This document shows, one piece after another, positions 1 to 64,000 of a DNA stretch of 64,000 nucleotides. Made by a program: the position numbers and the translations under genes. The DNA comes from Microlunatus panaciterrae (lineage in GTDB: Bacteria; Actinomycetota; Actinomycetes; Propionibacteriales; Propionibacteriaceae): the NCBI RefSeq assembly GCF_016907535.1, contig NZ_JAFBCF010000001.1, positions 1,054,001-1,118,000 on the forward strand, given 5' to 3'. Below the pieces are notes generated by a model. The model saw only the letters and a program-made list of their open reading frames with translations, had not been told where the DNA came from and ran no database searches. Within the stretch, counting starts at the first letter, position 1; each line of letters opens with the position of its first letter.

Positions 1-1044
1 AGCCCGTTCTGCGGACGGATGATCACTGCCGCCGGGGAGCGGCTCGTGCTCGCTGTCGGCATCTTCATCGTGGCCCTCTCCAGCGGCTTGGCCGGCATCT
101 CCCAGACCTACCCGCAGCTGCTGCTCCTGCGCGGGGTCGGCGGAATCGGGTCGGCCATGTTCACCGTGTCCGCCATGACGTTGCTGCTCAACTCGGTGGA
201 GACCCGGATCCGCGGCCGGGCCGCCGGCTTCTACCAGGGTGGCTTCCTGATCGGTGGGATGGCCGGCCCGGCCATCGGCGGTCTGCTGGCCGCGATCTCG
301 CTGACCGCACCGTTCTTCTTCTACGCCGCCACGTTGACCGTCGCCGGTGCCGTCGGGTTGGCGTTGCTGCGACGGGGCGCGTCCACGGTGGTCAGCGGAC
401 CTCACCTGGAGCTGCTGCCATTCCGCCAGGTGGCTCGCGACGTCCGCTACCAGGCGGCCTGTGCCACGAACCTGGCCCAGGGCTGGACCTCCTTCGGCGT
501 CCGAACAGCGCTGGTGCCCGTGCTGGTCGTGGAGGTCCTGCACCGGCCCGCGTCCTGGACCGGGGTGGCCTTCGCCTGCGCCTCGGTGGCCCAGACGATC
601 GCGGTCGGACCTGCCGGCAAGTTCGTCGACACGGTCGGTCGGAAGGAGGCGATGGTCGGGGCCGGCGCCCTGGCCGGGGTGTCCATCGGAATCGTTCCGT
701 TTGCCCCCAACATCTGGGTGCTGATCGGCCTGCTCTGCCTGTACGGCGTGGCAGCGGCCTTTCTCGGCACGGCTCCGGCGGCCGCGGTCGGTGACGCCGC
801 CGGCGGCCGCGGCGGCACTCCGGTGGCGGTCTTCTCCATGTGCTCCGACGTCGGCGCGATCATCGGGCCCCTGGTGGCCGGTATCTTGGCAGACCAGGTC
901 TCCTACCCGCTCGCGTTCGGGGTCGGCGCGGTGCTGATGCTCGGGGCGGCGGCGAATGCGCTCCGGATGCCCTCAGGTGTCCCGACCGAACGGTTGACCA
1001 AGGTCGAGAAAGGATTCACCGATGAGCCCACGCCCGCTGACTGA
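1..1044 (+). CDS. MFS transporter, N-terminally cut by window edge
   Basis: The reading frame is open from base 1, so the true start lies upstream; 347 residues remain. The protein is a chain of hydrophobic helices in the inner membrane, with the loop 2-3-like stretch [13 protein letters not shown] followed by [13 protein letters not shown], as in drug/sugar exporters of the major facilitator superfamily. A second half-repeat ([13 protein letters not shown]) marks the start of the C-terminal six-helix bundle, so roughly the first one or two helices are missing. The 3' end overlaps ung by 23 bases, suggesting co-transcription. Substrate cannot be read from the sequence; efflux is the most common role of such proteins. 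Confidence 0.85.
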
Positions 1045-1699
1045 GCTGGTGACCCCGGACTGGGCCGAGGCGTTGAGCCCGGTTGCCGAGGTCCTGACCC
1101 GGATCGGCGGCTTCCTCCGCGACGAGCTGGCCGCCGGCCGGGGCTACCTGCCCGCCGGTGAGAACGTGCTGCGCGCCTTCAGCCGTCCGATGGCCGGGGT
1201 CAGGGTGTTGCTGGTGGGTCAGGACCCGTACCCCACACCGGGGCACCCGGTGGGGCTGTCGTTCTCCGTCGCCCCGGACGTACGGCCGCTGCCGAGAAGC
1301 CTGAACAACATCTACACCGAGCTGCAGGACGACTGCGGGGTGCCGAAGGCGACGAACGGGGATCTGTCCCCATGGTTCGAGCAGGGCGTGCTGCTGCTGA
1401 ACCGGGTGCTGACGGTGCAGCCGGGCCGGTCCGGGTCGCACCGTGGCAAGGGCTGGGAACAGGTGACCGAGACCGCCATCCGGGCGCTGGTGGCGCGTGG
1501 CGGACCGCTGGTCGCCATCTTGTGGGGACGCGACGCGCAGAGCCTGATCCCGCTGCTGGGCGACGTCCCGTACATCGCCAGCGCACATCCGTCGCCGATG
1601 TCGGCCGACCGGGGTTTCTTCGGTTCTCGACCGTTCAGCCGGGCCAACGCGCTGCTGGTGGAGGCCGGCGGCGAACCGGTCAACTGGGCGCTCGGCTGA
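1022..1699 (+). CDS. ung: Uracil-DNA glycosylase (family 1)
   Basis: Removes uracil from DNA in base-excision repair. 225 residues, full length for the family. The water-activating loop GQDPYP (66-71, Asp68) and the leucine-loop motif [13 protein letters not shown] (189-201, His189) are both present, as is LLLN (124-127). The usual His after GQDPY is Pro here, a variant I recall from other actinobacterial enzymes. An AAAGGA ribosome site lies about 6 bases before the ATG at 1022, inside the end of the transporter gene. Confidence 0.96.
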
Positions 1700-1719
1700 G
1701 CCGGACAACAGGGCAGGCG

Positions 1720-2868
1720 TCAGTCGAGCGCCTGGCCCAGGTCCGCCAGCAGGTCCTCGACGTCCTCGATCCCGACGCTGAGCCGGACCAGGTCGGCCGG
1801 CACCTCCAGCTCCGTGCCCGCCACCGAGGCGTGCGTCATCCGGCCCGGATGCTCGATCAGTGACTCCACCCCGCCCAACGACTCTCCGAGGGTGAAGACC
1901 CGGGTGCGGGCACAGACGTCCAGGGCATGCTGCTCGCCGGCGGCGACGCGGAAGCTCACCATCCCACCGAACCGTCGCATCTGGCGCGCGGCGAGCTCCC
2001 TGCCGGGGTGCGAGTCCAGTCCCGGGTAGATCGTCTCGGAGACGCCGGCGTGGTCGGAGAGGAAGGCCGCGACACGTTCGGCGTTGTCACAGTGCCGGTC
2101 CATCCGGACCGCGAGCGTCTTCAACCCGCGCAGCACCAGCCAGCAGTCGAACGGCCCGGCAACGGCACCGATCGCGTTCTGGTGGAAGGCGACCTTCTCG
2201 GCCAGATCCGGGTCGTCAACCACCAGGGCCCCGCCCACCACGTCGGAGTGGCCGCCGCAGTACTTGGTGGTGGAGTGCATGACGACGTCGGCGCCGAGCG
2301 CCAACGGCTGCTGCAGATAGGGCGAGGCGAAGGTGTTGTCCACGATCACCAGCGCCCCGGCGTCGTGCGCGATGGCCGCCAGGGCGGCGATGTCGGCGAC
2401 CGCGAGCAGCGGGTTGGTCGGGGTCTCCACCCAGATCGCGGTGGTCTCGCCCGGGCGCAGGGCGGCCTCGACCGCGGCGAGGTCGGTGAGCGGGACCGGC
2501 GTCGCCTGGACGCCCCAGCGGGCGTGCACCTTGGCGAACAGCCGGAAGGTGCCGCCGTACGCGTCATTGGGGATCACCAGGTGGCTACCGGGCCGGCAGA
2601 TCGTCCGCAGCAGGGTGTCCTCAGCCGCCAGCCCGCTGGCGAACGCGAACCCGCGACTACCCCCCTCCAGCGAGGCCAGGCACTCCTCCAGTGCGGTGCG
2701 GGTCGGGTTCGCCGACCGGGAGTACTCGTAGCCGTTGCGCAGCCCACCGACCCCGTCCTGGGCGTACGTCGAGGTCGCGTAGATCGGCGGCACGACCGCC
2801 CCGGTGGTCGGGTCAGGCTGCTGGCCGGCGTGGATGGCCCGGGTCGAGAAACCTGTGGTGTCACTCAT
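1720..2868 (-). CDS. metB: Cystathionine gamma-synthase (PLP enzyme)
   Basis: Joins O-acyl-homoserine with cysteine to form cystathionine in methionine synthesis; some members act as gamma-lyase. 382 residues. The PLP lysine is Lys202 in HSTTKYCGGHSDVVGG, and the Asp-containing VDNTF (176-180) and the substrate loop YSRSANPTR (49-57) are intact. I chose the ATG at 2868 rather than an earlier in-frame start because the family begins here and because TACGCT sits exactly 7 bases upstream, as expected of a leaderless actinobacterial gene; no Shine-Dalgarno is visible. It is divergent from msrA. cbs, further along at 15996-17366, would complete transsulfuration. Confidence 0.93.
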   Translation of the reverse strand: MSDTTGFSTRAIHAGQQPDPTTGAVVPPIYATSTYAQDGVGGLRNGYEYSRSANPTRTALEECLASLEGGSRGFAFASGLAAEDTLLRTICRPGSHLVIPNDAYGGTFRLFAKVHARWGVQATPVPLTDLAAVEAALRPGETTAIWVETPTNPLLAVADIAALAAIAHDAGALVIVDNTFASPYLQQPLALGADVVMHSTTKYCGGHSDVVGGALVVDDPDLAEKVAFHQNAIGAVAGPFDCWLVLRGLKTLAVRMDRHCDNAERVAAFLSDHAGVSETIYPGLDSHPGRELAARQMRRFGGMVSFRVAAGEQHALDVCARTRVFTLGESLGGVESLIEHPGRMTHASVAGTELEVPADLVRLSVGIEDVEDLLADLGQALD

Positions 2869-2875
2869 GATCTGG

Positions 2876-2881
2876 AGCGTA
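2876..2881 (-). promoter_or_regulatory. Putative -10 element of leaderless metB
   Basis: TACGCT on the minus strand matches TANNNT and ends 7 bases before the ATG, so transcription would begin at the start codon. Inferred from spacing and the absence of a ribosome site. Confidence 0.5.
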
Positions 2882-2962
2882 GCCGTCGTGCACTGGAATG
2901 TCCCGGTCGGCGGATGCGTTGACTTCCCGCGGGCAACTTCCCGCGCACCGACCACAGAGAGG

Positions 2963-2968
2963 CACACT
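2963..2968 (+). promoter_or_regulatory. Possible -10 element of msrA
   Basis: CACACT lies 7 bases before the msrA ATG. It keeps A2 and T6 of TANNNT but has C at position 1. With metB facing away, the 107-base gap 2869-2975 must hold both promoters. Confidence 0.35.
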
Positions 2969-2975
2969 GGTCCCC

Positions 2976-3608
2976 ATGTTCTTCACCAAGCAGAAGGTCA
3001 CCATGGTCGAGCCCGAGCGCGCGCTGCGGGGCCGTGACACGTCCGTGCTCGCCCAGCCCACGTTCCATGAGATCTTCGGCACCCCGGTCGATGTCACCCC
3101 GGCCGGTTCGGAGGTGGCCTACCTCGCGCTCGGCTGCTTCTGGGGCGCGGAGAAGCTCTACTGGCAGCTGGACGGGGTCACCTCGACCGCCGTCGGCTAC
3201 GCCGGCGGGTACACCCCCAACCCCACCTACGAGGAGGTCTGCAGCGCCAAGACCGGGCACACCGAGATCGTGCGGGTGTCGTACGACCCGAACAAGATCA
3301 GCTATGCCGACCTGCTGAAGGTGTTCTTCGAGAACCACGACCCGACCCAGGGCATGCGGCAGGGCAACGATGTCGGCACCCAGTACCGCTCGGCGATCTA
3401 CACGACCACCCCCGAGCAGGCGGCGATCGCGGTGCAGGTGCGCGACGAGTTCCAGCGGGAGTTCGAGCGCGCCGGCTACGGCGAGATCACCACCGAGATG
3501 CGGGAGGCGCCCGAGTTCTACTACGCCGAGGACTACCACCAGCAGTACCTGGACAAGAACCCCAACGGCTACTGCCCGGTCCACGCCACCGGTGTGACCT
3601 GCGGCTGA
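2976..3608 (+). CDS. msrA: Peptide-methionine (S)-S-oxide reductase
   Basis: Repairs methionine-S-sulfoxide in oxidised proteins in the cytoplasm. 210 residues. The catalytic cysteine is Cys54 in GCFWGAE; the following [17 protein letters not shown] block and the [11 protein letters not shown] stretch are family hallmarks, and C-terminal cysteines (NGYCPVH and CG at the end) are placed to resolve the disulfide. The start at 2976 is preferred over upstream in-frame codons because the N-terminus then matches the family. It is divergent from metB, and the next gene (SDR) converges on it. Confidence 0.95.
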
Positions 3609-3620
3609 GGCTCGAGCCGC
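3601..3620 (+). terminator. Hairpin overlapping msrA stop codon
   Basis: GCGGCT (3601-3606) pairs with AGCCGC (3615-3620) around an 8-base loop; the inner GGCTCGAGCC is itself palindromic. It sits between two convergent genes and lacks a T-tract, as is common in GC-rich actinobacteria. Confidence 0.4.
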
Positions 3621-3644
3621 AACCGCGGTGGCCTGGCGATCGTC

Positions 3645-4496
3645 CTACCTGCGCGCAGCGGTCATCCGGTACAGCAGCCGGTACGGCAGCACCCGAGCCA
3701 GCATCGCTGCGACCTTGGCGTCCCGGCCGACCACCTGGCGGGGTCGCGGGTTGGGCAGCGTGAGCGCGGCCACGATCACCTGGGCCGCACGGTCCGGCGG
3801 CAGGCCCCGCCTACTGCCCCGCTCCGCCATCTGCTCCGCAGCCTGGATCTGGAACCGGTAACGACTCGCCTCGGCAGGAAACTCCTGCTGGAGCTTGTTG
3901 CCGGCGGCAAGGCCGCGTTCCCAGATCGGGGTCGCGATCGCCCCGGGCTCGAGCAGCAGGACGCGGATCCCGGACGGCGCCAGTTCGGCCCGCAACGACT
4001 CCGACAGACCGGCCAGGCCGAACTTGGACGCGGCATAGGCGCCCAGCATCGGACCGGCGATCCGGCCGCTGATCGACCCGATCATCACGATCCGGGCGTC
4101 GCCGAGCTCGGCGGCGGCCGTCCGCAGGGCCGGCAGCAACGTCTGGGTCACCAGCAGCTGACCGACCAGGTTGACCTCGAGCTGCCGACGGAAGGCCTCG
4201 ATCGGCAGGTGCTCCAGGGGCCCAGGGAGCGCAACGCCGGCATTGTTCACCAGGCCGAACAGGGGTCCGGCCTCGCAGACCCGCCGGCTGGCTGCCCGGA
4301 CCGAGTCGTGGTCGAGCAGGTCGACCAGAAGCGGGGTGACGGCGCCCTTGTGCTCGTCGGTCAGCGCCCTCCCGTCCTGCTCCCGACGCACCGTGGCCCA
4401 GACCCGGAAACCCATCCTGGTCAGTCCCTGAACTGTGGCGCGGCCGATTCCGGTCGAAGCCCCGGTGACCACCACCGATCGCTGTCCCTGTGCCAT
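3645..4496 (-). CDS. Short-chain dehydrogenase/reductase
   Basis: A classical SDR of 283 residues with the NAD(P) glycine motif TGASTGIG (11-18), NNAG (84-87), a serine pair at 141/143 and the catalytic YxxxK (Tyr154, Lys158). After Gly18 the basic residues VRR (36-38) hint at NADP preference. The start at 4496 has GGGGGAG 3 bases upstream. The substrate is unknown; the C-terminal extension with several Arg is typical of the actinobacterial subgroup that includes retinol-dehydrogenase-like and oxidoreductase SDRs. No operon partner is visible. Confidence 0.88.
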   Translation of the reverse strand: MAQGQRSVVVTGASTGIGRATVQGLTRMGFRVWATVRREQDGRALTDEHKGAVTPLLVDLLDHDSVRAASRRVCEAGPLFGLVNNAGVALPGPLEHLPIEAFRRQLEVNLVGQLLVTQTLLPALRTAAAELGDARIVMIGSISGRIAGPMLGAYAASKFGLAGLSESLRAELAPSGIRVLLLEPGAIATPIWERGLAAGNKLQQEFPAEASRYRFQIQAAEQMAERGSRRGLPPDRAAQVIVAALTLPNPRPRQVVGRDAKVAAMLARVLPYRLLYRMTAARR

Positions 4497-4650
4497 CGCT
4501 CCCCCAGCCGTAGAGTCAGGATCGCGGGTGCCCGGACCGCACCCGCCCCCTTCGGCACGCCGGATTTCCCCGACGATGCCCAGGCCAGCCTATTCGCGAC
4601 GAGGCAGCCAATTGCATACAGTGGGGACGCCCGACCAGGAGGAACCCCGC

Positions 4651-5055
4651 ATGGCAGAGACGACAGTGATCACTTTCGGCACGTTCGACGTGCTGCACGT
4701 CGGCCATGTCCGCGTGCTCAACCGGGCAGCCGAGCTGGGCGACCGGCTCGTCGTCGGCGTCTCCTCCGACGCCCTGAACCTGGCCAAGAAGGGCCGCAAC
4801 CCGGTATTCAGCCAGCAGGAGCGGCTGGAGATCGTGGCGAACCTCAAGGTGGTCGACACGGTCTTCGTCGAGGAGAGCCTCGAGCTGAAACGCGAGTACG
4901 TGGAGCAGCACGCTGCGGACATCTTGGTGATGGGTGACGACTGGGCCGGCAAGTTCGACTTCCTCAACGACATCTGCAAGGTGGTCTACCTCCCTCGCAC
5001 GCCGTCGATCTCCACCACAGCACTGATCGAACACATCGCGACCACCAGGAGCTGA
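4651..5055 (+). CDS. tagD: Glycerol-3-phosphate cytidylyltransferase-like nucleotidyltransferase
   Basis: A small (134 residues) member of the HxGH cytidylyltransferase family: HVGH at 16-19 and RTPSISTT (116-123), the RTxGISTT signature slightly altered, plus the Walker-like GDDWAGKFDF. TagD-type enzymes make CDP-glycerol for teichoic acids and related glycerol-phosphate polymers; a role with another alcohol phosphate is possible because no polymer genes are nearby. The start at 4651 is fixed by a strong AGGAGG at 4637-4642. An in-frame extension upstream is ignored for that reason. Confidence 0.82.
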   Translation: MAETTVITFGTFDVLHVGHVRVLNRAAELGDRLVVGVSSDALNLAKKGRNPVFSQQERLEIVANLKVVDTVFVEESLELKREYVEQHAADILVMGDDWAGKFDFLNDICKVVYLPRTPSISTTALIEHIATTRS

Positions 5056-5259
5056 TCGCCGGATGCGACCCGAACTCTCCTATCCTGTCCCTCGCCGGGC
5101 AGCTGCTCACGACGCCGCTCCGCGCGACCAGCGTGAACCCGTCGAGCGGCCCACCCGCGAACGACGCCGTGGCCACGGTCCCGCGGCCGCCGAAGCGACC
5201 GCTGCCGACCCGAACGAGCAGCGGGGACACTAGCCCACGTCGACCTCAGCGACTCTCCC
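5056..5259. other. Intergenic stretch without identified features
   Basis: 204 bases between tagD and the kinase gene. Reading frames exist here but have no family resemblance or ribosome site; I see no clear hairpin. Confidence 0.4.
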
Positions 5260-6138
5260 GTGATCGAGCTCCCCGCAAGCTTCCGCGCGATGCCGCGCTG
5301 GTGGCAGGGCGGAGGCGACTGGCTGGACGCTCTGCCGAGCCTGGTCGCCGACCACTGCAGACGCCTGCAGCTGGAGCTCGACGGTCCGCCGCGGCACGGC
5401 TCCAACGCTCTGGTGGTGCCGGTCCGCCGCAACGGCGAGCTGCTCGCCCTCCGGCTGACCCCACCCACCGATGACGTCGCCGCGGAGGTGGCCGCGTTGC
5501 GGTTCTGGGACGGACGCGGCACTGTGCGACTGATCGACGCCGATGTTGCGGCCGGGGTCACCCTGCTCGAGCGCCTGGACGGGTCCCGCAGCCTGAACGA
5601 CCTGCCGCTGACGGAGGCGGTCCCCGTGCTGGGCCGGATGATGCGCAGACTGGCCGTACCCGGACCGCCGGAGGTCCTCTCGACGACGGCCGTCGCGGCG
5701 GCCCGGTTGGGGGATCTCGAGGAGAGCTGGTCTCGCCTCGACCGGCCATTCAGCCGCACTGTGCTGGACGTGGCGCTGACTCATGCCCTGGCGCTGGCCG
5801 AGACCTCGTCCACGCTGGCCGTGAACGGCGACCTGCACTATGAACAGGTGCTGGCCGGACGGCGGGAGCCGTGGCTCACGGTCGACCCGGTCCTGATGCG
5901 CGGCGACATCGAGTACGACCTGGCCCGGATGCTGTGGTCCCGGCTGGACGAGATGAGTGACGACGCCGTGTTCGAGCACTTCCACACCCTGGTCGACCAG
6001 GCGGAGCTGTGTGAGGAACGGGCGTATGCCTGGGTGGTGCTGCGCAGCGTGGACTACTGGGTCTGGGGCCTCGACCACGGTCTCACCGAGGACCCGGTGC
6101 GGTGCGCCCGGCTGGTAGGCCTGTTCCTGTCCTGCTGA
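5260..6138 (+). CDS. Streptomycin 6-kinase-like aminoglycoside phosphotransferase
   Basis: 292 residues of the APH(6)/hydroxyurea-kinase family. The catalytic-loop motif is VNGDLHYEQVL (188-198, Asp191) and the metal-binding Asp is in TVDPVLMRGDIEYDLARML (Asp209). The start is a GTG at 5260. Family members phosphorylate streptomycin or hydroxyurea; chromosomal copies in actinobacteria often have no proven substrate, so resistance is a possibility, not a conclusion. The usual Lys-Pro after the metal Asp is Val-Leu here, which may shift specificity. It is followed directly by the first 51-bp repeat array. Confidence 0.8.
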   Translation: MIELPASFRAMPRWWQGGGDWLDALPSLVADHCRRLQLELDGPPRHGSNALVVPVRRNGELLALRLTPPTDDVAAEVAALRFWDGRGTVRLIDADVAAGVTLLERLDGSRSLNDLPLTEAVPVLGRMMRRLAVPGPPEVLSTTAVAAARLGDLEESWSRLDRPFSRTVLDVALTHALALAETSSTLAVNGDLHYEQVLAGRREPWLTVDPVLMRGDIEYDLARMLWSRLDEMSDDAVFEHFHTLVDQAELCEERAYAWVVLRSVDYWVWGLDHGLTEDPVRCARLVGLFLSC

Positions 6139-6156
6139 TCCGCGTCCGCCCCCTGC

Positions 6157-6345
6157 GAAAAACTCGACAGAACGCGACTTTTCGCGGTCCGGGGGCGCCG
6201 GACCGGGTCCAGAACTCATCAGAACGCGACATTTCCCGACCCACAGCGCCGAACCCGACCCAGAACTCATCAGAACGCGACATTTCCCGGCCCACAGCGC
6301 CCAACCCGGCCCAGAACTCATCAGAACGGGAGTTTTCGGGGCCCC
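6157..6345. repeat. 51-bp hairpin repeat array A (4 units)
   Basis: Four units with the core TCAGAACGCGAC or a close variant (CAGAACGCGAC in the first), beginning near 6159, 6212, 6263 and 6313, so the period is about 50-54 bases. Each core is flanked by GAACTC and TTTC arms that can pair partly. The same family occurs at 21898-22185 and 34089-34225. Confidence 0.85.
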
Positions 6346-6367
6346 CCAAGCATCCGCCGCTGCCGGG

Positions 6368-7234
6368 TCAGCCCAGGGCACCGCTGGCGAAGGCGTCGCA
6401 CTTCTGTGGGTCACCGGTACGGAACCCGGTCGTCAGCCACTGCTGCCGCATCGCCGCCGACCCGTGGGTCCAGCTCTCCGGCGTCACCTGGCCCTGCATC
6501 TTCTTCTGGATCCGGTCATCGCCCACCGCCGAGGCCGCATCCAGCGCCCTGTTCAGGTCCTCCTGGCTGACCTCGGCGATGGGGCTCTTTGGGTCGTCGG
6601 TGGCATGGTTGAACCAGACGCCGGCGTAGCAGTCGGCCTGGAGCTCCAGCCGGACAGCTCCGGACTTGGGTCCGGACTGCTGGCCCTGGCCCTGCACCTT
6701 CGACATGGTCCCGGTCAGCTTCTGGATGTGGTGTCCGAACTCGTGGGCGAGCACGTACGCCTCAGCAGCGTCGCCGCCCTGAGCCCCGAGCTCGCCGGTC
6801 AGCTGGTCGAAGAAGCCGAGGTCCAGATAGACCGTGGTGTCGGCCGGGCAGTAGAAGGGGCCGACCGCGGAGGTGGCGGTGCCGCAGCCAGTGGCGACAC
6901 TGCCGGTGAAGGTGTCGACCTGGATCTCCTGGTAGTTGTCGACTGACTGGCCCCAGAACGACTGGATCGAGTTGGTGTAGGCGACGAAGCGGCAGTCGCG
7001 GTCCTTCTCAATATCGGTGCCGCTCTTGCAGTGCTCGAACTGGCTGGAGGCCGACGGGTCGGCCGGGCCGGCTTGCTGGCCGCCGAGGATGTCGTTGGGG
7101 TTGATCCCGAGCAGCAGGGCCACTACCAGCACGATCAGGCCCGCGCCCCCGCCGATGGCGATCTTGCCGCCCCCACCTCGCGACCCACCCCCCATCTGAG
7201 AAGGGTCGAGCTGCGACTGCTGGTTGTACTTCAT
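6368..7234 (-). CDS. Membrane-anchored neutral zinc metallopeptidase (YpfJ family)
   Basis: 288 residues. A glycine-rich N-terminus precedes one transmembrane helix (about 27-43); the rest is predicted outside. The zinc site is HEFGH (164-168) with a downstream glutamate in RLELQADCYAGVW (Glu197), the pattern of the putative neutral zinc metallopeptidase family. Cysteines at 69, 81, 117 and 129 may form disulfides in the exported domain. The ATG at 7234 has a GGGGAG site 5 bases before it, so the longer frame upstream was rejected. Function in the family is unproven; it could process wall or surface proteins. Confidence 0.88.
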   Translation of the reverse strand: MKYNQQSQLDPSQMGGGSRGGGGKIAIGGGAGLIVLVVALLLGINPNDILGGQQAGPADPSASSQFEHCKSGTDIEKDRDCRFVAYTNSIQSFWGQSVDNYQEIQVDTFTGSVATGCGTATSAVGPFYCPADTTVYLDLGFFDQLTGELGAQGGDAAEAYVLAHEFGHHIQKLTGTMSKVQGQGQQSGPKSGAVRLELQADCYAGVWFNHATDDPKSPIAEVSQEDLNRALDAASAVGDDRIQKKMQGQVTPESWTHGSAAMRQQWLTTGFRTGDPQKCDAFASGALG

Positions 7235-7406
7235 CTCGTTCTCCCCTTCGGTGCCCGGGACCGGGCGAGCGTGCCATGGAGCATAACCGTCGACGGTGGC
7301 CGCCCCCCGTATGGGCGAGACTGGTCGGCGGGAATACCCAGCGTCCGCCCACTGTTCCAGCGGGTAGATCGATTGAATCATCAACTATTCCACCAGGAGC
7401 AGCGCC

Positions 7407-8537
7407 ATGCAGTTCGGGATCTTCAGCGTCGGAGACGTCACCACCGACCCGACCACTCGGAAGACTCCCAGCGAGGCGGAGCGAATCAAGGCCATGGTGG
7501 CGATCGCCCTGAAGGCCGAAGAGGTCGGACTCGACGTCTTCGCCACCGGCGAACACCACAACCCTCCGTTCGTTCCGTCCTCCCCGACCACCATGCTGGG
7601 CTACCTGGCCGCCCGGACCGAGAAGCTGATCCTGTCCACGGCGACGACGCTGATCACCACCAACGACCCGGTGAAGATCGCCGAGGACTTCGCCATGCTG
7701 CAGCACCTGGCGGACGGACGCGTCGACGTGATGATGGGTCGTGGCAATACCGGCCCGGTCTACCCGTGGTTCGGCAAGGACATCCGCGAAGGCATCCCGC
7801 TGGCGATCGAGAACTACCACCTGCTGCACAGACTCTGGCGCGAAGACATTGTCGACTGGGAGGGCCGCTTCCGGACACCCCTGCAAGGTTTCACCTCGAC
7901 CCCGCGCCCCTTGGACGGTGTGCCTCCGTTCGTCTGGCATGGCTCGATCCGCAGTCCAGAGATCGCCGAGCAGGCGGCCTACTACGGCGACGGTTTCTTC
8001 GCCAACCACATCTTCTGGCCGAAGGAACACTTCATCCGGCTGGTCAACCACTACCGGACCCGGTTCGAGCACTATGGGCACGGCGCCGCCGACCAGGCCA
8101 TTGTCGGCCTCGGTGGCCAGGTCTTCATGCGCCGAAGCTCCCAGGATGCCGTCGCCGAGTTCCGTCCCTACTTCGACAATGCGCCGGTGTACGGTCACGG
8201 CCCGTCGCTTGAGGACTTCATGCAGCAGACCCCGTTGACCGTCGGCAGCCCCCAGCAGGTGATCGAGAAGACGCTCGCCTTCAGGGAGTCGTTCGGTGAC
8301 TACCAACGCCAGCTGTTCCTGATGGACCACGCCGGCCTGCCGCTGAAGACGGTGCTCGAGCAGCTCGACCTGCTGGGCGGCGAGGTGGTGCCGGTGCTGC
8401 GCAAGGAGCTGGATGCGCTGCGCCCAGCCCATGTGCCCGACGGTCCGACCCATGCGGGCCTGTTGAGCGCCCAGCGCGCGGCCGGTGTCGGCGACGTCCC
8501 TGGACCCGAGACGGTGGCGGCTGGAGGTCTGCGATGA
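7407..8537 (+). CDS. LLM-class flavin-dependent oxidoreductase
   Basis: A luciferase-like monooxygenase of 376 residues, TIM-barrel fold, using reduced FMN (or F420 in some members). Typical segments are ATGEHHNPPFVPSSP (near 45-60), the TTLITTNDPVKIAEDFAMLQ block and GRGNTGP. AGGAG lies 6 bases before the ATG. The next gene overlaps by ATGA and encodes an FMN reductase, so the two probably form a two-component system in which the reductase supplies FMNH2. The substrate is unknown. Confidence 0.9.
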   Translation: MQFGIFSVGDVTTDPTTRKTPSEAERIKAMVAIALKAEEVGLDVFATGEHHNPPFVPSSPTTMLGYLAARTEKLILSTATTLITTNDPVKIAEDFAMLQHLADGRVDVMMGRGNTGPVYPWFGKDIREGIPLAIENYHLLHRLWREDIVDWEGRFRTPLQGFTSTPRPLDGVPPFVWHGSIRSPEIAEQAAYYGDGFFANHIFWPKEHFIRLVNHYRTRFEHYGHGAADQAIVGLGGQVFMRRSSQDAVAEFRPYFDNAPVYGHGPSLEDFMQQTPLTVGSPQQVIEKTLAFRESFGDYQRQLFLMDHAGLPLKTVLEQLDLLGGEVVPVLRKELDALRPAHVPDGPTHAGLLSAQRAAGVGDVPGPETVAAGGLR

Positions 8538-9163
8538 CCTCGACGAAGCAGCTCGTGGTGGTCTCAGCCGGACTCTCCCAGCCCTCCTCCACCCGGCTGC
8601 TCGCCGACCGGCTGGCCTCGGCGACCCAGCGCGCACTGGCCGCCGACGGTGTCGACCTGCAGGTTGACGTCATCGAGCTGCGTGATCTCGCCCACCAGCT
8701 CACCGACCACCTGCTGACCGGTTTTCCGGCGGCAGGGTTGCGGACAGCACTCGAGCTGGTCAGCCGCGCCGACGGTGTGATCGCGGTGACGCCGATCTTC
8801 AGCGCCTCGTACAGCGGGCTGTTCAAGAGCTTCTTCGACGTGCTCGAGCCGGGTGTGATGGACGGTACGCCGGTGCTGATGGCGGCGACAGGCGGGACGG
8901 AGCGGCATTCGCTCGCCCTCGAGTTCGCGCTGCGGCCGCTGTTCGCCCACCTGCGCGCCGCACCGGTGCCGACCGCCGTCTACGCTGCCACCCATGATTG
9001 GGGCGCCGCCGGTGACGGTCAGCTCACCACCCGGATCGAGCGGGCCGCCGCCGAGCTCGCCGGCTCGATCGCCCGACACGCCCCCGCGACCACCGATGAC
9101 CCGTACGACATCCCAGTCCCGTTCGAACAGCTGCTGTTCGACGGCCAACGGCAGAGTGCCTGA
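8534..9163 (+). CDS. NADPH-dependent FMN reductase (CE1759 type)
   Basis: A flavodoxin-fold reductase of 209 residues: SAGLSQPSSTRLLADRL (10-26) is the phosphate-binding loop and TPIFSASYSGLFKSFFD the flavin/active-site region found in the CE1759 family. The 4-base overlap with the preceding flavin oxidoreductase indicates translational coupling and a shared reaction. It probably delivers reduced flavin to that enzyme. Confidence 0.88.
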   Translation: MTSTKQLVVVSAGLSQPSSTRLLADRLASATQRALAADGVDLQVDVIELRDLAHQLTDHLLTGFPAAGLRTALELVSRADGVIAVTPIFSASYSGLFKSFFDVLEPGVMDGTPVLMAATGGTERHSLALEFALRPLFAHLRAAPVPTAVYAATHDWGAAGDGQLTTRIERAAAELAGSIARHAPATTDDPYDIPVPFEQLLFDGQRQSA

Positions 9164-9196
9164 CCCGTGATCGCCCACCCCCGACAGGAGACCCCC

Positions 9197-9499
9197 ATGC
9201 AGCCGACCATCGTCGACAACCCGGAACGCACCCGCTTCGAGGCCAGAATCGGTGACCAGCTGGCAGGGTTCGCCGAATACCAGCTGGCCACGGATCTGAT
9301 CGTCTTCTCGCACACTGAGGTGGATCCGGCCTTCGAGGGCAACGGCGTCGGGAGCGCCCTGGCCAGGACAGCGCTGGATGATGTCCGCCGCCGAGGCGAG
9401 CGGAAGGTGCTGGCGACGTGCCCGTTCATCAAGGGTTGGATCGACCGGCACCCCGATTACGCCGACCTGCTCTACGGTGCCGCTGCACGCACCAGCTGA
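9197..9499 (+). CDS. Small GNAT-family N-acetyltransferase (YjdJ-like)
   Basis: Only 100 residues, the length of the compact COG2388 acetyltransferases. The acetyl-CoA loop is reduced to EVDPAFEGNGVGSALARTALDD, followed by CPFIKGWIDRHPDY, the conserved C-terminal signature of this subgroup. AGGAG at 9186-9190 selects the ATG at 9197 over a GTG at 9167. It lies 33 bases after the FMN reductase and likely belongs to the same transcript; target unknown. Confidence 0.85.
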   Translation: MQPTIVDNPERTRFEARIGDQLAGFAEYQLATDLIVFSHTEVDPAFEGNGVGSALARTALDDVRRRGERKVLATCPFIKGWIDRHPDYADLLYGAAARTS

Positions 9500-9775
9500 G
9501 CGCCCGATCCCGCGCCCTGAGCCTGTCCCGCGCCCTGAGCCTGTCGAAGGGCGACCTTTCGCTCTTCGACAGGCTCAGAGCGCGTACCGGGATTAGGCGC
9601 CCTCCCGCTCTTCGACAGGCTCAGAGCGCGTACTCGGCCGGCTCAGAGCGCGTACTCGACAGGCTCAGAGCGCGTACTCGGCCGGCTCAGAGCGCGTAGT
9701 GGGCCGACTCAGAGCGCGGTGCTCGGGGCCGGCTCAGAGGGCGCAACTCGACGGGCTCAGGGGGCGCGACCTCAG
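9500..9775. repeat. CTTCGACAGGCTCAGG-family array, 22-bp period
   Basis: A gene-free stretch of about 360 bases (9500-9861) is largely filled by copies of GGCTCAGAGCGCGTACTCG; regular units start at 9618, 9640, 9662, 9684 and 9706, a period of exactly 22. An opposite-strand copy (CCTGAGCCTGTCGAAGGGC) at about 9532-9552 can pair with CTTCGACAGGCTCAG at about 9573. The last 80 bases carry the start region of the GH172 gene. Confidence 0.85.
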
Positions 9776-9861
9776 CACCCTTGTGTCATCGATTTCTCGG
9801 TCGGTAGGGTGACGGGCGACTGCCGCTGCCCGGACCACCAGGATCGGAAAGAAGTGAGTGC

Positions 9862-10953
<1,092 letters not shown>

Positions 10954-10956
10954 CAC

Positions 10957-11982
10957 ATGGTGAAGATCACCGACGTCGCCACCGCGGCGAGGGTCTCGGC
11001 CGCCACCGTCTCCCGCACCCTCAACAACAACGAGAAGGTCGACCCGGCCCTGGCCGCGCGCGTCAGGGAGGCGGCAGAGCGGCTCGGATACCGGCCCAAC
11101 GCGGTGGCCCGGAACCTGCGTCGCCAGGGCACCCAGGTCTGGGCGCTGATCATCACCGACATCAACAACCCCTTCTTCACCGCACTCGCCCGTGGGGTCG
11201 AGGACGTGGCGCAGGAGTCCGGGTTCTCGGTGCTGCTCTGCAACTCCGACGAGGACATCGACAAGGAGGCCCGCTACCTGGGAGTCGCGGAGCAGGAGCG
11301 TGCCGCCGGGGTGATCCTGTCGCCGCGTGCAACCACGTCTGACGTCTCCAGACTGCTCGCCAGCAACATCCCGCTGGTCGCCGTCGACCGTGGCCTGGGC
11401 GTCAGCGTCGACACCGTCCGCGCCGACTCGGTACAGGGTGCGGTCGCGGCCACGGAGCAGCTGCTGCGGCGAGGCTGGCAGCGGCCAGCCTGCATCACCG
11501 GCCCGGCTGACGCGGAGACGGCCGAAGAACGGCACCTGGGGTATCAGTCGGTGGTGCGGCGCCTCGGCCTGGACGAGATCGTCCAGCATGTACGTTTCCA
11601 GGCCGAGGGCGGCCAGCAGGCGGTGCAGGCATTGTTCGACGCCGCGGCGCCCCCCGACTCACTCTTCGTGGCCAACTCCATGCTTGCACTCGGAGCGCTG
11701 GCCGAGCTCAAGCGACGCCGACTCCGGGTCGGGCGCGACATCGGGCTGGTCACCTTCGACGACGCCCCCTGGGCGTCCCTGATCCACCCCACCATCACCG
11801 TGGTCGCGCAGCCCGCGTACGACATCGGCGCCGAGGCGGCGCGCATCCTGGTGCAGCGGATCCGCAAGGAGGGGCCGACTGAACCCCAGCAGGTGTTGTT
11901 CGGCACGGAGCTGATCGTCCGGCAGAGCTGCCGTCGACGGAAGCCACACCGCTCGGCCGACACCGTCCCGAGCACCAGTTGA
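10957..11982 (+). CDS. LacI-family transcriptional regulator
   Basis: 341 residues. The N-terminal helix-turn-helix [20 protein letters not shown] (4-23) and hinge helix PNAVARNLRR are typical, followed by a periplasmic-binding-protein-like sugar domain (DINNPFFTALARGVED). It starts 3 bases after the GH172 stop, so the two form an operon and the regulator probably responds to a GH172-related sugar. A 16-bp palindrome overlaps its own stop codon (see 11977-11992). Confidence 0.93.
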   Translation: MVKITDVATAARVSAATVSRTLNNNEKVDPALAARVREAAERLGYRPNAVARNLRRQGTQVWALIITDINNPFFTALARGVEDVAQESGFSVLLCNSDEDIDKEARYLGVAEQERAAGVILSPRATTSDVSRLLASNIPLVAVDRGLGVSVDTVRADSVQGAVAATEQLLRRGWQRPACITGPADAETAEERHLGYQSVVRRLGLDEIVQHVRFQAEGGQQAVQALFDAAAPPDSLFVANSMLALGALAELKRRRLRVGRDIGLVTFDDAPWASLIHPTITVVAQPAYDIGAEAARILVQRIRKEGPTEPQQVLFGTELIVRQSCRRRKPHRSADTVPSTS

Positions 11983-11992
11983 CACGTCAACT
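11977..11992. promoter_or_regulatory. 16-bp palindrome overlapping lacI stop codon
   Basis: AGTTGACA-CGTCAACT, with one mismatched pair, resembles a LacI-family operator. It includes the TGA stop (11980-11982). It could be an operator for the following ATPase gene or a weak terminator stem; neither is proven. Confidence 0.35.
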
Positions 11993-12131
11993 AGAAGGGC
12001 CGAGGCGTGGCCGACTGCGGACCTGAGCTGCGGTTCGGGAGCTTCATCACACCCTCCGCCCATGGGTGGCCGGCGGCTCACTCCGAGGCTGAGGTCGTCT
12101 TGCTCGAGCCGGATACCTGGACGGAGCCGTC

Positions 12132-13298
12132 ATGCTGACGACCATCGCGGTCACCAACTACCGCTCGCTGCGCGACCTGCGGGTGCCACTCGGTCCACTC
12201 AATGTGGTGACGGGTGCCAACGGCACCGGGAAGTCGAGCCTCTACCGCGCCCTGCACCTGCTCGCCGACTGCGCGCAGGGGCGGGTGATCGGTTCGCTGG
12301 CTCGCGAGGGTGGCCTGGAGTCGGTGCTGTGGGCCGGCCCGGAGTCGATCAGCGGTGCGATGCGACGAGGCGAGCAGCCAGTGCAGGGCACCGTACGGAG
12401 CGGACCAATCACCCTGCAGCTGGGCTTCTCCTCCGACCAGTTCGGTTACCTGGTCGATCTCGGCATCCCGCAACGCAGCGACCGCTCGGCGTTCAACCAG
12501 GATCCGGAGATCAAGCGCGAGGTCGTCTGGGACGGGCCGGTGATGCGGCCCAGTGGGGTGCTGGTGCAGCGCACCAGGCAGGCGGCTCAGCTGCGTGGGC
12601 CGGAAGGCGGCTGGGAGCAGCTGGCCACCGGTCTGCCGACGTATCACAGCGTGCTGGCCGAGTTTGCCGACCCGCAGCGGGCCCCCGAGCTGTGGACACT
12701 CCGGGAGACGGTCAGGTCTTGGCGGTTCTACGACAGCTTCCGCACCGACGTCGATGCGCCCGCCCGGCAGCCGCAGGTCGGCACTCGGACGCTGGTGCTC
12801 GATCACGACGGCAGCGACCTGGCCGCCGCCCTGCAGACGATCATCGAGGTCGGCAATGCCGACGCCCTGCAGCGGGCGGTCGACGACGCCTTCCCCGGTG
12901 CGCAGCTCAGCGTCTCCCAGTCCGCGGGTCGCTTCGACGTCGCCTTCCAACAGCCTGGCCTGCTGCGCCCGCTAATGGGCGCCGAACTGTCCGACGGCAC
13001 CTTGCGCTATCTGCTGCTGGTCGCCGCACTGTTGACCCCCCGACCACCCGAGTTGATGGTGCTGAACGAGCCGGAGACCAGCCTGCACCCGGAGCTGTTG
13101 GCCCCGCTCGGTCGGCTGATCAGCCAGGCGTCTAGGCGCAGCCAGGTGATCGTCGTGTCGCATGCCGCCGCGTTGATCGCGGAGCTGCGGAAAGGAACCG
13201 ACAGCAGGGTCCTCGAGCTGGTCAAGGACCTCGGCGAGACCAGGATCGCCGACCTGGGAAGGCTCGACGGACCGGCGTGGAACTGGGGCCGGCGCTAG
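12132..13298 (+). CDS. AAA-family ATPase (COG4637 type)
   Basis: 388 residues of the SMC/RecF-like ATPase class: Walker A GANGTGKSS (28-36), an early Q-loop region, and a Walker B/signature near 300-315 (ELMVLNEPETSLHPELL). The family COG4637 has no assigned function; related stand-alone ATPases occur in DNA repair, nuclease partnerships and defence. No nuclease partner is next to it. GGACGGAG precedes the ATG. Its stop overlaps the stop of the convergent membrane protein in a shared CTAG. Confidence 0.8.
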   Translation: MLTTIAVTNYRSLRDLRVPLGPLNVVTGANGTGKSSLYRALHLLADCAQGRVIGSLAREGGLESVLWAGPESISGAMRRGEQPVQGTVRSGPITLQLGFSSDQFGYLVDLGIPQRSDRSAFNQDPEIKREVVWDGPVMRPSGVLVQRTRQAAQLRGPEGGWEQLATGLPTYHSVLAEFADPQRAPELWTLRETVRSWRFYDSFRTDVDAPARQPQVGTRTLVLDHDGSDLAAALQTIIEVGNADALQRAVDDAFPGAQLSVSQSAGRFDVAFQQPGLLRPLMGAELSDGTLRYLLLVAALLTPRPPELMVLNEPETSLHPELLAPLGRLISQASRRSQVIVVSHAAALIAELRKGTDSRVLELVKDLGETRIADLGRLDGPAWNWGRR

Positions 13299-13735
13299 CG
13301 AGGGGACGACGCGTGCTCTCCGGGCCTGGTTCGCCACAGCCACAGCAGGCCGAGCAGCGGCAGGACCAGCGGGACGAACCCGTAGCCGATCCCGTACGCA
13401 GACCAGACCGTCGCGCGTGGAAAAGCGGCCGCGTCGACGATGCTCAGCGAGCCGACCGTCAGGACACCGACGAGCTCGACCCCGACCGCGACCCAGGCGA
13501 TCCGGCGTGCCCTGGGGGTGCCGATCGCCAGTGTCACCGTGGCCACGATGTAGACCAGCCCGGCGAACGCCGACAGCAGATAGGCCAGCGGCGCCTCCTG
13601 GAATTGGGTCGCCAGCTGCACCCCGGCCCGGGCGCTGGCCGATAGGGCGAAGAGGCCGTAGACGGCGACCAGGATCCGGCCCGGACCGGAGCTGGTGCGT
13701 CGTGGCCTGGACCCAGCGGGTGACGTCTCAGGCAC
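13295..13735 (-). CDS. Predicted four-helix membrane protein, function unknown
   Basis: 146 residues with hydrophobic segments near 20-40, 48-72, 80-97 and 115-134, after a basic N-terminus. No family recognised. GTG start at 13735, overlapping the last 8 bases of the upstream membrane protein gene, which indicates translational coupling. Ends in a stop shared head-to-head with the ATPase gene. Confidence 0.7.
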   Translation of the reverse strand: MPETSPAGSRPRRTSSGPGRILVAVYGLFALSASARAGVQLATQFQEAPLAYLLSAFAGLVYIVATVTLAIGTPRARRIAWVAVGVELVGVLTVGSLSIVDAAAFPRATVWSAYGIGYGFVPLVLPLLGLLWLWRTRPGEHASSPR

Positions 13736-14093
13736 CGGCCGTACTCCACAACGTGAACAGCCGGAGCGTCATCGCCGCCACCGCGACCGCGGCCACCGAC
13801 ATCACCAGTCCGGAGAACCGGTTGCGCTCCGACAGCGCCCAGAACACGGCAATAGGCACCAGCAGGATGATCCCGACCAGGTAGCCGACCGTGGTCGCGA
13901 CTTCGTCCGGACGCGGGCCCAGGACCAGCCGGACGATGCCTGTCACCGACTGCGCCAGCACGACCAGCTCCAGTGCGGCCGCGGCGTAGATCTGTGCATT
14001 GCCGGGCGCCTTGTCGGCAACGGCGGTGACGACGCCCCACACCGCGCACGCCAGGGCGACGCCGATCACCAGATAAGCCAGCCAGTCGACCAT
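13728..14093 (-). CDS. Predicted membrane protein, function unknown
   Basis: 121 residues with about four transmembrane helices (near 3-20, 30-52, 63-83, 92-112). GGGAGGAG 5 bases before the ATG at 14093 decides the start; the longer frame upstream is not supported. Coupled to the following membrane protein gene, so the two may form a complex. Confidence 0.72.
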   Translation of the reverse strand: MVDWLAYLVIGVALACAVWGVVTAVADKAPGNAQIYAAAALELVVLAQSVTGIVRLVLGPRPDEVATTVGYLVGIILLVPIAVFWALSERNRFSGLVMSVAAVAVAAMTLRLFTLWSTAGA

Positions 14094-14270
14094 GTCGCTC
14101 CTCCCTGCTCGGCCTGCGCCAACGGTAGTGCACCTCCTGCGAGCGGACCGGTGCCGGGCGTGCGCACCACCCGCCAGCCCCACCCTCGGCATGGACTACG
14201 TCTGCAGGATGAGTTCGGATCCGTCGCCAGGCCGATGTATCAACAGCCGGGCTCGACGAGTCTTCTCGGC

Positions 14271-14546
14271 ATGACCGCAGCAGCACCCACTCTCGCCTAT
14301 CGCCGCAGCTTCCGATTGGACCGGACCACCCTGGTTCGTGTTGCCGTCGCGGTGGCGGTGATCGGTGCCCTGCTGGCCGGCGGCACCTACCTGGTCGGTG
14401 GCTGCCACCGGATGTTGACCGTCGCGCCGCGCGGTTCGGCCGGCTCCGGCGGTGCCGTCGTCACCGGCTACGGCTGGTCCTGGTCACCGCCGGGATTCAC
14501 CGTCCGCTACAGCGACGGCAGCGAGCAGTCCCGGCTCTGGTGGTGA
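14271..14546 (+). CDS. Small single-pass membrane protein, function unknown
   Basis: 91 residues with one clear transmembrane helix (about 22-44) and a short Gly/Trp-rich outer tail. The start at 14271 lacks a ribosome site; GAGTCT ends 7 bases upstream (A2 and T6 of TANNNT), so it could be leaderless. The gene is small and has no recognised relatives, so it may not be real; its stop lies 1 base before the stop of the convergent gene, a tight packing that supports it. Confidence 0.45.
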   Translation: MTAAAPTLAYRRSFRLDRTTLVRVAVAVAVIGALLAGGTYLVGGCHRMLTVAPRGSAGSGGAVVTGYGWSWSPPGFTVRYSDGSEQSRLWW

Positions 14547-14547
14547 C

Positions 14548-15114
14548 TCACCTGACCAGGGCCAGCACGGCGGCGAACGCGACGTCGGCCTCCGCGGTCG
14601 GGCGTCGGCAGGCGGTGTAGGGGCCGACCGGACGGACCGTCACACCCGCCGCGGTGATCGCGAAGCTGGGGTTCAGCCGGAACTCTTCGGTGCAGGCCAC
14701 CGACTGGAACCTCCACGGCAGCTCATCGGGCCCCGCCCAGGCGGCTGCCCACCGGTCCAGGGCGCGGGCGACCTCGGCGGAGTCGCCACGGCTGATCGTC
14801 CGCGGCACCAACGGCCCGTCGAACGCGTTGGCCTCGGGGTCCTGCGGGTCGGGGATGCAGATGGTCAGGGTGTCGACAATGGGCGGAGCCGTCAGGCGAA
14901 CCACGGGCTGCCCTCCGCCGACTCCTGGGCAGGTCTGGCTCTGCTCCTCCGCCGTGGGGCGGGTGAGGTACGCACCGGCCAGCGGTCCCTGTCCGAGGTT
15001 GGGCCGCCGGCCGGTCCGCCAGTTGAACAGCGCCACCAAGCCGAGGACAAGACCGACCAGGAGCACGCCGACAACGCTGAGGATGAGTCCCCGTCTGTGC
15101 ACCATGACCGCCAT
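14548..15114 (-). CDS. Secreted or membrane-anchored protein, function unknown
   Basis: 188 residues. An N-terminal signal anchor (about 7-31) precedes an exported domain with four cysteines (CPG, ICIPD, ACTEEF, ACRRP) that could form two disulfides. No family recognised. The start at 15114 or the ATG at 15105 are both possible. Divergent from the NUDIX gene. Confidence 0.65.
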   Translation of the reverse strand: MAVMVHRRGLILSVVGVLLVGLVLGLVALFNWRTGRRPNLGQGPLAGAYLTRPTAEEQSQTCPGVGGGQPVVRLTAPPIVDTLTICIPDPQDPEANAFDGPLVPRTISRGDSAEVARALDRWAAAWAGPDELPWRFQSVACTEEFRLNPSFAITAAGVTVRPVGPYTACRRPTAEADVAFAAVLALVR

Positions 15115-15189
15115 TCGTCCGCTCTGCGGTCAGCGTAGAGGACGAAAGTCCGCCTCGAAGAAAGACGACCGATCGGTCATGATGGGCGG

Positions 15190-15867
15190 ATGCGCATCCT
15201 CGGGCTGACCGAACCGTCGGGGGCGCCGGTGCTCGACTATCTGCTCGAACACGGCGCCGATCCCTATGTCGCGAGCCATCACCGTGGCTATGCGGTGTTG
15301 CGCCCGCTGGAGGCGGCCCTGGTCGAGGACGAGATCACGCTCAGCCTGCTGGTGGAGCCGGTCCAGGACCACCTCCCCCCGCAGCAGGCCGAGCGTGGCC
15401 GAGACAGCGGGCTGCTGCTGCGCCCGGGCGAGGTCCCCCGGGTCCGGCAACGCGTCGCCGCCTATGTGCTGGTGCGCTCCGAGCGCGGCCTGCTCGCCAC
15501 CGAGTTCTCCGACCGTACTGCGGTGCCGGGACGGTGGGGGCTTCCCGGTGGCGGGATGGACCCGGGTGAAACCCCGACCGAGTCGGTGTTGCGGGAGGTG
15601 GCTGAGGAGACGGGTCAGCAGGTGTCACTGGGCGAGCTCCGCCAGATCCAGACCTCGCACTGGGTCGGCCGGGCACCCGACGGAACGGTGGAGGACTTCC
15701 ATGCCGTACGGCTCATCTACCGCGCCAGCTGCGACCTGCCGACAGAGCCGGTCGTCGCGGACGTGGGCGGCACCACCGAGTCCGCGCGCTGGCTGCCGTT
15801 GGCCCAATGGCGCTCGGTGAACTGGACGGTCGGCTGGCGGCGTCTCCTCGAAGCGGAGCTCGATTGA
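15190..15867 (+). CDS. NUDIX hydrolase with N-terminal extension
   Basis: 225 residues. The NUDIX box lies at 121-143 (GGMDPGE ... REVAEETG) with the catalytic glutamates intact, in a standard domain of about 86-222. The first 85 residues form an extension that resembles nothing I know. NUDIX enzymes cleave nucleoside-diphosphate-linked compounds; the actual substrate is not evident. It converges on cbs across an inverted repeat. Confidence 0.87.
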   Translation: MRILGLTEPSGAPVLDYLLEHGADPYVASHHRGYAVLRPLEAALVEDEITLSLLVEPVQDHLPPQQAERGRDSGLLLRPGEVPRVRQRVAAYVLVRSERGLLATEFSDRTAVPGRWGLPGGGMDPGETPTESVLREVAEETGQQVSLGELRQIQTSHWVGRAPDGTVEDFHAVRLIYRASCDLPTEPVVADVGGTTESARWLPLAQWRSVNWTVGWRRLLEAELD

Positions 15868-15885
15868 GGGGTTCCGGCGCTCCGA

Positions 15886-15975
15886 CCCTGAAAACCTGGA
15901 TCCCGTGGGGATCGCGGGTCAGCCGTCAGGCCTGGACTCGCCGGACCAGGCTCAACGAGCACCAGGTTTTCAGGG
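15886..15975. terminator. 14-bp inverted repeat between convergent genes
   Basis: CCCTGAAAACCTGG (15886-15899) and its exact complement (15962-15975) enclose 62 bases. Located between the ends of the NUDIX and cbs genes, so a bidirectional terminator is the simple reading; the large loop is unusual. Confidence 0.5.
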
Positions 15976-15995
15976 CTTCTCCTCGTCGAGGCCGC

Positions 15996-17366
15996 TCAAT
16001 TGATGTCGCCGAGCAGGTCCTGACGGGTGACGATGCCGGTCGGCCGGCCATCGTCCAGCACCAGCAGGGCATCGGCGTCGACCAGTGCCTCGACCGCCTT
16101 CGCCACCGACTCGGTCGCTCCGAGCATCGGCAGCGGCGGCTCCATCACCGACTCGATCGCGGCGGCGGGACGCGTCGAGTGGGTGAACAGCGCTCCCAGC
16201 AGGCCACGGTCGCTCACCGACCCGACGACCTCCGCCGCCATCACCGGCGGTTCGGCCCGCACCACGGGCATCTGTGACACCCCAAACTCGCGAAGGATCT
16301 GGATCGCCTCGGCCACCGTCTCGTTCGGATGCGTGTGCACCAGCGACGGCAGGTCGCCCGACTTCTCCCGCAGGACATCACCGAGCACGCGCACCGACTG
16401 GTCCGGCCGCGGTGCGAACCCGTAGCGGGTCAGCCACTCGTCACTGAACACCTTGGTGAGATAGCCCCGCCCGGAGTCCGGCAGCAGCACCACGATGACC
16501 GCCTCCGGGTCGTCCAGCTCCTGCGCCAGCCGGATCGCCGCAGCGGCCGCCATCCCGGACGAGCCGCCGACCAGCAGCGCCTCCTCGCGGGCCAGCCGGC
16601 GGGTCATCGCGAACGAGTCGGCGTCGGAGACCTCGATGATCCGGTCGCAGATGGTTCGGTCGTAGTTCGCCGGCCAGAAGTCTTCGCCCACGCCCTCGAC
16701 CAGATAGGGCCGGCCGTCCCCACCCGAGTAGACCGAACCGGTCGGGTCGGCCCCGACCACCTGGACCCGGCCGCCGGACACCTCCTTCAGGTACCGCCCG
16801 GTGCCGGTGATCGTGCCCCCGGTGCCGATGCCGGCGACGAAGTGCGTGACCTGGCCGTCGGTCTGCTTCCAGATCTCCGGACCGGTGGACTCGTAGTGGC
16901 TGGCCGGGTTGTTCGGGTTGCTGTACTGGTCCGGCTTCCAGGCGCCCTCGATCTCGCGGACCAGCCGGTCCGAGGTCGAGTAGTACGAGTTGGGGTGCTC
17001 CGGCTCGACTGCGGTCGGGCACACCACCACCTCGGCGCCGTAGGCGGCGAGCACATTGCGCTTGTCCTCGCTCACCTTGTCCGGGCAGACGAAGACGCAC
17101 CGGTAGCCCTTCGCCTGGGCCACCATGGCCAGCCCGACGCCGGTGTTGCCGCTGGTCGGTTCGACGATGGTGCCGCCCGGACGCAGCTTGCCCTCACGTT
17201 CGGCGGCCTCGATCATCTTGACCGCGATCCGGTCCTTCACCGAGCCACCCGGGTTGAGATACTCCACCTTCGCCAGGATCAGCGGTTTGGCTCCGCCGGT
17301 GACCGCCTTGAGCCTGAGCAACGGGGTGTTGCCGACCAGGTCGATGAGTGAGTTCACATACTGCAC
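15996..17366 (-). CDS. cbs: Cystathionine beta-synthase
   Basis: Condenses serine and homocysteine to cystathionine, the first step of transsulfuration. 456 residues. PLP-dependent fold: Lys44 in NPGGSVKDR binds PLP, TSGNTG (71-76) contacts substrate, and GTGGTITG binds the cofactor phosphate. The C-terminal ~120 residues are a pair of CBS domains, as in human and mycobacterial enzymes, suggesting allosteric control. I place the start at the GTG at 17366 (MQYVNSLIDLVGNTPLL); TAGAGT lies 7 bases upstream and no ribosome site is visible, so the mRNA is probably leaderless. Confidence 0.94.
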   Translation of the reverse strand: MQYVNSLIDLVGNTPLLRLKAVTGGAKPLILAKVEYLNPGGSVKDRIAVKMIEAAEREGKLRPGGTIVEPTSGNTGVGLAMVAQAKGYRCVFVCPDKVSEDKRNVLAAYGAEVVVCPTAVEPEHPNSYYSTSDRLVREIEGAWKPDQYSNPNNPASHYESTGPEIWKQTDGQVTHFVAGIGTGGTITGTGRYLKEVSGGRVQVVGADPTGSVYSGGDGRPYLVEGVGEDFWPANYDRTICDRIIEVSDADSFAMTRRLAREEALLVGGSSGMAAAAAIRLAQELDDPEAVIVVLLPDSGRGYLTKVFSDEWLTRYGFAPRPDQSVRVLGDVLREKSGDLPSLVHTHPNETVAEAIQILREFGVSQMPVVRAEPPVMAAEVVGSVSDRGLLGALFTHSTRPAAAIESVMEPPLPMLGATESVAKAVEALVDADALLVLDDGRPTGIVTRQDLLGDIN

Positions 17367-17373
17367 AGGCCCG

Positions 17374-17379
17374 ACTCTA
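17374..17379 (-). promoter_or_regulatory. Putative -10 element of leaderless cbs
   Basis: TAGAGT on the minus strand fits TANNNT and is separated from the GTG by exactly 7 bases. Confidence 0.5.
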
Positions 17380-17480
17380 ACCTGCCGGCGGGAAGTCTCC
17401 CGGGGGGTGAATGGCGAGAGCCGCAACTCCCGTCGGAGAAGCGGCTCTCAAATCAGTGGTCCGGCAGGTGCCGGTGGGGT

Positions 17481-18347
17481 CTATCGACGCAGGTAGGACA
17501 GCAGTCGAAGAATCTCAACATACAGCCAGACCATGGTGACTGTCAGGCCGAACGCTCCACGCCAGGACTCGCTCGCCGGCGCGCCCATCGCGACACCGCG
17601 CTCGATGTAGTCGAAGTCGAGGACCAGGTTCAAGGTGGCCAGCACCGCGCCCAGGAGAGACACGCCGACCGCAAGCAGGCTGACGCCGCCGGTGACGCCG
17701 GAGCGCAGGCCGAGGTTCACACCGGCCAGCGACAGCAGGAAGTTCGCCAGCAGGGCGACCGCGAAGGCGATGGTCGCGATGAAGACGACCTTGCGGAACT
17801 TCGGCGTGACCCGGATGTTGAAGAACTTGTAGGCGGCGAGCGTCACCCCGGCTGCGGCGAACGTGCCGACCACGGCCTGCATCACGATGCCCGGGTAGGC
17901 CATCTCGAAGACCTTGCTCAGCATGCCGATGAAGACGCCCTCAAGCGCGGCGTAGAACAGCACCAGCGGCGGCGACACCCGGCGCCTGAACGCCACCAGC
18001 ATGACGACGATGAAGCCGACGAGGCCGGAGGTGACCATCGCCGGGAAGTAGAGCTGCGGCGGCATGAACACCCAGGACAGGGCCGCGGTGCCGATCAGGA
18101 TCGCCATCGTGACGGCCGTCTTGGTGACGACGTCGTCGAAGGACATCCGGCCCTCGGGTGCCTGGGGCTGCGCCTGCGGCATCGGCTGGCCGTACGGGTT
18201 CTGCTGGTATCCCTGCTGAGGGTAGGCCTGGTAGCCGGCCTGACCCTGGAAGCCCGCCTGGCCCTGGCCGTAGGGATTGCCATATTGGGGCGACGCGGGC
18301 GTGAACGCGTCCTTCTTGGAAAGGATCGGGTTCGAACTGCGAAGCAT
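17481..18347 (-). CDS. Bax inhibitor-1/YccA-like membrane protein
   Basis: 288 residues. A Gly/Gln/Tyr-rich cytoplasmic N-terminus (about 15-70, repeated GQAGxQ/GYQ) precedes seven transmembrane helices typical of the Bax1-I family, ending in a short basic tail. Relatives act as calcium-leak channels or membrane stress proteins; bacterial function is unsettled. AGGAGGAA at 6 bases before the ATG at 18347 fixes the start and rules out the longer upstream frame. Monocistronic. Confidence 0.88.
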   Translation of the reverse strand: MLRSSNPILSKKDAFTPASPQYGNPYGQGQAGFQGQAGYQAYPQQGYQQNPYGQPMPQAQPQAPEGRMSFDDVVTKTAVTMAILIGTAALSWVFMPPQLYFPAMVTSGLVGFIVVMLVAFRRRVSPPLVLFYAALEGVFIGMLSKVFEMAYPGIVMQAVVGTFAAAGVTLAAYKFFNIRVTPKFRKVVFIATIAFAVALLANFLLSLAGVNLGLRSGVTGGVSLLAVGVSLLGAVLATLNLVLDFDYIERGVAMGAPASESWRGAFGLTVTMVWLYVEILRLLSYLRR

Positions 18348-18469
18348 CTGAGTTCCTCCTGATGGTCCTGCACCCTCCGGTGCACGGAGACCCAGTGTAT
18401 AGAACACCGGTCCTGCATGGATTTCTTCCCGCTGTGAAACGCCTAAGAAGCAACAGCGGGGCCGAGCAG

Positions 18470-19378
18470 CTAGACGTGGAGGTAGGGCTCGACCAGCTCC
18501 ACATAACGTCGGGCCATCGTGGCCAGGGTCTGGTCGCCGGGCGCGCCCCACACGTCGGCGTTGAAGATCTCCACCTCGACATCGCCGGTGTAGCCGGCCG
18601 CTGCGACCGCGGAGCTGAAGGCGGCGAAGTCGATGTGGCCGTCGCCCATCATGCCGCGCGAGAGCAGCGTGTCAGCGGGCAACGGGGTGATCCAGTCGCA
18701 GATTTGGTAGCTGACGATCCGTTGTCCCGCCCGGGCGATCTGCTCGGCGACACCCGGCTCCCACCACAGGTGGAAGGTGTCCACCACCACCCCGACGTCG
18801 GCGGGGTCGAACCGTTCGGCGATGTCCAGCGCCTGGGCCAGGGTCGAGATCACGCCGCGGTCGGCGGCGTAGATCGGGTTCATCGGCTCGATGCCGAGGT
18901 TCACCCCGTGTTCGTGGGCGTACGGGACGAGGCGCTCGATCGCCCGGACGGCCCGGTCACGGGCGGCCACCAGGTCCCGGTCGCCCTCCGGCAGCCCGCC
19001 GGGCACCAGCACCAGCGTGCGGGCTCCGAGGGCGGCCGTCTCGTCGATCGCGGCGAGGTTCGACTCGTACGCCTCCTTCACCGCCACCTCCGCGCTGGCG
19101 GTGAAGAATCCGCCCCGGCAGAGCGAGGAGACCCGCAGCCCGGCGTCGCGCACCCACTGCACCGCGGTCGCCAGTCCTACCTCGGCCACCGGCTCGCGCC
19201 AGAGCCCGATCGAGGTCAGCCCGGCGGCCACCGACCCTTCGATGGCCTCACGCAGGGACCAGTGCGCCGTGGTGCGCTGGTTGAGCGACAGCCGCGCCAG
19301 CCGGGCGTCACCCGGTCCCGGGGTGGCGATCCTGGCCGGTGCGCCGCTCGGGATGTCGAGCTCGGGCTGCTGGGTCAC
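18470..19378 (-). CDS. Sugar phosphate isomerase/epimerase (TIM barrel)
   Basis: 302 residues of the xylose-isomerase-like TIM-barrel family (AP_endonuc_2). Metal-binding acids sit in IEPMNP, VVVDTFHLWWE and VEVEIFN. Third gene of a minus-strand operon; its GTG start overlaps the DUF993 stop (GTGA), as does the next junction. Probably isomerises or epimerises an intermediate made by the two upstream enzymes. Confidence 0.87.
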   Translation of the reverse strand: MTQQPELDIPSGAPARIATPGPGDARLARLSLNQRTTAHWSLREAIEGSVAAGLTSIGLWREPVAEVGLATAVQWVRDAGLRVSSLCRGGFFTASAEVAVKEAYESNLAAIDETAALGARTLVLVPGGLPEGDRDLVAARDRAVRAIERLVPYAHEHGVNLGIEPMNPIYAADRGVISTLAQALDIAERFDPADVGVVVDTFHLWWEPGVAEQIARAGQRIVSYQICDWITPLPADTLLSRGMMGDGHIDFAAFSSAVAAAGYTGDVEVEIFNADVWGAPGDQTLATMARRYVELVEPYLHV

Positions 19379-20550
19379 CGCGAGACTCCTGCGGCGGCCA
19401 GCACCAGCCCGAGCCTATGCGCCGCCAGCTCGGGGTCGGGCAGCAGCCGGGCCTCGTTGGCCAGCTCGAAGATGCGGGCCAGGTGCACGACCGAGCGGGC
19501 CGACTGCAGGCCACCGATCATGGTGAACCCGGGCTGCAGACCGGACAGCCAGGAGACGAAGGCGATACCCGTCTTGTAGTAGAAGGTCGGCCTGGCGAAG
19601 ATGTGCCGGGACAGCGCGACGGTCGGGTTGATCTCGGCGTCGTAGCGGTCGAGGTCACCGTCATCGAGCGCCGAGAGGGCCGCCGACGCCGCCGGGGCGA
19701 TCGCCGCGAACGCCCCGAGCAGCGCATCGGAGTGCACCGAGCCGTCACCGCGGATGAGCTCCGGGTAGTTGAAGTCGTCTCCGGTGTAGAGCCGGACACC
19801 GGCCGGCAGCGCCGCCCGCAGGCCCTTCTCGTGGTCGGCGGACAGCAGCGAGACCTTCACCCCGTCGATCTTGTCGGCGTGCTGCCGGACCAGCCCGAGG
19901 AAGGTCGCGGTGGCGGTGTCCACGTCAGCCGACCCCCAGTACCCGCTCAGCTGGGGATCGAAAGCCTCCCCCAGCCAGTGCAGGATGACCGGTTCGCGGA
20001 CCTGTCCGAGGACCGTGTCGTAGACGCTCAGGTAGTCCTCGGCGCTGCGAGCCACCGCGGCCAGGTGTCGCGACGCCATCACGATCACCTGTGATCCGGC
20101 GCCTTCGACGAACTCGACCTGCTCCAGGTAGGCCTCGGCCACCTCGGCGACGGTGCTCAGCACCAGCCGGTGATCGGTGCCCGCTCCGGAGGCGATCCGG
20201 GCCCCGAACTCGCGCGCCTGCGCCGCGCTGCGGGTGATCAGCTCCTGGACAGCGGGCCAGTCGATGCCCATATTGCGCTGGGCGGTGTCCATCGCCTCGG
20301 CAACGCCCAGACCGTAGCGGAACAGGTGGCGGCGGAAGGCCAGCGTGGTCTCCCAGTCCACCGCCGCTGGCGCACCCGGCACGTTCTCCCCCAGCGGGTC
20401 GGCGACGACATGGGCCGCGGCGAAGGCCACCCTGGAGGTGTAGGGCTGGGGGTGGTCCTGCCAGGCACGCGGTGCGCAGAGCTCGACGGTGCGCCAGCTG
20501 CCGTCGGCGGCCGGGAGGTCGCAGGTGCCGGTGCTGATGCCTGCCGTCAC
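19375..20550 (-). CDS. DUF993 family, dihydrodipicolinate-synthase-like
   Basis: 391 residues, a family related to class I aldolases of the DapA superfamily but without an assigned reaction. Conserved stretches include LHWLGEAFDPQLSGYWGS and DGVKVSLLSADHEKGLRAAL, where Lys in DGVKVS is the likely Schiff-base lysine. GTG start overlapping the oxidoreductase stop (GTGA). Placed between a dehydrogenase and an isomerase, a retro-aldol or dehydratase step on an oxidised sugar acid is plausible. Confidence 0.85.
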   Translation of the reverse strand: MTAGISTGTCDLPAADGSWRTVELCAPRAWQDHPQPYTSRVAFAAAHVVADPLGENVPGAPAAVDWETTLAFRRHLFRYGLGVAEAMDTAQRNMGIDWPAVQELITRSAAQAREFGARIASGAGTDHRLVLSTVAEVAEAYLEQVEFVEGAGSQVIVMASRHLAAVARSAEDYLSVYDTVLGQVREPVILHWLGEAFDPQLSGYWGSADVDTATATFLGLVRQHADKIDGVKVSLLSADHEKGLRAALPAGVRLYTGDDFNYPELIRGDGSVHSDALLGAFAAIAPAASAALSALDDGDLDRYDAEINPTVALSRHIFARPTFYYKTGIAFVSWLSGLQPGFTMIGGLQSARSVVHLARIFELANEARLLPDPELAAHRLGLVLAAAGVSR

Positions 20551-21698
20551 GCGTCCAGCCTCTCGATGGCGACCCGGCGACCCTCATTGGAGGACTGCAG
20601 GCCCGCATCCACCAGTTGCAGTCCCCGGACTCCGGCAGCCAGGTCGTACGGGTGCCGGGCGCCGGCGTCGACGTCGGCCAGGTACTGCTCCCACTGCGCT
20701 CGGAAACCGTTCTCGAACTCGGTGTTGTCGGGGATCTGTTCCCACTGGGCCCGGAAGTCCTCGGTGGTCGGCACGTCCGGGTTCCAAACCGGCTTGGGGG
20801 TGCGGACCCTGTGCTGGATGCGGCAGCCGAAGAGGCCCGCCACGGCGGAGCCCTCGGTACCGTCCACCTGGAACTCCACCAGCTCACCACGGTCGACCCG
20901 CACCGCCCAGGACGAGTTGATCTGGGCGATGATGTTGTTTTCGAGCTCGAAGATCCCGTAGGCGGCGTCGTCCGCGGTCGCGGCGTACTTGCGGCCCTGC
21001 TCGTCCCAGCGCTCGGGGATGTGGGTGACAGCCTTCGCGGTGACGGCCTCGACCCGGCCGAAAAGGTTCTCCAGGACATAGTTCCAGTGGCAGAACATGT
21101 CCAGCAGGATGCCGCCACCGTCCTCGGCGCGGTAGTTCCAGCTGGGTCGCTGGGCCGGCTGCAGGTCGCCCTCGAAGACCCAGTAGCCGAACTCACCACG
21201 CACGGACAGGATCCGACCGAAGAAGCCGGCGTCGATCAGCCGCTTCAGCTTGAGCAGGCCGGGCAGGAAGAGCTTGTCGTGCACGACCCCACTGATGATG
21301 CCGGCCGCGGCGGCCGCGTCGGCCAGCTCGCGGCCCTCGGCAACGGACTCGGCGATCGGCTTCTCCGTGTAAATGTGCTTGCCAGCAGCGATCGCCTTGA
21401 GGATCGCCTTCTTGCGCTCGGTGGTGACCTGGGCATCGAAATACACGGCCGCCGTCTCGTCGGCCAGGGCCTCGTCCAGGTCAGTCGTGTACTCGGCGAT
21501 CTGGTGTTCCTTCGCCAGCCGGGCCAGTTTCTCCTCGCTCCGACCGACCAGAATCGGCTCCACCTGCAGCCGGCTTCCGTCGCGCAGGACGACGCCGCCC
21601 TCATCGCGAATCGCGAGAATGGAACGGACCAGATGCTGGCGATAACCCATCCGGCCGGTGACACCGTTCATGATGATTCTGATGGTTCGAACTGGCAT
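20547..21698 (-). CDS. Gfo/Idh/MocA family oxidoreductase
   Basis: 383 residues, NAD(P)-dependent sugar or cyclitol dehydrogenase family. N-terminal Rossmann motif NGVTGRMGYRQH, then EKPIAES, the conserved catalytic-lysine motif (EKP). First gene of the minus-strand operon. The ATG at 21698 has GGAAGAAG 6 bases upstream. A LacI-type palindrome lies 59 bases upstream (21757-21770). Substrate unknown. Confidence 0.88.
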   Translation of the reverse strand: MPVRTIRIIMNGVTGRMGYRQHLVRSILAIRDEGGVVLRDGSRLQVEPILVGRSEEKLARLAKEHQIAEYTTDLDEALADETAAVYFDAQVTTERKKAILKAIAAGKHIYTEKPIAESVAEGRELADAAAAAGIISGVVHDKLFLPGLLKLKRLIDAGFFGRILSVRGEFGYWVFEGDLQPAQRPSWNYRAEDGGGILLDMFCHWNYVLENLFGRVEAVTAKAVTHIPERWDEQGRKYAATADDAAYGIFELENNIIAQINSSWAVRVDRGELVEFQVDGTEGSAVAGLFGCRIQHRVRTPKPVWNPDVPTTEDFRAQWEQIPDNTEFENGFRAQWEQYLADVDAGARHPYDLAAGVRGLQLVDAGLQSSNEGRRVAIERLDA

Positions 21699-21756
21699 GG
21701 ATCTTCTTCCTGTGAGTCGCGCGGGCCGGCTGGTCGGCGTGTCGAGGTCCTGGATC

Positions 21757-21770
21757 GGAAAGCGCTTGCC
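21757..21770. promoter_or_regulatory. LacI-type operator upstream of minus-strand sugar operon
   Basis: GGAAAGCGCTTGCC, a palindrome centred on GCGC with one mismatch per arm, typical of catabolite or sugar repressors of the LacI family. A possible -10 (TATGGG) lies next to it. Confidence 0.55.
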
Positions 21771-21897
21771 CATACTCTAGAGCCACTGAGGTGTCGTTGG
21801 CAAGATGCATCGGCCCCCGACGGGCACCAAAAGTGTCCGAACGGCGTGGAGGGCGGGCCAGGTGGTCCTCGTCGAACGCTCCCCTGGCCGGTTGGTC

Positions 21898-22185
21898 GAA
21901 AAGTCGTCAGAACGCGAGTTTTCGGAGGTGTCCTGGCGGGATCTGGGTCGAGAAGTCGTCAGAACGCGACTTTTCGCGGGGCTCGGGCCGGATCTGGGTC
22001 GAGAAGTCGCGTTCTGATGACTTTTCGCGAGGATCCGGCCAGCTCCGCTTCGAGAACTCGCGTTCTGATGACTTCTGGCGGGGATCGGGCCGGATCCTCT
22101 TCGAGAACCCGCGTTCTGATGACTTTTCGCCGGGGATCGGGCCAGCTCCGCGTACGAGAACTCGCGTACTGATGACTTTCGCGGC
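21898..22185. repeat. 51-bp hairpin repeat array B (6 units, orientation switch)
   Basis: Units start at 21898, 21950, 22001, 22052, 22103 and 22156. The first two read GAAAAGTCGTCAGAACGCGA-type, the last four the reverse complement (TCGCGTTCTGA). Each can fold GAGAAGTCG against CGACTTTTC around 8 bases. The array separates the two divergent sugar operons; the whole gene-free gap is 21699-22311. Confidence 0.88.
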
Positions 22186-22235
22186 GCTCGATTCCCCCGG
22201 ACTGCGTCCAGGAACCCTCCCCCGGCGGCAACTTG

Positions 22236-22251
22236 TGGCAATCGGTTGCCA
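22236..22251. promoter_or_regulatory. LacI-type operator upstream of plus-strand sugar operon
   Basis: TGGCAATC-GGTTGCCA, a 16-bp palindrome with one mismatch, 61 bases before the first gene. Its form (TGGCAA...TTGCCA) is common for sugar LacI repressors in actinobacteria. Confidence 0.6.
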
Positions 22252-22311
22252 GCGTGTCCGGCGGGCTGGCTGAATGGACCGCAGCCGCCCGACCCCCCCC
22301 GAGGAGCATCC

Positions 22312-23139
22312 ATGTGGACCCTGTCAGGTTTCTCTGACGAGATCTCCCCCGACTTCGAGGAGCAGTGCTCAGTCGTCGAGAAGCTGGGTCTGAGGTACCT
22401 CGAGTTCCGTAGCGCCTGGGACACCAACATCCTCGATCTCTCCGAGCGGCAACTGCGACAGGCGCGCGAGATCCTGGCCAGTCATGACCTGAGCGTCTCC
22501 AGCATCGGGTCCCCGATCGGCAAGATCTTCATCGACGAAGAGTTCGACGCCCATCTCGAGCGAGCTCGGCACGCCGCCGAGGTGGCCCGGTTCTTTGACG
22601 CGCCGTACATCCGGATCTTCTCGTTCTTCCTCCGCCCCGGCACCGACCCGGACTCGGTTCGGGACGAGGTGATGAGGCGGATGTCAGCGCTGGCCGCGGT
22701 GGCTGCGGAGTACGACGTGGTCATGCTGCATGAGAACGAGAAGGAGATCTATGGCGACATCCCGAGCCGCTGCCTCGACATCATCGAGTCGGTCGGATCG
22801 CCTCATCTGCGGGTTGCCTGGGACGCGGCGAACTTCGTCCAGGTCGGCGTCCGCCCGTTCACCGAGGCCTACCGGCTGCTCCGACCGCACCTGGAGTACG
22901 TCCAGATCAAGGATGCGCTGCTGGAAAGCGGCGAGGTGGTCCCGGCTGGACGAGGGGACGGTGAGGTGGTGGAGACGATCCGGGCGCTCCGCGAGGACGG
23001 CTTCGACGGGTTCTTCTCCCTCGAGCCGCACCTCAGCAACGTCCACAGCCTGGGCGGCTTCTCCGGGCCGGAGCTGTTCACCGAGGCCTGGCAGGCCTTC
23101 ACCGACATCCTCAGCAGGGAGAAGATCGACTTCGTATGA
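22312..23139 (+). CDS. Sugar phosphate isomerase/epimerase (TIM barrel)
   Basis: 275 residues, AP_endonuc_2-type TIM barrel. Metal-ligand acids lie in LHENEKEIYGD, RVAWDAANF and FFSLEPHL. The N-terminus WTLSGFSDEISPDFEEQ is characteristic of a subgroup near inositol or 3-keto-sugar enzymes. GAGGAG at 22301-22306 sets the start. First of three co-directional genes; ATGA overlap with the next. Confidence 0.87.
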   Translation: MWTLSGFSDEISPDFEEQCSVVEKLGLRYLEFRSAWDTNILDLSERQLRQAREILASHDLSVSSIGSPIGKIFIDEEFDAHLERARHAAEVARFFDAPYIRIFSFFLRPGTDPDSVRDEVMRRMSALAAVAAEYDVVMLHENEKEIYGDIPSRCLDIIESVGSPHLRVAWDAANFVQVGVRPFTEAYRLLRPHLEYVQIKDALLESGEVVPAGRGDGEVVETIRALREDGFDGFFSLEPHLSNVHSLGGFSGPELFTEAWQAFTDILSREKIDFV

Positions 23140-24086
23140 GCACAGAACATCTGAACGCCGAGCACTCGAGCGTTGCGGCAGGCACCTCAACGACGGTGCC
23201 GCCTCGTCGGCCACGGGTGGCGGCCAACCCCATTCCGTACTGGATTCGCGATGGGAAGGTGGACAAGTCGAAAGAGGTGTTCGAGCAGGCCTTCGCCGAC
23301 TTCGCCGAGATCGGCTTCACGGCGGTCAAGGCCGACGTACCGGCCGGCATGCCCGTCTCCGAATATCGTGACTGGATCAGCAGCTTCGGGCTGGCGCCGT
23401 CGCTGAGCCTGTTCAGCTCGCCTTTCGACGAGACGATCGACATCAAGGATGAGATCGAGCGCGCCAAGGCCTTCGCCGCCGACCAGGTGGCGCTCGGACT
23501 GGACCGGACGATGATCTCGTCGATGGCGGTGCCGGCTCGGATGCAGCAGCCGGCGGTGGGGGCGGACTTCGATGAGGACCGGCTCAAGCTGGCGATCGAG
23601 AACGTCGGCCTCGTCTGTCAGGTGCTGCAGGCCGAGGGCCTGCGCCCGCTGCACCACTCCCACATCGGTGGGGTGTTCGAGACCGAGGACGAGGTCGTGC
23701 GGCTGCTGGACACCCTGGGCAAAGACGTCATCGGCTTCGGGCCGGACACCGGGCACCTCCGCTGGGCCGGCGCCGATCCGGCCGCCTTGATCCGTCGCTA
23801 CGCCGACCGGATCGGTGGTATCCACATCAAGGATGTCTTCGCTGACTACCTGGATCCGGCGTCACGGGTCGGGATGGGCTACCGCGAGGTCACCGCCACC
23901 AAGAGGCTGTGGGCCGAGCCCGGCCTCGGTGTGGTTGACTTCGACGCTGTAGTGGCCGCCATGCCCGAGGACTACGACGGCGACTTCATGATCGAGATCG
24001 ACGAGCCGAGTGTCGACTCGCGCTACGACTCGCACCAGACCTCGTACGCCTGGGCCAAGCAGGCACTGGCTTTCGCCCAGATCTGA
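23136..24086 (+). CDS. Sugar phosphate isomerase/epimerase (IolE-like)
   Basis: 316 residues, TIM barrel. HHSHIGGVFETEDEV and GFGPDTGHLRWAG resemble the metal-site strands of IolE (2-keto-myo-inositol dehydratase) and related enzymes, followed by IHIKDVF and MIEIDEPS. Overlaps the previous gene by 4 bases and precedes an oxidoreductase by 15, so the three enzymes should work on one substrate. Annotation as IolE itself is not secure. Confidence 0.85.
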   Translation: MSTEHLNAEHSSVAAGTSTTVPPRRPRVAANPIPYWIRDGKVDKSKEVFEQAFADFAEIGFTAVKADVPAGMPVSEYRDWISSFGLAPSLSLFSSPFDETIDIKDEIERAKAFAADQVALGLDRTMISSMAVPARMQQPAVGADFDEDRLKLAIENVGLVCQVLQAEGLRPLHHSHIGGVFETEDEVVRLLDTLGKDVIGFGPDTGHLRWAGADPAALIRRYADRIGGIHIKDVFADYLDPASRVGMGYREVTATKRLWAEPGLGVVDFDAVVAAMPEDYDGDFMIEIDEPSVDSRYDSHQTSYAWAKQALAFAQI

Positions 24087-24101
24087 CCAAGGAGAGCACT
24101 G

Positions 24102-25103
24102 ATGCCGACAGCGGCAGTCGTTGGTTGTGGAGACGTGTCGAGCGTCCACTTCGAAGCCATCGCGAAAAACCCCGCAATCGACCTGGTGGCGGTGGTCGAC
24201 ACCGATCCCGAGCGTCGCGCGGCCTCCTCGGCGGCCTACGGGGTCCCCGGCTTCGGTGATCACCGGGAGATGATCACTGCGATCTCCCCCGATGCCGTAC
24301 ACATCTGCACACCCCATCACCAGCACGTCCCGGTCGCGGTCGACTGCCTCGAGGCGGGGGTGAACGTGATCATGGAGAAGCCGCTGGCGCACACCATGGC
24401 CGAGGGTGACCGGTTGATCGCGGTGGCTGAGCAGACCTCGGCCAAGATCGCCGTCTGCTTCCAGAACCGTTACAACGCGGCGGTTCAGGCGCTCCGCGAA
24501 CGACTCGACTCGGGTGACGTCGGCCAGGTGATCGGCGCCTCGGCCACGGTCATCTGGCACCGTACGGCCGACTACTACCGCAGCCGGGACTGGCGCGGCC
24601 GGTGGGAGACGAGCGGCGGCGGCCTGCTGATCAACCAGGCGATCCACACCCTCGACCTGCTGCAGTGGCTGGTGGGCGATGTCACCGAGGTCCGCGGTCA
24701 CGCTGCCACGCACGCGTTGGCCGAGGTGATCGAGGTCGAGGACACCGCGGAGATCGTGCTGAAGCATGTCAACGGCGTCCAGAGCGTTTTCTATGCCACG
24801 CTCGCGAACGCGGTGAACTCGCCGATCACGGTGGACATCGCCACCGAGAAGGCCACCCTCAGCCTGCGGGGCGACCTGACGATCACCCACCTGAACGGCG
24901 ACGTCGAGGTGGTGTCCGAGCGGCTGGCTGAGTCGGGCGGTCGCGCCTACTGGGGCGTCTCGCATGAACTGCTGATCAACGACTTCTATGAACAGCTGGA
25001 CGATCCGAACCCGTTCTGGATCAGCCCGCGCGAGGCCGGCAAGTCGTTGCGGATCCTCAAGGACGTCTACGACCAGTCCTACCCGAACTTCGGCTTTCGC
25101 TAA
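24102..25103 (+). CDS. Gfo/Idh/MocA family oxidoreductase
   Basis: 333 residues. Rossmann motif VVGCGDVSSVHFEAI (6-20), catalytic EKPLAHT, and GGGLLINQAIHTLDLLQWL, the conserved H-x3-D region of this family. A typical NAD-dependent dehydrogenase for sugars or inositol. AAGGAGAG precedes the ATG. Last gene of the plus-strand operon; a second paralogue lies in the opposite operon. Confidence 0.9.
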   Translation: MPTAAVVGCGDVSSVHFEAIAKNPAIDLVAVVDTDPERRAASSAAYGVPGFGDHREMITAISPDAVHICTPHHQHVPVAVDCLEAGVNVIMEKPLAHTMAEGDRLIAVAEQTSAKIAVCFQNRYNAAVQALRERLDSGDVGQVIGASATVIWHRTADYYRSRDWRGRWETSGGGLLINQAIHTLDLLQWLVGDVTEVRGHAATHALAEVIEVEDTAEIVLKHVNGVQSVFYATLANAVNSPITVDIATEKATLSLRGDLTITHLNGDVEVVSERLAESGGRAYWGVSHELLINDFYEQLDDPNPFWISPREAGKSLRILKDVYDQSYPNFGFR

Positions 25104-25183
25104 GGAGTACGCGTCGTCAGTGCCTGTTCAGCTGACGGGGACGGCAAGCCGCAGCAGCTGTGCTGAGCGTCCGGCGACCAAGG

Positions 25184-26107
25184 TCAGGTAATCGTGCCGT
25201 CAGCCAGCACGGCGTGCACACCCCAGGTCTGGTTGGCGATCTGCGTGATGCGCAGATCGACGCAGGTGCTGGCCAGGGCGAGAGCCGTCGCCTTGTCGAG
25301 CTCGAACAACCGTTGCATCCAGCCGACCATCGCGTCGAGCGCCTCCCCCATCGCCACATTCAGATCGGCGTCGAAGCCGAACGTGATCCGGCCGCTCGGC
25401 GTCTCGGCGTGAATCGACGGCAGCACGCGGTCGGAGACCAGGTCAACAACGATCTCGCTGGTCATCGGACACTCGATGGCGGTGCCACCGACCTCGCCGT
25501 CGCCTTGAGCGGCATGACCATCACCGAGATAGAGCAGTGCGTCCTCGACATTGACCGGCAGGAAGAGGGTGGCCCCGGCCACCAGCTCCCGACAGTCGAT
25601 GTTGCCGCCGGCATCGGCCCGAGGCGGAATGGTCGAATGTTCGCCCGGTGTCAGCGGAGCCACCCCCACGACGCCCAGGAAGGGGGCCAGTGCGCGGGTA
25701 AAGCCGCGGTCCGTCGTGCCGATCCCGGTCTGCGCGTCGAGCTCCCAGAGCAGCCAAGCCGGTGACGCGTCGGTCAGGCCGAGCCGCCGGGTCACCGGCG
25801 TGTCAGCCGCGGCGGCCGAAGTCCATCCCCACGAGCCGGGACTCAGATCCACCATCTCGAGCGACAGCATGTCGCCGGGGCGAGCCCCGCGCACCGCAAT
25901 AGGGCCGGTCAGGCAGTGCCCGCGCTTGTCCGCGAACATCTTGGGCTGGTCCTCCCCGGGGTAGGTCTGCCGATGCAGGTGGCCGGAGGCGTCCAGCGAC
26001 TCCACGATCAGCCGGTCACCGGGCTCGACGGTCAGCACCGGTCCATGATCACGAGAGAAGACGTCAACGGTCGTGTCTGCGGTGGCGGGCAGCCGGTGGG
26101 TGGCCAT
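25184..26107 (-). CDS. Acetamidase/formamidase family protein
   Basis: 307 residues of the FmdA/AmdA family, which hydrolyses short amides to ammonia and acid. Conserved DMLSLEMVDLSPG, GGNIDCRELVAGATLFLPV, GDGHAAQGDGEVGGTAIE and the histidines therein match the family metal site. AAGGAG lies 11 bases before the ATG at 26107, a little far. Convergent with the sugar operon and followed by peptidase E upstream. Could serve nitrogen supply. Confidence 0.88.
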   Translation of the reverse strand: MATHRLPATADTTVDVFSRDHGPVLTVEPGDRLIVESLDASGHLHRQTYPGEDQPKMFADKRGHCLTGPIAVRGARPGDMLSLEMVDLSPGSWGWTSAAAADTPVTRRLGLTDASPAWLLWELDAQTGIGTTDRGFTRALAPFLGVVGVAPLTPGEHSTIPPRADAGGNIDCRELVAGATLFLPVNVEDALLYLGDGHAAQGDGEVGGTAIECPMTSEIVVDLVSDRVLPSIHAETPSGRITFGFDADLNVAMGEALDAMVGWMQRLFELDKATALALASTCVDLRITQIANQTWGVHAVLADGTIT

Positions 26108-26184
26108 CAGCGCGTCATCTCCTTCGGTTGGTGATCTTCGTGGCAGGCGCAAATCGGTCGGCAAGACCCGGGGCGCCGCCCTGG

Positions 26185-26853
26185 TCAGAGCGACAACCTG
26201 TCGCCGGGCTGGCAGGACTGCGCCTGTAAGCCGTCGAGAATCCACACTTCCTCGCGGCCGACGACGCGGACGTCCTTGTCGGTCACCACAATGCCAGACC
26301 GTTCCGGCACACCCAGGACGCGACCGCCATGGCTGCGGCACCATGCCTGGGCTGCGGTTTCATGCTGCGGCCCATAATGCGGGAGCAGCGCTGGGCCCGG
26401 AAGCAGGCCGAGGCCGTCCAGCCTGGTGAGGCCGACGTCGTTGGTGTCATGCATCTCGGCTATGGCGATCGAGTCGCAGGCGAGAATCGCTCCGGCGCTG
26501 CCACCGTAGTAGCTGCCACCGTCCTCGACGAAGCGTCGGACCGCTTCGACGAAGTCGTGGCGGTCCAGGTGGTCGAGCAGACCGAAGGTGTTCCCGCCGC
26601 CGACGAAGAGCAGGTCGAACGTGGTGAGCTCGTCCACGCTGTGGCTCTCGAGACTGGGCCAGGTCACCAGATCGGCACCCGACGACCGGCGGGCGAGCTG
26701 GTCACGCAGCCACGCCTCGGCGCCTTCCAGCATCCGCCCGCTGAGCGCGAACGGCCAGTACAGGATGCGCGGGTCTCGCCGCAGCATCTCGTTCCAGACC
26801 AGGGCTTCGTCGTCAGGAGACCCGCCGCCGGTGAGATAGAGGGTGCCAGGCAC
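26185..26853 (-). CDS. Peptidase E-like (family S51) serine peptidase
   Basis: 222 residues. The nucleophile is the serine of GGSAGAI, preceded by FVGGGNTFGLLDHL, the glycine-rich motif of peptidase E and cyanophycinase. Family members cleave Asp-X dipeptides. The start is taken as the GTG at 26853 with GAGG 8 bases upstream; a longer frame would run into the tRNA gene and is rejected. Whether Asp-dipeptides are the substrate is not certain. Confidence 0.85.
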   Translation of the reverse strand: MPGTLYLTGGGSPDDEALVWNEMLRRDPRILYWPFALSGRMLEGAEAWLRDQLARRSSGADLVTWPSLESHSVDELTTFDLLFVGGGNTFGLLDHLDRHDFVEAVRRFVEDGGSYYGGSAGAILACDSIAIAEMHDTNDVGLTRLDGLGLLPGPALLPHYGPQHETAAQAWCRSHGGRVLGVPERSGIVVTDKDVRVVGREEVWILDGLQAQSCQPGDRLSL

Positions 26854-26887
26854 CGGGTTATCCTCGCATCCGCCGATCACCCGAGGT

Positions 26888-26959
26888 GCCCCCGATGGGA
26901 TTCGAACCCACACTGGGACGGGTTTAAGCCGTCTGCCTCTGCCATTGGGCTACGGGGGC
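26888..26959 (-). tRNA. tRNA with UAA anticodon and short variable loop
   Basis: A 72-base cloverleaf: 7-bp acceptor (GCCCCCG/CGGGGGC), 3-bp D stem, 5-bp anticodon stem (GACGG/CCGTC), loop CTTAAAC giving anticodon UAA (26924-26926), 5-base variable loop, and T arm with TTCGAAT. UAA decodes UUA (Leu), but bacterial tRNA-Leu normally has a long variable arm, which is absent. The next base is A (discriminator); CCA is not encoded. Either an odd Leu isoacceptor or a tRNA of another identity. Confidence 0.75.
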
Positions 26960-27064
26960 CAGCGACGATCCTAGCCGCAGGGATTCGGCTCGCCCGGTGG
27001 CAACGCCAGCATCGATGCGGCAGGGCAGACGGTTCAATCCACGTACCGCAGTGCCGGCGGAACG

Positions 27065-27898
27065 TCAGCGAACCAGGACCTGCAGTTCACCGATCGGGAT
27101 CTCGCGGGTCTGGCTCATGGCGAACGGAATCGTGCCGGACTGGGTGCCCGCCCGCCAGTCGATCGCCCACCGCGTGGTCGCGGTGATCGTGTAGTGGCCC
27201 ATTTTGGTGTAGGTGTGACCACAGTCCGGGGACGGTGTCGCGGGTGGCAGTGCACCCCGGACATAGGGGGTACCGACACCACAGGTGAAGCGGTGGCCGT
27301 CGCCCATGTCCCAGGTGATCCCGGTCAGATGCGCGGTGAGTGCCACGGTGATGCCGGCCACCGAGGCGGTGCTCGACTTGGTTGCGGTGTCCCCGCCCTC
27401 GGCCCACAGCCAGATGGGGAAACCGACCGGGATCATCTCGTACGAGTTCAGGCTAGGGTCCGGACCCAGGCCGACGCCGACCGGATGCATCTTCAGGCGT
27501 GCAGCGGCGATCTGGGCCGCCTGAGCAGGGCTCAACGTCGGAGGGGCGTTGGCGGGCGGCTTGCCGTCATAGGCCTGGAAGTCGATGTCTCCGCCGACGT
27601 AGGTCCAGTATTTGCCGTTCTCGTCGCGCCACAGGCAGTTCGGAGTCTTCAGGTCCTGTTGTGGGGAGCACGGCAGCGGTGGGGGCTGATAGGAGCCGAC
27701 CGCTTCGCCTTGCTCCGAATCCCCGCCTCGTTCGGTGCCCTCATGGCCGCCCTTCATGATTGGGCACACCACCACTCCATCGGTCGGCCGAACATATCCG
27801 CCTGGGCATATTGCCAAGGCAATCTGAGGTCGCAGCAACGTGCACTCGCAAAGACAAAGTACGAGCCCAAGCAGCACCGTAGCCAACGTCTTCAGCAT
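27065..27898 (-). CDS. Secreted PKD-domain-like protein
   Basis: 277 residues. A signal peptide (about 1-28, MLKTLATVLLGLVLCLCECT) is followed by a Pro/Cys-rich stretch and, from about 170, a beta-rich region with WDMGDGHRF ... CGHTYTKMGHYTITATT, the pattern of a PKD domain. The start ATG (27898) overlaps the stop of the upstream lipoprotein gene (AATGCTGA), so the two are translationally coupled and probably work together at the cell surface. No enzyme activity is suggested. Confidence 0.75.
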   Translation of the reverse strand: MLKTLATVLLGLVLCLCECTLLRPQIALAICPGGYVRPTDGVVVCPIMKGGHEGTERGGDSEQGEAVGSYQPPPLPCSPQQDLKTPNCLWRDENGKYWTYVGGDIDFQAYDGKPPANAPPTLSPAQAAQIAAARLKMHPVGVGLGPDPSLNSYEMIPVGFPIWLWAEGGDTATKSSTASVAGITVALTAHLTGITWDMGDGHRFTCGVGTPYVRGALPPATPSPDCGHTYTKMGHYTITATTRWAIDWRAGTQSGTIPFAMSQTREIPIGELQVLVR

Positions 27899-28500
27899 TT
27901 CTTGGGCGCCTGACTCGTGATCGCGGCCACCTTCCAACGACCTGCAACGAAATGAAGCTCAGGTTGTTCGGACAAGAACTTGGGCGTAGTCGTGATCACG
28001 CTTCCGTTACGTCGTACACGCACCTGAGTGCGGTCGACGCAGGACTCAAGAGAGACAACGCGGGGACTATTGGAGATGTTGACCACCACAACGGTGGTCG
28101 CCGTGATCTTCGTTGTCCCCGACTGACGCACCTTTTCAGCCTGCGTGTCTTTCGCGATCCTTGACATCAAGGCGAGAGCTTCCCCCGTCATGGTCTCCTT
28201 CATAGCGGCGGTGGGACGGTCCGCACCCCCGGCCTGGTACATGGAGTCCAACGCCTTCCAGTAGGCCACGTAACCAGCTTTTGCACCCTCGATGGCTTGC
28301 TGTCTCTCATCCGGCGTGGGTGTCGGCGTCGGCGAGGGTGACGGACTGCGTGCGGGTGAGGGGGAGGACGACTGGGGGGTTGGATCAACCTGGCCGCTGG
28401 TTGGCGTACAGCCAGCTAGGAGGGCGACCAGCAAGACGGAGACCGCGAGCACCCTGACACTCCCGCGCGCTGCCTGCGATCCGCCCCGTCCGAACGCCAT
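27892..28500 (-). CDS. Putative lipoprotein, function unknown
   Basis: 202 residues. The signal peptide ends in the lipobox LLAGC, followed by a Pro/Ser/Thr linker and a globular domain from about residue 65 with GYVAYWKALDSMYQAGG; the fold resembles small NTF2-like or DUF6318-type actinobacterial lipoproteins but this is weak. Two cysteines near the end may bond. The start at 28500 is chosen for a normal signal peptide; upstream in-frame sequence is repeat DNA. Confidence 0.7.
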   Translation of the reverse strand: MAFGRGGSQAARGSVRVLAVSVLLVALLAGCTPTSGQVDPTPQSSSPSPARSPSPSPTPTPTPDERQQAIEGAKAGYVAYWKALDSMYQAGGADRPTAAMKETMTGEALALMSRIAKDTQAEKVRQSGTTKITATTVVVVNISNSPRVVSLESCVDRTQVRVRRNGSVITTTPKFLSEQPELHFVAGRWKVAAITSQAPKKC

Positions 28501-28590
28501 GACCAGCCTCCCGCGGGTCAGTATTGCCAAACTCACGGTCAGTCCGCCACCCCCTACGGGGGTAACTGTGGATAACTCGGAGCGAGCGCG

Positions 28591-28735
28591 CCCTTCGACA
28601 GGCTCAGGGCACGTACTCCAGGCCCTGGCACCCTTCGACAGGCTCGGGGCACGTACTCCAGGCCCGGGCACCCTTCGACAGGCTCAGGTCACGTACTCCA
28701 GCATCAGGGCACGTACTCCCGGCACTCAGGGAACG
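28591..28735. repeat. CTTCGACAGGCTCAGG-family array, 40-bp period
   Basis: Units beginning CCCTTCGACAGGCTC start at 28591, 28631 and 28671, exactly 40 apart, each followed by GCACGTACTCCAGG or a variant; a degenerate fourth follows. Lies between the lipoprotein gene and the phosphoesterase gene. Confidence 0.85.
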
Positions 28736-28742
28736 GGAAGGG

Positions 28743-30374
28743 TCAGCGGGGGGCGAGGGGTGAGGGGCTGGCTGGGGGCGCTGTGTCTCCGAGCTTCATC
28801 CGGGTCTCCGGAGGCAGAGCGCTCACGTCACCGGTGGTGATCCGCGGGTCGATGACAACGTCACCGTTGGGCATGAAGTGGATCGGCTGGACGCCGGTGA
28901 TCAAGCCGGTCGGGACATGCCGGGTGAACAGGTAGACGTCGGCGGAGGTCCGGGGAGCGCTGAACGGCGTGCTGAACGAGGTGATGGTCGGTTGTTTCAC
29001 CCCGCCGGCGGTTCCATCCTGCATCGCCACCGTCCAGGAGCCGTCATCGTGCACGATCACATGCGGCCCATCCTGTGCGTGGTAGTGCCCCCACATGATC
29101 AACTTCGCTGGTGGGTTGGGCGCGGTCGCGATCACGACCGAGGCCAACGGCTGGTGAATCAGCAACACGTCGACGTCCTTGCCGGTCGCCTGGGTGAGCA
29201 TCCGCTTGCCCAGCTGCTCCTCGGTTTCGGGCCGCTGCATGGTGCGCTCAATGCTGAACGGCTTGTTCAGCTCGGGATCGTCATCACCAAGCACCTTCAC
29301 TCCGTTGACGTCGATCACAGCCCCACTCAGGACCCGCATACCGGCTCGCTTCATCTGGGCTTCGGTGATGTCGGAGTCATGGTTGCCACCCGCCACCACG
29401 AAGGGGATGTTGCGGGCGATCGTCGCCTCCCGGGTAACGCAGCCGCGCTCCGCTGCCGTCCCGTTCACCGTGTCGTCACCGGAGCTGATGATCATCGAGG
29501 GCTCGACGATCGCGGCCAACCGCCGGATGATCTCGGTCATGGCGATGTTGCAGTGCAGGTCACTGAAACCCAACATCTGGGTCTCATCAGGACCCGCCGG
29601 GACCACTTGCAGCTGCTGCCGGATGAACTCGTCCGTGGCTCCTTCGATATAGGCCTTCATTGCCTTCTGCTGCCGTTCGGCCAGCAAGGTCAACCCCTTG
29701 ATGCCACGGTCGAGGAGGTCCGACAGCAGGACGCTGTCGACCGTCACACCCTCCAGCGGCGTGCCTTCAGCGACAGCCACCTCGATCCGCACGTCCTGGC
29801 TGCGTTCGGGCGGCGCCAGGATCGAGCCGATGCAGACGGAGGCCACCACGAAATAGGTCACCGTGGTACGTCCCAGACCGGTGCGCCTGGCGACCGGCTC
29901 CCGTAGGAAGCGCCGTCGATGGGTCCACAGAGCGAAGGCCGTCAGCAACACCATCTCGGCCTTCATGGCCTCCAACGCGGCGTCCTCCAGCAACCGCTCG
30001 GCGACGCCTCGAACGGTCTCCTGCGGGTCAGTGAACAGACCGCTGTAGGCCGCCAGCGTCTGCTCGCTGAAGAACCCTGCGCCGTTACCCGACGACTTGC
30101 CGACCCCACCGACCTTGATCTCGACGCCTATCGGCGCGTAGTTATCGCGCAGGTAGGCGTTGCCGAAGGGGCCGAGATTCAGCTTGATCTCGCCGCTGTA
30201 GTTGGCCGAGAAGATGGTCTGGTGCGGACCGAGGTAGTCGGTCACCTCTGCGTTTCCGACTCCCCAGGCGATGGCCATCGGAGCCGCGAACAGCGCCGCC
30301 ACGATCGCCAGCCCGAGGCTGCGGGCCAGCCGCTTGCGCAGGGGTGCCTGCTCAGCCGGGAGAAACCTTCTCAT
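28743..30374 (-). CDS. Membrane-anchored metallophosphoesterase
   Basis: 543 residues. N-terminal helix at about 18-38 and further hydrophobic segments near 138-150 and 170-187, then a calcineurin-like phosphoesterase domain: FSDLHCN (270-276), SSGDDTV (298-304), GGNHDS (329-334) and GHYHAQ (about 434). The metal-binding set is complete, so it is likely active. Two long N-terminal stretches outside the catalytic domain are not recognised. Actinobacteria often have such proteins of unknown substrate; wall polymers or nucleotides are possible. Confidence 0.87.
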   Translation of the reverse strand: MRRFLPAEQAPLRKRLARSLGLAIVAALFAAPMAIAWGVGNAEVTDYLGPHQTIFSANYSGEIKLNLGPFGNAYLRDNYAPIGVEIKVGGVGKSSGNGAGFFSEQTLAAYSGLFTDPQETVRGVAERLLEDAALEAMKAEMVLLTAFALWTHRRRFLREPVARRTGLGRTTVTYFVVASVCIGSILAPPERSQDVRIEVAVAEGTPLEGVTVDSVLLSDLLDRGIKGLTLLAERQQKAMKAYIEGATDEFIRQQLQVVPAGPDETQMLGFSDLHCNIAMTEIIRRLAAIVEPSMIISSGDDTVNGTAAERGCVTREATIARNIPFVVAGGNHDSDITEAQMKRAGMRVLSGAVIDVNGVKVLGDDDPELNKPFSIERTMQRPETEEQLGKRMLTQATGKDVDVLLIHQPLASVVIATAPNPPAKLIMWGHYHAQDGPHVIVHDDGSWTVAMQDGTAGGVKQPTITSFSTPFSAPRTSADVYLFTRHVPTGLITGVQPIHFMPNGDVVIDPRITTGDVSALPPETRMKLGDTAPPASPSPLAPR

Positions 30375-30413
30375 GATGCAGTGACATTACCCGCCGCAAC
30401 TTCGGGGCCCTGA

Positions 30414-30962
30414 TCAGCCCGACTCCCCCGCCAGATAGACCTTGCGGGTGTGGATCGCGTGGGCACCCGCCACCCGGTCGAGGAAGAGCAGCCCGGCACA
30501 GTGGTCGATCTCGTGCTGCAGGGCCCGGGCCTCGAAAGCGTCGGTCTCAATCCGTGCGGTTTCACCGCTCGCAGGCAGCTGTCCCTCGACGGTGATCCGG
30601 GTGGCCCGCTTCACATCCCCGGTCAGGTCGGGAACCGACATGCACCCCTCCCGCCCCTTCTCGTTGCGGCTGGACTCGACCACGCGGGCATTCACCAGCA
30701 CGATCAGGCCGTGAGTGGTACGAGCCTTGGGATGCTCCGACACGTCGACGCAGAACGCCTGAGCGCTCACCCCCACCTGCGGAGCCGCGAGTCCCACACA
30801 GCCCGGAGAGACACGCATCGTGGCGACCAGGTCGGCGCATAGCTGAACGATCTCGGGGTCCTGCGGGTCGACACCCGGCCCGGCCTGGGACAGGACGTGC
30901 GCCGGCGCGCGGACGACGTCAAGCACCCGCCCCTCGGGCAGTGTCGCGAGTACGAAGGTCAC
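30414..30962 (-). CDS. def: Peptide deformylase
   Basis: Removes the formyl group from nascent proteins. 182 residues. Motif 1 reads GCVGLAAPQVG (54-64), motif 2 EGCMSVP (105-111, Cys107 metal ligand) and motif 3 QHEIDH (149-154, His150, Glu151, His154). The first Gly of the usual GxGLAAPQ is Cys, a variant I recall from actinobacterial deformylases. Overlaps the ACT protein gene by 4 bases. Confidence 0.94.
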   Translation of the reverse strand: MTFVLATLPEGRVLDVVRAPAHVLSQAGPGVDPQDPEIVQLCADLVATMRVSPGCVGLAAPQVGVSAQAFCVDVSEHPKARTTHGLIVLVNARVVESSRNEKGREGCMSVPDLTGDVKRATRITVEGQLPASGETARIETDAFEARALQHEIDHCAGLLFLDRVAGAHAIHTRKVYLAGESG

Positions 30963-31474
30963 AGCTCGTCGCGCTCCACCAGCCGCAGACCGACCTCGAC
31001 ACCCAGTTCGTCGGCGACCCGAGCGATCCTGTCCCGTACGGCGGCGATCTCGGTCGCGGCAGGGAAGTCGACCTCGGCGACCAGTACGTACAGATCGCCG
31101 GAGAGCCGGGTGGTCAGGTCGGTGATGTTGCCGCCGGCCTCGGCCACCACCGCGGCCAGCCGCGCGACGATGCCGAGCCGATCGGCACCGTGCACGGTCA
31201 GCAGGTAGGACTCGCCGAGTGGCGCCACCTCGGACTCCTGTGGCACCTCACGCACACTCACCGACAGGCTGCCGTCCAGCAACGGCGTCAACGCTGCCTC
31301 GATCTTGGCGGCTCCGGCGTCGCCCGCACAGATCAGGGTCATCGCAAAGTGCCCACGGAGCAGGGTCATCGACGAGTCCTCGAGGTTCATCCCGAGCTCG
31401 GCCAACGCCTCCGCCGTCTGCGCGATGATCCCGGGACGGTCATGGCCCAGAACGGTGATTGCCAGGTAGGTCAC
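30959..31474 (-). CDS. Double ACT-domain regulator (GcvR-like)
   Basis: 171 residues made of two ACT domains: one at about 3-80 (LGHDRPGIIAQTAEALAELG) and one at about 90-165 (VHGADRLGIVARLAAVVAEAGG). This is the architecture of GcvR-type amino-acid sensors. GTG start at 31474 with CAGAAT 6 bases upstream, possibly leaderless. First gene of a two-gene operon with def; the link to translation start is not understood. Confidence 0.85.
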   Translation of the reverse strand: MTYLAITVLGHDRPGIIAQTAEALAELGMNLEDSSMTLLRGHFAMTLICAGDAGAAKIEAALTPLLDGSLSVSVREVPQESEVAPLGESYLLTVHGADRLGIVARLAAVVAEAGGNITDLTTRLSGDLYVLVAEVDFPAATEIAAVRDRIARVADELGVEVGLRLVERDEL

Positions 31475-31486
31475 CGACGCATTCTG

Positions 31487-32413
31487 TCAGGTCGACAGGA
31501 GCTGGAGCGCAATGCCGTCCAGGATGTCGGACTCGCTGACGACGAGTTGCTCCGCGCCGACCCGGCTGGCAATGCGAGCGGCGATCAGCGCACCGGCGGT
31601 GATGACATCGGCGCGCTTCGGGTGCATGGAGGGGACGGCGCGGATCTGCTCGACGGTCATGCCGCTGAGCTGCTCGGCCAGCGCCAGCACAGCCTGGGTC
31701 GGGATCGTGGCACCGTGGACCCGCTCACGTTCATAGACCGCCAATCCGAGGTGCATCGCGGCCAGGGTGGTCGCGGTGCCAGCCACGCCGATCCAGGTCG
31801 CCACTCCGTGCAGCTCGACCACGGCCTCGTCCAGCAGTCCGTCGATGTACGCCGTGGCGGTGGCACGATCGGCCGCCGAGGCCGGATCACCGGGAAGGAA
31901 GCGTTCCGTGATCCGGACCGAACCGATGTCCAGCGACTGGGCCGCGTCGATCTCGCCACGGACCGTACCGGTGATCAGTTCGGTCGAGCCACCTCCGATG
32001 TCCATCACCAGCACGGGCTCGGCCTCAGGAGCGAGCCCGCTGAGGGCTCCCGTGAAAGAGAGTTTGGCCTCCTCCTCGCCGCTGATCACCTCCGGTAGCA
32101 CCCCGAGACGACGCTGGATCCCGGCGAAGAACTCGTCTCGGTTGCGGGCGTCGCGAGCAGCAGAGGTGGCGACGAACCGGACGCGGTCGGGGTCGACCCG
32201 ATGATCGGAGACCGCCTGGGCGTAGTGGTCAGCTGCGGCGAAGGTCCTGCCGAGAGCATCCGGATGAAACTCCCCGGCCGCATCCACACCCTGGCCGAGC
32301 CGGACCATCTCCAGCCGTCGGTCCAGCTCGACCAGCTTGCCGTTCTCGTCGGCCTCGGCCACCAGCAGTCGGATCGAGTTCGTCCCGCAGTCGATGGCGG
32401 CCACCCGGTTCAT
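31487..32413 (-). CDS. ppx: Exopolyphosphatase/GppA-type phosphatase
   Basis: 308 residues of the ASKHA fold, hydrolysing polyphosphate or pppGpp. AIDCGTNSIRLLV (5-17) and DIGGGSTELI are the two phosphate-binding loops. Short single-domain type as in mycobacterial Ppx1. AGGAG precedes the ATG at 32413. Overlaps the DUF501 gene by 4 bases, the conserved actinobacterial order DUF501-ppx. Confidence 0.94.
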   Translation of the reverse strand: MNRVAAIDCGTNSIRLLVAEADENGKLVELDRRLEMVRLGQGVDAAGEFHPDALGRTFAAADHYAQAVSDHRVDPDRVRFVATSAARDARNRDEFFAGIQRRLGVLPEVISGEEEAKLSFTGALSGLAPEAEPVLVMDIGGGSTELITGTVRGEIDAAQSLDIGSVRITERFLPGDPASAADRATATAYIDGLLDEAVVELHGVATWIGVAGTATTLAAMHLGLAVYERERVHGATIPTQAVLALAEQLSGMTVEQIRAVPSMHPKRADVITAGALIAARIASRVGAEQLVVSESDILDGIALQLLST

Positions 32414-32916
32414 CGCTGCTCCTGCCGTTCGGTCTGGTCGTCGCCGAGGCACGGCCTGGTCCAGAACGTCCCGATCATCGCCAGGGCCTCATCCCCGAGC
32501 GGATTCACCCCGGCACCGGCGGCGAGCGCATGTGCCACCAGTACGTGCAGGCACTTGACCCGGCTCGGCATCCCGCCCGCGCTGACTCCGGCGATCTCCG
32601 GCACCTCCCCGAGTGCGGCGCGGTCGCGAAGATAGGCCTCGTGGGCCCGCCCGTACTTCGCAGCCAGCTCGGCGTCGGTCTCCAGCCTGTCGGTCATCTC
32701 CGCCATCACGCCCTGTGACTCCAGCGTCGAGCAGGCCGCCGTCGCTCGCGGACAGGTCAGGTAGTAGGTGGTGGGGAACGGGGTGCCGTCGGCCAGCCGC
32801 GGTTCGGTGGCCACCACCGCGGGCTTGCCGCACGGGCAGCGGTACGCGACGCCGGCGACGCCCCGGGGTGGGCGCTGCAGCTGCGCCTCGACGATGGCCT
32901 CATCCTCGCTGCTCAT
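32410..32916 (-). CDS. DUF501 family protein
   Basis: 168 residues. The family signature RPPRGVAGVAYRCPCGKPAVVATEPRL shows a CPCG knuckle; a further CPR and GGMPSRVKCLHVLVAHALAAG with Cys and His complete a probable metal site. Function unknown, though almost always next to ppx. I chose the ATG at 32916 because relatives begin MSxxD; a GTG at 32931 is possible. Divergent from ribokinase. Confidence 0.9.
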   Translation of the reverse strand: MSSEDEAIVEAQLQRPPRGVAGVAYRCPCGKPAVVATEPRLADGTPFPTTYYLTCPRATAACSTLESQGVMAEMTDRLETDAELAAKYGRAHEAYLRDRAALGEVPEIAGVSAGGMPSRVKCLHVLVAHALAAGAGVNPLGDEALAMIGTFWTRPCLGDDQTERQEQR

Positions 32917-33010
32917 GGGTTCGAACGTCACCGGGTCAGTGTCTCAGGTCTGCGGTCTGGCCCTCGATAGTGTGGCTCTCGCCCACCGCGACCACCTCCA
33001 GGAGACGGGA

Positions 33011-33946
33011 ATGAACCTCACCGCCGATCCGGCCGCAGCCAGGCCCGGCGCCGTCGTTGTCGTCGGGTCGCTCAACATCGACCTGACGGTTCGGACCGAA
33101 CGCTTCCCGCAGCCTGGCGAGACCCTTACCGGGTCGGAGCTGTTCACCACCCCCGGCGGCAAGAGTTCCAACCAGGCGGTGGCCGCCAGCCTGTTGGGAT
33201 CGCAGGTCCGGCTGGCCGGCGCCGTCGGGAACGACCGCAACGGCGCCTTCCTGCTGCAGGCGGCTGTCGAGGCCGGCGTCGACGTCTCCGCCGTCAGGCA
33301 GCTGGACGACCATGCGACCGGCTCGGCGATGATCGTCGTCGCCTCCGGTGGTGAGAACACGATCATCGTCTCGCCGGGCGCAAACGGCGCCCTCGTCCCA
33401 GCAATGGTCGACCCAGCGGCGCTCGACGGTGCGGCCGTGCTGTGCCTGAGTCTGGAGGTTCCCCTGGCCACTGTGCAGGCGTTCGCCCAGGCCGCCCACG
33501 ACCGTGGCGCCCTGGTGCTGCTCAACCTGTCCCCCTACCGTGAGGTGCCGGCGCGGCTGCTGGAACTGGCGGACGTACTGCTGGTCAACCGGGCCGAGGC
33601 GGCGTTGGTGCTGGGCACTGATCTGCAGGATCCCGACTGGGCCGAGGTGCTGCAGCGGTTCGGTCGACGGGGTGTGCACCGGGCCGTCGTGACCCTCGGC
33701 GCCGAGGGCGCGGTCGTCCTGGACGGCACCGGTCCGGACAACCTGGTGACCTCGATCGAGCCGGTGCCGGTCACCGCCGTCGACACCACCGGCTGCGGGG
33801 ACGCCTTCATGGGTGCGATCGCCCACCGGCTGGCCGCCGGCGCCACCCTGGTGGACGCCGCCCACTTCGCCGGTCGCGCCAGCGCCCTCGCCGCAACAGC
33901 GCCCGGCGCCCAGTCCTCGTACGCCACCTTCGCCCAGTTGAGGTAA
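33011..33946 (+). CDS. rbsK: Ribokinase-like PfkB carbohydrate kinase
   Basis: 311 residues. Entry motif GSLNIDLTVRTERFPQPGETLTG, the PfkB signature 1 GGKSSNQAVAAS and the catalytic DTTGCGDAFMGA near the end. Phosphorylates ribose or a related sugar in the cytoplasm. AGGAGA lies 7 bases before the ATG. Single gene without transporter or pentose regulators around it, so ribose is only the default substrate. Confidence 0.88.
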   Translation: MNLTADPAAARPGAVVVVGSLNIDLTVRTERFPQPGETLTGSELFTTPGGKSSNQAVAASLLGSQVRLAGAVGNDRNGAFLLQAAVEAGVDVSAVRQLDDHATGSAMIVVASGGENTIIVSPGANGALVPAMVDPAALDGAAVLCLSLEVPLATVQAFAQAAHDRGALVLLNLSPYREVPARLLELADVLLVNRAEAALVLGTDLQDPDWAEVLQRFGRRGVHRAVVTLGAEGAVVLDGTGPDNLVTSIEPVPVTAVDTTGCGDAFMGAIAHRLAAGATLVDAAHFAGRASALAATAPGAQSSYATFAQLR

Positions 33947-34088
33947 CTGGCGCACGTCCGCTTCGCGGCTTCGCGCTCTGAGCGATCGAGTGGAGCGCGG
34001 GGGCCGTTGCTTCTCTTGGCGTCAAGCGAGATGGGTTCTGGGCGAGGTGTGGGAGAAACGGAGGACGGTTGGCCCCTGACCCGCTGCC

Positions 34089-34225
34089 AAGAACTCGCGT
34101 CCTGTCGAGATTTATGGCTGGATCGGCACTTTCCGGCCGCAAAAGTCGCGTTCTGTCGAGTTTTCGACCGGGTTCGAGCCGTTGTCCGGCAGAAGTCGCG
34201 TTCTGCCGAGTTTTCGACCGGGCGA
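34089..34225. repeat. 51-bp hairpin repeat array C (3 units)
   Basis: Units start near 34090, 34141 and 34192 with GTCGCGTTCTG(T/C)CGAGTTTTCG, exactly 51 apart. The arms AAAAGTCG and CGAGTTTT can pair. Part of a gene-free stretch from 33947 to 34514. Confidence 0.85.
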
Positions 34226-34282
34226 TGGCGCGTCATGAAGGACGGGGTAATGGCGCGTCACGAAGGACGGGGCAATGGCGCA
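34225..34282. repeat. 25-bp tandem repeat, 2.3 copies
   Basis: ATGGCGCGTCATGAAGGACG... at 34225-34249, a second copy at 34250-34274 with two base changes, and a partial third. Directly follows array C. Confidence 0.75.
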
Positions 34283-34285
34283 CTA

Positions 34286-34410
34286 CGCGCTCTGAGCTTG
34301 TCGAAGAGCCGCCCTTCGACAAGCTCAGGGCACATACAGGCTCAAGGCGCGTGGGCCCTTCGACAGGCTCAGGGCACGTACAGGGTCAGGGCGCGTACAG
34401 GGTTCGGGGG
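34286..34410. repeat. CTTCGACAGGCTCAGG-family array with 15-bp hairpin
   Basis: CTGAGCTTGTCGAAG (34292-34306) and its exact complement (34314-34328) form a perfect stem with a 7-base loop. Two more copies with GGGCACGTACAGG follow to about 34410, before the narK promoter. Confidence 0.8.
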
Positions 34411-34454
34411 CGTTGGCGGGCTCACAGGTGGAGGGCGGGGGCTGTGCGGGGCTT

Positions 34455-34491
34455 GTTACGGCCGGTTAACTCCACGCACCTTGGGTGAAAC
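34455..34491 (+). promoter_or_regulatory. Degenerate GlnR-like box upstream of narK
   Basis: GTTAC (34455-34459), TTAAC (34466-34470) and GAAAC (34487-34491); GAAAC ends 10 bases before the -10. The last half-site has the same distance to the -10 as in the nirB promoter (15 bases, start to start). One half-site is shifted by a base, so binding is uncertain. Confidence 0.4.
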
Positions 34492-34501
34492 ACGGCGTCC
34501 C

Positions 34502-34507
34502 TAGCGT
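34502..34507 (+). promoter_or_regulatory. Putative -10 element of leaderless narK
   Basis: TAGCGT, 7 bases before the ATG at 34515; the same hexamer with the same spacing precedes nirB. Confidence 0.55.
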
Positions 34508-34514
34508 TCTCGGC

Positions 34515-35882
34515 ATGGCTACCGAGACGACCTCGATGACGCAGGCCCCGACCGGGGACACGACCGCGACGCAGCAGATGACGACCCGACGCGGTCGTTG
34601 GATCGACCACTGGGATCCCGAGGACCCCACCTTCTGGCGGGATGGCGGGCACCGGGTGGCGCGCCGCAACCTGAGCATCTCCGTGTTCGCCGAGTTCCTC
34701 GGGTTCGCGGTCTGGGCTCTGTGGAGCATCGTGGTGCCGCAGCTCGCTGCCGCCGGGTTCAGCTTGACCCTCGACCAGCAGTTCTGGCTGATCGCCGTGC
34801 CCAGCCTGGTCGGGGCGACCCTGCGGCTGCCGTACACCTTCGCGGTACCCCTGTTCGGCGGCCGGAACTGGACCATCATCTCGGCGCTGCTGCTGCTGGT
34901 CCCGACCAGCGCCCTCGCCCTGGTCACGACGAGGCCCGAGACGCCGTTCCCGGTGCTGCTGGTGGTGGCCGCCCTCGCCGGTGTCGGCGGTGGCAACTTC
35001 GCCTCGTCGATGGCCAACATCTCGTTCTTCTATCCCGAGCGGGAGAAGGGCAAGGCGCTTGGTCTGAACGCTGCCGGCGGCAACGTCGGCACCGCGGCCG
35101 TGCAGTTCGCGGTACCGATCGTCATCGCCATCGGCGCCGGCGTCTCTCTGCAGCGGGCCGGGCTGGTGTTCCTCCCGTTCATCCTGCTCGCGGCCTTCCT
35201 TGCCTGGCGGTTCATGGACAACCTGAGCCACGCCAAGGCGGACTTCCGCGCCTTCGCTGCCGCCGTCCACAACCCGCACACCTGGGTCATCTCCTTCCTC
35301 TACATCGGCACCTTCGGTTCCTTCATCGGCTACTCCGGCGCCTTCCCCACCCTGCTGAAGAACCAGTTCCCCGAGATCTCGGTGTCGGTCGCCTTCCTCG
35401 GCGCCCTGGTCGGGTCGCTGGCGCGGCCGTTGGGCGGCATCGTGGCCGACCGGGTCGGCGGCGCCAGGGTCACCATCGTCGCCTTCCTGGTGATGGCTGT
35501 CGGCGCGCTGGGGGCGATCTCGGCCCTCCGGTCGCACTCGTTCGGGCTGTTCCTGTCGTCGTTCCTGATCCTGTTCGTCGCCACCGGAGTCGGCAACGGC
35601 GCCACCTACCGGATGATCCCGGCCGTCTTCCAGGCCACCTCCGCCAACCGGAGCCAGTCCGTACTGGCCCGAAAGGCAGCGGCCGGCTGCATCGGGATCG
35701 CCGGTGCCATCGGCGCCTTCGGCGGCTTCGGGATCCCGCGCGGGTTCGCCGTCTCCAACGCGATGTCCGGCTCGCTCCAGCCGGCCCTGTGGATCTTCAT
35801 CGGCGTCTATCTGGTGATGGCTGCCACCTGCTGGACCGTCTACCAGCGCCGCGGCTCGGCCATTGCGGCCGCCACGATCTGA
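34515..35882 (+). CDS. narK: Nitrate/nitrite transporter, NarK/NasA type
   Basis: 455 residues, MFS permease with 12 predicted helices. The nitrate signatures GGGNFASSMANISFFYPEREKGKALGL and GNGATYRMIPAVF are intact, and an N-terminal cytoplasmic WIDHWDPEDPTFW segment is typical. The start at 34515 is supported by a -10 at 7 bases. First gene of the nitrate cluster; its TGA is 8 bases before the nitrate reductase TTG. Confidence 0.94.
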   Translation: MATETTSMTQAPTGDTTATQQMTTRRGRWIDHWDPEDPTFWRDGGHRVARRNLSISVFAEFLGFAVWALWSIVVPQLAAAGFSLTLDQQFWLIAVPSLVGATLRLPYTFAVPLFGGRNWTIISALLLLVPTSALALVTTRPETPFPVLLVVAALAGVGGGNFASSMANISFFYPEREKGKALGLNAAGGNVGTAAVQFAVPIVIAIGAGVSLQRAGLVFLPFILLAAFLAWRFMDNLSHAKADFRAFAAAVHNPHTWVISFLYIGTFGSFIGYSGAFPTLLKNQFPEISVSVAFLGALVGSLARPLGGIVADRVGGARVTIVAFLVMAVGALGAISALRSHSFGLFLSSFLILFVATGVGNGATYRMIPAVFQATSANRSQSVLARKAAAGCIGIAGAIGAFGGFGIPRGFAVSNAMSGSLQPALWIFIGVYLVMAATCWTVYQRRGSAIAAATI

Positions 35883-35890
35883 GGACCGCC

Positions 35891-38128
35891 TTGACCACGA
35901 CTGCTGCCACACCGGCGGTGGCGGACCCCACCGGTCCCACCATTGCCACGCACTGCCCCTACTGCGCGCTGCAGTGCGCCATGACCCTGGCTGGGCCACA
36001 GGCCGAGGTATCAGGCCGCGACTTCCCCACCAACAAGGGTGGTCTGTGCCAGAAGGGCTGGACCAGCGCCACCGTGCTGCGGGCGCCGGACCGCCTGACG
36101 ACGCCGCTGATCCGCGGCCGCGACCACGAGCTGCACCCGGCCAGCTGGGACCGGGCCCTCGCCCTGATCGCCGAGCGGATCACCGCCACCAAGGCGACGT
36201 ACGGTCCGGATGCCGTGGCCGTCTTCGGCGGCGGCGGGCTGACCAACGAAAAGGCCTACACCCTCGGCAAGTTCGCAAGAACCGCGATCGGCACGGCCAA
36301 CATCGACTACAACGGTAGGTTCTGCATGGCCAGCGCGGCCGCCGCCGCCAACCGCGCCCTCGGCGTGGACCGCGGGCTGCCGTTCCCGCTGGCAGACCTG
36401 GCCGGCGCCCAGGCGATCCTGCTGCTCGGCAGCAACCTGGCCGAGACGATGCCGCCGGCTGTGCAGCATCTGGCCGGCGTACGTGGGCAGGGCGGACTCA
36501 TCGTCGTTGACCCGCGCCGCAGCGCCACGGCTCGGCTGACCGCCGACGGTGCTGGGATCCATCTCCAACCCGCACCGGGAACCGACCTGGTGGTACTGCA
36601 GGCTCTGCTGCACGTGGTCTTCGCCGAGCGGCTGGCCGACGAAAGCTACCTGGCCCAGCGGACCTCGGGCGTCGAGCAGGTCCGCCGGTCGGTCTCCACC
36701 TGGTGGCCGGAGCGGGCCGAGCAGGTCTGCGGGATCAACGCCGAGACGCTGCGTACGGTGGCTCGCCGGCTGGCCGCCGCCAGCCCCGCACACGGCGGCC
36801 GGGGTGCGATGATCCTGTCCGGTCGCGGCGTTGAGCAGTCCACCCAGGGGACCGACACGGTCACCGCGGCCATCAACCTGGCGCTGGCCCTCGGGCTACC
36901 CGGCCGGGCAGCCAGTGGCTACGGCGCGATCACCGGTCAGGGCAATGGACAGGGTGGCCGCGAGCACGGCCAGAAGGCCGACCAGCTTCCCGGTTACCGC
37001 AGGATTGACGACCCCGCAGCCCGCGCCCAGGTGGCTGGCGTCTGGGGAGTGGACCCCGAGACGCTGCCGGGCGTCGGGCTGCCGGCGGTGGAGCTGTTGC
37101 GCCGGCTCGGCACCCCCGAAGGACCGAAGGTGCTGTTGGTGCACGGCAGCAATCTGCTGGTCAGCGCACCCAACGCCGGCCGGCTCCGTGACCGGCTGGC
37201 GGCGCTGGACCTGCTGGTGGTCAGCGACTTCGTACCGTCGGAGACCGCACTGCTGGCCGACGTCGTGCTGCCGGTCACCCAGTGGGCCGAGGAGGAAGGC
37301 ACGATGACCTCCCTGGAGGGCCGGGTCATCCGGCGCCGACGCGCCATCGACCCGCCGCCCGGGGTCCGCTCGGAGCTGGACATCCTGGCCGAGCTGGCCC
37401 GACGGCTGGAGTCGGAGGTCGACCTCGAGACCGGCCCGGCGGCGGTATTCGACGAGCTGGCTCGTGCCAGTGCCGGCGGTCCCGCGGACTACAGCGGTCT
37501 CAGCCACGCCCGGTTGGACCTGGAGCCGGACCTCTTCTGGCCCTGCCCGGCCACCGGACCCGCTGGCTCGCAGCATCCCGGCACAGCGCGGCTGTTCACC
37601 GACACCTTCCCGACCGCGGACGGCCGGGCCCGAATGATCGCCGTGGACCATCGAGGGCCCAGTGACGATGTCCGCCCCGACGCGCCGATCTACCTGGTGA
37701 CCGGCCGCGTGCTGCAGCACTACCAGTCAGGGGCCCAGACCCGGCGGGTCCCCGAGCTGGCGAAGGCCTGCCCCGGCCCGTACGTGGAAATGCACCAGGC
37801 GCTGGCCGACCGGATCGGCGTCGTCGAGGGAGAGCTGGTGGTGCTGACCAGCAGTCGGGGTGAGGTCACGGCGGCGGCCCGGCTGACGAGCAACATCCGC
37901 ACCGACACCGTCTTCATGCCGTTTCACTGGAGCGGTGCCGGCAGCGCCAACCTGGTGACGACCGATGCAACCGACCCGATCTCGGGGATGCCCGAGTTCA
38001 AGGTCTGTGCGGTGTCGATCTGCGCCTCCCGGCCGTCACAGCAGGCTGCCGACCCCGCCCCGCGCCGAAGCGGAGACTCGCTTTCTCCGGTGCCCGTTCG
38101 CGTCCTGATGGATGAGGAGAACAGATGA
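35891..38128 (+). CDS. nasA: Assimilatory nitrate reductase, molybdenum catalytic subunit
   Basis: 745 residues. N-terminal [4Fe-4S] site Cys22, Cys25, Cys29 and Cys53 (HCPYCALQC ... GLCQKG); the molybdenum-ligand Cys of NGRFCMASA is Cys145; molybdopterin domains run to about 590 and a dinucleotide-binding domain to the end (MPFHWSG). No signal peptide, so it is cytoplasmic and assimilatory. I take the TTG at 35891, with GAGG 6 bases upstream; no ATG exists before the first cysteines. Overlaps the next gene by 4 bases. Confidence 0.93.
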   Translation: MTTTAATPAVADPTGPTIATHCPYCALQCAMTLAGPQAEVSGRDFPTNKGGLCQKGWTSATVLRAPDRLTTPLIRGRDHELHPASWDRALALIAERITATKATYGPDAVAVFGGGGLTNEKAYTLGKFARTAIGTANIDYNGRFCMASAAAAANRALGVDRGLPFPLADLAGAQAILLLGSNLAETMPPAVQHLAGVRGQGGLIVVDPRRSATARLTADGAGIHLQPAPGTDLVVLQALLHVVFAERLADESYLAQRTSGVEQVRRSVSTWWPERAEQVCGINAETLRTVARRLAAASPAHGGRGAMILSGRGVEQSTQGTDTVTAAINLALALGLPGRAASGYGAITGQGNGQGGREHGQKADQLPGYRRIDDPAARAQVAGVWGVDPETLPGVGLPAVELLRRLGTPEGPKVLLVHGSNLLVSAPNAGRLRDRLAALDLLVVSDFVPSETALLADVVLPVTQWAEEEGTMTSLEGRVIRRRRAIDPPPGVRSELDILAELARRLESEVDLETGPAAVFDELARASAGGPADYSGLSHARLDLEPDLFWPCPATGPAGSQHPGTARLFTDTFPTADGRARMIAVDHRGPSDDVRPDAPIYLVTGRVLQHYQSGAQTRRVPELAKACPGPYVEMHQALADRIGVVEGELVVLTSSRGEVTAAARLTSNIRTDTVFMPFHWSGAGSANLVTTDATDPISGMPEFKVCAVSICASRPSQQAADPAPRRSGDSLSPVPVRVLMDEENR

Positions 38129-39696
38129 CCACCCGAATCGTCGTCGTCGGACACGGCATGGTGGGTTCCCGCTTCGTCGAGGACCTCCTCCGCCGGGACC
38201 ACGACCGTCAGTACGACATCACCGTGCTCGGCGCGGAGGGCTACGAGCCGTACAACCGGGTGCTGCTGAGCGACGTAGTGGCGGGCCGGGTCGAGGTCAC
38301 GGGGCTGGTGCTGCCTGGCGCCGCCGATGAGCGGGTCCGGGTGCTGCGTGGAGTGGGAGCGCGCCGGATCGACCGGCGGGCGCGGCTCGTGGTGGCCTCC
38401 GACGGCAGCAGGCACGCCTATGACCGGCTGGTGCTGGCCACCGGCTCCCGGGCCCGGATTCCCGACCTGCCTGGCCTGGAGCGGCCCGGCGACCCGACCG
38501 CCGGAGACCTGCCTGGACTGCCCGCCGGCATCCACCCGCTCCGCACCCTCGACGATGCGCGCGAGATCGTGGCGGCCACCGTCAACGCCGGCATCGCCGT
38601 CGTCCTCGGTGCCGGCGTGCTCGGCCTCGAGGTGGCCTGCGGACTGGCCAGGCGCGGCCTGCAGGTGACGGTCATCCACGGCAATCCGACACCGATGGAC
38701 CGGCAGCTGGACACCGGGGCAGGGCAGACGGTGGCCGCCTCGCTCACCGGGATGGGCATCCAGCAGCGCATGTCGGCAAAGATCGACGAGGTGCTCGTCT
38801 CGGACGGGAGGCTGGCCGGGATCCGGCTGGTCGGCGGTGAGCAGGTTCCGGCCGAGCTGCTGGTGCTCGCCTGTGGCACCGAGCCGGAAACCCGGCTGGC
38901 CGCCGACGCCGGCCTCGCCGTGGGCCGAGGGGTGATCGTGAGTGAAGCGCTGTCCAGTCCGACGGACGACAACGTCTTCGCCATCGGCGACTGCGCCCAG
39001 CCGCCGGAAGGTTCGTCGGGGCTGATCGCCCAGGGCTGGGACCAGGCCCGTCAGCTGGCCGCCAGACTGACCCGGACTGCCCACGCGACCTCGGCAGCGG
39101 CACCGCGCAATGATGTCGTCCGGGTCAAGGCTCACGGTCTGGAGGTGGTCGCGATGGGTGTCTGCGGTGAGCGCCGAGTGAACGACCCGACCCACCGCAC
39201 CCTTCGGTTGAGCGATCCCGACCAGGGCCGACATCTGGAGGTGGTGGTGGCGGGCGGCCTGCTGGTCGGCGCCACCTGCGTGGGCTCGCCGGCCGTCGGT
39301 GCGGACCTGGTCTCGGCCTTCACCCGCGGTACGCCCGTTCCGGCCGACCCGGCCCAGCTGCTGATCCGCTCACTGGCGCCGGCCGCAACCCCGGCGACCT
39401 CACCGACCCACATTCCCGACCGGGCCACCATCTGCAACTGCAACGGCGTGCGCAAGAAGGACATCGTCTCGGCCTGGCGGTCTGGCGCCCGCGCGGTCTC
39501 GGAGGTGGCCTGTGCCACCCGGGCGACAACCGGCTGTGGCACCTGCACCAATGCGGTCTGCGGCATCGTCGACTGGCTCGCCAGCGTCGACCCGCAGCCG
39601 GACGAATCGCCCTCACATCCACGCTCCGAACGGGGTGAGCAGGGTGTTACACCCGGGAAACACCACCTGCACACAGCGGAAATCACGGCTGGTTAG
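38125..39696 (+). CDS. FAD-dependent oxidoreductase with BFD [2Fe-2S] domain (nitrate reductase electron-transfer subunit)
   Basis: 523 residues. FAD motif VVVGHGMVGSRFVE (5-18), NAD-binding GAGVLGLEVACGLARRG, and a C-terminal BFD-like iron-sulfur domain with Cys437, Cys439, Cys471 and Cys474 (ICNCNG ... GCGTC). The arrangement resembles the N-terminal part of NirB and NasB of Bacillus. ATGA overlap with nasA points to electron supply from NAD(P)H. The last ~20 codons also contain the nirB promoter, and the stop codon is part of the nirB -10. Confidence 0.88.
   Translation: MTTRIVVVGHGMVGSRFVEDLLRRDHDRQYDITVLGAEGYEPYNRVLLSDVVAGRVEVTGLVLPGAADERVRVLRGVGARRIDRRARLVVASDGSRHAYDRLVLATGSRARIPDLPGLERPGDPTAGDLPGLPAGIHPLRTLDDAREIVAATVNAGIAVVLGAGVLGLEVACGLARRGLQVTVIHGNPTPMDRQLDTGAGQTVAASLTGMGIQQRMSAKIDEVLVSDGRLAGIRLVGGEQVPAELLVLACGTEPETRLAADAGLAVGRGVIVSEALSSPTDDNVFAIGDCAQPPEGSSGLIAQGWDQARQLAARLTRTAHATSAAAPRNDVVRVKAHGLEVVAMGVCGERRVNDPTHRTLRLSDPDQGRHLEVVVAGGLLVGATCVGSPAVGADLVSAFTRGTPVPADPAQLLIRSLAPAATPATSPTHIPDRATICNCNGVRKKDIVSAWRSGARAVSEVACATRATTGCGTCTNAVCGIVDWLASVDPQPDESPSHPRSERGEQGVTPGKHHLHTAEITAG
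39646..39683 (+). promoter_or_regulatory. GlnR box upstream of nirB
   Basis: GTTAC (39646-39650), GAAAC (39657-39661), TGCAC (39668-39672) and GAAAT (39679-39683), each separated by exactly 6 bases: the gTnAC-n6-GaAAc-n6-gTnAC-n6-GaAAc pattern known for GlnR. The first pair is a perfect match. It overlaps the end of the upstream gene. Confidence 0.72.
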
Positions 39697-39699
39697 CGT
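39694..39699 (+). promoter_or_regulatory. Putative -10 element of leaderless nirB
   Basis: TAGCGT, 7 bases before the ATG at 39707. Its first three bases are the stop codon of the preceding gene. Confidence 0.55.
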
Positions 39700-39706
39700 C
39701 ATGGGC

Positions 39707-42310
39707 ATGAGCAGCGCACCGAACTCCCCCGGATCCCATCCGACCGGGAAGCACCTCGTCGTCGTGGGTGGCGGCATGGTCGCCCAACGGCTGGTCGAGG
39801 CCCTGCGCGCACGGGACACCGGCAACGTCTGGCGCATCACCGTCGCCTCTGAGGAGGCGGCGTTGCCCTACGACCGGGTCGCGCTGACCAGCTTCTTCTC
39901 CGGCCGGACACCGGCGGACCTGGCCCTCGGCGACGTCACCCTGTGGGACGACCCGTACGTCCGGCTGGCCAGCGAAGTTGCCGCCACCGCCATCGACCGG
40001 CAGTCCCAGACCGTGACGCTGGCCGACGGGACGGTCGAGAGCTACGACCACCTCGTGCTGGCCACCGGGTCGTACGCGTTCGTGCCACCGGTGGACGGCG
40101 CCGACCTGCCGGGCGTCTTCGTCTACCGCACCGTCGAGGACGTGGCCGCGCTGCGCGACTGGGTGCAGGAGCTGAACGACCGGCTGGACCGACCGGTACG
40201 CGGCGCCGTGGTCGGCGGCGGACTGCTCGGTCTGGAGGCCGCCGGAGCCCTGCAGGCGCTGGGCGCCGACAGCACAGTGATCGAGTTCGCGCCGCGGCTG
40301 ATGGCGCTGCAGGTCGACGAGGGCGGCGGTCAGGCGCTCAACCGGCTGATCACCTCCCTCGGCATCGCCGTCCGGACCGAGACCGCGACCGCTCGACTGG
40401 TCGCCGACGGGTCAGGACCGGTGTCGCGGATGGAGTTCGCCGACGGCGACCAGCTGGACGTGGATGTGGTCATCTTCGCCACTGGCGTACGGCCGCGGGA
40501 CGAGCTGGCCGGCGAAGCGGGTCTGCCGCTCGGGCCGCGCGGCGGTGTCGTCGTCGACGAGGCCTGCCGCAGCCTCGACGAGCACGTCTCCGCCATCGGC
40601 GAGGTCGCCTGCATCGAGGGGCGTTGTCTCGGACTGGTCGCCCCCGGCTACACGATGGCCGAGGTCGTGGCCGACCGACTGCTGGGTGGCCAGGCCACCT
40701 TCCCGGGGGCCGATCTGTCCACCAAGCTGAAGCTGCTGGGTGTCGACGTGGCGAGCTTCGGCGACGCCTTCGCCACCACCCCCGGTGCCCTCGAGGTGGT
40801 GTTCGCCGACCCGGTCGCGGGCGTCTACAAGAAGCTGGTGCTGTCGGACGACGCACGGACCCTGCTAGGTGGGGTTCTGGTGGGTGACGCCAGCGCGTAC
40901 GCCTCGCTGCGCCCGATCGTCGGCCGTGAGCTCAATGGCGACCCGAGCGCCTACCTGCTGCCGGAGGGGTCGGCGCCGGCGCCGGGCGGCGACCTCCCCG
41001 ACGATGCCGGCGTCTGCTCCTGCAACAACGTCTCGGCCGGAGCGATCCGGTGTGCCGTCGCCGAGGGCGACTGCGCGGATCTGGCCGGCGTGAAGGCCTG
41101 CACCAGGGCCGGCACGAGCTGTGGCTCCTGTCTGCCGCTGGTCAAGCGGCTGGTCACCGATGAGCTGCAGAAGTCGGGGGTGACGGTCAGCAACGCGCTC
41201 TGTGAGCACTTCGAGCTGTCCCGGGCGCAGCTGTTCGACGCCGTCCAGGTGACCGGACTGCGTTCGTTCTCCGAGATCGTCACCCGGCACGGCCAGGGTC
41301 GCGGCTGCGACATCTGCAAGCCGGTGGTGGCCTCCATCCTGGCGTCGCTCGGCAGCGGTCACATCCTGGCCGGTGAGCAGGCGGCCCTGCAGGACACCAA
41401 CGACCACGTGATGGCCAACCTGCAGAAGGACGGCAGCTATTCGGTGGTCCCCCGGATTCCCGGTGGTGAGATCACCCCCGAGGGCCTGCTGGTCATCGGG
41501 CAGGTGGCCAAGGACTTCGGGCTCTACACCAAGATCACCGGTGGTCAGCGGATCGACCTCTTCGGTGCAAGGATCGAGCAGTTGCCGCACATCTGGCGCC
41601 GGCTGGTCGAGGCCGGCTTCGAGTCCGGCCACGCCTATGGCAAGGCGCTGCGCACGGTGAAGTCGTGTGTCGGCTCCACCTGGTGCCGCTACGGTGTGCA
41701 GGACTCGGTCGGGTTGGCGATCGCCCTCGAACTGCGCTACCGCGGTCTGCGGTCGCCGCACAAGATCAAGCTGGGCGTCTCCGGCTGTGCCCGCGAATGC
41801 GCCGAGGCCCGCAGCAAGGACGTGGGCGTGATCGCGACCGACAACGGCTGGAACCTGTACGTGGGCGGCAACGGCGGTTTCACCCCGCGTCATGCCCGGT
41901 TGCTGGCCGAGGACCTCGACACCGAAACGCTGGTCCGCACCATCGACCGGTTCCTGATGTACTACGTCCGCACCGCGGACCGGCTGCAGCGCACCGCGCC
42001 ATGGATCGAGGAGGTCGAGGGCGGCCTCGACGGGGTCCGCAGCGTGGTGCTCGAGGACTCACTCGGCATCTGTGCCGATCTCGACCAGGCGATGGCTGCC
42101 CACGTGGAGCACTACTCCGACGAGTGGGCCGATGCGCTGGACGACCCGGAGAAGCTGCGCTGGTTCTCCTCCTTCGTCAACGCCCCCGAGGAGGCCGACC
42201 CGTCGTTGGCCTACGTCAACGAGCGCGGGCAGGCCCGCCCCGCCACCCAGACCGAACGCCAGCAGAGCGCTGTGCTGATCGCCGGAACTACTTTGGAGGT
42301 ACGTCAATGA
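39707..42310 (+). CDS. nirB: Nitrite reductase (NADH), large subunit
   Basis: 867 residues, reducing nitrite to ammonia with six electrons. FAD/NAD domains (about 15-420), a BFD-like [2Fe-2S] domain with Cys437, Cys439, Cys472 and Cys475, and the sulfite/nitrite reductase part whose siroheme-[4Fe-4S] ligands are Cys654, Cys660, Cys694 and Cys698 (CVGSTWC, CARECA). The ATG at 39707 is preferred over one 6 bases earlier because of the 7-base spacing from the -10. Overlaps nirD by 4 bases. Confidence 0.96.
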   Translation: MSSAPNSPGSHPTGKHLVVVGGGMVAQRLVEALRARDTGNVWRITVASEEAALPYDRVALTSFFSGRTPADLALGDVTLWDDPYVRLASEVAATAIDRQSQTVTLADGTVESYDHLVLATGSYAFVPPVDGADLPGVFVYRTVEDVAALRDWVQELNDRLDRPVRGAVVGGGLLGLEAAGALQALGADSTVIEFAPRLMALQVDEGGGQALNRLITSLGIAVRTETATARLVADGSGPVSRMEFADGDQLDVDVVIFATGVRPRDELAGEAGLPLGPRGGVVVDEACRSLDEHVSAIGEVACIEGRCLGLVAPGYTMAEVVADRLLGGQATFPGADLSTKLKLLGVDVASFGDAFATTPGALEVVFADPVAGVYKKLVLSDDARTLLGGVLVGDASAYASLRPIVGRELNGDPSAYLLPEGSAPAPGGDLPDDAGVCSCNNVSAGAIRCAVAEGDCADLAGVKACTRAGTSCGSCLPLVKRLVTDELQKSGVTVSNALCEHFELSRAQLFDAVQVTGLRSFSEIVTRHGQGRGCDICKPVVASILASLGSGHILAGEQAALQDTNDHVMANLQKDGSYSVVPRIPGGEITPEGLLVIGQVAKDFGLYTKITGGQRIDLFGARIEQLPHIWRRLVEAGFESGHAYGKALRTVKSCVGSTWCRYGVQDSVGLAIALELRYRGLRSPHKIKLGVSGCARECAEARSKDVGVIATDNGWNLYVGGNGGFTPRHARLLAEDLDTETLVRTIDRFLMYYVRTADRLQRTAPWIEEVEGGLDGVRSVVLEDSLGICADLDQAMAAHVEHYSDEWADALDDPEKLRWFSSFVNAPEEADPSLAYVNERGQARPATQTERQQSAVLIAGTTLEVRQ

Positions 42311-42711
42311 CGCTGCTCGATTTCGTCTCCCCCAGCGGCCAGGACGAGCCGACCTGGCAGCGGGTCTGTCGGCTCGACGACCTGGGGGCAGAGCGTGGGT
42401 CCGTCGCACTGCTCAACGGCCAGCAGGTCGCCCTGTTCCGGCTGCTGGACGGTGAGGTGTACGCCGTCCAACAGCTCGACCCGTACAGCGGCGCGTACGT
42501 CATGTCCCGCGGCATCGTCGGCAGCCGTGGAGATGCCCCGACCGTCGCCTCGCCGATGTACAAGCAGGTGTTCGACCTGCGCAACGGCTTCTGCCTGGAC
42601 CCGATGGGCAAGGAGCCGGTGCACCTGCAGACCTGGCCGGTGCGGGTCAGTGACGGCGACGTCCTGGTGGGGACTGGGTCGATGCTGCTGACCGTCGAGA
42701 GCGCTGCATGA
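42307..42711 (+). CDS. nirD: Nitrite reductase (NADH), small subunit
   Basis: 134 residues with a Rieske-like fold; the Cys/His cluster ligands are absent (for example ASPMYKQVFDLRNGFCLDP), as in all NirD subunits, so it carries no iron-sulfur centre. Assembles with NirB. ATGA overlaps on both sides (nirB and the siroheme gene) indicate a tightly coupled operon. Confidence 0.93.
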   Translation: MTLLDFVSPSGQDEPTWQRVCRLDDLGAERGSVALLNGQQVALFRLLDGEVYAVQQLDPYSGAYVMSRGIVGSRGDAPTVASPMYKQVFDLRNGFCLDPMGKEPVHLQTWPVRVSDGDVLVGTGSMLLTVESAA

Positions 42712-43226
42712 CCACCCTGTTGGGTATCGAGCTGTCCGGCCGCAGCGTGCTTATCGTCGGCGGCGGACCGGTCGCTGACCGTCGGGCTCGGGCAGCGCTG
42801 GACGACGGCGCCCGGGTCACGGTGGTGGCACCGGAGCTCGACGCAGGACTTGGCGGCTTGGCCGCGTCGGCGAAGGTGGACTGGCGCCCGCGTCCGGTCC
42901 GCCCCGAGGATCTGGACGGCGTCTGGCTGGTGCAGGCGGCCACCGACTCAGCCGAGGTGAACGCCGCCGTTGCCGATTGGGCCAGCGACCAGCGGGTGTG
43001 GTGCGTCAACGCTGGCAACGTCGAGCAGGGCAGTGCCCGGACACCGGCCACCGCACACGGGGACGACCTGCTGGTCGGCGTCGTCTCGGTCGGCTCTCCG
43101 GACCCACGCCGGGTGAGGGCGGTGCGGGACCAGCTGATCGTCCTGCTCCGCTCGGGGCGACTCGATCAACGCCGTCACCGGCGGCTCGACGGCCGCGCCG
43201 CCGGCAGGGAGCGACTGGCGTCATGA
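42708..43226 (+). CDS. Precorrin-2 dehydrogenase/sirohydrochlorin ferrochelatase (CysG N-terminal part only)
   Basis: 172 residues, the NAD-binding part of siroheme synthase: VLIVGGGPVADRRARAALDDGA (14-35), and SVGSPDPRRVRAVRDQL in the ferrochelatase region. It oxidises precorrin-2 and inserts iron. The methyltransferase half of CysG is missing and no separate gene for it is visible, so that step must be encoded elsewhere. Overlaps nirD and the next gene by 4 bases each. Confidence 0.87.
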   Translation: MTTLLGIELSGRSVLIVGGGPVADRRARAALDDGARVTVVAPELDAGLGGLAASAKVDWRPRPVRPEDLDGVWLVQAATDSAEVNAAVADWASDQRVWCVNAGNVEQGSARTPATAHGDDLLVGVVSVGSPDPRRVRAVRDQLIVLLRSGRLDQRRHRRLDGRAAGRERLAS

Positions 43227-44383
43227 CCGGCGGCGTCCAGGCCGCGCAGACGCACCCCCGGCGCATGTCGACAGCGGGAAACCAGGTGATGGCGGGATGT
43301 GTCGTGCTGATCACCGCAGACCGCCGCTCGGCGGAGCTGGCCGCAGCACTGACCCGGCGCGGCGCCTCGGTACGGCACGCGCCGGCGATCAGCATGATGC
43401 CGAACGCCGACGACGAGCCACTGTTGTCAGGCACCCGGGCACTGATCGACGATCCGCCGGACGTGGTCGTGGTGACCACCGGCATCGGGTTCCGCGGCTG
43501 GATTGAGGCGGCCGACGCGGCCGGCCTGGCCGACCAGCTGCTCGAGGTGCTGGGGTCGGCACGGATCGTCGCCCGCGGGCCCAAGGCGAGAGGCGCCATC
43601 CAGGCGGCCGGTCTGCAGGCTGACTGGGTGGCAGAGTCGGAGCTGTCGGCCGAGATCGCCGACGTGCTGCTGAGCGAGGGTGTGGCGGGGCTCCGGATCG
43701 CGGTGCAGCATCACGGCGCCGGCGCCGACGGGCTGGACGAGGTGTTCGAGTCGGCCGGCGCCGAGGTCGAGAGCCTGATCGTCTACCGGTGGGGCCCACC
43801 ACCTGATCCGGAGGCATTGCAGCTCTCGGTCCGCCAGGTTGCCGCCGGTGAGCTGGACGCTGTGGTGTTCACCTCCGCCCCCGGAGCGGAGGCCTGGCTG
43901 GCTGCAGCGGAGCAGGCCGGCTGTCTGGAGGGAGTGCTCAACCAGTTCAGCAGTGGCACCATCGCCGCCGCGGTCGGCCCCGTCACGGCCGGCCCGTTGG
44001 GGCGCCGTGGCGTGACACCGGTGGTTCCTGAACGCGGCAGGCTGGGCGCGCTCGTACGCACCCTTGTCGATCACTACGAACAGGCCCAGACGCTGGCTCT
44101 GGACACGGTGGCCGGCAAGCTCCAGGTGCGCCGCCAGATGGCGGTGCTGGACGGTCGCATCCTGCCGGTCTCCCCCAGCGGTGTCGCGGTATTGCGACTG
44201 CTGATGGCAACTCCGGGCGAGGTCGTTCCCCGGAGTGCCGTACTGAAGGCACTGCCCGGCGACTCGAAGGACCCGCACACTGCCGAGGTGGCAATTGCCC
44301 GGCTGCGCGAAGCCACCGGGCAGCGCAGCTTGATCAAGACCGTCGTCCGGCGGGGGTACCGGCTGCAGCTCAGGACTGACTGA
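43223..44383 (+). CDS. Uroporphyrinogen-III synthase fused to a winged-helix DNA-binding domain
   Basis: 386 residues. Positions about 20-275 form a HemD fold (VVTTGIGFRGW, VVFTSAPGAEAWL), and about 285-386 an OmpR/PhoB-like winged helix (ILPVSPSGVAVLRLLMATPGEVVPRS ... RLREATGQRSLIKTVVRRGYRL). Similar fusions occur next to nitrite reductase genes in mycobacteria. It may couple siroheme precursor supply to transcription; whether the HemD part is still catalytic is unknown. Last gene of the nitrate operon. Confidence 0.87.
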   Translation: MTGGVQAAQTHPRRMSTAGNQVMAGCVVLITADRRSAELAAALTRRGASVRHAPAISMMPNADDEPLLSGTRALIDDPPDVVVVTTGIGFRGWIEAADAAGLADQLLEVLGSARIVARGPKARGAIQAAGLQADWVAESELSAEIADVLLSEGVAGLRIAVQHHGAGADGLDEVFESAGAEVESLIVYRWGPPPDPEALQLSVRQVAAGELDAVVFTSAPGAEAWLAAAEQAGCLEGVLNQFSSGTIAAAVGPVTAGPLGRRGVTPVVPERGRLGALVRTLVDHYEQAQTLALDTVAGKLQVRRQMAVLDGRILPVSPSGVAVLRLLMATPGEVVPRSAVLKALPGDSKDPHTAEVAIARLREATGQRSLIKTVVRRGYRLQLRTD

Positions 44384-44494
44384 GCATCACCCCGGATCAG
44401 GCAGCGTGATCGACATCGGTATCAGGCCCCGGCCCGGCGATCTCCAACCAGCAAGAGGCGGGACAGTGGAGTCACGCCGGACTGGAGAACTGAA

Positions 44495-46507
44495 ATGCCC
44501 ATCTTCCGACCGCTGGATGCCAGCACGCCCGGGGGTGAACCCCCCAACCTCGACGAGGCTGCCGAGGTCATGCTGACCGGCCAGACGCTGAAACGCCTGC
44601 TGGCTGACGGATCTGCCCTGCCCGAACTCGAGGAGGCCATGCACACAGGTGACACCCGGGCCTTCGCGGCAGCGCTGGAACGCAACGGCGTCCTTGATCA
44701 GTTGGCGTTGATCTGCCGCTGGGTCTGCAGCTGGCACGTCCAACGCCGCTGCTTCTGGGTGTGTCGTGACCATGATCTCGAGGAGATGTCCCTCGAGGAG
44801 GCGCGCCAGGCGACCCTTGGGTTCGCCAAGCTTGCCGAGGTGGACGGGGTGCTGGAGAAGTTGATCGACGCTGTCGACTCCGCCGACGGCGACGTGTTCA
44901 ACAAGCTGCTCGACCGGTTCGGCCTCGGTCGCTACTGCCGGTTCATCTGCGTGTTGATCTTGACCGTCCGCTGCGAGTTGTTCTGTCTGCGGTTGCAGCC
45001 CCGCGGCGAGAAGGAGAAGCCGCGCGACCTCGTCGCCGTCATCCGCGACGTGGCCAGGGCCACTGCCGCGGTCGCTGAGGATGACAACGGACTTGAGTCC
45101 GCGGTCAACGCCTACATGAGCGGCAACTTCGAGGTGATCCACCGGCTGCTGGAGGCCAAGGACGTCTTCCGGTTCTGCCGGTTGGTGTGCTGGTGGTTCT
45201 GCGTGCTGATCCCCTACCTTCGCTGCGTCCGGGTGTGCCGCGCACTCGGTCCGATCGACGTCGGTCGGATCCCGCGGCCCGGCGATCCCGGCCCGATCCG
45301 GCAGTGGGCCGAGGTGGTGGCCTCACTCGCCGCTGACCGACAGCAGGTGGACGAGTTGTTGGCGCCCGTCTTCGCCTTCGAAGACGACAAGTTCCTGGAG
45401 GCCGTCCGTCGGCACGATCTTCGGCTGTGGTGCCACTACGTGTGCTTCTGGTTCTATCGGCTGCGGTGCCACCGCAACTGCTTCCTCATCTGCCCACCGC
45501 GTCCTCCGCTGCCGCTGTTCTACCGGCTGGGAGAGTACGACTTCCCGGCCGAGGTGGACTCCGCGGCCGGTGGCAGCGGGCTGACCCTGCCCACGGGCCT
45601 GGATGGGCAGCGGGCCTTCTTCGCCACGGTGCGGCTGAACGGGTCGGAACTGCAGAAGCAGTACAACGGCGGAGGGCCCGAGTATCGCTTCGAGGTCAAC
45701 ACCGGTGCCGGCTGGACGCCCGTACTGGGTGGCCAGATCGCGCCGACCGCCATCGGCTCCTGGACCCGCGCCGGCCTGCTGACTCCGCAGATGTACGTGG
45801 TGAACAGCACCGGTGCCCCCAACGAGATCCCGGTCGTGGTCAAGCCGGGCGGCTGGATCGAGGTGCCGACAGCGAACAACTACTGGGGTGCCGAGGGCTA
45901 CTTCTCGTCCAACGGCAACTACATCATGTTCGACACCACCACCGTGGTGGCGGCCACACCCCATGACGCGTCCAGTGTCGACGCGGGTGAGGCGGTGCCG
46001 AGCAGCGAGCTGGGTGCGGACCACACCATCGGCCTCCGGATGCGCTGGCGCAAGGTGGGCGACACCACGGACGGCCTGATTGTGGGAACGGCGGACACCG
46101 TCGCGGTCTCGAACGACCGGTGGAACCTGGTGAGCAAGGGCGGCAAGTGGTTGCCGAGCCGGGTCAACGGTCAGCTGGCCGTGGTCAGCCTGGACATCGA
46201 TGAGCTCGGCGCCGGATGCGCCGACATCACCGACCAGCTGCACGTCCGCTACACCGCCTCGCATCCGAACCTGGGTGTGGTCAGCCTGGACCTGCAGGGC
46301 CCCGGCGGCCTGACGCTGACGATGGTGAACGACGCCTCCTCGACGCCGGACAACACCTTCGGAGTCGCCGAGATCACCGCACCGAAGACAGCATCAGACC
46401 TGCCCCGCTGCAGCTATATCGCCAAGCTCAGCGCGACCCTGATGCTCACCGACGGTGACCACGTCCCAGACGCCGTGCGGGACGAGATCGCCTTCCACAA
46501 GGCGTGA
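44495..46507 (+). CDS. Protein with four cysteine-quartet repeats, function unknown
   Basis: 670 residues, not recognised. Residues about 20-335 consist of four repeats of 70-85 residues, each with an acidic helical stretch followed by a hydrophobic, Arg- and Trp-rich segment carrying C-x3-C-x7-C-x3-C: Cys74/78/86/90, Cys148/152/160/164, Cys228/232/244/248 (11 between the pairs, extra Cys236) and Cys313/317/325/329 (extra Cys333). Residues about 340-670 are a beta-rich domain (YRFEVNTGAGWTPVLGGQ) with only two cysteines. No signal peptide. GGAGAA precedes the ATG. Metal or cluster binding is an inference. 111 bases after the nitrate operon. Confidence 0.8.
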   Translation: MPIFRPLDASTPGGEPPNLDEAAEVMLTGQTLKRLLADGSALPELEEAMHTGDTRAFAAALERNGVLDQLALICRWVCSWHVQRRCFWVCRDHDLEEMSLEEARQATLGFAKLAEVDGVLEKLIDAVDSADGDVFNKLLDRFGLGRYCRFICVLILTVRCELFCLRLQPRGEKEKPRDLVAVIRDVARATAAVAEDDNGLESAVNAYMSGNFEVIHRLLEAKDVFRFCRLVCWWFCVLIPYLRCVRVCRALGPIDVGRIPRPGDPGPIRQWAEVVASLAADRQQVDELLAPVFAFEDDKFLEAVRRHDLRLWCHYVCFWFYRLRCHRNCFLICPPRPPLPLFYRLGEYDFPAEVDSAAGGSGLTLPTGLDGQRAFFATVRLNGSELQKQYNGGGPEYRFEVNTGAGWTPVLGGQIAPTAIGSWTRAGLLTPQMYVVNSTGAPNEIPVVVKPGGWIEVPTANNYWGAEGYFSSNGNYIMFDTTTVVAATPHDASSVDAGEAVPSSELGADHTIGLRMRWRKVGDTTDGLIVGTADTVAVSNDRWNLVSKGGKWLPSRVNGQLAVVSLDIDELGAGCADITDQLHVRYTASHPNLGVVSLDLQGPGGLTLTMVNDASSTPDNTFGVAEITAPKTASDLPRCSYIAKLSATLMLTDGDHVPDAVRDEIAFHKA

Positions 46508-46514
46508 CTCGACC

Positions 46515-46640
46515 GCTCTTCGACAAGCTCAGAGCGCGGAACGTGGCCTGAGCTTGTCGGGCACGTGCCCTGAGCTTGTCGGGCACGTGCCCTGAGCTTG
46601 TCGGGCACGTGCCCTGAGCTTGTCGAAGGGCCGCTCGCAC
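46515..46640. repeat. CTTCGACAGGCTCAGG-family array, 22-bp period
   Basis: GCACGTGCCCTGAGCTTGTC repeats start at 46561, 46583 and 46605, exactly 22 apart, bounded by an opposite-strand copy (CTTCGACAAGCTCAGAGC) at about 46518. Between the cysteine-repeat gene and ftsB, which converge. Confidence 0.85.
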
Positions 46641-46681
46641 CCGCAGAGCGCCAAGCGTGGGCGCGGGGGGATGTCGGAGCG

Positions 46682-47325
46682 TCAGCGACCGGGCGAGGGG
46701 GTGGAGTCGGCGGTGATGGTCGGCTCGTCGCTGGGCTTCTTCGGCTTCGGGGCCGGGTCATCGGCGGTCTTCAGGGAGCCGTAGAGGTCGGCCCACCAGG
46801 CCTGTCGCTTCTGGTCTCCGGCCGGCTTCTGATCGTCGGCACCGAGTTCGACACCGCCGTTGATCGGCTTGCCGTCCGGCCCCACCACCTTGTAGCCCAC
46901 CTCACCGGGGACCACCCAACCGAGCCGTTCGCGTGCCTGCGACTTGACGTAGGCCGGATCGTTCCAGCGCTCGACCTCCGTCTGCAGGTCGGCGATCCGC
47001 TGTTGGCTCTTCGCGATCTGCTGCTTCGTGGCGGCGATGTCCTGGCGCTGGGCGAAATAGATCCGCAGGCTCGAGGCGTACGAGATGGTCAAGATCAGCA
47101 GCACCACGACGAGGGCGATCGCCCGGGTGGTGATGCTGGAACGCCGACGCATCCTGGCCGCGGTCTGCTGCTCCGCCGGAGAGGAACCCTCCGGGCTGTC
47201 CGGTCCCGACTGGTTGCCGTGACCCGGCCGGTGGGCGGCCGCCTTGCGGGGGATGCTGCGGGCGCGCGGCTTGCCCCGCCCCGGTCCGGCACCGGGGCGG
47301 GAGGTCGGCCTTGGACCGCTCGGCA

Positions 47326-47326
<1 letters not shown>
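46682..47326 (-). CDS. ftsB: Septum formation initiator, FtsB/DivIC family
   Basis: 214 residues. Long Pro/Arg-rich cytoplasmic N-terminus (about 1-65), one transmembrane helix (about 69-87), a coiled coil (about 90-120, QRQDIAATKQQIAKSQQRIADLQTEVERW) and the DPAYVKSQARERLGWVVPGE motif that defines the family. Works in the divisome with FtsL and FtsQ. Its ATG overlaps the eno stop by one base (TAATG). Confidence 0.92.
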
Positions 47327-48702
<1,376 letters not shown>

Positions 48703-48800
48703 CTAACGGCGGACGAGGGCGTTGCCGACCACCCAGGCAGGTGCGTCCCGCCTTTTCCAGACCACACCAGTGCTGGTCCAGACCTCGCCCGGCGGTGGTC

Positions 48801-49160
48801 TCACCGGTCTCGGCGGCTGCCCCAGGCGTGCACGGCATTGACGCCGACGATCCCCGCCCAGGCGATCACCGTCTCGATCAGCGTGCCCTGGACGATGGTG
48901 ATCGCGGTGATCGGAATGCCGGCGCCCAACGAGATGATGCCGAGGACGAACCGCTGCGTTTGACCCCGCTGCGAGACCGCATCGACAGCGCGTACCCGCT
49001 CGGTCTGCTGTCTCAGCTCGGCTGTCCGGTACGCGGCCAGCTGCTCGATCCGCTCGGCCAACCCGGCCGCGATGTGCTCGTCGTAGTCGGGGCCCAGCTC
49101 CCCGCGGGCAGCCAGCGCCGCCTCGACGTCTCGGCGGGTCTCGTGCTGTGGCATGGACAT
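48801..49160 (-). CDS. Small two-helix membrane protein, function unknown
   Basis: 119 residues: an acidic helical N-terminal half (RRDVEAALAARGELGPDYDEHIAAGLAERIEQLAAYR is interrupted by charged residues suited to a coiled coil), then two transmembrane helices (about 70-92 and 95-112). TAGCCT lies 6 bases before the ATG at 49160, so a leaderless mRNA is likely. No partner is apparent. Confidence 0.75.
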   Translation of the reverse strand: MSMPQHETRRDVEAALAARGELGPDYDEHIAAGLAERIEQLAAYRTAELRQQTERVRAVDAVSQRGQTQRFVLGIISLGAGIPITAITIVQGTLIETVIAWAGIVGVNAVHAWGSRRDR

Positions 49161-49166
49161 GGCGAC

Positions 49167-49172
49167 AGGCTA
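49167..49172 (-). promoter_or_regulatory. Putative -10 of leaderless two-helix protein gene
   Basis: TAGCCT on the minus strand, 6 bases before the ATG at 49160. Confidence 0.45.
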
Positions 49173-49216
49173 CTCGCGAAGGCGACTCACAGGCTGCCGG
49201 GAATAGCCCCGGTCAC

Positions 49217-49460
49217 ACCCTGATCATGCCTCGTTCAGCCGCACCCTGATCATGCCTCGTTCAGCCGCACCCTGAGCCTGTCGTACGTGCCCTGAGCCTG
49301 TCGTACGCGCCCTGAGCCTGTCGTACGCGCCCTGAGCCTGTCGAAGGGCCAGCCGCATGCCGAATGGCAGGGTGTGGCTGCAAACTGCCCGCTTTCACAA
49401 CCACACGCTGCCGTACGAAAGGAGTGCTAGCCCTTCGACAGGCTCAGGGCGCGGGGGTGG
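49217..49460. repeat. Mixed repeat array (26-bp and 20-bp tandems, hairpin)
   Basis: A 308-base gene-free gap (49161-49468). ACCCTGATCATGCCTCGTTC... is repeated at 49217 and 49243 (26 bp); CCTGAGCCTGTCGTACGYGC follows at 49271, 49291 and 49311 (20 bp), then a last unit ending CGAAGGGCC. GGCAGGGTGTGG (49366-49377) pairs with 49401-49412 with one mismatch, and an opposite-strand CTTCGACAGGCTCAGG copy ends the array. Confidence 0.82.
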
Positions 49461-49468
49461 AGGTGGGC

Positions 49469-50122
49469 TCAGGGCTGGCTGGCGGACTCTGCCGCCAGCA
49501 CCTGGGTCTCGAGGGTGCGGACGGCCTGGCGAATGGCCTGTTCGGCGTCGATCCCCTGGGCATGGGCGCGGGCGACGAGGTTGATCACGTCCTGTCCGAC
49601 CGTGTCCGCCTCGACCGGGTCGGTCGGCAGGTCGAGCGGAACGTCCCTCGCTCGGGCCCGGGCGATGATCTTGCCGGCGCGCGCCACCGCCGACATCTTC
49701 TCCGGAATCCCCTCCAGCACCGAGGTACGGCCCTTCTCGGCCGCCTTGCGCTGCTCCCAGGTCGCGTGCAGGTCGGTCGGCACATCGTCGGAGGCGAAGA
49801 CGTACGGATGGCGCGCGATCAGCTTGTCAGCGACGCCGCGGGCGACGTCCTCCAGGCTGAAGCCGTCGGGCCTCTCGGCCGCGATGGTGGCGTGGAAGAC
49901 GACCTGCAGCAGCAGGTCGCCGAGCTCCTCGCGCAGGTGACTCTCATCGCCGGACTCGATCGCCTCGACCGTCTCCAGGGTCTCCTCGAGCAGATACTGC
50001 ACCAGGCTGTGGTGGGTCTGTTCGGCGTCCCAAGGACACTCCCGCCTCAGCGTCTCCATCACCTCGATGAAGCGGATCAGCTCGGCGTGATCGCCCTGCC
50101 TCAGCGTCGGCTCAGTGCTCAA
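49469..50122 (-). CDS. mazG: Nucleoside triphosphate pyrophosphohydrolase MazG
   Basis: 217 residues. Hydrolyses noncanonical or oxidised NTPs. The all-alpha MazG motifs EETLETVEAIESGD and LREELGDLLLQVVFH with metal-binding glutamates are intact; a second, less complete MazG-like region follows. I chose the TTG at 50122, whose bases overlap the TGA of the upstream gene (TTGA); a longer frame upstream is unsupported. mazG next to mfd is usual in actinobacteria. Confidence 0.9.
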   Translation of the reverse strand: MSTEPTLRQGDHAELIRFIEVMETLRRECPWDAEQTHHSLVQYLLEETLETVEAIESGDESHLREELGDLLLQVVFHATIAAERPDGFSLEDVARGVADKLIARHPYVFASDDVPTDLHATWEQRKAAEKGRTSVLEGIPEKMSAVARAGKIIARARARDVPLDLPTDPVEADTVGQDVINLVARAHAQGIDAEQAIRQAVRTLETQVLAAESASQP

Positions 50123-50685
50123 CGCTGCTCGGAGGATCCGCTCTTGGACAAGGAGGACGACTGGTCCTGGACAGCGGTGCTGCCCTGGGCCGCGGCATCG
50201 GCGCTCCACACCCCATAGCGCGGGTTCAGCTTGACCTTGGCCTTCTTCAGGCCAGCCAGATAGGCCTCGACGCCCAGCTGCTTGGCGACGATCTGCTCGT
50301 CGGCGAGGTCGTAGGCGACCTGCCTGGCGGCCGGGACGGCGAGCAGCTTGGCCCCATCGGCGTCACCGGAGAACAACGCGTCCCGCTCGGCGTCGGTGAT
50401 CGTGATCTTCTTCTCACTCGCCAGCTGGGCCGCAACCTCACCGCGGACCATGGCGTCGACGATCGCCTGCTCCTTGATCTGCCGCTCGGTCCCGAACGCC
50501 TGCGCTACGCCGGAAACGGCCTCGTGCAGCTGGCTCTGGGAGATCTGGACGCCGTCCACATAGGCGACCACATGGGGAGAACCACTCGCGCACCCGGCGA
50601 CGGCGACCATCGCCAGACTTGCCAGCGCGGCGCCCGCGGTGCGTACGTGTCGGTGGCGCAGGGCCGCCTTGGGAAGAAAAGCCAT
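50119..50685 (-). CDS. SurA N-terminal-like lipoprotein
   Basis: 188 residues. Signal peptide with lipobox VAVAGC (near 26-31), followed by the SurA/PrsA N-terminal helical chaperone part (VAYVDGVQISQSQLHEAVSG); the parvulin prolyl-isomerase domain is missing, so it is a chaperone-like stub. Extracytoplasmic, membrane-anchored. Serine-rich tail. In the operon mfd-surA-like-mazG order it occupies the place of LpqU in mycobacteria, but it is a different protein. Confidence 0.85.
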   Translation of the reverse strand: MAFLPKAALRHRHVRTAGAALASLAMVAVAGCASGSPHVVAYVDGVQISQSQLHEAVSGVAQAFGTERQIKEQAIVDAMVRGEVAAQLASEKKITITDAERDALFSGDADGAKLLAVPAARQVAYDLADEQIVAKQLGVEAYLAGLKKAKVKLNPRYGVWSADAAAQGSTAVQDQSSSLSKSGSSEQR

Positions 50686-50793
50686 CTCGTCATTCCATTC
50701 GGTGTCTGGGCCAATCGGGCGTCGAGGCCAACCGTGTCAGGTCCGACGCGATCCTACGCCACCGCGCCAGGCGCCGACGCCGGTCGCAGAGCG

Positions 50794-53700
50794 TCAGCCG
50801 GTCGCGAAGATGTCGTGGACCACCCGGGTACACCATTCCAGCAGGTCCGAGTCGCGCACCTGCTCACCGCCGATCGGTGCCGTCATCGGTCGCGGCACCA
50901 GAATGATGCCTGCGGCCTCCTTGACGATGCTGCGGGGGTGCAGCCGGTTCAGCCGCAGCAGCTTCGACTCGGCGAGCTTTGCGGGCCCGAAACGGATGTA
51001 GTTGCCCTGCGAGACGATCTCGCTCAGTCCCGCCTTGCGAGCCACCAACCGGAACCTGGCCACCTCCAGCAGGTTGAGCACCGGCCTGGTCGGCGGACCA
51101 TAACGGTCGGTCAGCTCGGCCACCACGGCCTCGATGTCGGCCTCGGAGCGCACCTCGGCGAGCCGCTTGTACATCTCCAGCCGCAGCCGTTCGGACTCCA
51201 CGTAGTCGGTCGGCAGGTGGGCCTCGACCGACAGCTCGATCCGGACCTCCGGCTCGGGTTCGGTCTCCACGCCGCGGTATTCCGCCACGGCCTCCCCCAC
51301 CAGCCGGATGTACAGGTCGAAGCCGACATCGGCGATGTGGCCGGACTGCTCCCCACCCAGCAGGTTTCCGGCCCCCCGGATCTCCAGGTCCTTCATGGCC
51401 ACCGCCATCCCGGCACCCAGGTCGGTATGGGCGGCGATGGTCGCCAGCCGGTCGTGGGCGGTCTCGGTCAGCGGTTTCTCCGGCGGGTACAGGAAGTAGG
51501 CGTAGCCCCGCTCACGACCTCGGCCGACCCGGCCGCGGAGCTGGTGCAGCTGGGACAGGCCGAGCAGGTCGGCCCGTTCGATCAGCAGCGTGTTGGCGCT
51601 GGAGATGTCCAGGCCCGCCTCGACGATGGTGGTACAGACCAGTACGTCGGCGCGCCGCTCCCAGAAGTCGACCATCACCTGCTCCAGCCGGTGTTCGCCC
51701 ATCTGTCCGTGCGCGGTCACCACCCGGGCCTCGGGCACCAGCTCGGAGATCTTCTTGGCCACCTTGTCGATGCTGGTCACCCGGTTGTGGATGTAGAACA
51801 CCTGACCCTCGCGGAGCAGCTCGCGCCGGATCGCCGCCGTCACCTGCGCCTCGTCGTACGGGCCGGCGAAGGTGAGCACCGGGTGCCGCTCCTCCGGCGG
51901 GGTGGCGATCGTGCTCATCTCCCGGATGCCGGTGATCGCCATCTCCAGGGTCCGCGGGATGGGTGTCGCCGACATGGCCAGCACGTCGACGTCCATCCGC
52001 AGCTTCTTCAGCTGCTCCTTGTGCTCGACACCGAACCGCTGCTCCTCGTCGATGATCACCAGGCCGAGATCCTTGAACTGGACCTCGCCGGACAGCAGCC
52101 GGTGGGTGCCGACGACAACGTCGATCTTGCCGCTCTTGACGCCCTCCTTGGTGGCCTTCGCCTCGGCATCGCTCTGGAATCGGCTGAGCGGCGCGACATT
52201 GATCGGGAAGCCGGCATAGCGGTCGGCGAAGGTGGCGTGGTGCTGCTGCACCAGCAGGGTGGTCGGCACCAGTACGGCCACCTGCTTGCCGTCCTGGACC
52301 GCCTTGAACGCGGCGCGCACCGCGATCTCGGTCTTGCCGTAGCCCACGTCGCCGCAGATCAACCGGTCCATCGGCACGATCTGCTCCATGTCGCGCTTGA
52401 CCTCGTCGATGCAGGCGAGCTGGTCAGGCGTCTCGACGAAGTTGAAGGCATCCTCGAGCTCACGCTGCCAGGTGGTGTCCGGGCCGAAGGCGTGCCCTCG
52501 GCTCGCCTGCCGGGCGGCGTACAGCTTGATCAGCTCGGCGGCGATCTCGCGGACCGCCTTGCGGGCGCGGCCCTTGCGCTTCGCCCAGTCGCCGCCGCCC
52601 ATCTTGTCCAGGGTCGGCGACTCGCCACCGACGTAGCGGGTGACCTGGTCCAGCTGGTCCATCGGTACGTACAGCCGGTCCGCGGGCTGACCGCGTCGGG
52701 ACGGGGCGTACTCGATCACCAGATACTCCCGGGTTGACCCGGCCACGGCCCGCTGCACCATCTCGAGGTAGCGCCCGACGCCGTGCTGCTCGTGCACCAC
52801 CGGGTCCCCCGCGGACAGCTCCAACGGGTCGATCTGGTTCTTGCGCCGGGCCGGCATCCGGCGGCTCGACTTGTCGGCGACCCCCCGCTGGCCGGACAGG
52901 TCGCCGGCGGTGAAGACCGCCAGCTTCACCGCATCGGCCAGGAACCCGTGCCGCAACTCGCCGGTGGTGACCGTGACCATCCGGGCAGCAGGCTCGTCGG
53001 TCAGCGTGTCGACCGACCTGGTGCCGATCTCCCGCTCGGCGAGCACCTCGGCCATCCGGTGGCTGGTGCCCTTACCCTCCGCGACCAGCACCACCCGCCA
53101 GTCATCGGCCACCTTCGCCGCGATGTCGCGGACCGCGTGCTCGGTGTCGCCGCGGTAGGTCTCGGCGGCGTGGGCGGCGATCGTCCGCGCCTCGACGCCG
53201 GCGGTCGACACCTGGGTGGAGAAGTCGACGAGGTCGCCGTCGTCGGTGCGCACCAGGGACTGTTCGGCTCCCGGCCCGGCGCTGAACGGCGACAGCGACC
53301 ACCAGGCAAGCCCGCGGGCCAGCGCTGTCTGGCGCACGTCGGCCAGGGGCTGGTACGCGGAGGCGCCCAGGTCGATCGGCGCCTTGCCGCCACCGGCCGC
53401 GGCCGCCCAGGACGCGTGCAGGAACTCCTGGCTGGTGGTAACCAGGTCGATGGCGCGGCCACGCACCAGCTCGGGGTCGCAGACCAGCACATGGGTGTCC
53501 TCGGGCAGCAGCTCGACCAGCAGCTCCATCCCGTCCACCAGCACCGGCGACAGCGCCTCCATGCCGTCGACGGCATGGCCCTGGGCGATCTTCTCTAGCA
53601 TCTCGATCAGCTCCGGGTGCTGTTCCGCAAGCGCTGCGGCACGGCCCCTGACCTCGTCGGTGAGCAGCAGCTCGCGGCAGGGCGAGGCGATGATGTCCTG

Positions 53701-54387
53701 CCGTACCAGGTCGCTGGAACGCTGGTCGGCAACGGAGAAGTAGCGGATCTCCTCCACCGTGTCACCGAAGAAGTCGATCCGGACCGGATGCTCCTCGGTC
53801 GGCGGGAAGATGTCGACGATGCCGCCGCGGACGGCGAACTCACCGCGCCGCTCGACCAGGTCGACGCGGACGTATGCGGCCCCGACGAGCGCCCGGGTCA
53901 GGTCGGCCAGGTCGATGTCCTCGCCGACGGTGAGCTGGACCGGGGTCAGGTCGGCCAGGCCCTTGACCTGCGGCTGCAGCACGCTGCGTACCGGTGCCAC
54001 GATGACCCGCAACGGCTCAGTGCCGTCACGTCCGGCCAGCCGGCGCAGCACGGCGAGCCGGCGGCCGACGGTGTCCGAGCGTGGACTGAGCCGTTCGTGC
54101 GGCAGGGTCTCCCAGGCCGGGTAGTAGGCGACGGCCTCCTCGCTGAGCAGCGACTGCAAGGCGGCGGTGACGTCCTCGGCCTCGCGGTAGGTGGAGGTGA
54201 CGACCAGCACCGGCCGGCCGGCTCCACCGCGTTCTGGCGGTGCTGCCAGGACGGCCGCGATCAGCGGTCGAAGGGCCGGCGGGGCGGTGAGGTCCAGGGC
54301 GCTGAGCGCGCGCGAGCGTGCATCACCGACAGCCTCGGAGATGGTGGGGTCCTGCGCAAGAAGATCGACGAGTCCCGAAAGGGTCAC
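50794..54387 (-). CDS. mfd: Transcription-repair coupling factor
   Basis: 1197 residues, full length. UvrB-like N-terminal domains (about 1-350), the RNA-polymerase-interacting domain near 500-560 (DPVVHEQHGVGRYLEM), Walker A GDVGYGKTE at about 678, IIDEEQRFGV near 776, and the helicase/TRG region (LRGRVGRGRERGYAYFLY). Removes stalled polymerase and recruits UvrA. GTG start at 54387; TAGGTT lies 6 bases upstream, so a leaderless mRNA is likely. Divergent from the MoxR gene. Confidence 0.97.
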   Translation of the reverse strand: MTLSGLVDLLAQDPTISEAVGDARSRALSALDLTAPPALRPLIAAVLAAPPERGGAGRPVLVVTSTYREAEDVTAALQSLLSEEAVAYYPAWETLPHERLSPRSDTVGRRLAVLRRLAGRDGTEPLRVIVAPVRSVLQPQVKGLADLTPVQLTVGEDIDLADLTRALVGAAYVRVDLVERRGEFAVRGGIVDIFPPTEEHPVRIDFFGDTVEEIRYFSVADQRSSDLVRQDIIASPCRELLLTDEVRGRAAALAEQHPELIEMLEKIAQGHAVDGMEALSPVLVDGMELLVELLPEDTHVLVCDPELVRGRAIDLVTTSQEFLHASWAAAAGGGKAPIDLGASAYQPLADVRQTALARGLAWWSLSPFSAGPGAEQSLVRTDDGDLVDFSTQVSTAGVEARTIAAHAAETYRGDTEHAVRDIAAKVADDWRVVLVAEGKGTSHRMAEVLAEREIGTRSVDTLTDEPAARMVTVTTGELRHGFLADAVKLAVFTAGDLSGQRGVADKSSRRMPARRKNQIDPLELSAGDPVVHEQHGVGRYLEMVQRAVAGSTREYLVIEYAPSRRGQPADRLYVPMDQLDQVTRYVGGESPTLDKMGGGDWAKRKGRARKAVREIAAELIKLYAARQASRGHAFGPDTTWQRELEDAFNFVETPDQLACIDEVKRDMEQIVPMDRLICGDVGYGKTEIAVRAAFKAVQDGKQVAVLVPTTLLVQQHHATFADRYAGFPINVAPLSRFQSDAEAKATKEGVKSGKIDVVVGTHRLLSGEVQFKDLGLVIIDEEQRFGVEHKEQLKKLRMDVDVLAMSATPIPRTLEMAITGIREMSTIATPPEERHPVLTFAGPYDEAQVTAAIRRELLREGQVFYIHNRVTSIDKVAKKISELVPEARVVTAHGQMGEHRLEQVMVDFWERRADVLVCTTIVEAGLDISSANTLLIERADLLGLSQLHQLRGRVGRGRERGYAYFLYPPEKPLTETAHDRLATIAAHTDLGAGMAVAMKDLEIRGAGNLLGGEQSGHIADVGFDLYIRLVGEAVAEYRGVETEPEPEVRIELSVEAHLPTDYVESERLRLEMYKRLAEVRSEADIEAVVAELTDRYGPPTRPVLNLLEVARFRLVARKAGLSEIVSQGNYIRFGPAKLAESKLLRLNRLHPRSIVKEAAGIILVPRPMTAPIGGEQVRDSDLLEWCTRVVHDIFATG

Positions 54388-54393
54388 CGGACC

Positions 54394-54399
54394 AACCTA
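54394..54399 (-). promoter_or_regulatory. Putative -10 element of leaderless mfd
   Basis: TAGGTT on the minus strand, 6 bases before the GTG. Confidence 0.45.
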
Positions 54400-54517
54400 C
54401 AACCTGGCAACGAGGCTCCCAATCCACTCAGGGCGGCCCGGCGGCCGGGCGCGTGCCGGGGAGCACGCCTGGTGGTCAACTGGTGGCCGTGGCGTGTCCG
54501 CGTTTCCGGTCGCGTCG

Positions 54518-54523
54518 TAGGGT
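54518..54523 (+). promoter_or_regulatory. Putative -10 element of leaderless moxR-like gene
   Basis: TAGGGT, exactly 7 bases before the ATG at 54531; no ribosome site is present. Confidence 0.5.
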
Positions 54524-54530
54524 CGAAGCC

Positions 54531-55946
54531 ATGAGCCAGATGGAGCAGGAGCGTCCGTCGACAGTCGGACAGCTCCGGGAGCAGGGCTATGTCACCCGGG
54601 GCATCAAGCAGGAGATCCGCGACAACCTCGTCCACCGGCTGCGTTCGGGCGACGACGCCTTCCCGGGCATCGTCGGTTTCGGCGAGTCGGTGCTGCCCCA
54701 GCTGGAGAGCGCGCTGCTGGCCGGCCACGACCTGGTGCTGCTGGGCGAACGCGGCCAGGGCAAGACGCGGCTGATGCGGACGTTGGTGAGTCTGCTCGAC
54801 GAGTGGAGCCCCGAGGTCGCCGGCTGCGAGATCCACGACGACCCCGAACACCCCGTCTGTGTCCGCTGCCGGGCGCTGGCGGCCGAGCTCGGTGATGACC
54901 TGCCGATCAGCTGGCGGCACCGCGACGACCGGTACACCGAGAAGCTCGCCACCCCGGACACCTCGGTCGGTGACCTGATCGGCGACGTCGACCCGGTCAA
55001 GGTGGCGCAGGGCCGTACCCTCGGCGACCCGGAGACCATTCACTACGGCCTCGTACCCCGGACCAACCGCGGCGTCTTCGGGCTGAACGAGCTGCCGGAC
55101 CTGGCCGAGCGCATCCAGGTCGCGCTGTTCAACGTGCTCGAGGAGCGCGACATCCAAGTCCGTGGCTACTCGCTGCGGCTGCCGCTGGACGTGCTGCTGA
55201 TCGCCACGGCGAACCCGGAGGACTACACCAACCGCGGCCGCATCATCACCCCGCTCAAGGACCGGTTCGGCGCCGAGATCAGGACGCACTACCTGACCGA
55301 GCTGCCCGACGAGGTGACGCTGCTGCGGCAGGAGGCCCGGCTGGTCGCCGAGGTCGGTGATCATCTGCTGGAGGTGCTGGCCAGGCTGACCCGGGGGCTG
55401 CGGGAGTCGTCCTCGGTCGATCAGCGTTCCGGGGTGTCGGCCCGCTTCACCATCGCCGCTGCGGAGGGGGTGGCCGCCTCGGCGTTGCGCCGGGCGGCGC
55501 GCACCGGTGAGGACCAGGCGGTGGCCCGGGTCTGCGACCTGCCGTTGGTGCTGCCGGCGCTGCTCGGCAAGATCGAGTTCGAGATGGGCGAGGAAGGCCG
55601 CGAACGGGCCGTCCTGGAGCATCTGCTCAAGGTCGCGGTGGCGACCACCTTCCGCGAGCGTCTGGGCGGGCTGGACCTGAGCGGGTTCACCAACCTGTTC
55701 GGGGAGGGTGACGTGGTGGAGACCGGGGAGCTGGTCCCGGCCGACCAGCTGCTGTCGCAGCTCGGCACCGTGCCGGGACTGTCGAAGGTGCTGGACCGGC
55801 TGGGCTACACCGATGCCGAGCTGACCAGCGATCCGCCCTCGGTGGGCCAGGCGGCAGCCGCGGCGGAGTTCGTACTCGAGGGGCTGCACCTGACCCGGCG
55901 GATCGACAAGGCCACGGTCGACGGCCGTACGGTCTACGGCGGCTGA
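54531..55946 (+). CDS. MoxR/ChlI-type AAA ATPase with cysteine insertion
   Basis: 471 residues. Walker A GERGQGKTR (72-80), an unusual Walker B in GVFGLNELPDL, and sensor regions TANPEDYTNRGRII. Between them residues 99-113 hold Cys99, Cys110 and Cys113 with His102 and His108, a possible zinc knuckle. Such ATPases pair with VWA proteins as chaperones for metal insertion or protein activation. Start at 54531 from the -10 spacing. Followed by vwa 2 bases after its stop. Confidence 0.87.
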   Translation: MSQMEQERPSTVGQLREQGYVTRGIKQEIRDNLVHRLRSGDDAFPGIVGFGESVLPQLESALLAGHDLVLLGERGQGKTRLMRTLVSLLDEWSPEVAGCEIHDDPEHPVCVRCRALAAELGDDLPISWRHRDDRYTEKLATPDTSVGDLIGDVDPVKVAQGRTLGDPETIHYGLVPRTNRGVFGLNELPDLAERIQVALFNVLEERDIQVRGYSLRLPLDVLLIATANPEDYTNRGRIITPLKDRFGAEIRTHYLTELPDEVTLLRQEARLVAEVGDHLLEVLARLTRGLRESSSVDQRSGVSARFTIAAAEGVAASALRRAARTGEDQAVARVCDLPLVLPALLGKIEFEMGEEGRERAVLEHLLKVAVATTFRERLGGLDLSGFTNLFGEGDVVETGELVPADQLLSQLGTVPGLSKVLDRLGYTDAELTSDPPSVGQAAAAAEFVLEGLHLTRRIDKATVDGRTVYGG

Positions 55947-55948
55947 TC

Positions 55949-57937
55949 ATGGCCGGCCGAGCTGATGATCACGGCGACCGGCACGGACGGTTCCGCTACG
56001 GGCCGTGGCGGGGAGGGCCGGACCCGCTGGCGCCGCCGTACGACGTCAGGGCCGCGATCGACCAGGTGGGCCGCGACATGCTGGCCTCCGGCAACCTCAG
56101 GGAGGCACTCCGAGACCTGATGCGCGACGGCGTCGACGGCCGCGGCGGGCTGGACAAGCTGGCTCAGCGGATCCGCAAGATGCGCCAGCGCGCACGACGG
56201 CGGGGCGATCTCGGCGGCACCCTCGATCAGGTCCGGGCGGCGCTGGACCAGGCACTGGCGGCCGAGCGCGAGACGCTGGCCGGGGCGGAGGACCTGGACG
56301 CCCGGCTGGCCGAGATGGAGCTCGACACGCTGCCCGACGACGTGGCCGGTGCCGTCCGGGCGCTGGAGGGCTACGACTGGCGCTCGGACGAGGCGCGCAA
56401 CCTCTTCGACTCGATCCAGGACATGCTGCGCCGGGAGATCCTCGACGCGCAGTTCGCGGGGATGAAGCAGGCGCTGGAGCAGCCGGACTCCGAGAGCATG
56501 CAGCGGGTCAAGGACATGCTGGCCGACCTCAACGCGCTGCTGGCGGCTCATGCACGCAACGAGGACACCCAGGACCAGTTCGACGACTTCATGGCCAAGC
56601 ACGGCGAGTTCTTCCCCGACCAGCCCAGCAACGTCGAGGAGCTGATCGACTCGCTGGCCCGGCAGCAGGCGGCGGCCCAGCGGATGATGAACTCGCTCAG
56701 CCCCGAGCAGCGCGAACAACTGAGCCAGCTGATGAGCCAGGCGCTGTCGGATGCGGACCTGGCGTCCGAGATGGCCCAGCTCAGCGACAACCTGCGGTCC
56801 CTGCGGCCGGGTCTGGACCGTCAGTCCCCCACCGGCATGCGCGGCCAGCAGCCGCTGGGCTACAGCGAGGCCGTCGAGGCCGTCGCCGAGCTGGCCGACC
56901 TGGAGGCGCTGGAGGCACAGCTGTCCCAGGACCACGCCGGAGCGAGCCTCGACGACGTCGACGTGGAGATGCTCGAGCGCCGGCTGGGCGACGGCGCGGT
57001 CCGCGACCTGGCGGCGTTGCGGGACCTGGAGCGGGAGCTGGAGCAGCAGGGCTATCTCCGGCGTACCGAGGACGGGCTGCGGCTGACGCCCAGGGCGGTG
57101 CGGCGGCTCGGCGAGTCTGCGCTGCGCCGGGTCTTCGCCCAGTTGGAGGCGAACGGCCAGGGAGACCACTCCGACCACCGGACCGGCTCGGCGGACGAGC
57201 CGACCGGCCAGACCCGGGCCTGGGTGTTCGGCGACGAGCTGCCGATCGACACCCCTCGGACGGTGGGCAACGCGCTGCGCCGCAAGGCAACCAGTGGGCT
57301 CCCGGCCGGCGGGGTCACGCTGGAGGTGGAGGACTTCGAGGTCACCGAGACGGAACGGCGGACCAGCGCAGCGGTGGCGCTGTGCGTGGACCTGTCGTTC
57401 TCGATGTTCAACGACGGCCGGTGGGGCCCGATGAAGCAGACGGCGCTGGCGTTGTCACACCTGGTCGAGACCCGGTTCCGCCAGGATGCGCTGCAGGTGA
57501 TCGGCTTCAACCTGCTGGCCCGCAGGCTCTCCCCCGTGGCGTTGGCCGAGGCCGAACCCGAGTGGGTGCAGGGCACCAACCTGCAGCACGCCCTGATGCT
57601 GGCGTCCCGGCATCTGCGCCGGCACCCGGACGCCGAGCCGGTGGTGATGGTGGTCACCGACGGGGAGCCGACCGCACACCTGCTCGGCGACGGTCAGCCG
57701 TTCTTCCGCTGGCCGACCACGATCGACACACTGCGAGCAACGGTCGCCCAGGTGGATGAGCTGGCCCGCTATGGGGCCACCATCAACACCTTCATGCTGG
57801 GTGAGGACGAGGGCCTGGCCAGGTTCGTCGACGCGATCGCCCGCCGCGCCGGCGGCCGGGTGTTCACCCCCGACATCGGTCGGCTCGGCGAGTACGTCGT
57901 GGCCGACTACCTCCGGGCCCGTCGCGGCCGCCGCTGA
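55949..57937 (+). CDS. VWA-domain protein, partner of MoxR-type ATPase
   Basis: 662 residues. Long helical, Gln/Glu-rich N-terminal two-thirds with repeated LSPEQREQL and AELADLEALE heptad-like stretches, then a von Willebrand A domain at about 470-655 with the metal-ion site DLSFSM (about residue 481) and downstream Thr and Asp (VVTDGEP). Together with the preceding ATPase it forms a MoxR/VWA pair whose client is unknown. A 94-bp palindrome follows immediately. Confidence 0.87.
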   Translation: MAGRADDHGDRHGRFRYGPWRGGPDPLAPPYDVRAAIDQVGRDMLASGNLREALRDLMRDGVDGRGGLDKLAQRIRKMRQRARRRGDLGGTLDQVRAALDQALAAERETLAGAEDLDARLAEMELDTLPDDVAGAVRALEGYDWRSDEARNLFDSIQDMLRREILDAQFAGMKQALEQPDSESMQRVKDMLADLNALLAAHARNEDTQDQFDDFMAKHGEFFPDQPSNVEELIDSLARQQAAAQRMMNSLSPEQREQLSQLMSQALSDADLASEMAQLSDNLRSLRPGLDRQSPTGMRGQQPLGYSEAVEAVAELADLEALEAQLSQDHAGASLDDVDVEMLERRLGDGAVRDLAALRDLERELEQQGYLRRTEDGLRLTPRAVRRLGESALRRVFAQLEANGQGDHSDHRTGSADEPTGQTRAWVFGDELPIDTPRTVGNALRRKATSGLPAGGVTLEVEDFEVTETERRTSAAVALCVDLSFSMFNDGRWGPMKQTALALSHLVETRFRQDALQVIGFNLLARRLSPVALAEAEPEWVQGTNLQHALMLASRHLRRHPDAEPVVMVVTDGEPTAHLLGDGQPFFRWPTTIDTLRATVAQVDELARYGATINTFMLGEDEGLARFVDAIARRAGGRVFTPDIGRLGEYVVADYLRARRGRR

Positions 57938-57943
57938 GCCTTC

Positions 57944-58037
57944 GTCGGTTTCCCAAGTCGACTAGGGAAACTGGTACGTGGCCAGGCAAATTTGCCTGGC
58001 CACGTGACTGTTTCCCTAGTCGACTTGGGAAACCGAC
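57944..58037. terminator. 94-bp near-perfect palindrome
   Basis: Two 47-base arms meet without a loop at 57990/57991 (AAA|TTT); 44 of 47 pairs match, the three mismatches lying together near 57972-57975 (with partners at 58006-58009). It carries a SalI site (GTCGAC) in each arm. It lies between convergent vwa and pth and ends 4 bases before the pth stop, so it may end both transcripts; its length is far beyond an ordinary terminator. Confidence 0.7.
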
Positions 58038-58041
58038 AGGG

Positions 58042-58620
58042 TCAGGAGTTGAACTTGCTCTGGGTACGTTCCAGGCCCTCGAGGACCAGGCACTCGACGG
58101 CGTCCGCGGCGCGGCCCACCTCGAGGGCGAGGTCGGCCCGAAGGCTGGCCGGGAAGTCGCTCAGTACGAAGTCCGACGGTTCCTGCCGTCCCGGGGGGCG
58201 GCCGATGCCGAACCGGACCCGGTAGAAGTCCCCGGTGTTCAGCGACTTCCTGATCGACTTGAGCCCGTTGTGCCCGTTGTCGCCGCCGCCGAACTTCACC
58301 CTGAGCTGGGTGAAGTCGATGTCCAGCTCGTCATGGATCACGATCACCCGCTCCGGGGCGATCTTGTAGTAGTTCGCCAGCTTGGACACCGGCCCGCCGG
58401 TCTCGTTCATGAACGTACGGGACTTGACCAGCGCCACCCGGACCGCGTCGGCTCCGACGCCGCCGATCCGTCCTTCGGCGACCTCGGCCCGCATGCCCTT
58501 GGGGGCGGAGAACCTCGTGGCCGCGCGACGCGCCAGCTCATCAACCACCAGGTAACCGACGTTGTGCCGGTGACCTGCGTAGGTCGGGCCCGGATTACCG
58601 AGCCCGACCACTAGCCACAT
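58042..58620 (-). CDS. pth: Peptidyl-tRNA hydrolase
   Basis: 192 residues. Releases peptides from tRNA lost from ribosomes. VVGLGNPGPTYAGHRHNVGY (4-23) holds the catalytic His20 region, and FMNETGGPV, HDELDI and GGDNGHNGLKSI complete the active site. The ATG at 58620 lies 19 bases after the rplY stop; the longer upstream frame is not supported. The pair rplY-pth is common. Confidence 0.96.
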   Translation of the reverse strand: MWLVVGLGNPGPTYAGHRHNVGYLVVDELARRAATRFSAPKGMRAEVAEGRIGGVGADAVRVALVKSRTFMNETGGPVSKLANYYKIAPERVIVIHDELDIDFTQLRVKFGGGDNGHNGLKSIRKSLNTGDFYRVRFGIGRPPGRQEPSDFVLSDFPASLRADLALEVGRAADAVECLVLEGLERTQSKFNS

Positions 58621-58639
58621 GTACTGTCTCGCAGGAGGA

Positions 58640-59311
58640 TTACTCGGACGCTTCCTCAGCAGCCTCAGCATTGCCGCTCTCCGCCTCTTCAGCGGTCTCG
58701 GTGCCCTCGGCGATCGTCGGCTCGATGCCAACCTCAGCCTCGGCCTCGGCCAGCTCGGCCTCCAGCGCCTCCTGCGACTGCTGGGCGCTGATGTTGACGA
58801 TCAGCACCTCGGGGTCGTCGATCAGCGTCGAGCCCTCGGGCAGCTTCAGGTCGCTGGCCAGGATCTGCGAACCGGCCCGCAGGCCCTCGATCGACACCAC
58901 GACCTCGGTCGGGATGTGGGTGGCCTCGGCCTCGACCGAGACACTGTTGCGGTCCACCACGACCAGGGTGTCCGGAGCGGCGTCGCCCTCGACGTGCACA
59001 GCGACGTCGACGGTGACCTTCTCGCCGCGGCGCACGATCAGCAGGTCGACGTGCTCGATGGTGTGCTTGATCGGGTCGCGCTGCACCTGCTTGGGCAGGG
59101 CCAGCTGGGACTTGCCGTCAACGTCGACCGCCAGCAACGCGTTGGCGGTACGCAGCGCCAGCAGGGTCTCGTGCCCCGGCAGGGTGATGTGGATCGGGTC
59201 GGTTCCGTGTCCGTACAGCACGGCGGGAACCTTGTCGGCGCGGCGGATCCGGCGCGCTGCACCCTTGCCGAACTCGGTACGCAACTCGGCGGTCAGCTTT
59301 ACCTCGGGCAC
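58640..59311 (-). CDS. rplY: 50S ribosomal protein L25/general stress protein Ctc
   Basis: 223 residues: L25 domain (about 1-95, EFGKGAARRIRRADKVPAVLYG) binding 5S rRNA, then the Ctc beta domain and an acidic Glu/Ala-rich tail. GTG start at 59311 with GAGGAG upstream, matching the family start (MPEVKL). Precedes pth. The acidic tail is longer than in E. coli, as in other actinobacteria. Confidence 0.95.
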   Translation of the reverse strand: MPEVKLTAELRTEFGKGAARRIRRADKVPAVLYGHGTDPIHITLPGHETLLALRTANALLAVDVDGKSQLALPKQVQRDPIKHTIEHVDLLIVRRGEKVTVDVAVHVEGDAAPDTLVVVDRNSVSVEAEATHIPTEVVVSIEGLRAGSQILASDLKLPEGSTLIDDPEVLIVNISAQQSQEALEAELAEAEAEVGIEPTIAEGTETAEEAESGNAEAAEEASE

Positions 59312-59472
59312 GGACTCACTCCTCGAACTTCGATGCACAACGCTTTGATGTACATGGGTTAATCACATCGGACGGGTGCTTCGGTGAGGACGTCACTGAG
59401 AGGCGGACCTAGTCGATCACGGTCAGTGTGACCCTCGCCGAGGCAACCTGGACAGCCTAGCCCAGCAGGGCT

Positions 59473-59518
59473 CCGGGTGGGAAATTCACCCGGCCCCGTC
59501 ACCCGGCCCGTCGGGCCG
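59473..59518 (-). terminator. Tandem hairpins downstream of prs
   Basis: CGGCCC/GGGCCG (59504-59518, 3-base loop) and CCGGGTG/CACCCGG (59473-59493, 7-base loop) follow the prs stop at 59554. They probably end the glmU-prs transcript. No T-tract. Confidence 0.5.
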
Positions 59519-59553
59519 TCCCACGCAGCCGGTCGACCGCTCGCCGGCGAGGC

Positions 59554-60531
59554 TCAGCTCTGTCCGCCGAACAGGCTGGTGACCGAGCCGTCCTCGAAGA
59601 CGGCATTGATCGCCCGCGCGATCAGCGGACCGATCGACAGCACGGTCAGGGTCTCGAACCGACGCTCCTCGGGGATCGGCAGCGTGTTGGTGACGATGAC
59701 CTCCTCGAACGCCGACGCACTCAGCCGATCGAACGCCGGCCCGGACAGCACCGGGTGCGTCGCGGCGGCGATTACCTTCTTGGCGCCGCGGGCCATCAGC
59801 GCCTCCGCGGCCTGGCAGATGGTGCCGCCGGTGTCGATCATGTCGTCGACCAGCAGGCAGACCCTGCCCTCCACCTCACCGACGACCTCGTGCACCGCCA
59901 CCGTGTTGGCGATGTTCGGGTCACGCCGCTTGTGGATGATCGCCAGACTGCAGTTGAGCTTGTCGGTCCACATGTCCGCCAGCCGGACCCGGCCGGCGTC
60001 AGGCGAGACGACCGTCATCTCCGAGGTGTCGTACTTGGACTGGATATAGTCCGACAGCACCGGCAACGCCCACAGGTGGTCCACCGGCCCGTCGAAGAAC
60101 CCCTGGATCTGGGCGGCGTGCAGGTCCACCGACATGAGTCGGCTGGCGCCGGCGGTCTTGTACAGGTCGGCCACCAGCCGGGCGGAGATCGGCTCCCGAC
60201 CGGCGTGCTTCTTGTCCTGACGAGCGTACGGATAGAACGGAGCCACCACGGTGATCCGCTTGGCCGACGCCCGCTTGAGCGCATCGACCATGATCAACTG
60301 TTCCATCAGCCACTCGTTGACCGGCGCCGCGTGGCTCTGGATCACGAAGGCGTCGCAGCCGCGGACCGACTCCTCGAAGCGTACGTAGATCTCGGAGTTG
60401 GCATAGTTCATCGCCCGGGTCGGGACGATCTCCACGCCCATCAGCTCGGCGATCTCACCGGCAAGTTCGGGAAAGGCCCTCCCCGAGAAGAGCATCAACT
60501 GCTTCTGGGTGGGCTTCTTCACACCGCTCAC
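59554..60531 (-). CDS. prs: Ribose-phosphate diphosphokinase (PRPP synthetase)
   Basis: 325 residues. Makes PRPP from ribose-5-phosphate and ATP for nucleotide, His and Trp synthesis. The PRPP loop CLLVDDMIDTGGT and the flexible loop PYARQDKKHAGREPI are intact. GTG start overlapping the glmU stop (GTGA). Conserved glmU-prs operon. Confidence 0.97.
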   Translation of the reverse strand: MSGVKKPTQKQLMLFSGRAFPELAGEIAELMGVEIVPTRAMNYANSEIYVRFEESVRGCDAFVIQSHAAPVNEWLMEQLIMVDALKRASAKRITVVAPFYPYARQDKKHAGREPISARLVADLYKTAGASRLMSVDLHAAQIQGFFDGPVDHLWALPVLSDYIQSKYDTSEMTVVSPDAGRVRLADMWTDKLNCSLAIIHKRRDPNIANTVAVHEVVGEVEGRVCLLVDDMIDTGGTICQAAEALMARGAKKVIAAATHPVLSGPAFDRLSASAFEEVIVTNTLPIPEERRFETLTVLSIGPLIARAINAVFEDGSVTSLFGGQS

Positions 60532-62015
60532 GACTGGTCTCCCTGCTGGGTCTGGGCATCGGAGGAGGCGGATGCCTCAGCTGCCGCCTCGGCTGTCTTG
60601 GAGCCGGCGCGCTTGCGGGCGACCCAGCCATTGATGTTGCGCTGTCGGCCGCGCGCCACCGCGAGCTGACCCGGGTCGACGTCGCCGGTCACCGCGGACC
60701 CGGCCGCCACGTAGGCGCCGTCACCGATGGTGACCGGTGCGGTCAACACCGAGTTGCTGCCGACGAAGCTGTACCGGCCGACTGTGGTGACGGCCTTGGT
60801 GACCCCGTCGTAGTTGGCGAAGATGGTGCCGGCTCCGATGTTGGCGCCCTCACCGATCACGACGTCGCCGGCGTAGGTCAGATGCGGCACCTTCGCGCCC
60901 GGTCCGATCCGGGCGTTCTTGGTCTCGACGAAGGTACCGATCTTGCCCTTCGCCTCGAGGATCGTGCCGGGCCGCAGGTAGGCGAACGGTCCGACCACGG
61001 CGCCGGCCCCGATGGAGGCGAGCGACCCCTGGGTGCGGGTGACGGTGGCGTTCTCCCCCACCTCGACGTCGGTCAGTGTCGTCTCCGGCCCGATCACGGC
61101 CCCGGTGGCGACCGACGTGGCCCCCTGCAGCGTCGTGCCCGGTAGCAGGGTGACGTCCTCGGCCAGGTCGACGTCGGCGTGGATCCAGGTGGTGGCTGGG
61201 TCGGCGATGGTGACACCGGCCCGCATCCACCGCTCCAGGATCCGCCTGTTCATCTCGGCGTTCATCCTCGACAGCTGCAGCCGGTCGTTGATCCCTTCGG
61301 TCTGCCACAGGTCCTCGATCACGAAGGCACCGACTCTGCCACCGGACCGGCGGGCGACCGAGATCACGTCGGTCAGGTAGAGCTCGCCCTGGTCGTTGTT
61401 GGCGGTGAGCTGACCGAGACCCTCCCGCAGCACCTCCGCGTCGAACACGTAGATGCCCGAGTTGATCTCGGTCACCCGGCGTTCATGCTCGGCCGCGTCG
61501 CGCTCTTCGACGATCCGGGCGACGGTGTCGTCGTCGTCGCGGATGATCCGGCCGTATCCGGTCGGGTTGGCGACATGCGCGGTCAACACCGTGATGGCGT
61601 CGCCGGCCTCCCGATGCGTCGTCACCAGCTCCTTCAGCGTCTCGCCGGTCAGCATCGGCACATCGCCGTACGTCACGACGATCTCACCGGCGAGCTCTCC
61701 GAGCTCGGCCAGGCCGCACTGCACGGCATGCCCGGTGCCCTTCTGCTCGGCCTGCACCGCCGTCCTCACGTGCGGGGCGATGTCGGTCAGGTGCGCCTGC
61801 ACCTGCTCGCGCTGGTGTCCGACCACCACCACCAGGTGCTGGGGCTCGACGGCGGTCGCCGCGTCGACGGCATAGCTGAGCATCGAGTGCCCGGCGACCT
61901 CGTGCAGCAGCTTGGAGCGGGCCGACTTCATCCGGGTGCCGCCGCCGGCAGCGAGGACCACGACGGCCGCGATAGGGGCGGCCCTCCGGTCGGCGGGATC
62001 TGGCCGTGCAGACAA
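60528..62015 (-). CDS. glmU: Bifunctional N-acetylglucosamine-1-phosphate uridyltransferase/glucosamine-1-phosphate acetyltransferase
   Basis: 495 residues. N-terminal uridyltransferase (LAAGGGTRMKSARSK, about 20-34) and a C-terminal left-handed beta-helix acetyltransferase with repeated hexapeptides (IGEGANIGAGTIFANYDG). Produces UDP-GlcNAc for peptidoglycan. TTG start at 62015 with AAGGGAG 5 bases upstream; the open frame continues upstream through the tRNA gene and is rejected. Ala-rich tail at the end. Confidence 0.95.
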   Translation of the reverse strand: MSARPDPADRRAAPIAAVVVLAAGGGTRMKSARSKLLHEVAGHSMLSYAVDAATAVEPQHLVVVVGHQREQVQAHLTDIAPHVRTAVQAEQKGTGHAVQCGLAELGELAGEIVVTYGDVPMLTGETLKELVTTHREAGDAITVLTAHVANPTGYGRIIRDDDDTVARIVEERDAAEHERRVTEINSGIYVFDAEVLREGLGQLTANNDQGELYLTDVISVARRSGGRVGAFVIEDLWQTEGINDRLQLSRMNAEMNRRILERWMRAGVTIADPATTWIHADVDLAEDVTLLPGTTLQGATSVATGAVIGPETTLTDVEVGENATVTRTQGSLASIGAGAVVGPFAYLRPGTILEAKGKIGTFVETKNARIGPGAKVPHLTYAGDVVIGEGANIGAGTIFANYDGVTKAVTTVGRYSFVGSNSVLTAPVTIGDGAYVAAGSAVTGDVDPGQLAVARGRQRNINGWVARKRAGSKTAEAAAEASASSDAQTQQGDQS

Positions 62016-62058
62016 GTTGTCTCCCTTGCGATGGTGGCTCCCGGTACGGGATCGTCCG

Positions 62059-62137
62059 CTCCCCGGGTAGGAGTCGAACCTACGTCGCTCATCCTGATTC
62101 AAAGTCAGGCGGGCCCTGCCGGCAGACCAACCGGGGA
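62059..62137 (-). tRNA. tRNA-Gln (UUG), atypical loops
   Basis: Acceptor TCCCCGG/CCGGGGA, anticodon stem CCTGA/TCAGG with loop CTTTGAA giving UUG, T arm GTAGG-TTCGACT-CCTAC, and G as discriminator, all fitting tRNA-Gln. The D arm is 18 bases and the variable loop 9 bases (ATGAGCGAC), both longer than usual. I recall a tRNA-Gln gene next to glmU in mycobacteria as well. Confidence 0.75.
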
Positions 62138-62221
62138 ATGGCCGAATCCGGCAGAGATTCGGCAGGGACCAGAGTACGCATGCCCGCTGGCGGTTGCACG
62201 CCGCCTTGAAACCTACGGGTG

Positions 62222-62241
62222 CGTAAGTTACGGTTGCGTAA
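62222..62241. promoter_or_regulatory. Overlapping palindromes upstream of desaturase gene
   Basis: CGTAAGTTACG (62222-62232, perfect 5+1+5) overlaps TTACG-N4-CGTAA (62228-62241, perfect). The form suits a TetR-family dimer or tandem dimers; the TetR gene two positions downstream is the obvious candidate. Confidence 0.5.
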
Positions 62242-62278
62242 GCGTAGGTACAACTTTCTCCACCTCGATGGGACCACG

Positions 62279-63235
62279 ATGACGCAAGCCCCACCCGCCC
62301 CGTACGACGTCGCCGCCGACAGCCAGGTCGTCCCCGAGAAACGGCTCACCCTTGCCGCCCAGATTGCGCTGGGCGCGTTCATCGTGGTCCCGTTCCTCGC
62401 GTTGCTGGTCGCCGTGCCGATGGCCTGGGGCGGATGGCTCGGCTGGAAAGACGTGGTGCTCTTCCTCGCCTTCTATATGACGTCGGGCATGGGCATCACC
62501 GTCGGCTTCCACCGTTACTTCACCCACAAGTCGTTCAAGCCGAACCGCGGACTGAAGATCGCCCTGGCCATCGCCGGCAGCCTGGCCATCCAGGGCCCGG
62601 TGATCCGCTGGGTCGCCGACCACCGCAAGCACCACAAGTTCTCCGACCGCGACGGTGACCCGCACTCCCCCTGGCGCTACGGCACCAGCGTCGGCGCGCT
62701 GACCCGCGGGCTCGTCTACGCCCACATGCTCTGGATGTTCAACCCCGAGCAGACGCCCCGCCGCCAATACGCCCCCGACCTGATGAAGGACCCGGACCTG
62801 GTCAAGGTGGACAAGGCATTCCCCGCCATCCTCGCCTTCTCCCTGCTCGGCCCGGCGCTCATCGGCGGCCTCTGGTCGATGAGCTGGACAGGCGCCGCGA
62901 CGGCGTTCTTCTGGGCCTCACTGGTCCGGATCGGCCTGCTGCACCACGTCACCTGGTCGATCAACTCGATCTGCCATGCCGTCGGCCAGCGACCGTTCAA
63001 GAGCCGGGACAAGTCCGGCAACGTGTGGTGGCTGGCCCTGCTCAGCCACGGCGAGAGCTGGCACAACCTGCACCACGCCGACCCGACCTGTGCGCGGCAC
63101 GGCGTGCTGCCCGGCCAGATCGACACCTCGGCCCGGGTGATCTGGTTCTTCGAGAAGTTCGGCTGGGCCCGCGAGGTGCGTTGGCCGGTGGCCGAGCGGG
63201 TCGAGGCGCGCCGGGTGGCCGACACCCTTGGCTGA
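62279..63235 (+). CDS. Fatty acid (acyl-CoA) desaturase
   Basis: 318 residues, di-iron membrane desaturase. The three histidine boxes are HRYFTH (about 78-83), HRKHH (about 115-119) and HNLHH (about 263-267), with four hydrophobic helices. Introduces a double bond into acyl-CoA, most likely delta-9, for membrane fluidity. The ATG at 62279 follows GGGA at 5 bases; the longer frame upstream runs through the operator and is rejected. Confidence 0.92.
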   Translation: MTQAPPAPYDVAADSQVVPEKRLTLAAQIALGAFIVVPFLALLVAVPMAWGGWLGWKDVVLFLAFYMTSGMGITVGFHRYFTHKSFKPNRGLKIALAIAGSLAIQGPVIRWVADHRKHHKFSDRDGDPHSPWRYGTSVGALTRGLVYAHMLWMFNPEQTPRRQYAPDLMKDPDLVKVDKAFPAILAFSLLGPALIGGLWSMSWTGAATAFFWASLVRIGLLHHVTWSINSICHAVGQRPFKSRDKSGNVWWLALLSHGESWHNLHHADPTCARHGVLPGQIDTSARVIWFFEKFGWAREVRWPVAERVEARRVADTLG

Positions 63236-63251
63236 CAACGAGACTGTCCTG

Positions 63252-63923
63252 ATGACGCCCGCCCCGGTCTCGCCGCCCAAGGAGCCAAGCCGAGCCCGGC
63301 GTTCCGGCCGGGTCAGGATGACCAGTGCCGAGCGCCGCGAGCAGCTGATCGACGTCTCGCGCGCCCTGTTCGCCAGCCGCGGCTTCGAGGGGACCTCGGT
63401 AGAGGAGATCGCCGCCCGGGCCGAGGTCAGCAAGCCGGTCGTCTATGAGCACTTCGGCGGCAAGGAGGGCCTGTACGCGGTGGTCGTCGACCGCGAGGTC
63501 CGCAACCTGCTGGAGGGGATCCGGGGCTCGCTCACCTCAGGCCGGCAGCGCGAGCTGATCGAGCAGGCGGCCCTGGCGCTGCTGGACTACATCGAGCAGA
63601 ACACCGACGGCTTCCGGATCCTGGCCCGCGACTCCTCGGTCGGCAGCACCGGCGGCTCGTTCGCCAGCATCCTCAGCGACGTCGCCTCGCGGGTCGAGGA
63701 CATCCTGGTGGACGAGTTCAAGCGGCGCGGGCTGGACCCGAAGACCGCCCCGTTGTACGCCCAGATGCTGGTCGGCATGGTGGCGCTCACCGGGCAGTGG
63801 TGGCTGGACGCCCGCCGGCCCAAGAAGCCCGAGGTGGCCGCCCATCTGGTCAACCTCGCCTGGAACGGGCTGAGCAACCTCGAGGCCAAACCGACGCTGC
63901 TGACCGACCAGGGCAAGCGGTAG
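63252..63923 (+). CDS. TetR-family transcriptional regulator
   Basis: 223 residues. Helix-turn-helix SVEEIAARAEVSKPVVYEHFGGKEGLY, then a TetR_C-type ligand domain. 16 bases after the desaturase gene (or overlapping it if a TTG at 63228 is used), so it is likely to control that gene and itself, as lipid-responsive TetR proteins do. Ends in a hairpin. Confidence 0.9.
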   Translation: MTPAPVSPPKEPSRARRSGRVRMTSAERREQLIDVSRALFASRGFEGTSVEEIAARAEVSKPVVYEHFGGKEGLYAVVVDREVRNLLEGIRGSLTSGRQRELIEQAALALLDYIEQNTDGFRILARDSSVGSTGGSFASILSDVASRVEDILVDEFKRRGLDPKTAPLYAQMLVGMVALTGQWWLDARRPKKPEVAAHLVNLAWNGLSNLEAKPTLLTDQGKR

Positions 63924-63979
63924 CGCCTGCTCCAGGCGCCAGCCAGCCCTCCCTGCAGGCCGTGGGCACGGTCTGCAGG
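63923..63979 (+). terminator. Two hairpins after tetR
   Basis: GCGCCTG/CAGGCGC (63923-63939, 3-base loop) begins on the last base of the stop codon; CCTGCAGGCCGT/ACGGTCTGCAGG (63952-63979, one mismatch, 4-base loop) follows. Confidence 0.6.
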
Positions 63980-64000
63980 CCCCCGGAGGCCTGCACGGAG

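What the first reader, a model, noticed from the sequence alone, without database searches (positions are those of the whole stretch)
44495..46507. 670-residue protein with four cysteine-quartet repeats, no recognised family
The sequence shows four repeats of 70-85 residues, each an acidic helical part plus a hydrophobic Arg/Trp-rich segment with C-x3-C-x7-C-x3-C (the third has 11 between pairs; the third and fourth have a fifth Cys). The beta-rich C-terminal half has almost no Cys. Such a regular set of 18 cysteines suggests four metal or cluster sites, or redox-active disulfides, in a scaffold. It is my best candidate for something undescribed. No signal peptide is seen.
Basis: partly seen in the sequence, partly recalled or inferred. 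Interest (0 to 1): 0.8.

Follow-up and report, generated by a model that had tools for sequence, protein, structure and literature searches.

The report
Bacterial protein with paired cysteine ladders
This is a divergent member of a rare, unnamed bacterial protein family in which pairs of helices carry a cysteine every fourth residue and the facing cysteines are gained and lost in pairs, which suggests that the helices are stapled together rung by rung.

Summary
The gene and its cysteines are real. The 670-aa protein (44495-46507, +) belongs to a patchy family: I found 34 genes in 33 genomes, by record titles in six phyla; no Pfam, NCBIfam, PHROGs or PADLOC family matched above its cut-off. The cysteines do not act as four quartets. 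Ladder positions of repeat 1 pair antiparallel with those of repeat 2 (positions sum to 238), and repeat 3 with 4 (sum 561): over 25 four-repeat proteins 32 pairs are lost on both sides and 4 on one side only, whereas other pairings tried give 0-6 against 40-62. All 18 N-terminal cysteines of the window protein fall into nine such rungs. Best reading: two helix pairs stapled by antiparallel disulfide rungs, carrying Ig-like beta-sandwich domains. Main rival: a Cu(I)-thiolate store. S-S distances could not be measured because the tool gives no coordinates. Biological role and export route are unknown. The closest known principle is the CX3C hairpin of plant alpha-hairpinins and small Tim proteins.

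The parts
44484..44487 (+). GGAG, likely ribosome binding site 7 nt before the ATG
   Evidence: sequence
44495..46507 (+). whole gene, 670-aa four-repeat Cys-ladder protein
   Evidence: aligns with family members over the N part (26% over 335 aa with L094) and the C part (40% over 361 aa with L164)
44555..44764 (+). repeat 1 (residues 21-90): three short helices, then Cys helix 67-89 with C74, C78, C86, C90 (canonical slots 70 and 82 empty: L, V)
44792..44995 (+). repeat 2 (residues 100-167): Cys helix 145-167 with C148, C152, C160, C164 (slots 156 and 168 empty: L, Q)
45029..45241 (+). repeat 3 (residues 179-249): Cys helix 225-249 with C228, C232, C236, C244, C248 (slot 240 empty: P)
45287..45493 (+). 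repeat 4 (residues 265-333): Cys helix 310-332 with C313, C317, C325, C329, C333 (slot 321 empty: Y)
44714..44986 (+). proposed rungs repeat 1-2: 74-164, 78-160, 86-152, 90-148 (i+j=238)
   Evidence: covariation; occupancy
45176..45493 (+). proposed rungs repeat 3-4: 228-333, 232-329, 236-325, 244-317, 248-313 (i+j=561)
   Evidence: only 3 co-losses inform this pair of repeats
45503..46504 (+). C-terminal half (residues 337-670), beta-rich, Ig/FN3-like sandwich arrangement; C575 and C639 conserved
   Evidence: homologues on another N-terminus in L006 and L007

Best explanation
The N-terminal 333 residues form a four-repeat, 16-helix scaffold. The long fourth helix of each repeat carries a Cys every fourth residue. 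The Cys helices of repeats 1 and 2, and of repeats 3 and 4, lie antiparallel, so that the Cys face each other in register and close rung by rung (window: nine rungs; fullest members: twelve, plus a separate pair at the positions of 212 and 331). The rungs are most likely disulfides that rigidify the scaffold, which holds out a C-terminal part of Ig-like beta sandwiches whose two conserved Cys may form another bond. Since disulfides need an oxidising place and no signal peptide is visible, the protein probably works outside the cytosol after an unidentified non-classical release. Shown: repeats, ladder, conservation, rung-wise co-loss. Predicted: helices, beta domains. Inferred: antiparallel helix contact, disulfide chemistry, location, role as a stable surface or released scaffold.
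For: Co-loss on antiparallel rungs 32 against 4 single losses over 25 four-repeat proteins, window included; this assignment is the best of all 720 for repeats 1-2 (29 co-losses); none of 20,000 random pairings reaches 32 (maximum 31, mean 8.5); row shuffles reach 22 at most in 5,000. Parsimony on a tree built without the ladder columns counts 3, 1, 6, 3, 1, 5 changes for the six rungs of repeats 1-2 and 0, 0, 0, 1, 1, 2 for repeats 3-4, single losses included, so the co-loss is not one shared event. A Cys pair outside the ladder (212 and 331) is lost together in 7 of the 24 sequences with both columns readable, never singly. Background control: of column pairs with 2-15 departures, 4 of 55 Cys-Cys pairs reach Jaccard 0.8, all four proposed pairs, against 5 of 17,900 other pairs (rung 78-160 could not enter, Cys not being the commonest residue there). 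All 18 window Cys pair, none left. Precedent: alpha-hairpinins, CX3C-X4-20-CX3C, are two antiparallel helices with two disulfides, and a CX3CX3C six-Cys form exists (PMC11591084, passages). Helices confident: pLDDT 91.2, pTM 0.88 for the L094 N part.
Against: The model tool gives no coordinates, so no S-S distance was measured. No signal peptide was seen, and a reducing cytosol would disfavour disulfides. Four single-sided losses (L061, L036, L161, L051). Only 3 co-losses support the repeat 3-4 register, and other assignments tie with it. A straight alpha helix turns the Cys stripe 40 degrees per rung, so five or six rungs need strongly wound helices. Total Cys per protein is often odd, in all 8 two-repeat sequences too (some with upstream extension), so not every Cys of the family can be in an internal disulfide. 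Pairwise Cu(I) bis-thiolate sites across helices would leave the same co-loss. No conserved gene neighbour tells a role. Most homologues were found through a pattern that demands a ladder in one repeat.
Confidence: 0.5

Rival explanations
1. Cu(I) or other soft-metal thiolate store: the facing Cys of two antiparallel helices bind a row of metal ions, as in the cytosolic copper storage protein Csp3.
For: No signal peptide seen; Csp3 is cytosolic, has 18-19 Cys all on helices, 15 of 19 Cu sites bound by two Cys only, and thiols that hardly oxidise in air (PMC5171941, passages). Co-loss by pairs fits two-Cys sites.
Against: In Csp3 eight sites are CXXXC pairs of a single helix and most thiolates bridge two Cu; here same-helix co-loss is 3 against 62, or 0 against 40 in the other phase. 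The separate pair 212-331 is also all-or-none. No Csp/DUF326 hit among the 11 Pfam families that any of 23 members match at E 0.1 (accession PF03860 recalled).
Confidence: 0.25
2. Reversible redox zipper: the rungs open and close in the cytosol under oxidative stress and switch or release the beta-sandwich part.
For: No signal peptide seen; paired Cys; small Tim twin-CX3C proteins bind zinc when reduced and have two disulfides when oxidised (PMC3759932, passages).
Against: Up to 13 pairs is far more than a switch needs (own judgement); no redox partner gene stood out in the 40 largest neighbour clusters, read by eye (many contigs short).
Confidence: 0.13
3. Four independent metal or Fe-S sites, one per repeat.
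For: Regular quartet in each window repeat.
Against: Homologues have up to six ladder Cys per repeat and coupling runs between repeats, not within.
Confidence: 0.04
4. Substrate of an MNIO enzyme (MbnB/TglH/ChrH, PF05114) that oxidises the Cys.
For: PF05114 gene beside the family gene in G076 and about 3 kb away in G690.
Against: Only 6 of 33 family genomes carry PF05114, against 3 of 45 others, and the window genome has none; both nearby enzyme clusters have a small CxxC-bearing ORF of their own that could be the precursor.
Confidence: 0.03

Closest known systems
Plant alpha-hairpinins (4C and 6C forms)
   Same: Two antiparallel helices with Cys at 4-residue spacing, CX3C or CX3CX3C on each helix; two disulfides in the 4C form (PMC11591084, passages; three in the 6C form is my inference)
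   Different: Short peptides with a 4-20-residue loop; here 4-6 rungs per pair, the paired helices 57-64 residues apart with three helices between, two such pairs in tandem, in a 670-aa bacterial protein
Mitochondrial small Tim proteins (twin CX3C)
   Same: Two CX3C motifs on two helices joined by two disulfides, zinc when reduced (PMC3759932, passages)
   Different: Two rungs, small mitochondrial proteins; no sequence relation found
Copper storage proteins Csp1/Csp3
   Same: Many Cys on helices with CXXXC motifs; Csp3 has no signal peptide (PMC5171941, passages)
   Different: Monomers are single four-helix bundles, Cu sites along a helix as well as across; no Pfam hit here
Helicobacter Cys-rich (Hcp, SEL1-like) proteins and CagY repeats
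   Same: Helical repeat proteins with disulfides; Hcp has a 36-aa disulfide-bridged alpha/alpha repeat (PMC2581425, passages)
   Different: No ladder of Cys every fourth residue in what I saw
Cnidarian minicollagen Cys-rich domains
   Same: Spacing CX3CX3CX3CX3CC (PMC4863159, passages)
   Different: Small domains that end in CC and polymerise by disulfide reshuffling; not a helical repeat scaffold (last point recalled)

Membership tests
Four-/two-repeat Cys-ladder family described here | Repeats of roughly 70-85 aa, helical, each ending in a Cys helix with Cys every fourth residue | tested here: met
   window aligns over 335 N-terminal residues to L094, 26%
Four-/two-repeat Cys-ladder family described here | Ladder Cys present or absent in antiparallel pairs | tested here: met
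   window: all 18 paired; family 32 against 4
Copper storage protein Csp (DUF326) | Match to the family's sequence model | tested here: not met
   not among 11 Pfam families matched by any of 23 members at E 0.1; window alone no Pfam hit at E 10; accession recalled
Copper storage protein Csp (DUF326) | Four-helix bundle fold with Cys in the core | tested here: inconclusive
   no Foldseek match at E 0.001; VIA list is a second look at Foldseek's own matches
Copper storage protein Csp (DUF326) | Binds many Cu(I) | not testable with these tools
   needs protein
alpha-hairpinin | CX3C-X4-20-CX3C or 6C form on a short loop | tested here: not met
   gaps 90-148 and 248-313 hold 57 and 64 residues and three further helices
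Minicollagen CRD | CX3CX3CX3CX3CC | tested here: not met
   no CC in the window protein
Halocin C8-like domain (TIGR04449) | Score above curated cut-off 24 bits | tested here: not met
   16.6 and 15.1 bits in L066 and L096, the only 2 of 24 members that match, none in the window
MNIO-modified RiPP substrate | Cognate PF05114 enzyme in the genome | tested here: not met
   none in the window genome; 6 of 33 family genomes

The most novel reading that the evidence does not exclude
A new protein domain kind: a 16-helix bacterial scaffold whose helix pairs are zipped by up to six consecutive antiparallel disulfides each (twelve rungs plus a side bond in the fullest members), built without a visible signal peptide and released by an unknown route, with exchangeable beta-rich heads; the longest natural CX3C disulfide ladder I know of, and possibly a new fold.
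Probability: 0.35. Interest if true: 0.8.

Novelty: new variant of a known kind. Interest (0 to 1): 0.66.

Why it matters
It gives an unannotated family with a rule simple enough to test: named Cys pairs at exact positions. If the rungs are disulfides, a protein made without a visible signal peptide carries nine to thirteen of them, which raises how it is exported and oxidised and offers a very rigid helical scaffold. If they bind metal, it is a second design of helical thiolate store beside Csp. Either way the co-loss pattern lets the pairing be read from sequence.

Tried and rejected
Known family: no Pfam or NCBIfam hit for the window at E 10; six homologues gave no or only sub-cut-off Pfam hits; 23 N parts gave 11 weak families, best CATASP 1.3e-4 in 3 members and Ddi2_HDD 5e-4 in 5, not pursued; NCBIfam only below cut-off (24 members; 10 members); PADLOC and PHROGs none for 4 proteins at E 0.01; PDB sequences none for P0001, and profiles only E 0.011 or worse, best to designed helical proteins. 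Rfam none in 38000-50000.

Mobile or viral origin: no match for the window protein in plasmids or phages, for L083 in plasmids, for L094 in phages or for its N part in plasmids; 14 viral stretches with the DNA pattern held no multi-repeat gene by script.

Neighbourhood: 86 neighbour proteins matched 122 Pfam families, none in more than 3 members (first 25 listed). All-against-all of ORFs within up to 20 kb, or the whole short contig, of 34 genes: the 40 largest clusters, read by eye, were the family itself, its overlapping frames, or generic-looking genes; BTAD regulators near 4 genomes and a 960-aa unannotated protein near 2 were the only hints. Many contigs were short, so a distant partner could be missed. 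A contractile-sheath gene near L075 is one case. MNIO considered and rejected.

Weak matches set aside: three at E 0.05-0.16 and three at E 0.004-0.009; I listed ORFs of the latter three and saw no relative.

Membrane helices: the Cys helices have hydropathy 0.27-1.22 with several Arg; not convincing as membrane spans.

Literature searches of the held open library for Cys ladder or zipper (71 papers, 25 listed), CX3C motif with helical hairpin (0), CX3CX3CX3C spacing (7), Cys-rich repeat (1) and leaderless cargo (0) listed no paper on this family by title or abstract; subscription papers and preprints are not held.

Dropped rows: L049 (part of the gene also seen as L087 and, whole, as L161) and L093 (partial) were left out of the 25-row four-repeat set; L038 lacks the end of repeat 4; in 55 of the 86 pattern loci the script saw no multi-repeat gene and they were set aside.

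Full report
Observation. The ORF at 44495-46507 (+) is 670 aa with a plausible start and coding composition. Eighteen Cys sit in four N-terminal repeats, two in the C-terminal half. The exact spacing C-x3-C-x7-C-x3-C occurs once per repeat. Ten Cys pairs at i,i+4 are far above shuffles (mean 0.57, maximum 5 in 20,000).

Finding relatives. With the single protein no relative came from the genome, viral, plasmid or phage collections, and it is single-copy in its own genome. Of the 57 genomes searched (the own one and 56 relatives up to order level) only the own genome matched well; three others gave E 0.05-0.16. The C-terminal half alone matched, of 394 class-level genomes, the own one, two others strongly (E 6e-57 and 9e-45, 41% and 39% identity) and three weakly (E 0.004-0.009); the two strong ones have another N-terminus without the ladder, the three weak ones showed no relative. 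A profile of the four repeats matched one other genome of 394 (G076, E 6e-11), with two repeats and another C-terminus. From these six repeats I wrote a DNA pattern for a hydrophobic residue, then C-x-W-[hydrophobic]-C-x2-[R/H/Q]-C-x2-[hydrophobic]-C, and scanned the 84,980-species collection: 86 stretches. In 31 of these 86 loci (30 genes, 29 genomes) lie multi-repeat proteins; in 55 the script saw none. Two more genes came from a profile search of the Acidobacteria phylum. With G076 and the window that makes 34 genes in 33 genomes. By record titles they lie in Actinobacteria including Thermoleophilia, Acidobacteria, Chloroflexi, Proteobacteria, Eremiobacterota and Verrucomicrobia (an Opitutaceae bacterium); many are metagenome bins. 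The family is rare and patchy: 3 of 201 genomes of one order (all known before), 2 of 221 of the Chloroflexi phylum (both known before), 3 of 217 of the Acidobacteria phylum (one known before), and only the own genome of 246 in its phylum with a six-row profile. The pattern favours members with a full ladder, so worn members like the window one will be under-counted.

Anatomy. Two forms exist: four repeats (25 usable sequences including the window, some truncated) and two repeats (8). One genome, of Solirubrobacter soli, has one of each. N parts form one similarity cluster of 33, apart from L006 and L007; C parts form three (22, 8 and 1), the largest including L006 and L007. So one kind of Cys scaffold carries several beta-rich C-termini, and one C-terminus sits on two kinds of N-terminus. 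AlphaFold with 24 rows gives the window protein pLDDT 80.6, pTM 0.61: four helices per repeat, the Cys in the long fourth helix, and a beta C-terminal half. The N part of L094, with all 24 ladder Cys, gives pLDDT 91.2, pTM 0.88, the same layout.

The ladder. In homologues the Cys helix reads C-x3-C-x3-C-x3-C-x3-C(-x3-C): six slots per repeat. I then asked which Cys are lost together. For repeats 1-2 and 3-4 taken antiparallel there are 32 co-losses and 4 single losses over 25 sequences; parallel gives 3 and 62, same-helix neighbours 3 and 62 or 0 and 40, antiparallel shifted by one or two slots 1-2 and 49-52, and pairing 1-4/2-3 or 1-3/2-4 gives 6 and 55. Among all 720 assignments of repeats 1-2 the antiparallel one is best (29). 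For repeats 3-4 only 3 co-losses exist and several assignments tie. Random pairings (20,000) never reach 32 (maximum 31); row shuffles reach 22 at most in 5,000. Substituted residues are diverse (R/Y, A/A, S/S, E/D, T/S, V/F, P/Y and others). On a tree built without these columns parsimony counts 3, 1, 6, 3, 1, 5 and 0, 0, 0, 1, 1, 2 changes for the twelve rungs, single losses included. Two-repeat proteins: end rung lost on both sides in 4 of 8, kept in 4 of 8. A further pair, 212-331, is lost together in 7 of 24 readable sequences, never singly. As a control for shared descent, 17,955 column pairs were compared: 4 of 55 Cys-Cys pairs reach Jaccard 0.8, all proposed pairs, against 5 of 17,900 others. 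In the window protein all 18 Cys fall on rungs. Sequences found by profile rather than by the DNA pattern obey the rule too: L165 (V/F at one rung), L164, and G076 (A/Q).

Context. No gene was seen to travel with the family. PF05114 enzymes lie near two members, but 27 of 33 family genomes, the window's included, lack one. Single cases: a phage-like sheath gene near L075, a zinc phospholipase-like gene beside L101, a glucodextranase beside L049.

Novelty. No family matched above its cut-off in the four libraries searched, and no paper was listed. The principle, CX3C-stapled helices, is known; its length, the tandem arrangement of helices far apart in sequence, and the bacterial setting are not described in what I could search. 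I therefore call it a new variant of a known kind.

Noticed in passing
46541-46625: Tandem array of 3.9 copies of a 22-bp unit (98% matches) containing the palindrome GGGCACGTGCCC, just downstream of the gene.
   Followed up: partly
L006 1489-3285 (-), L007 1495-3303 (-): Proteins of 598 and 602 aa carry the window's C-terminal module on a different Cys-containing N-terminus (it looks transthyretin/carboxypeptidase-regulatory-like by eye).
   Followed up: partly
L017 411-2142 (-); L183 8095-9914 (+): MNIO (PF05114-type) clusters, each with a small ORF holding a CxxC motif that could be the precursor and a possible partner gene, lie beside family members in two genomes.
   Followed up: partly
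L075 6016-7083 (+): Phage or contractile-injection tail sheath gene (PF04984, PF17482) about 4 kb from a two-repeat member.
   Followed up: partly
L066 2099-5041 (+) and near L101 (G691): Unannotated 960-980-aa proteins, similar to each other, next to or near family genes in two genomes of different phyla; no signal peptide seen by eye.
   Followed up: no
four-repeat alignment, window residues 88 and 130: The columns of E88 and R130 also depart together (Jaccard 0.88; consensus residues named), a possible salt bridge between repeats 1 and 2.
   Followed up: no
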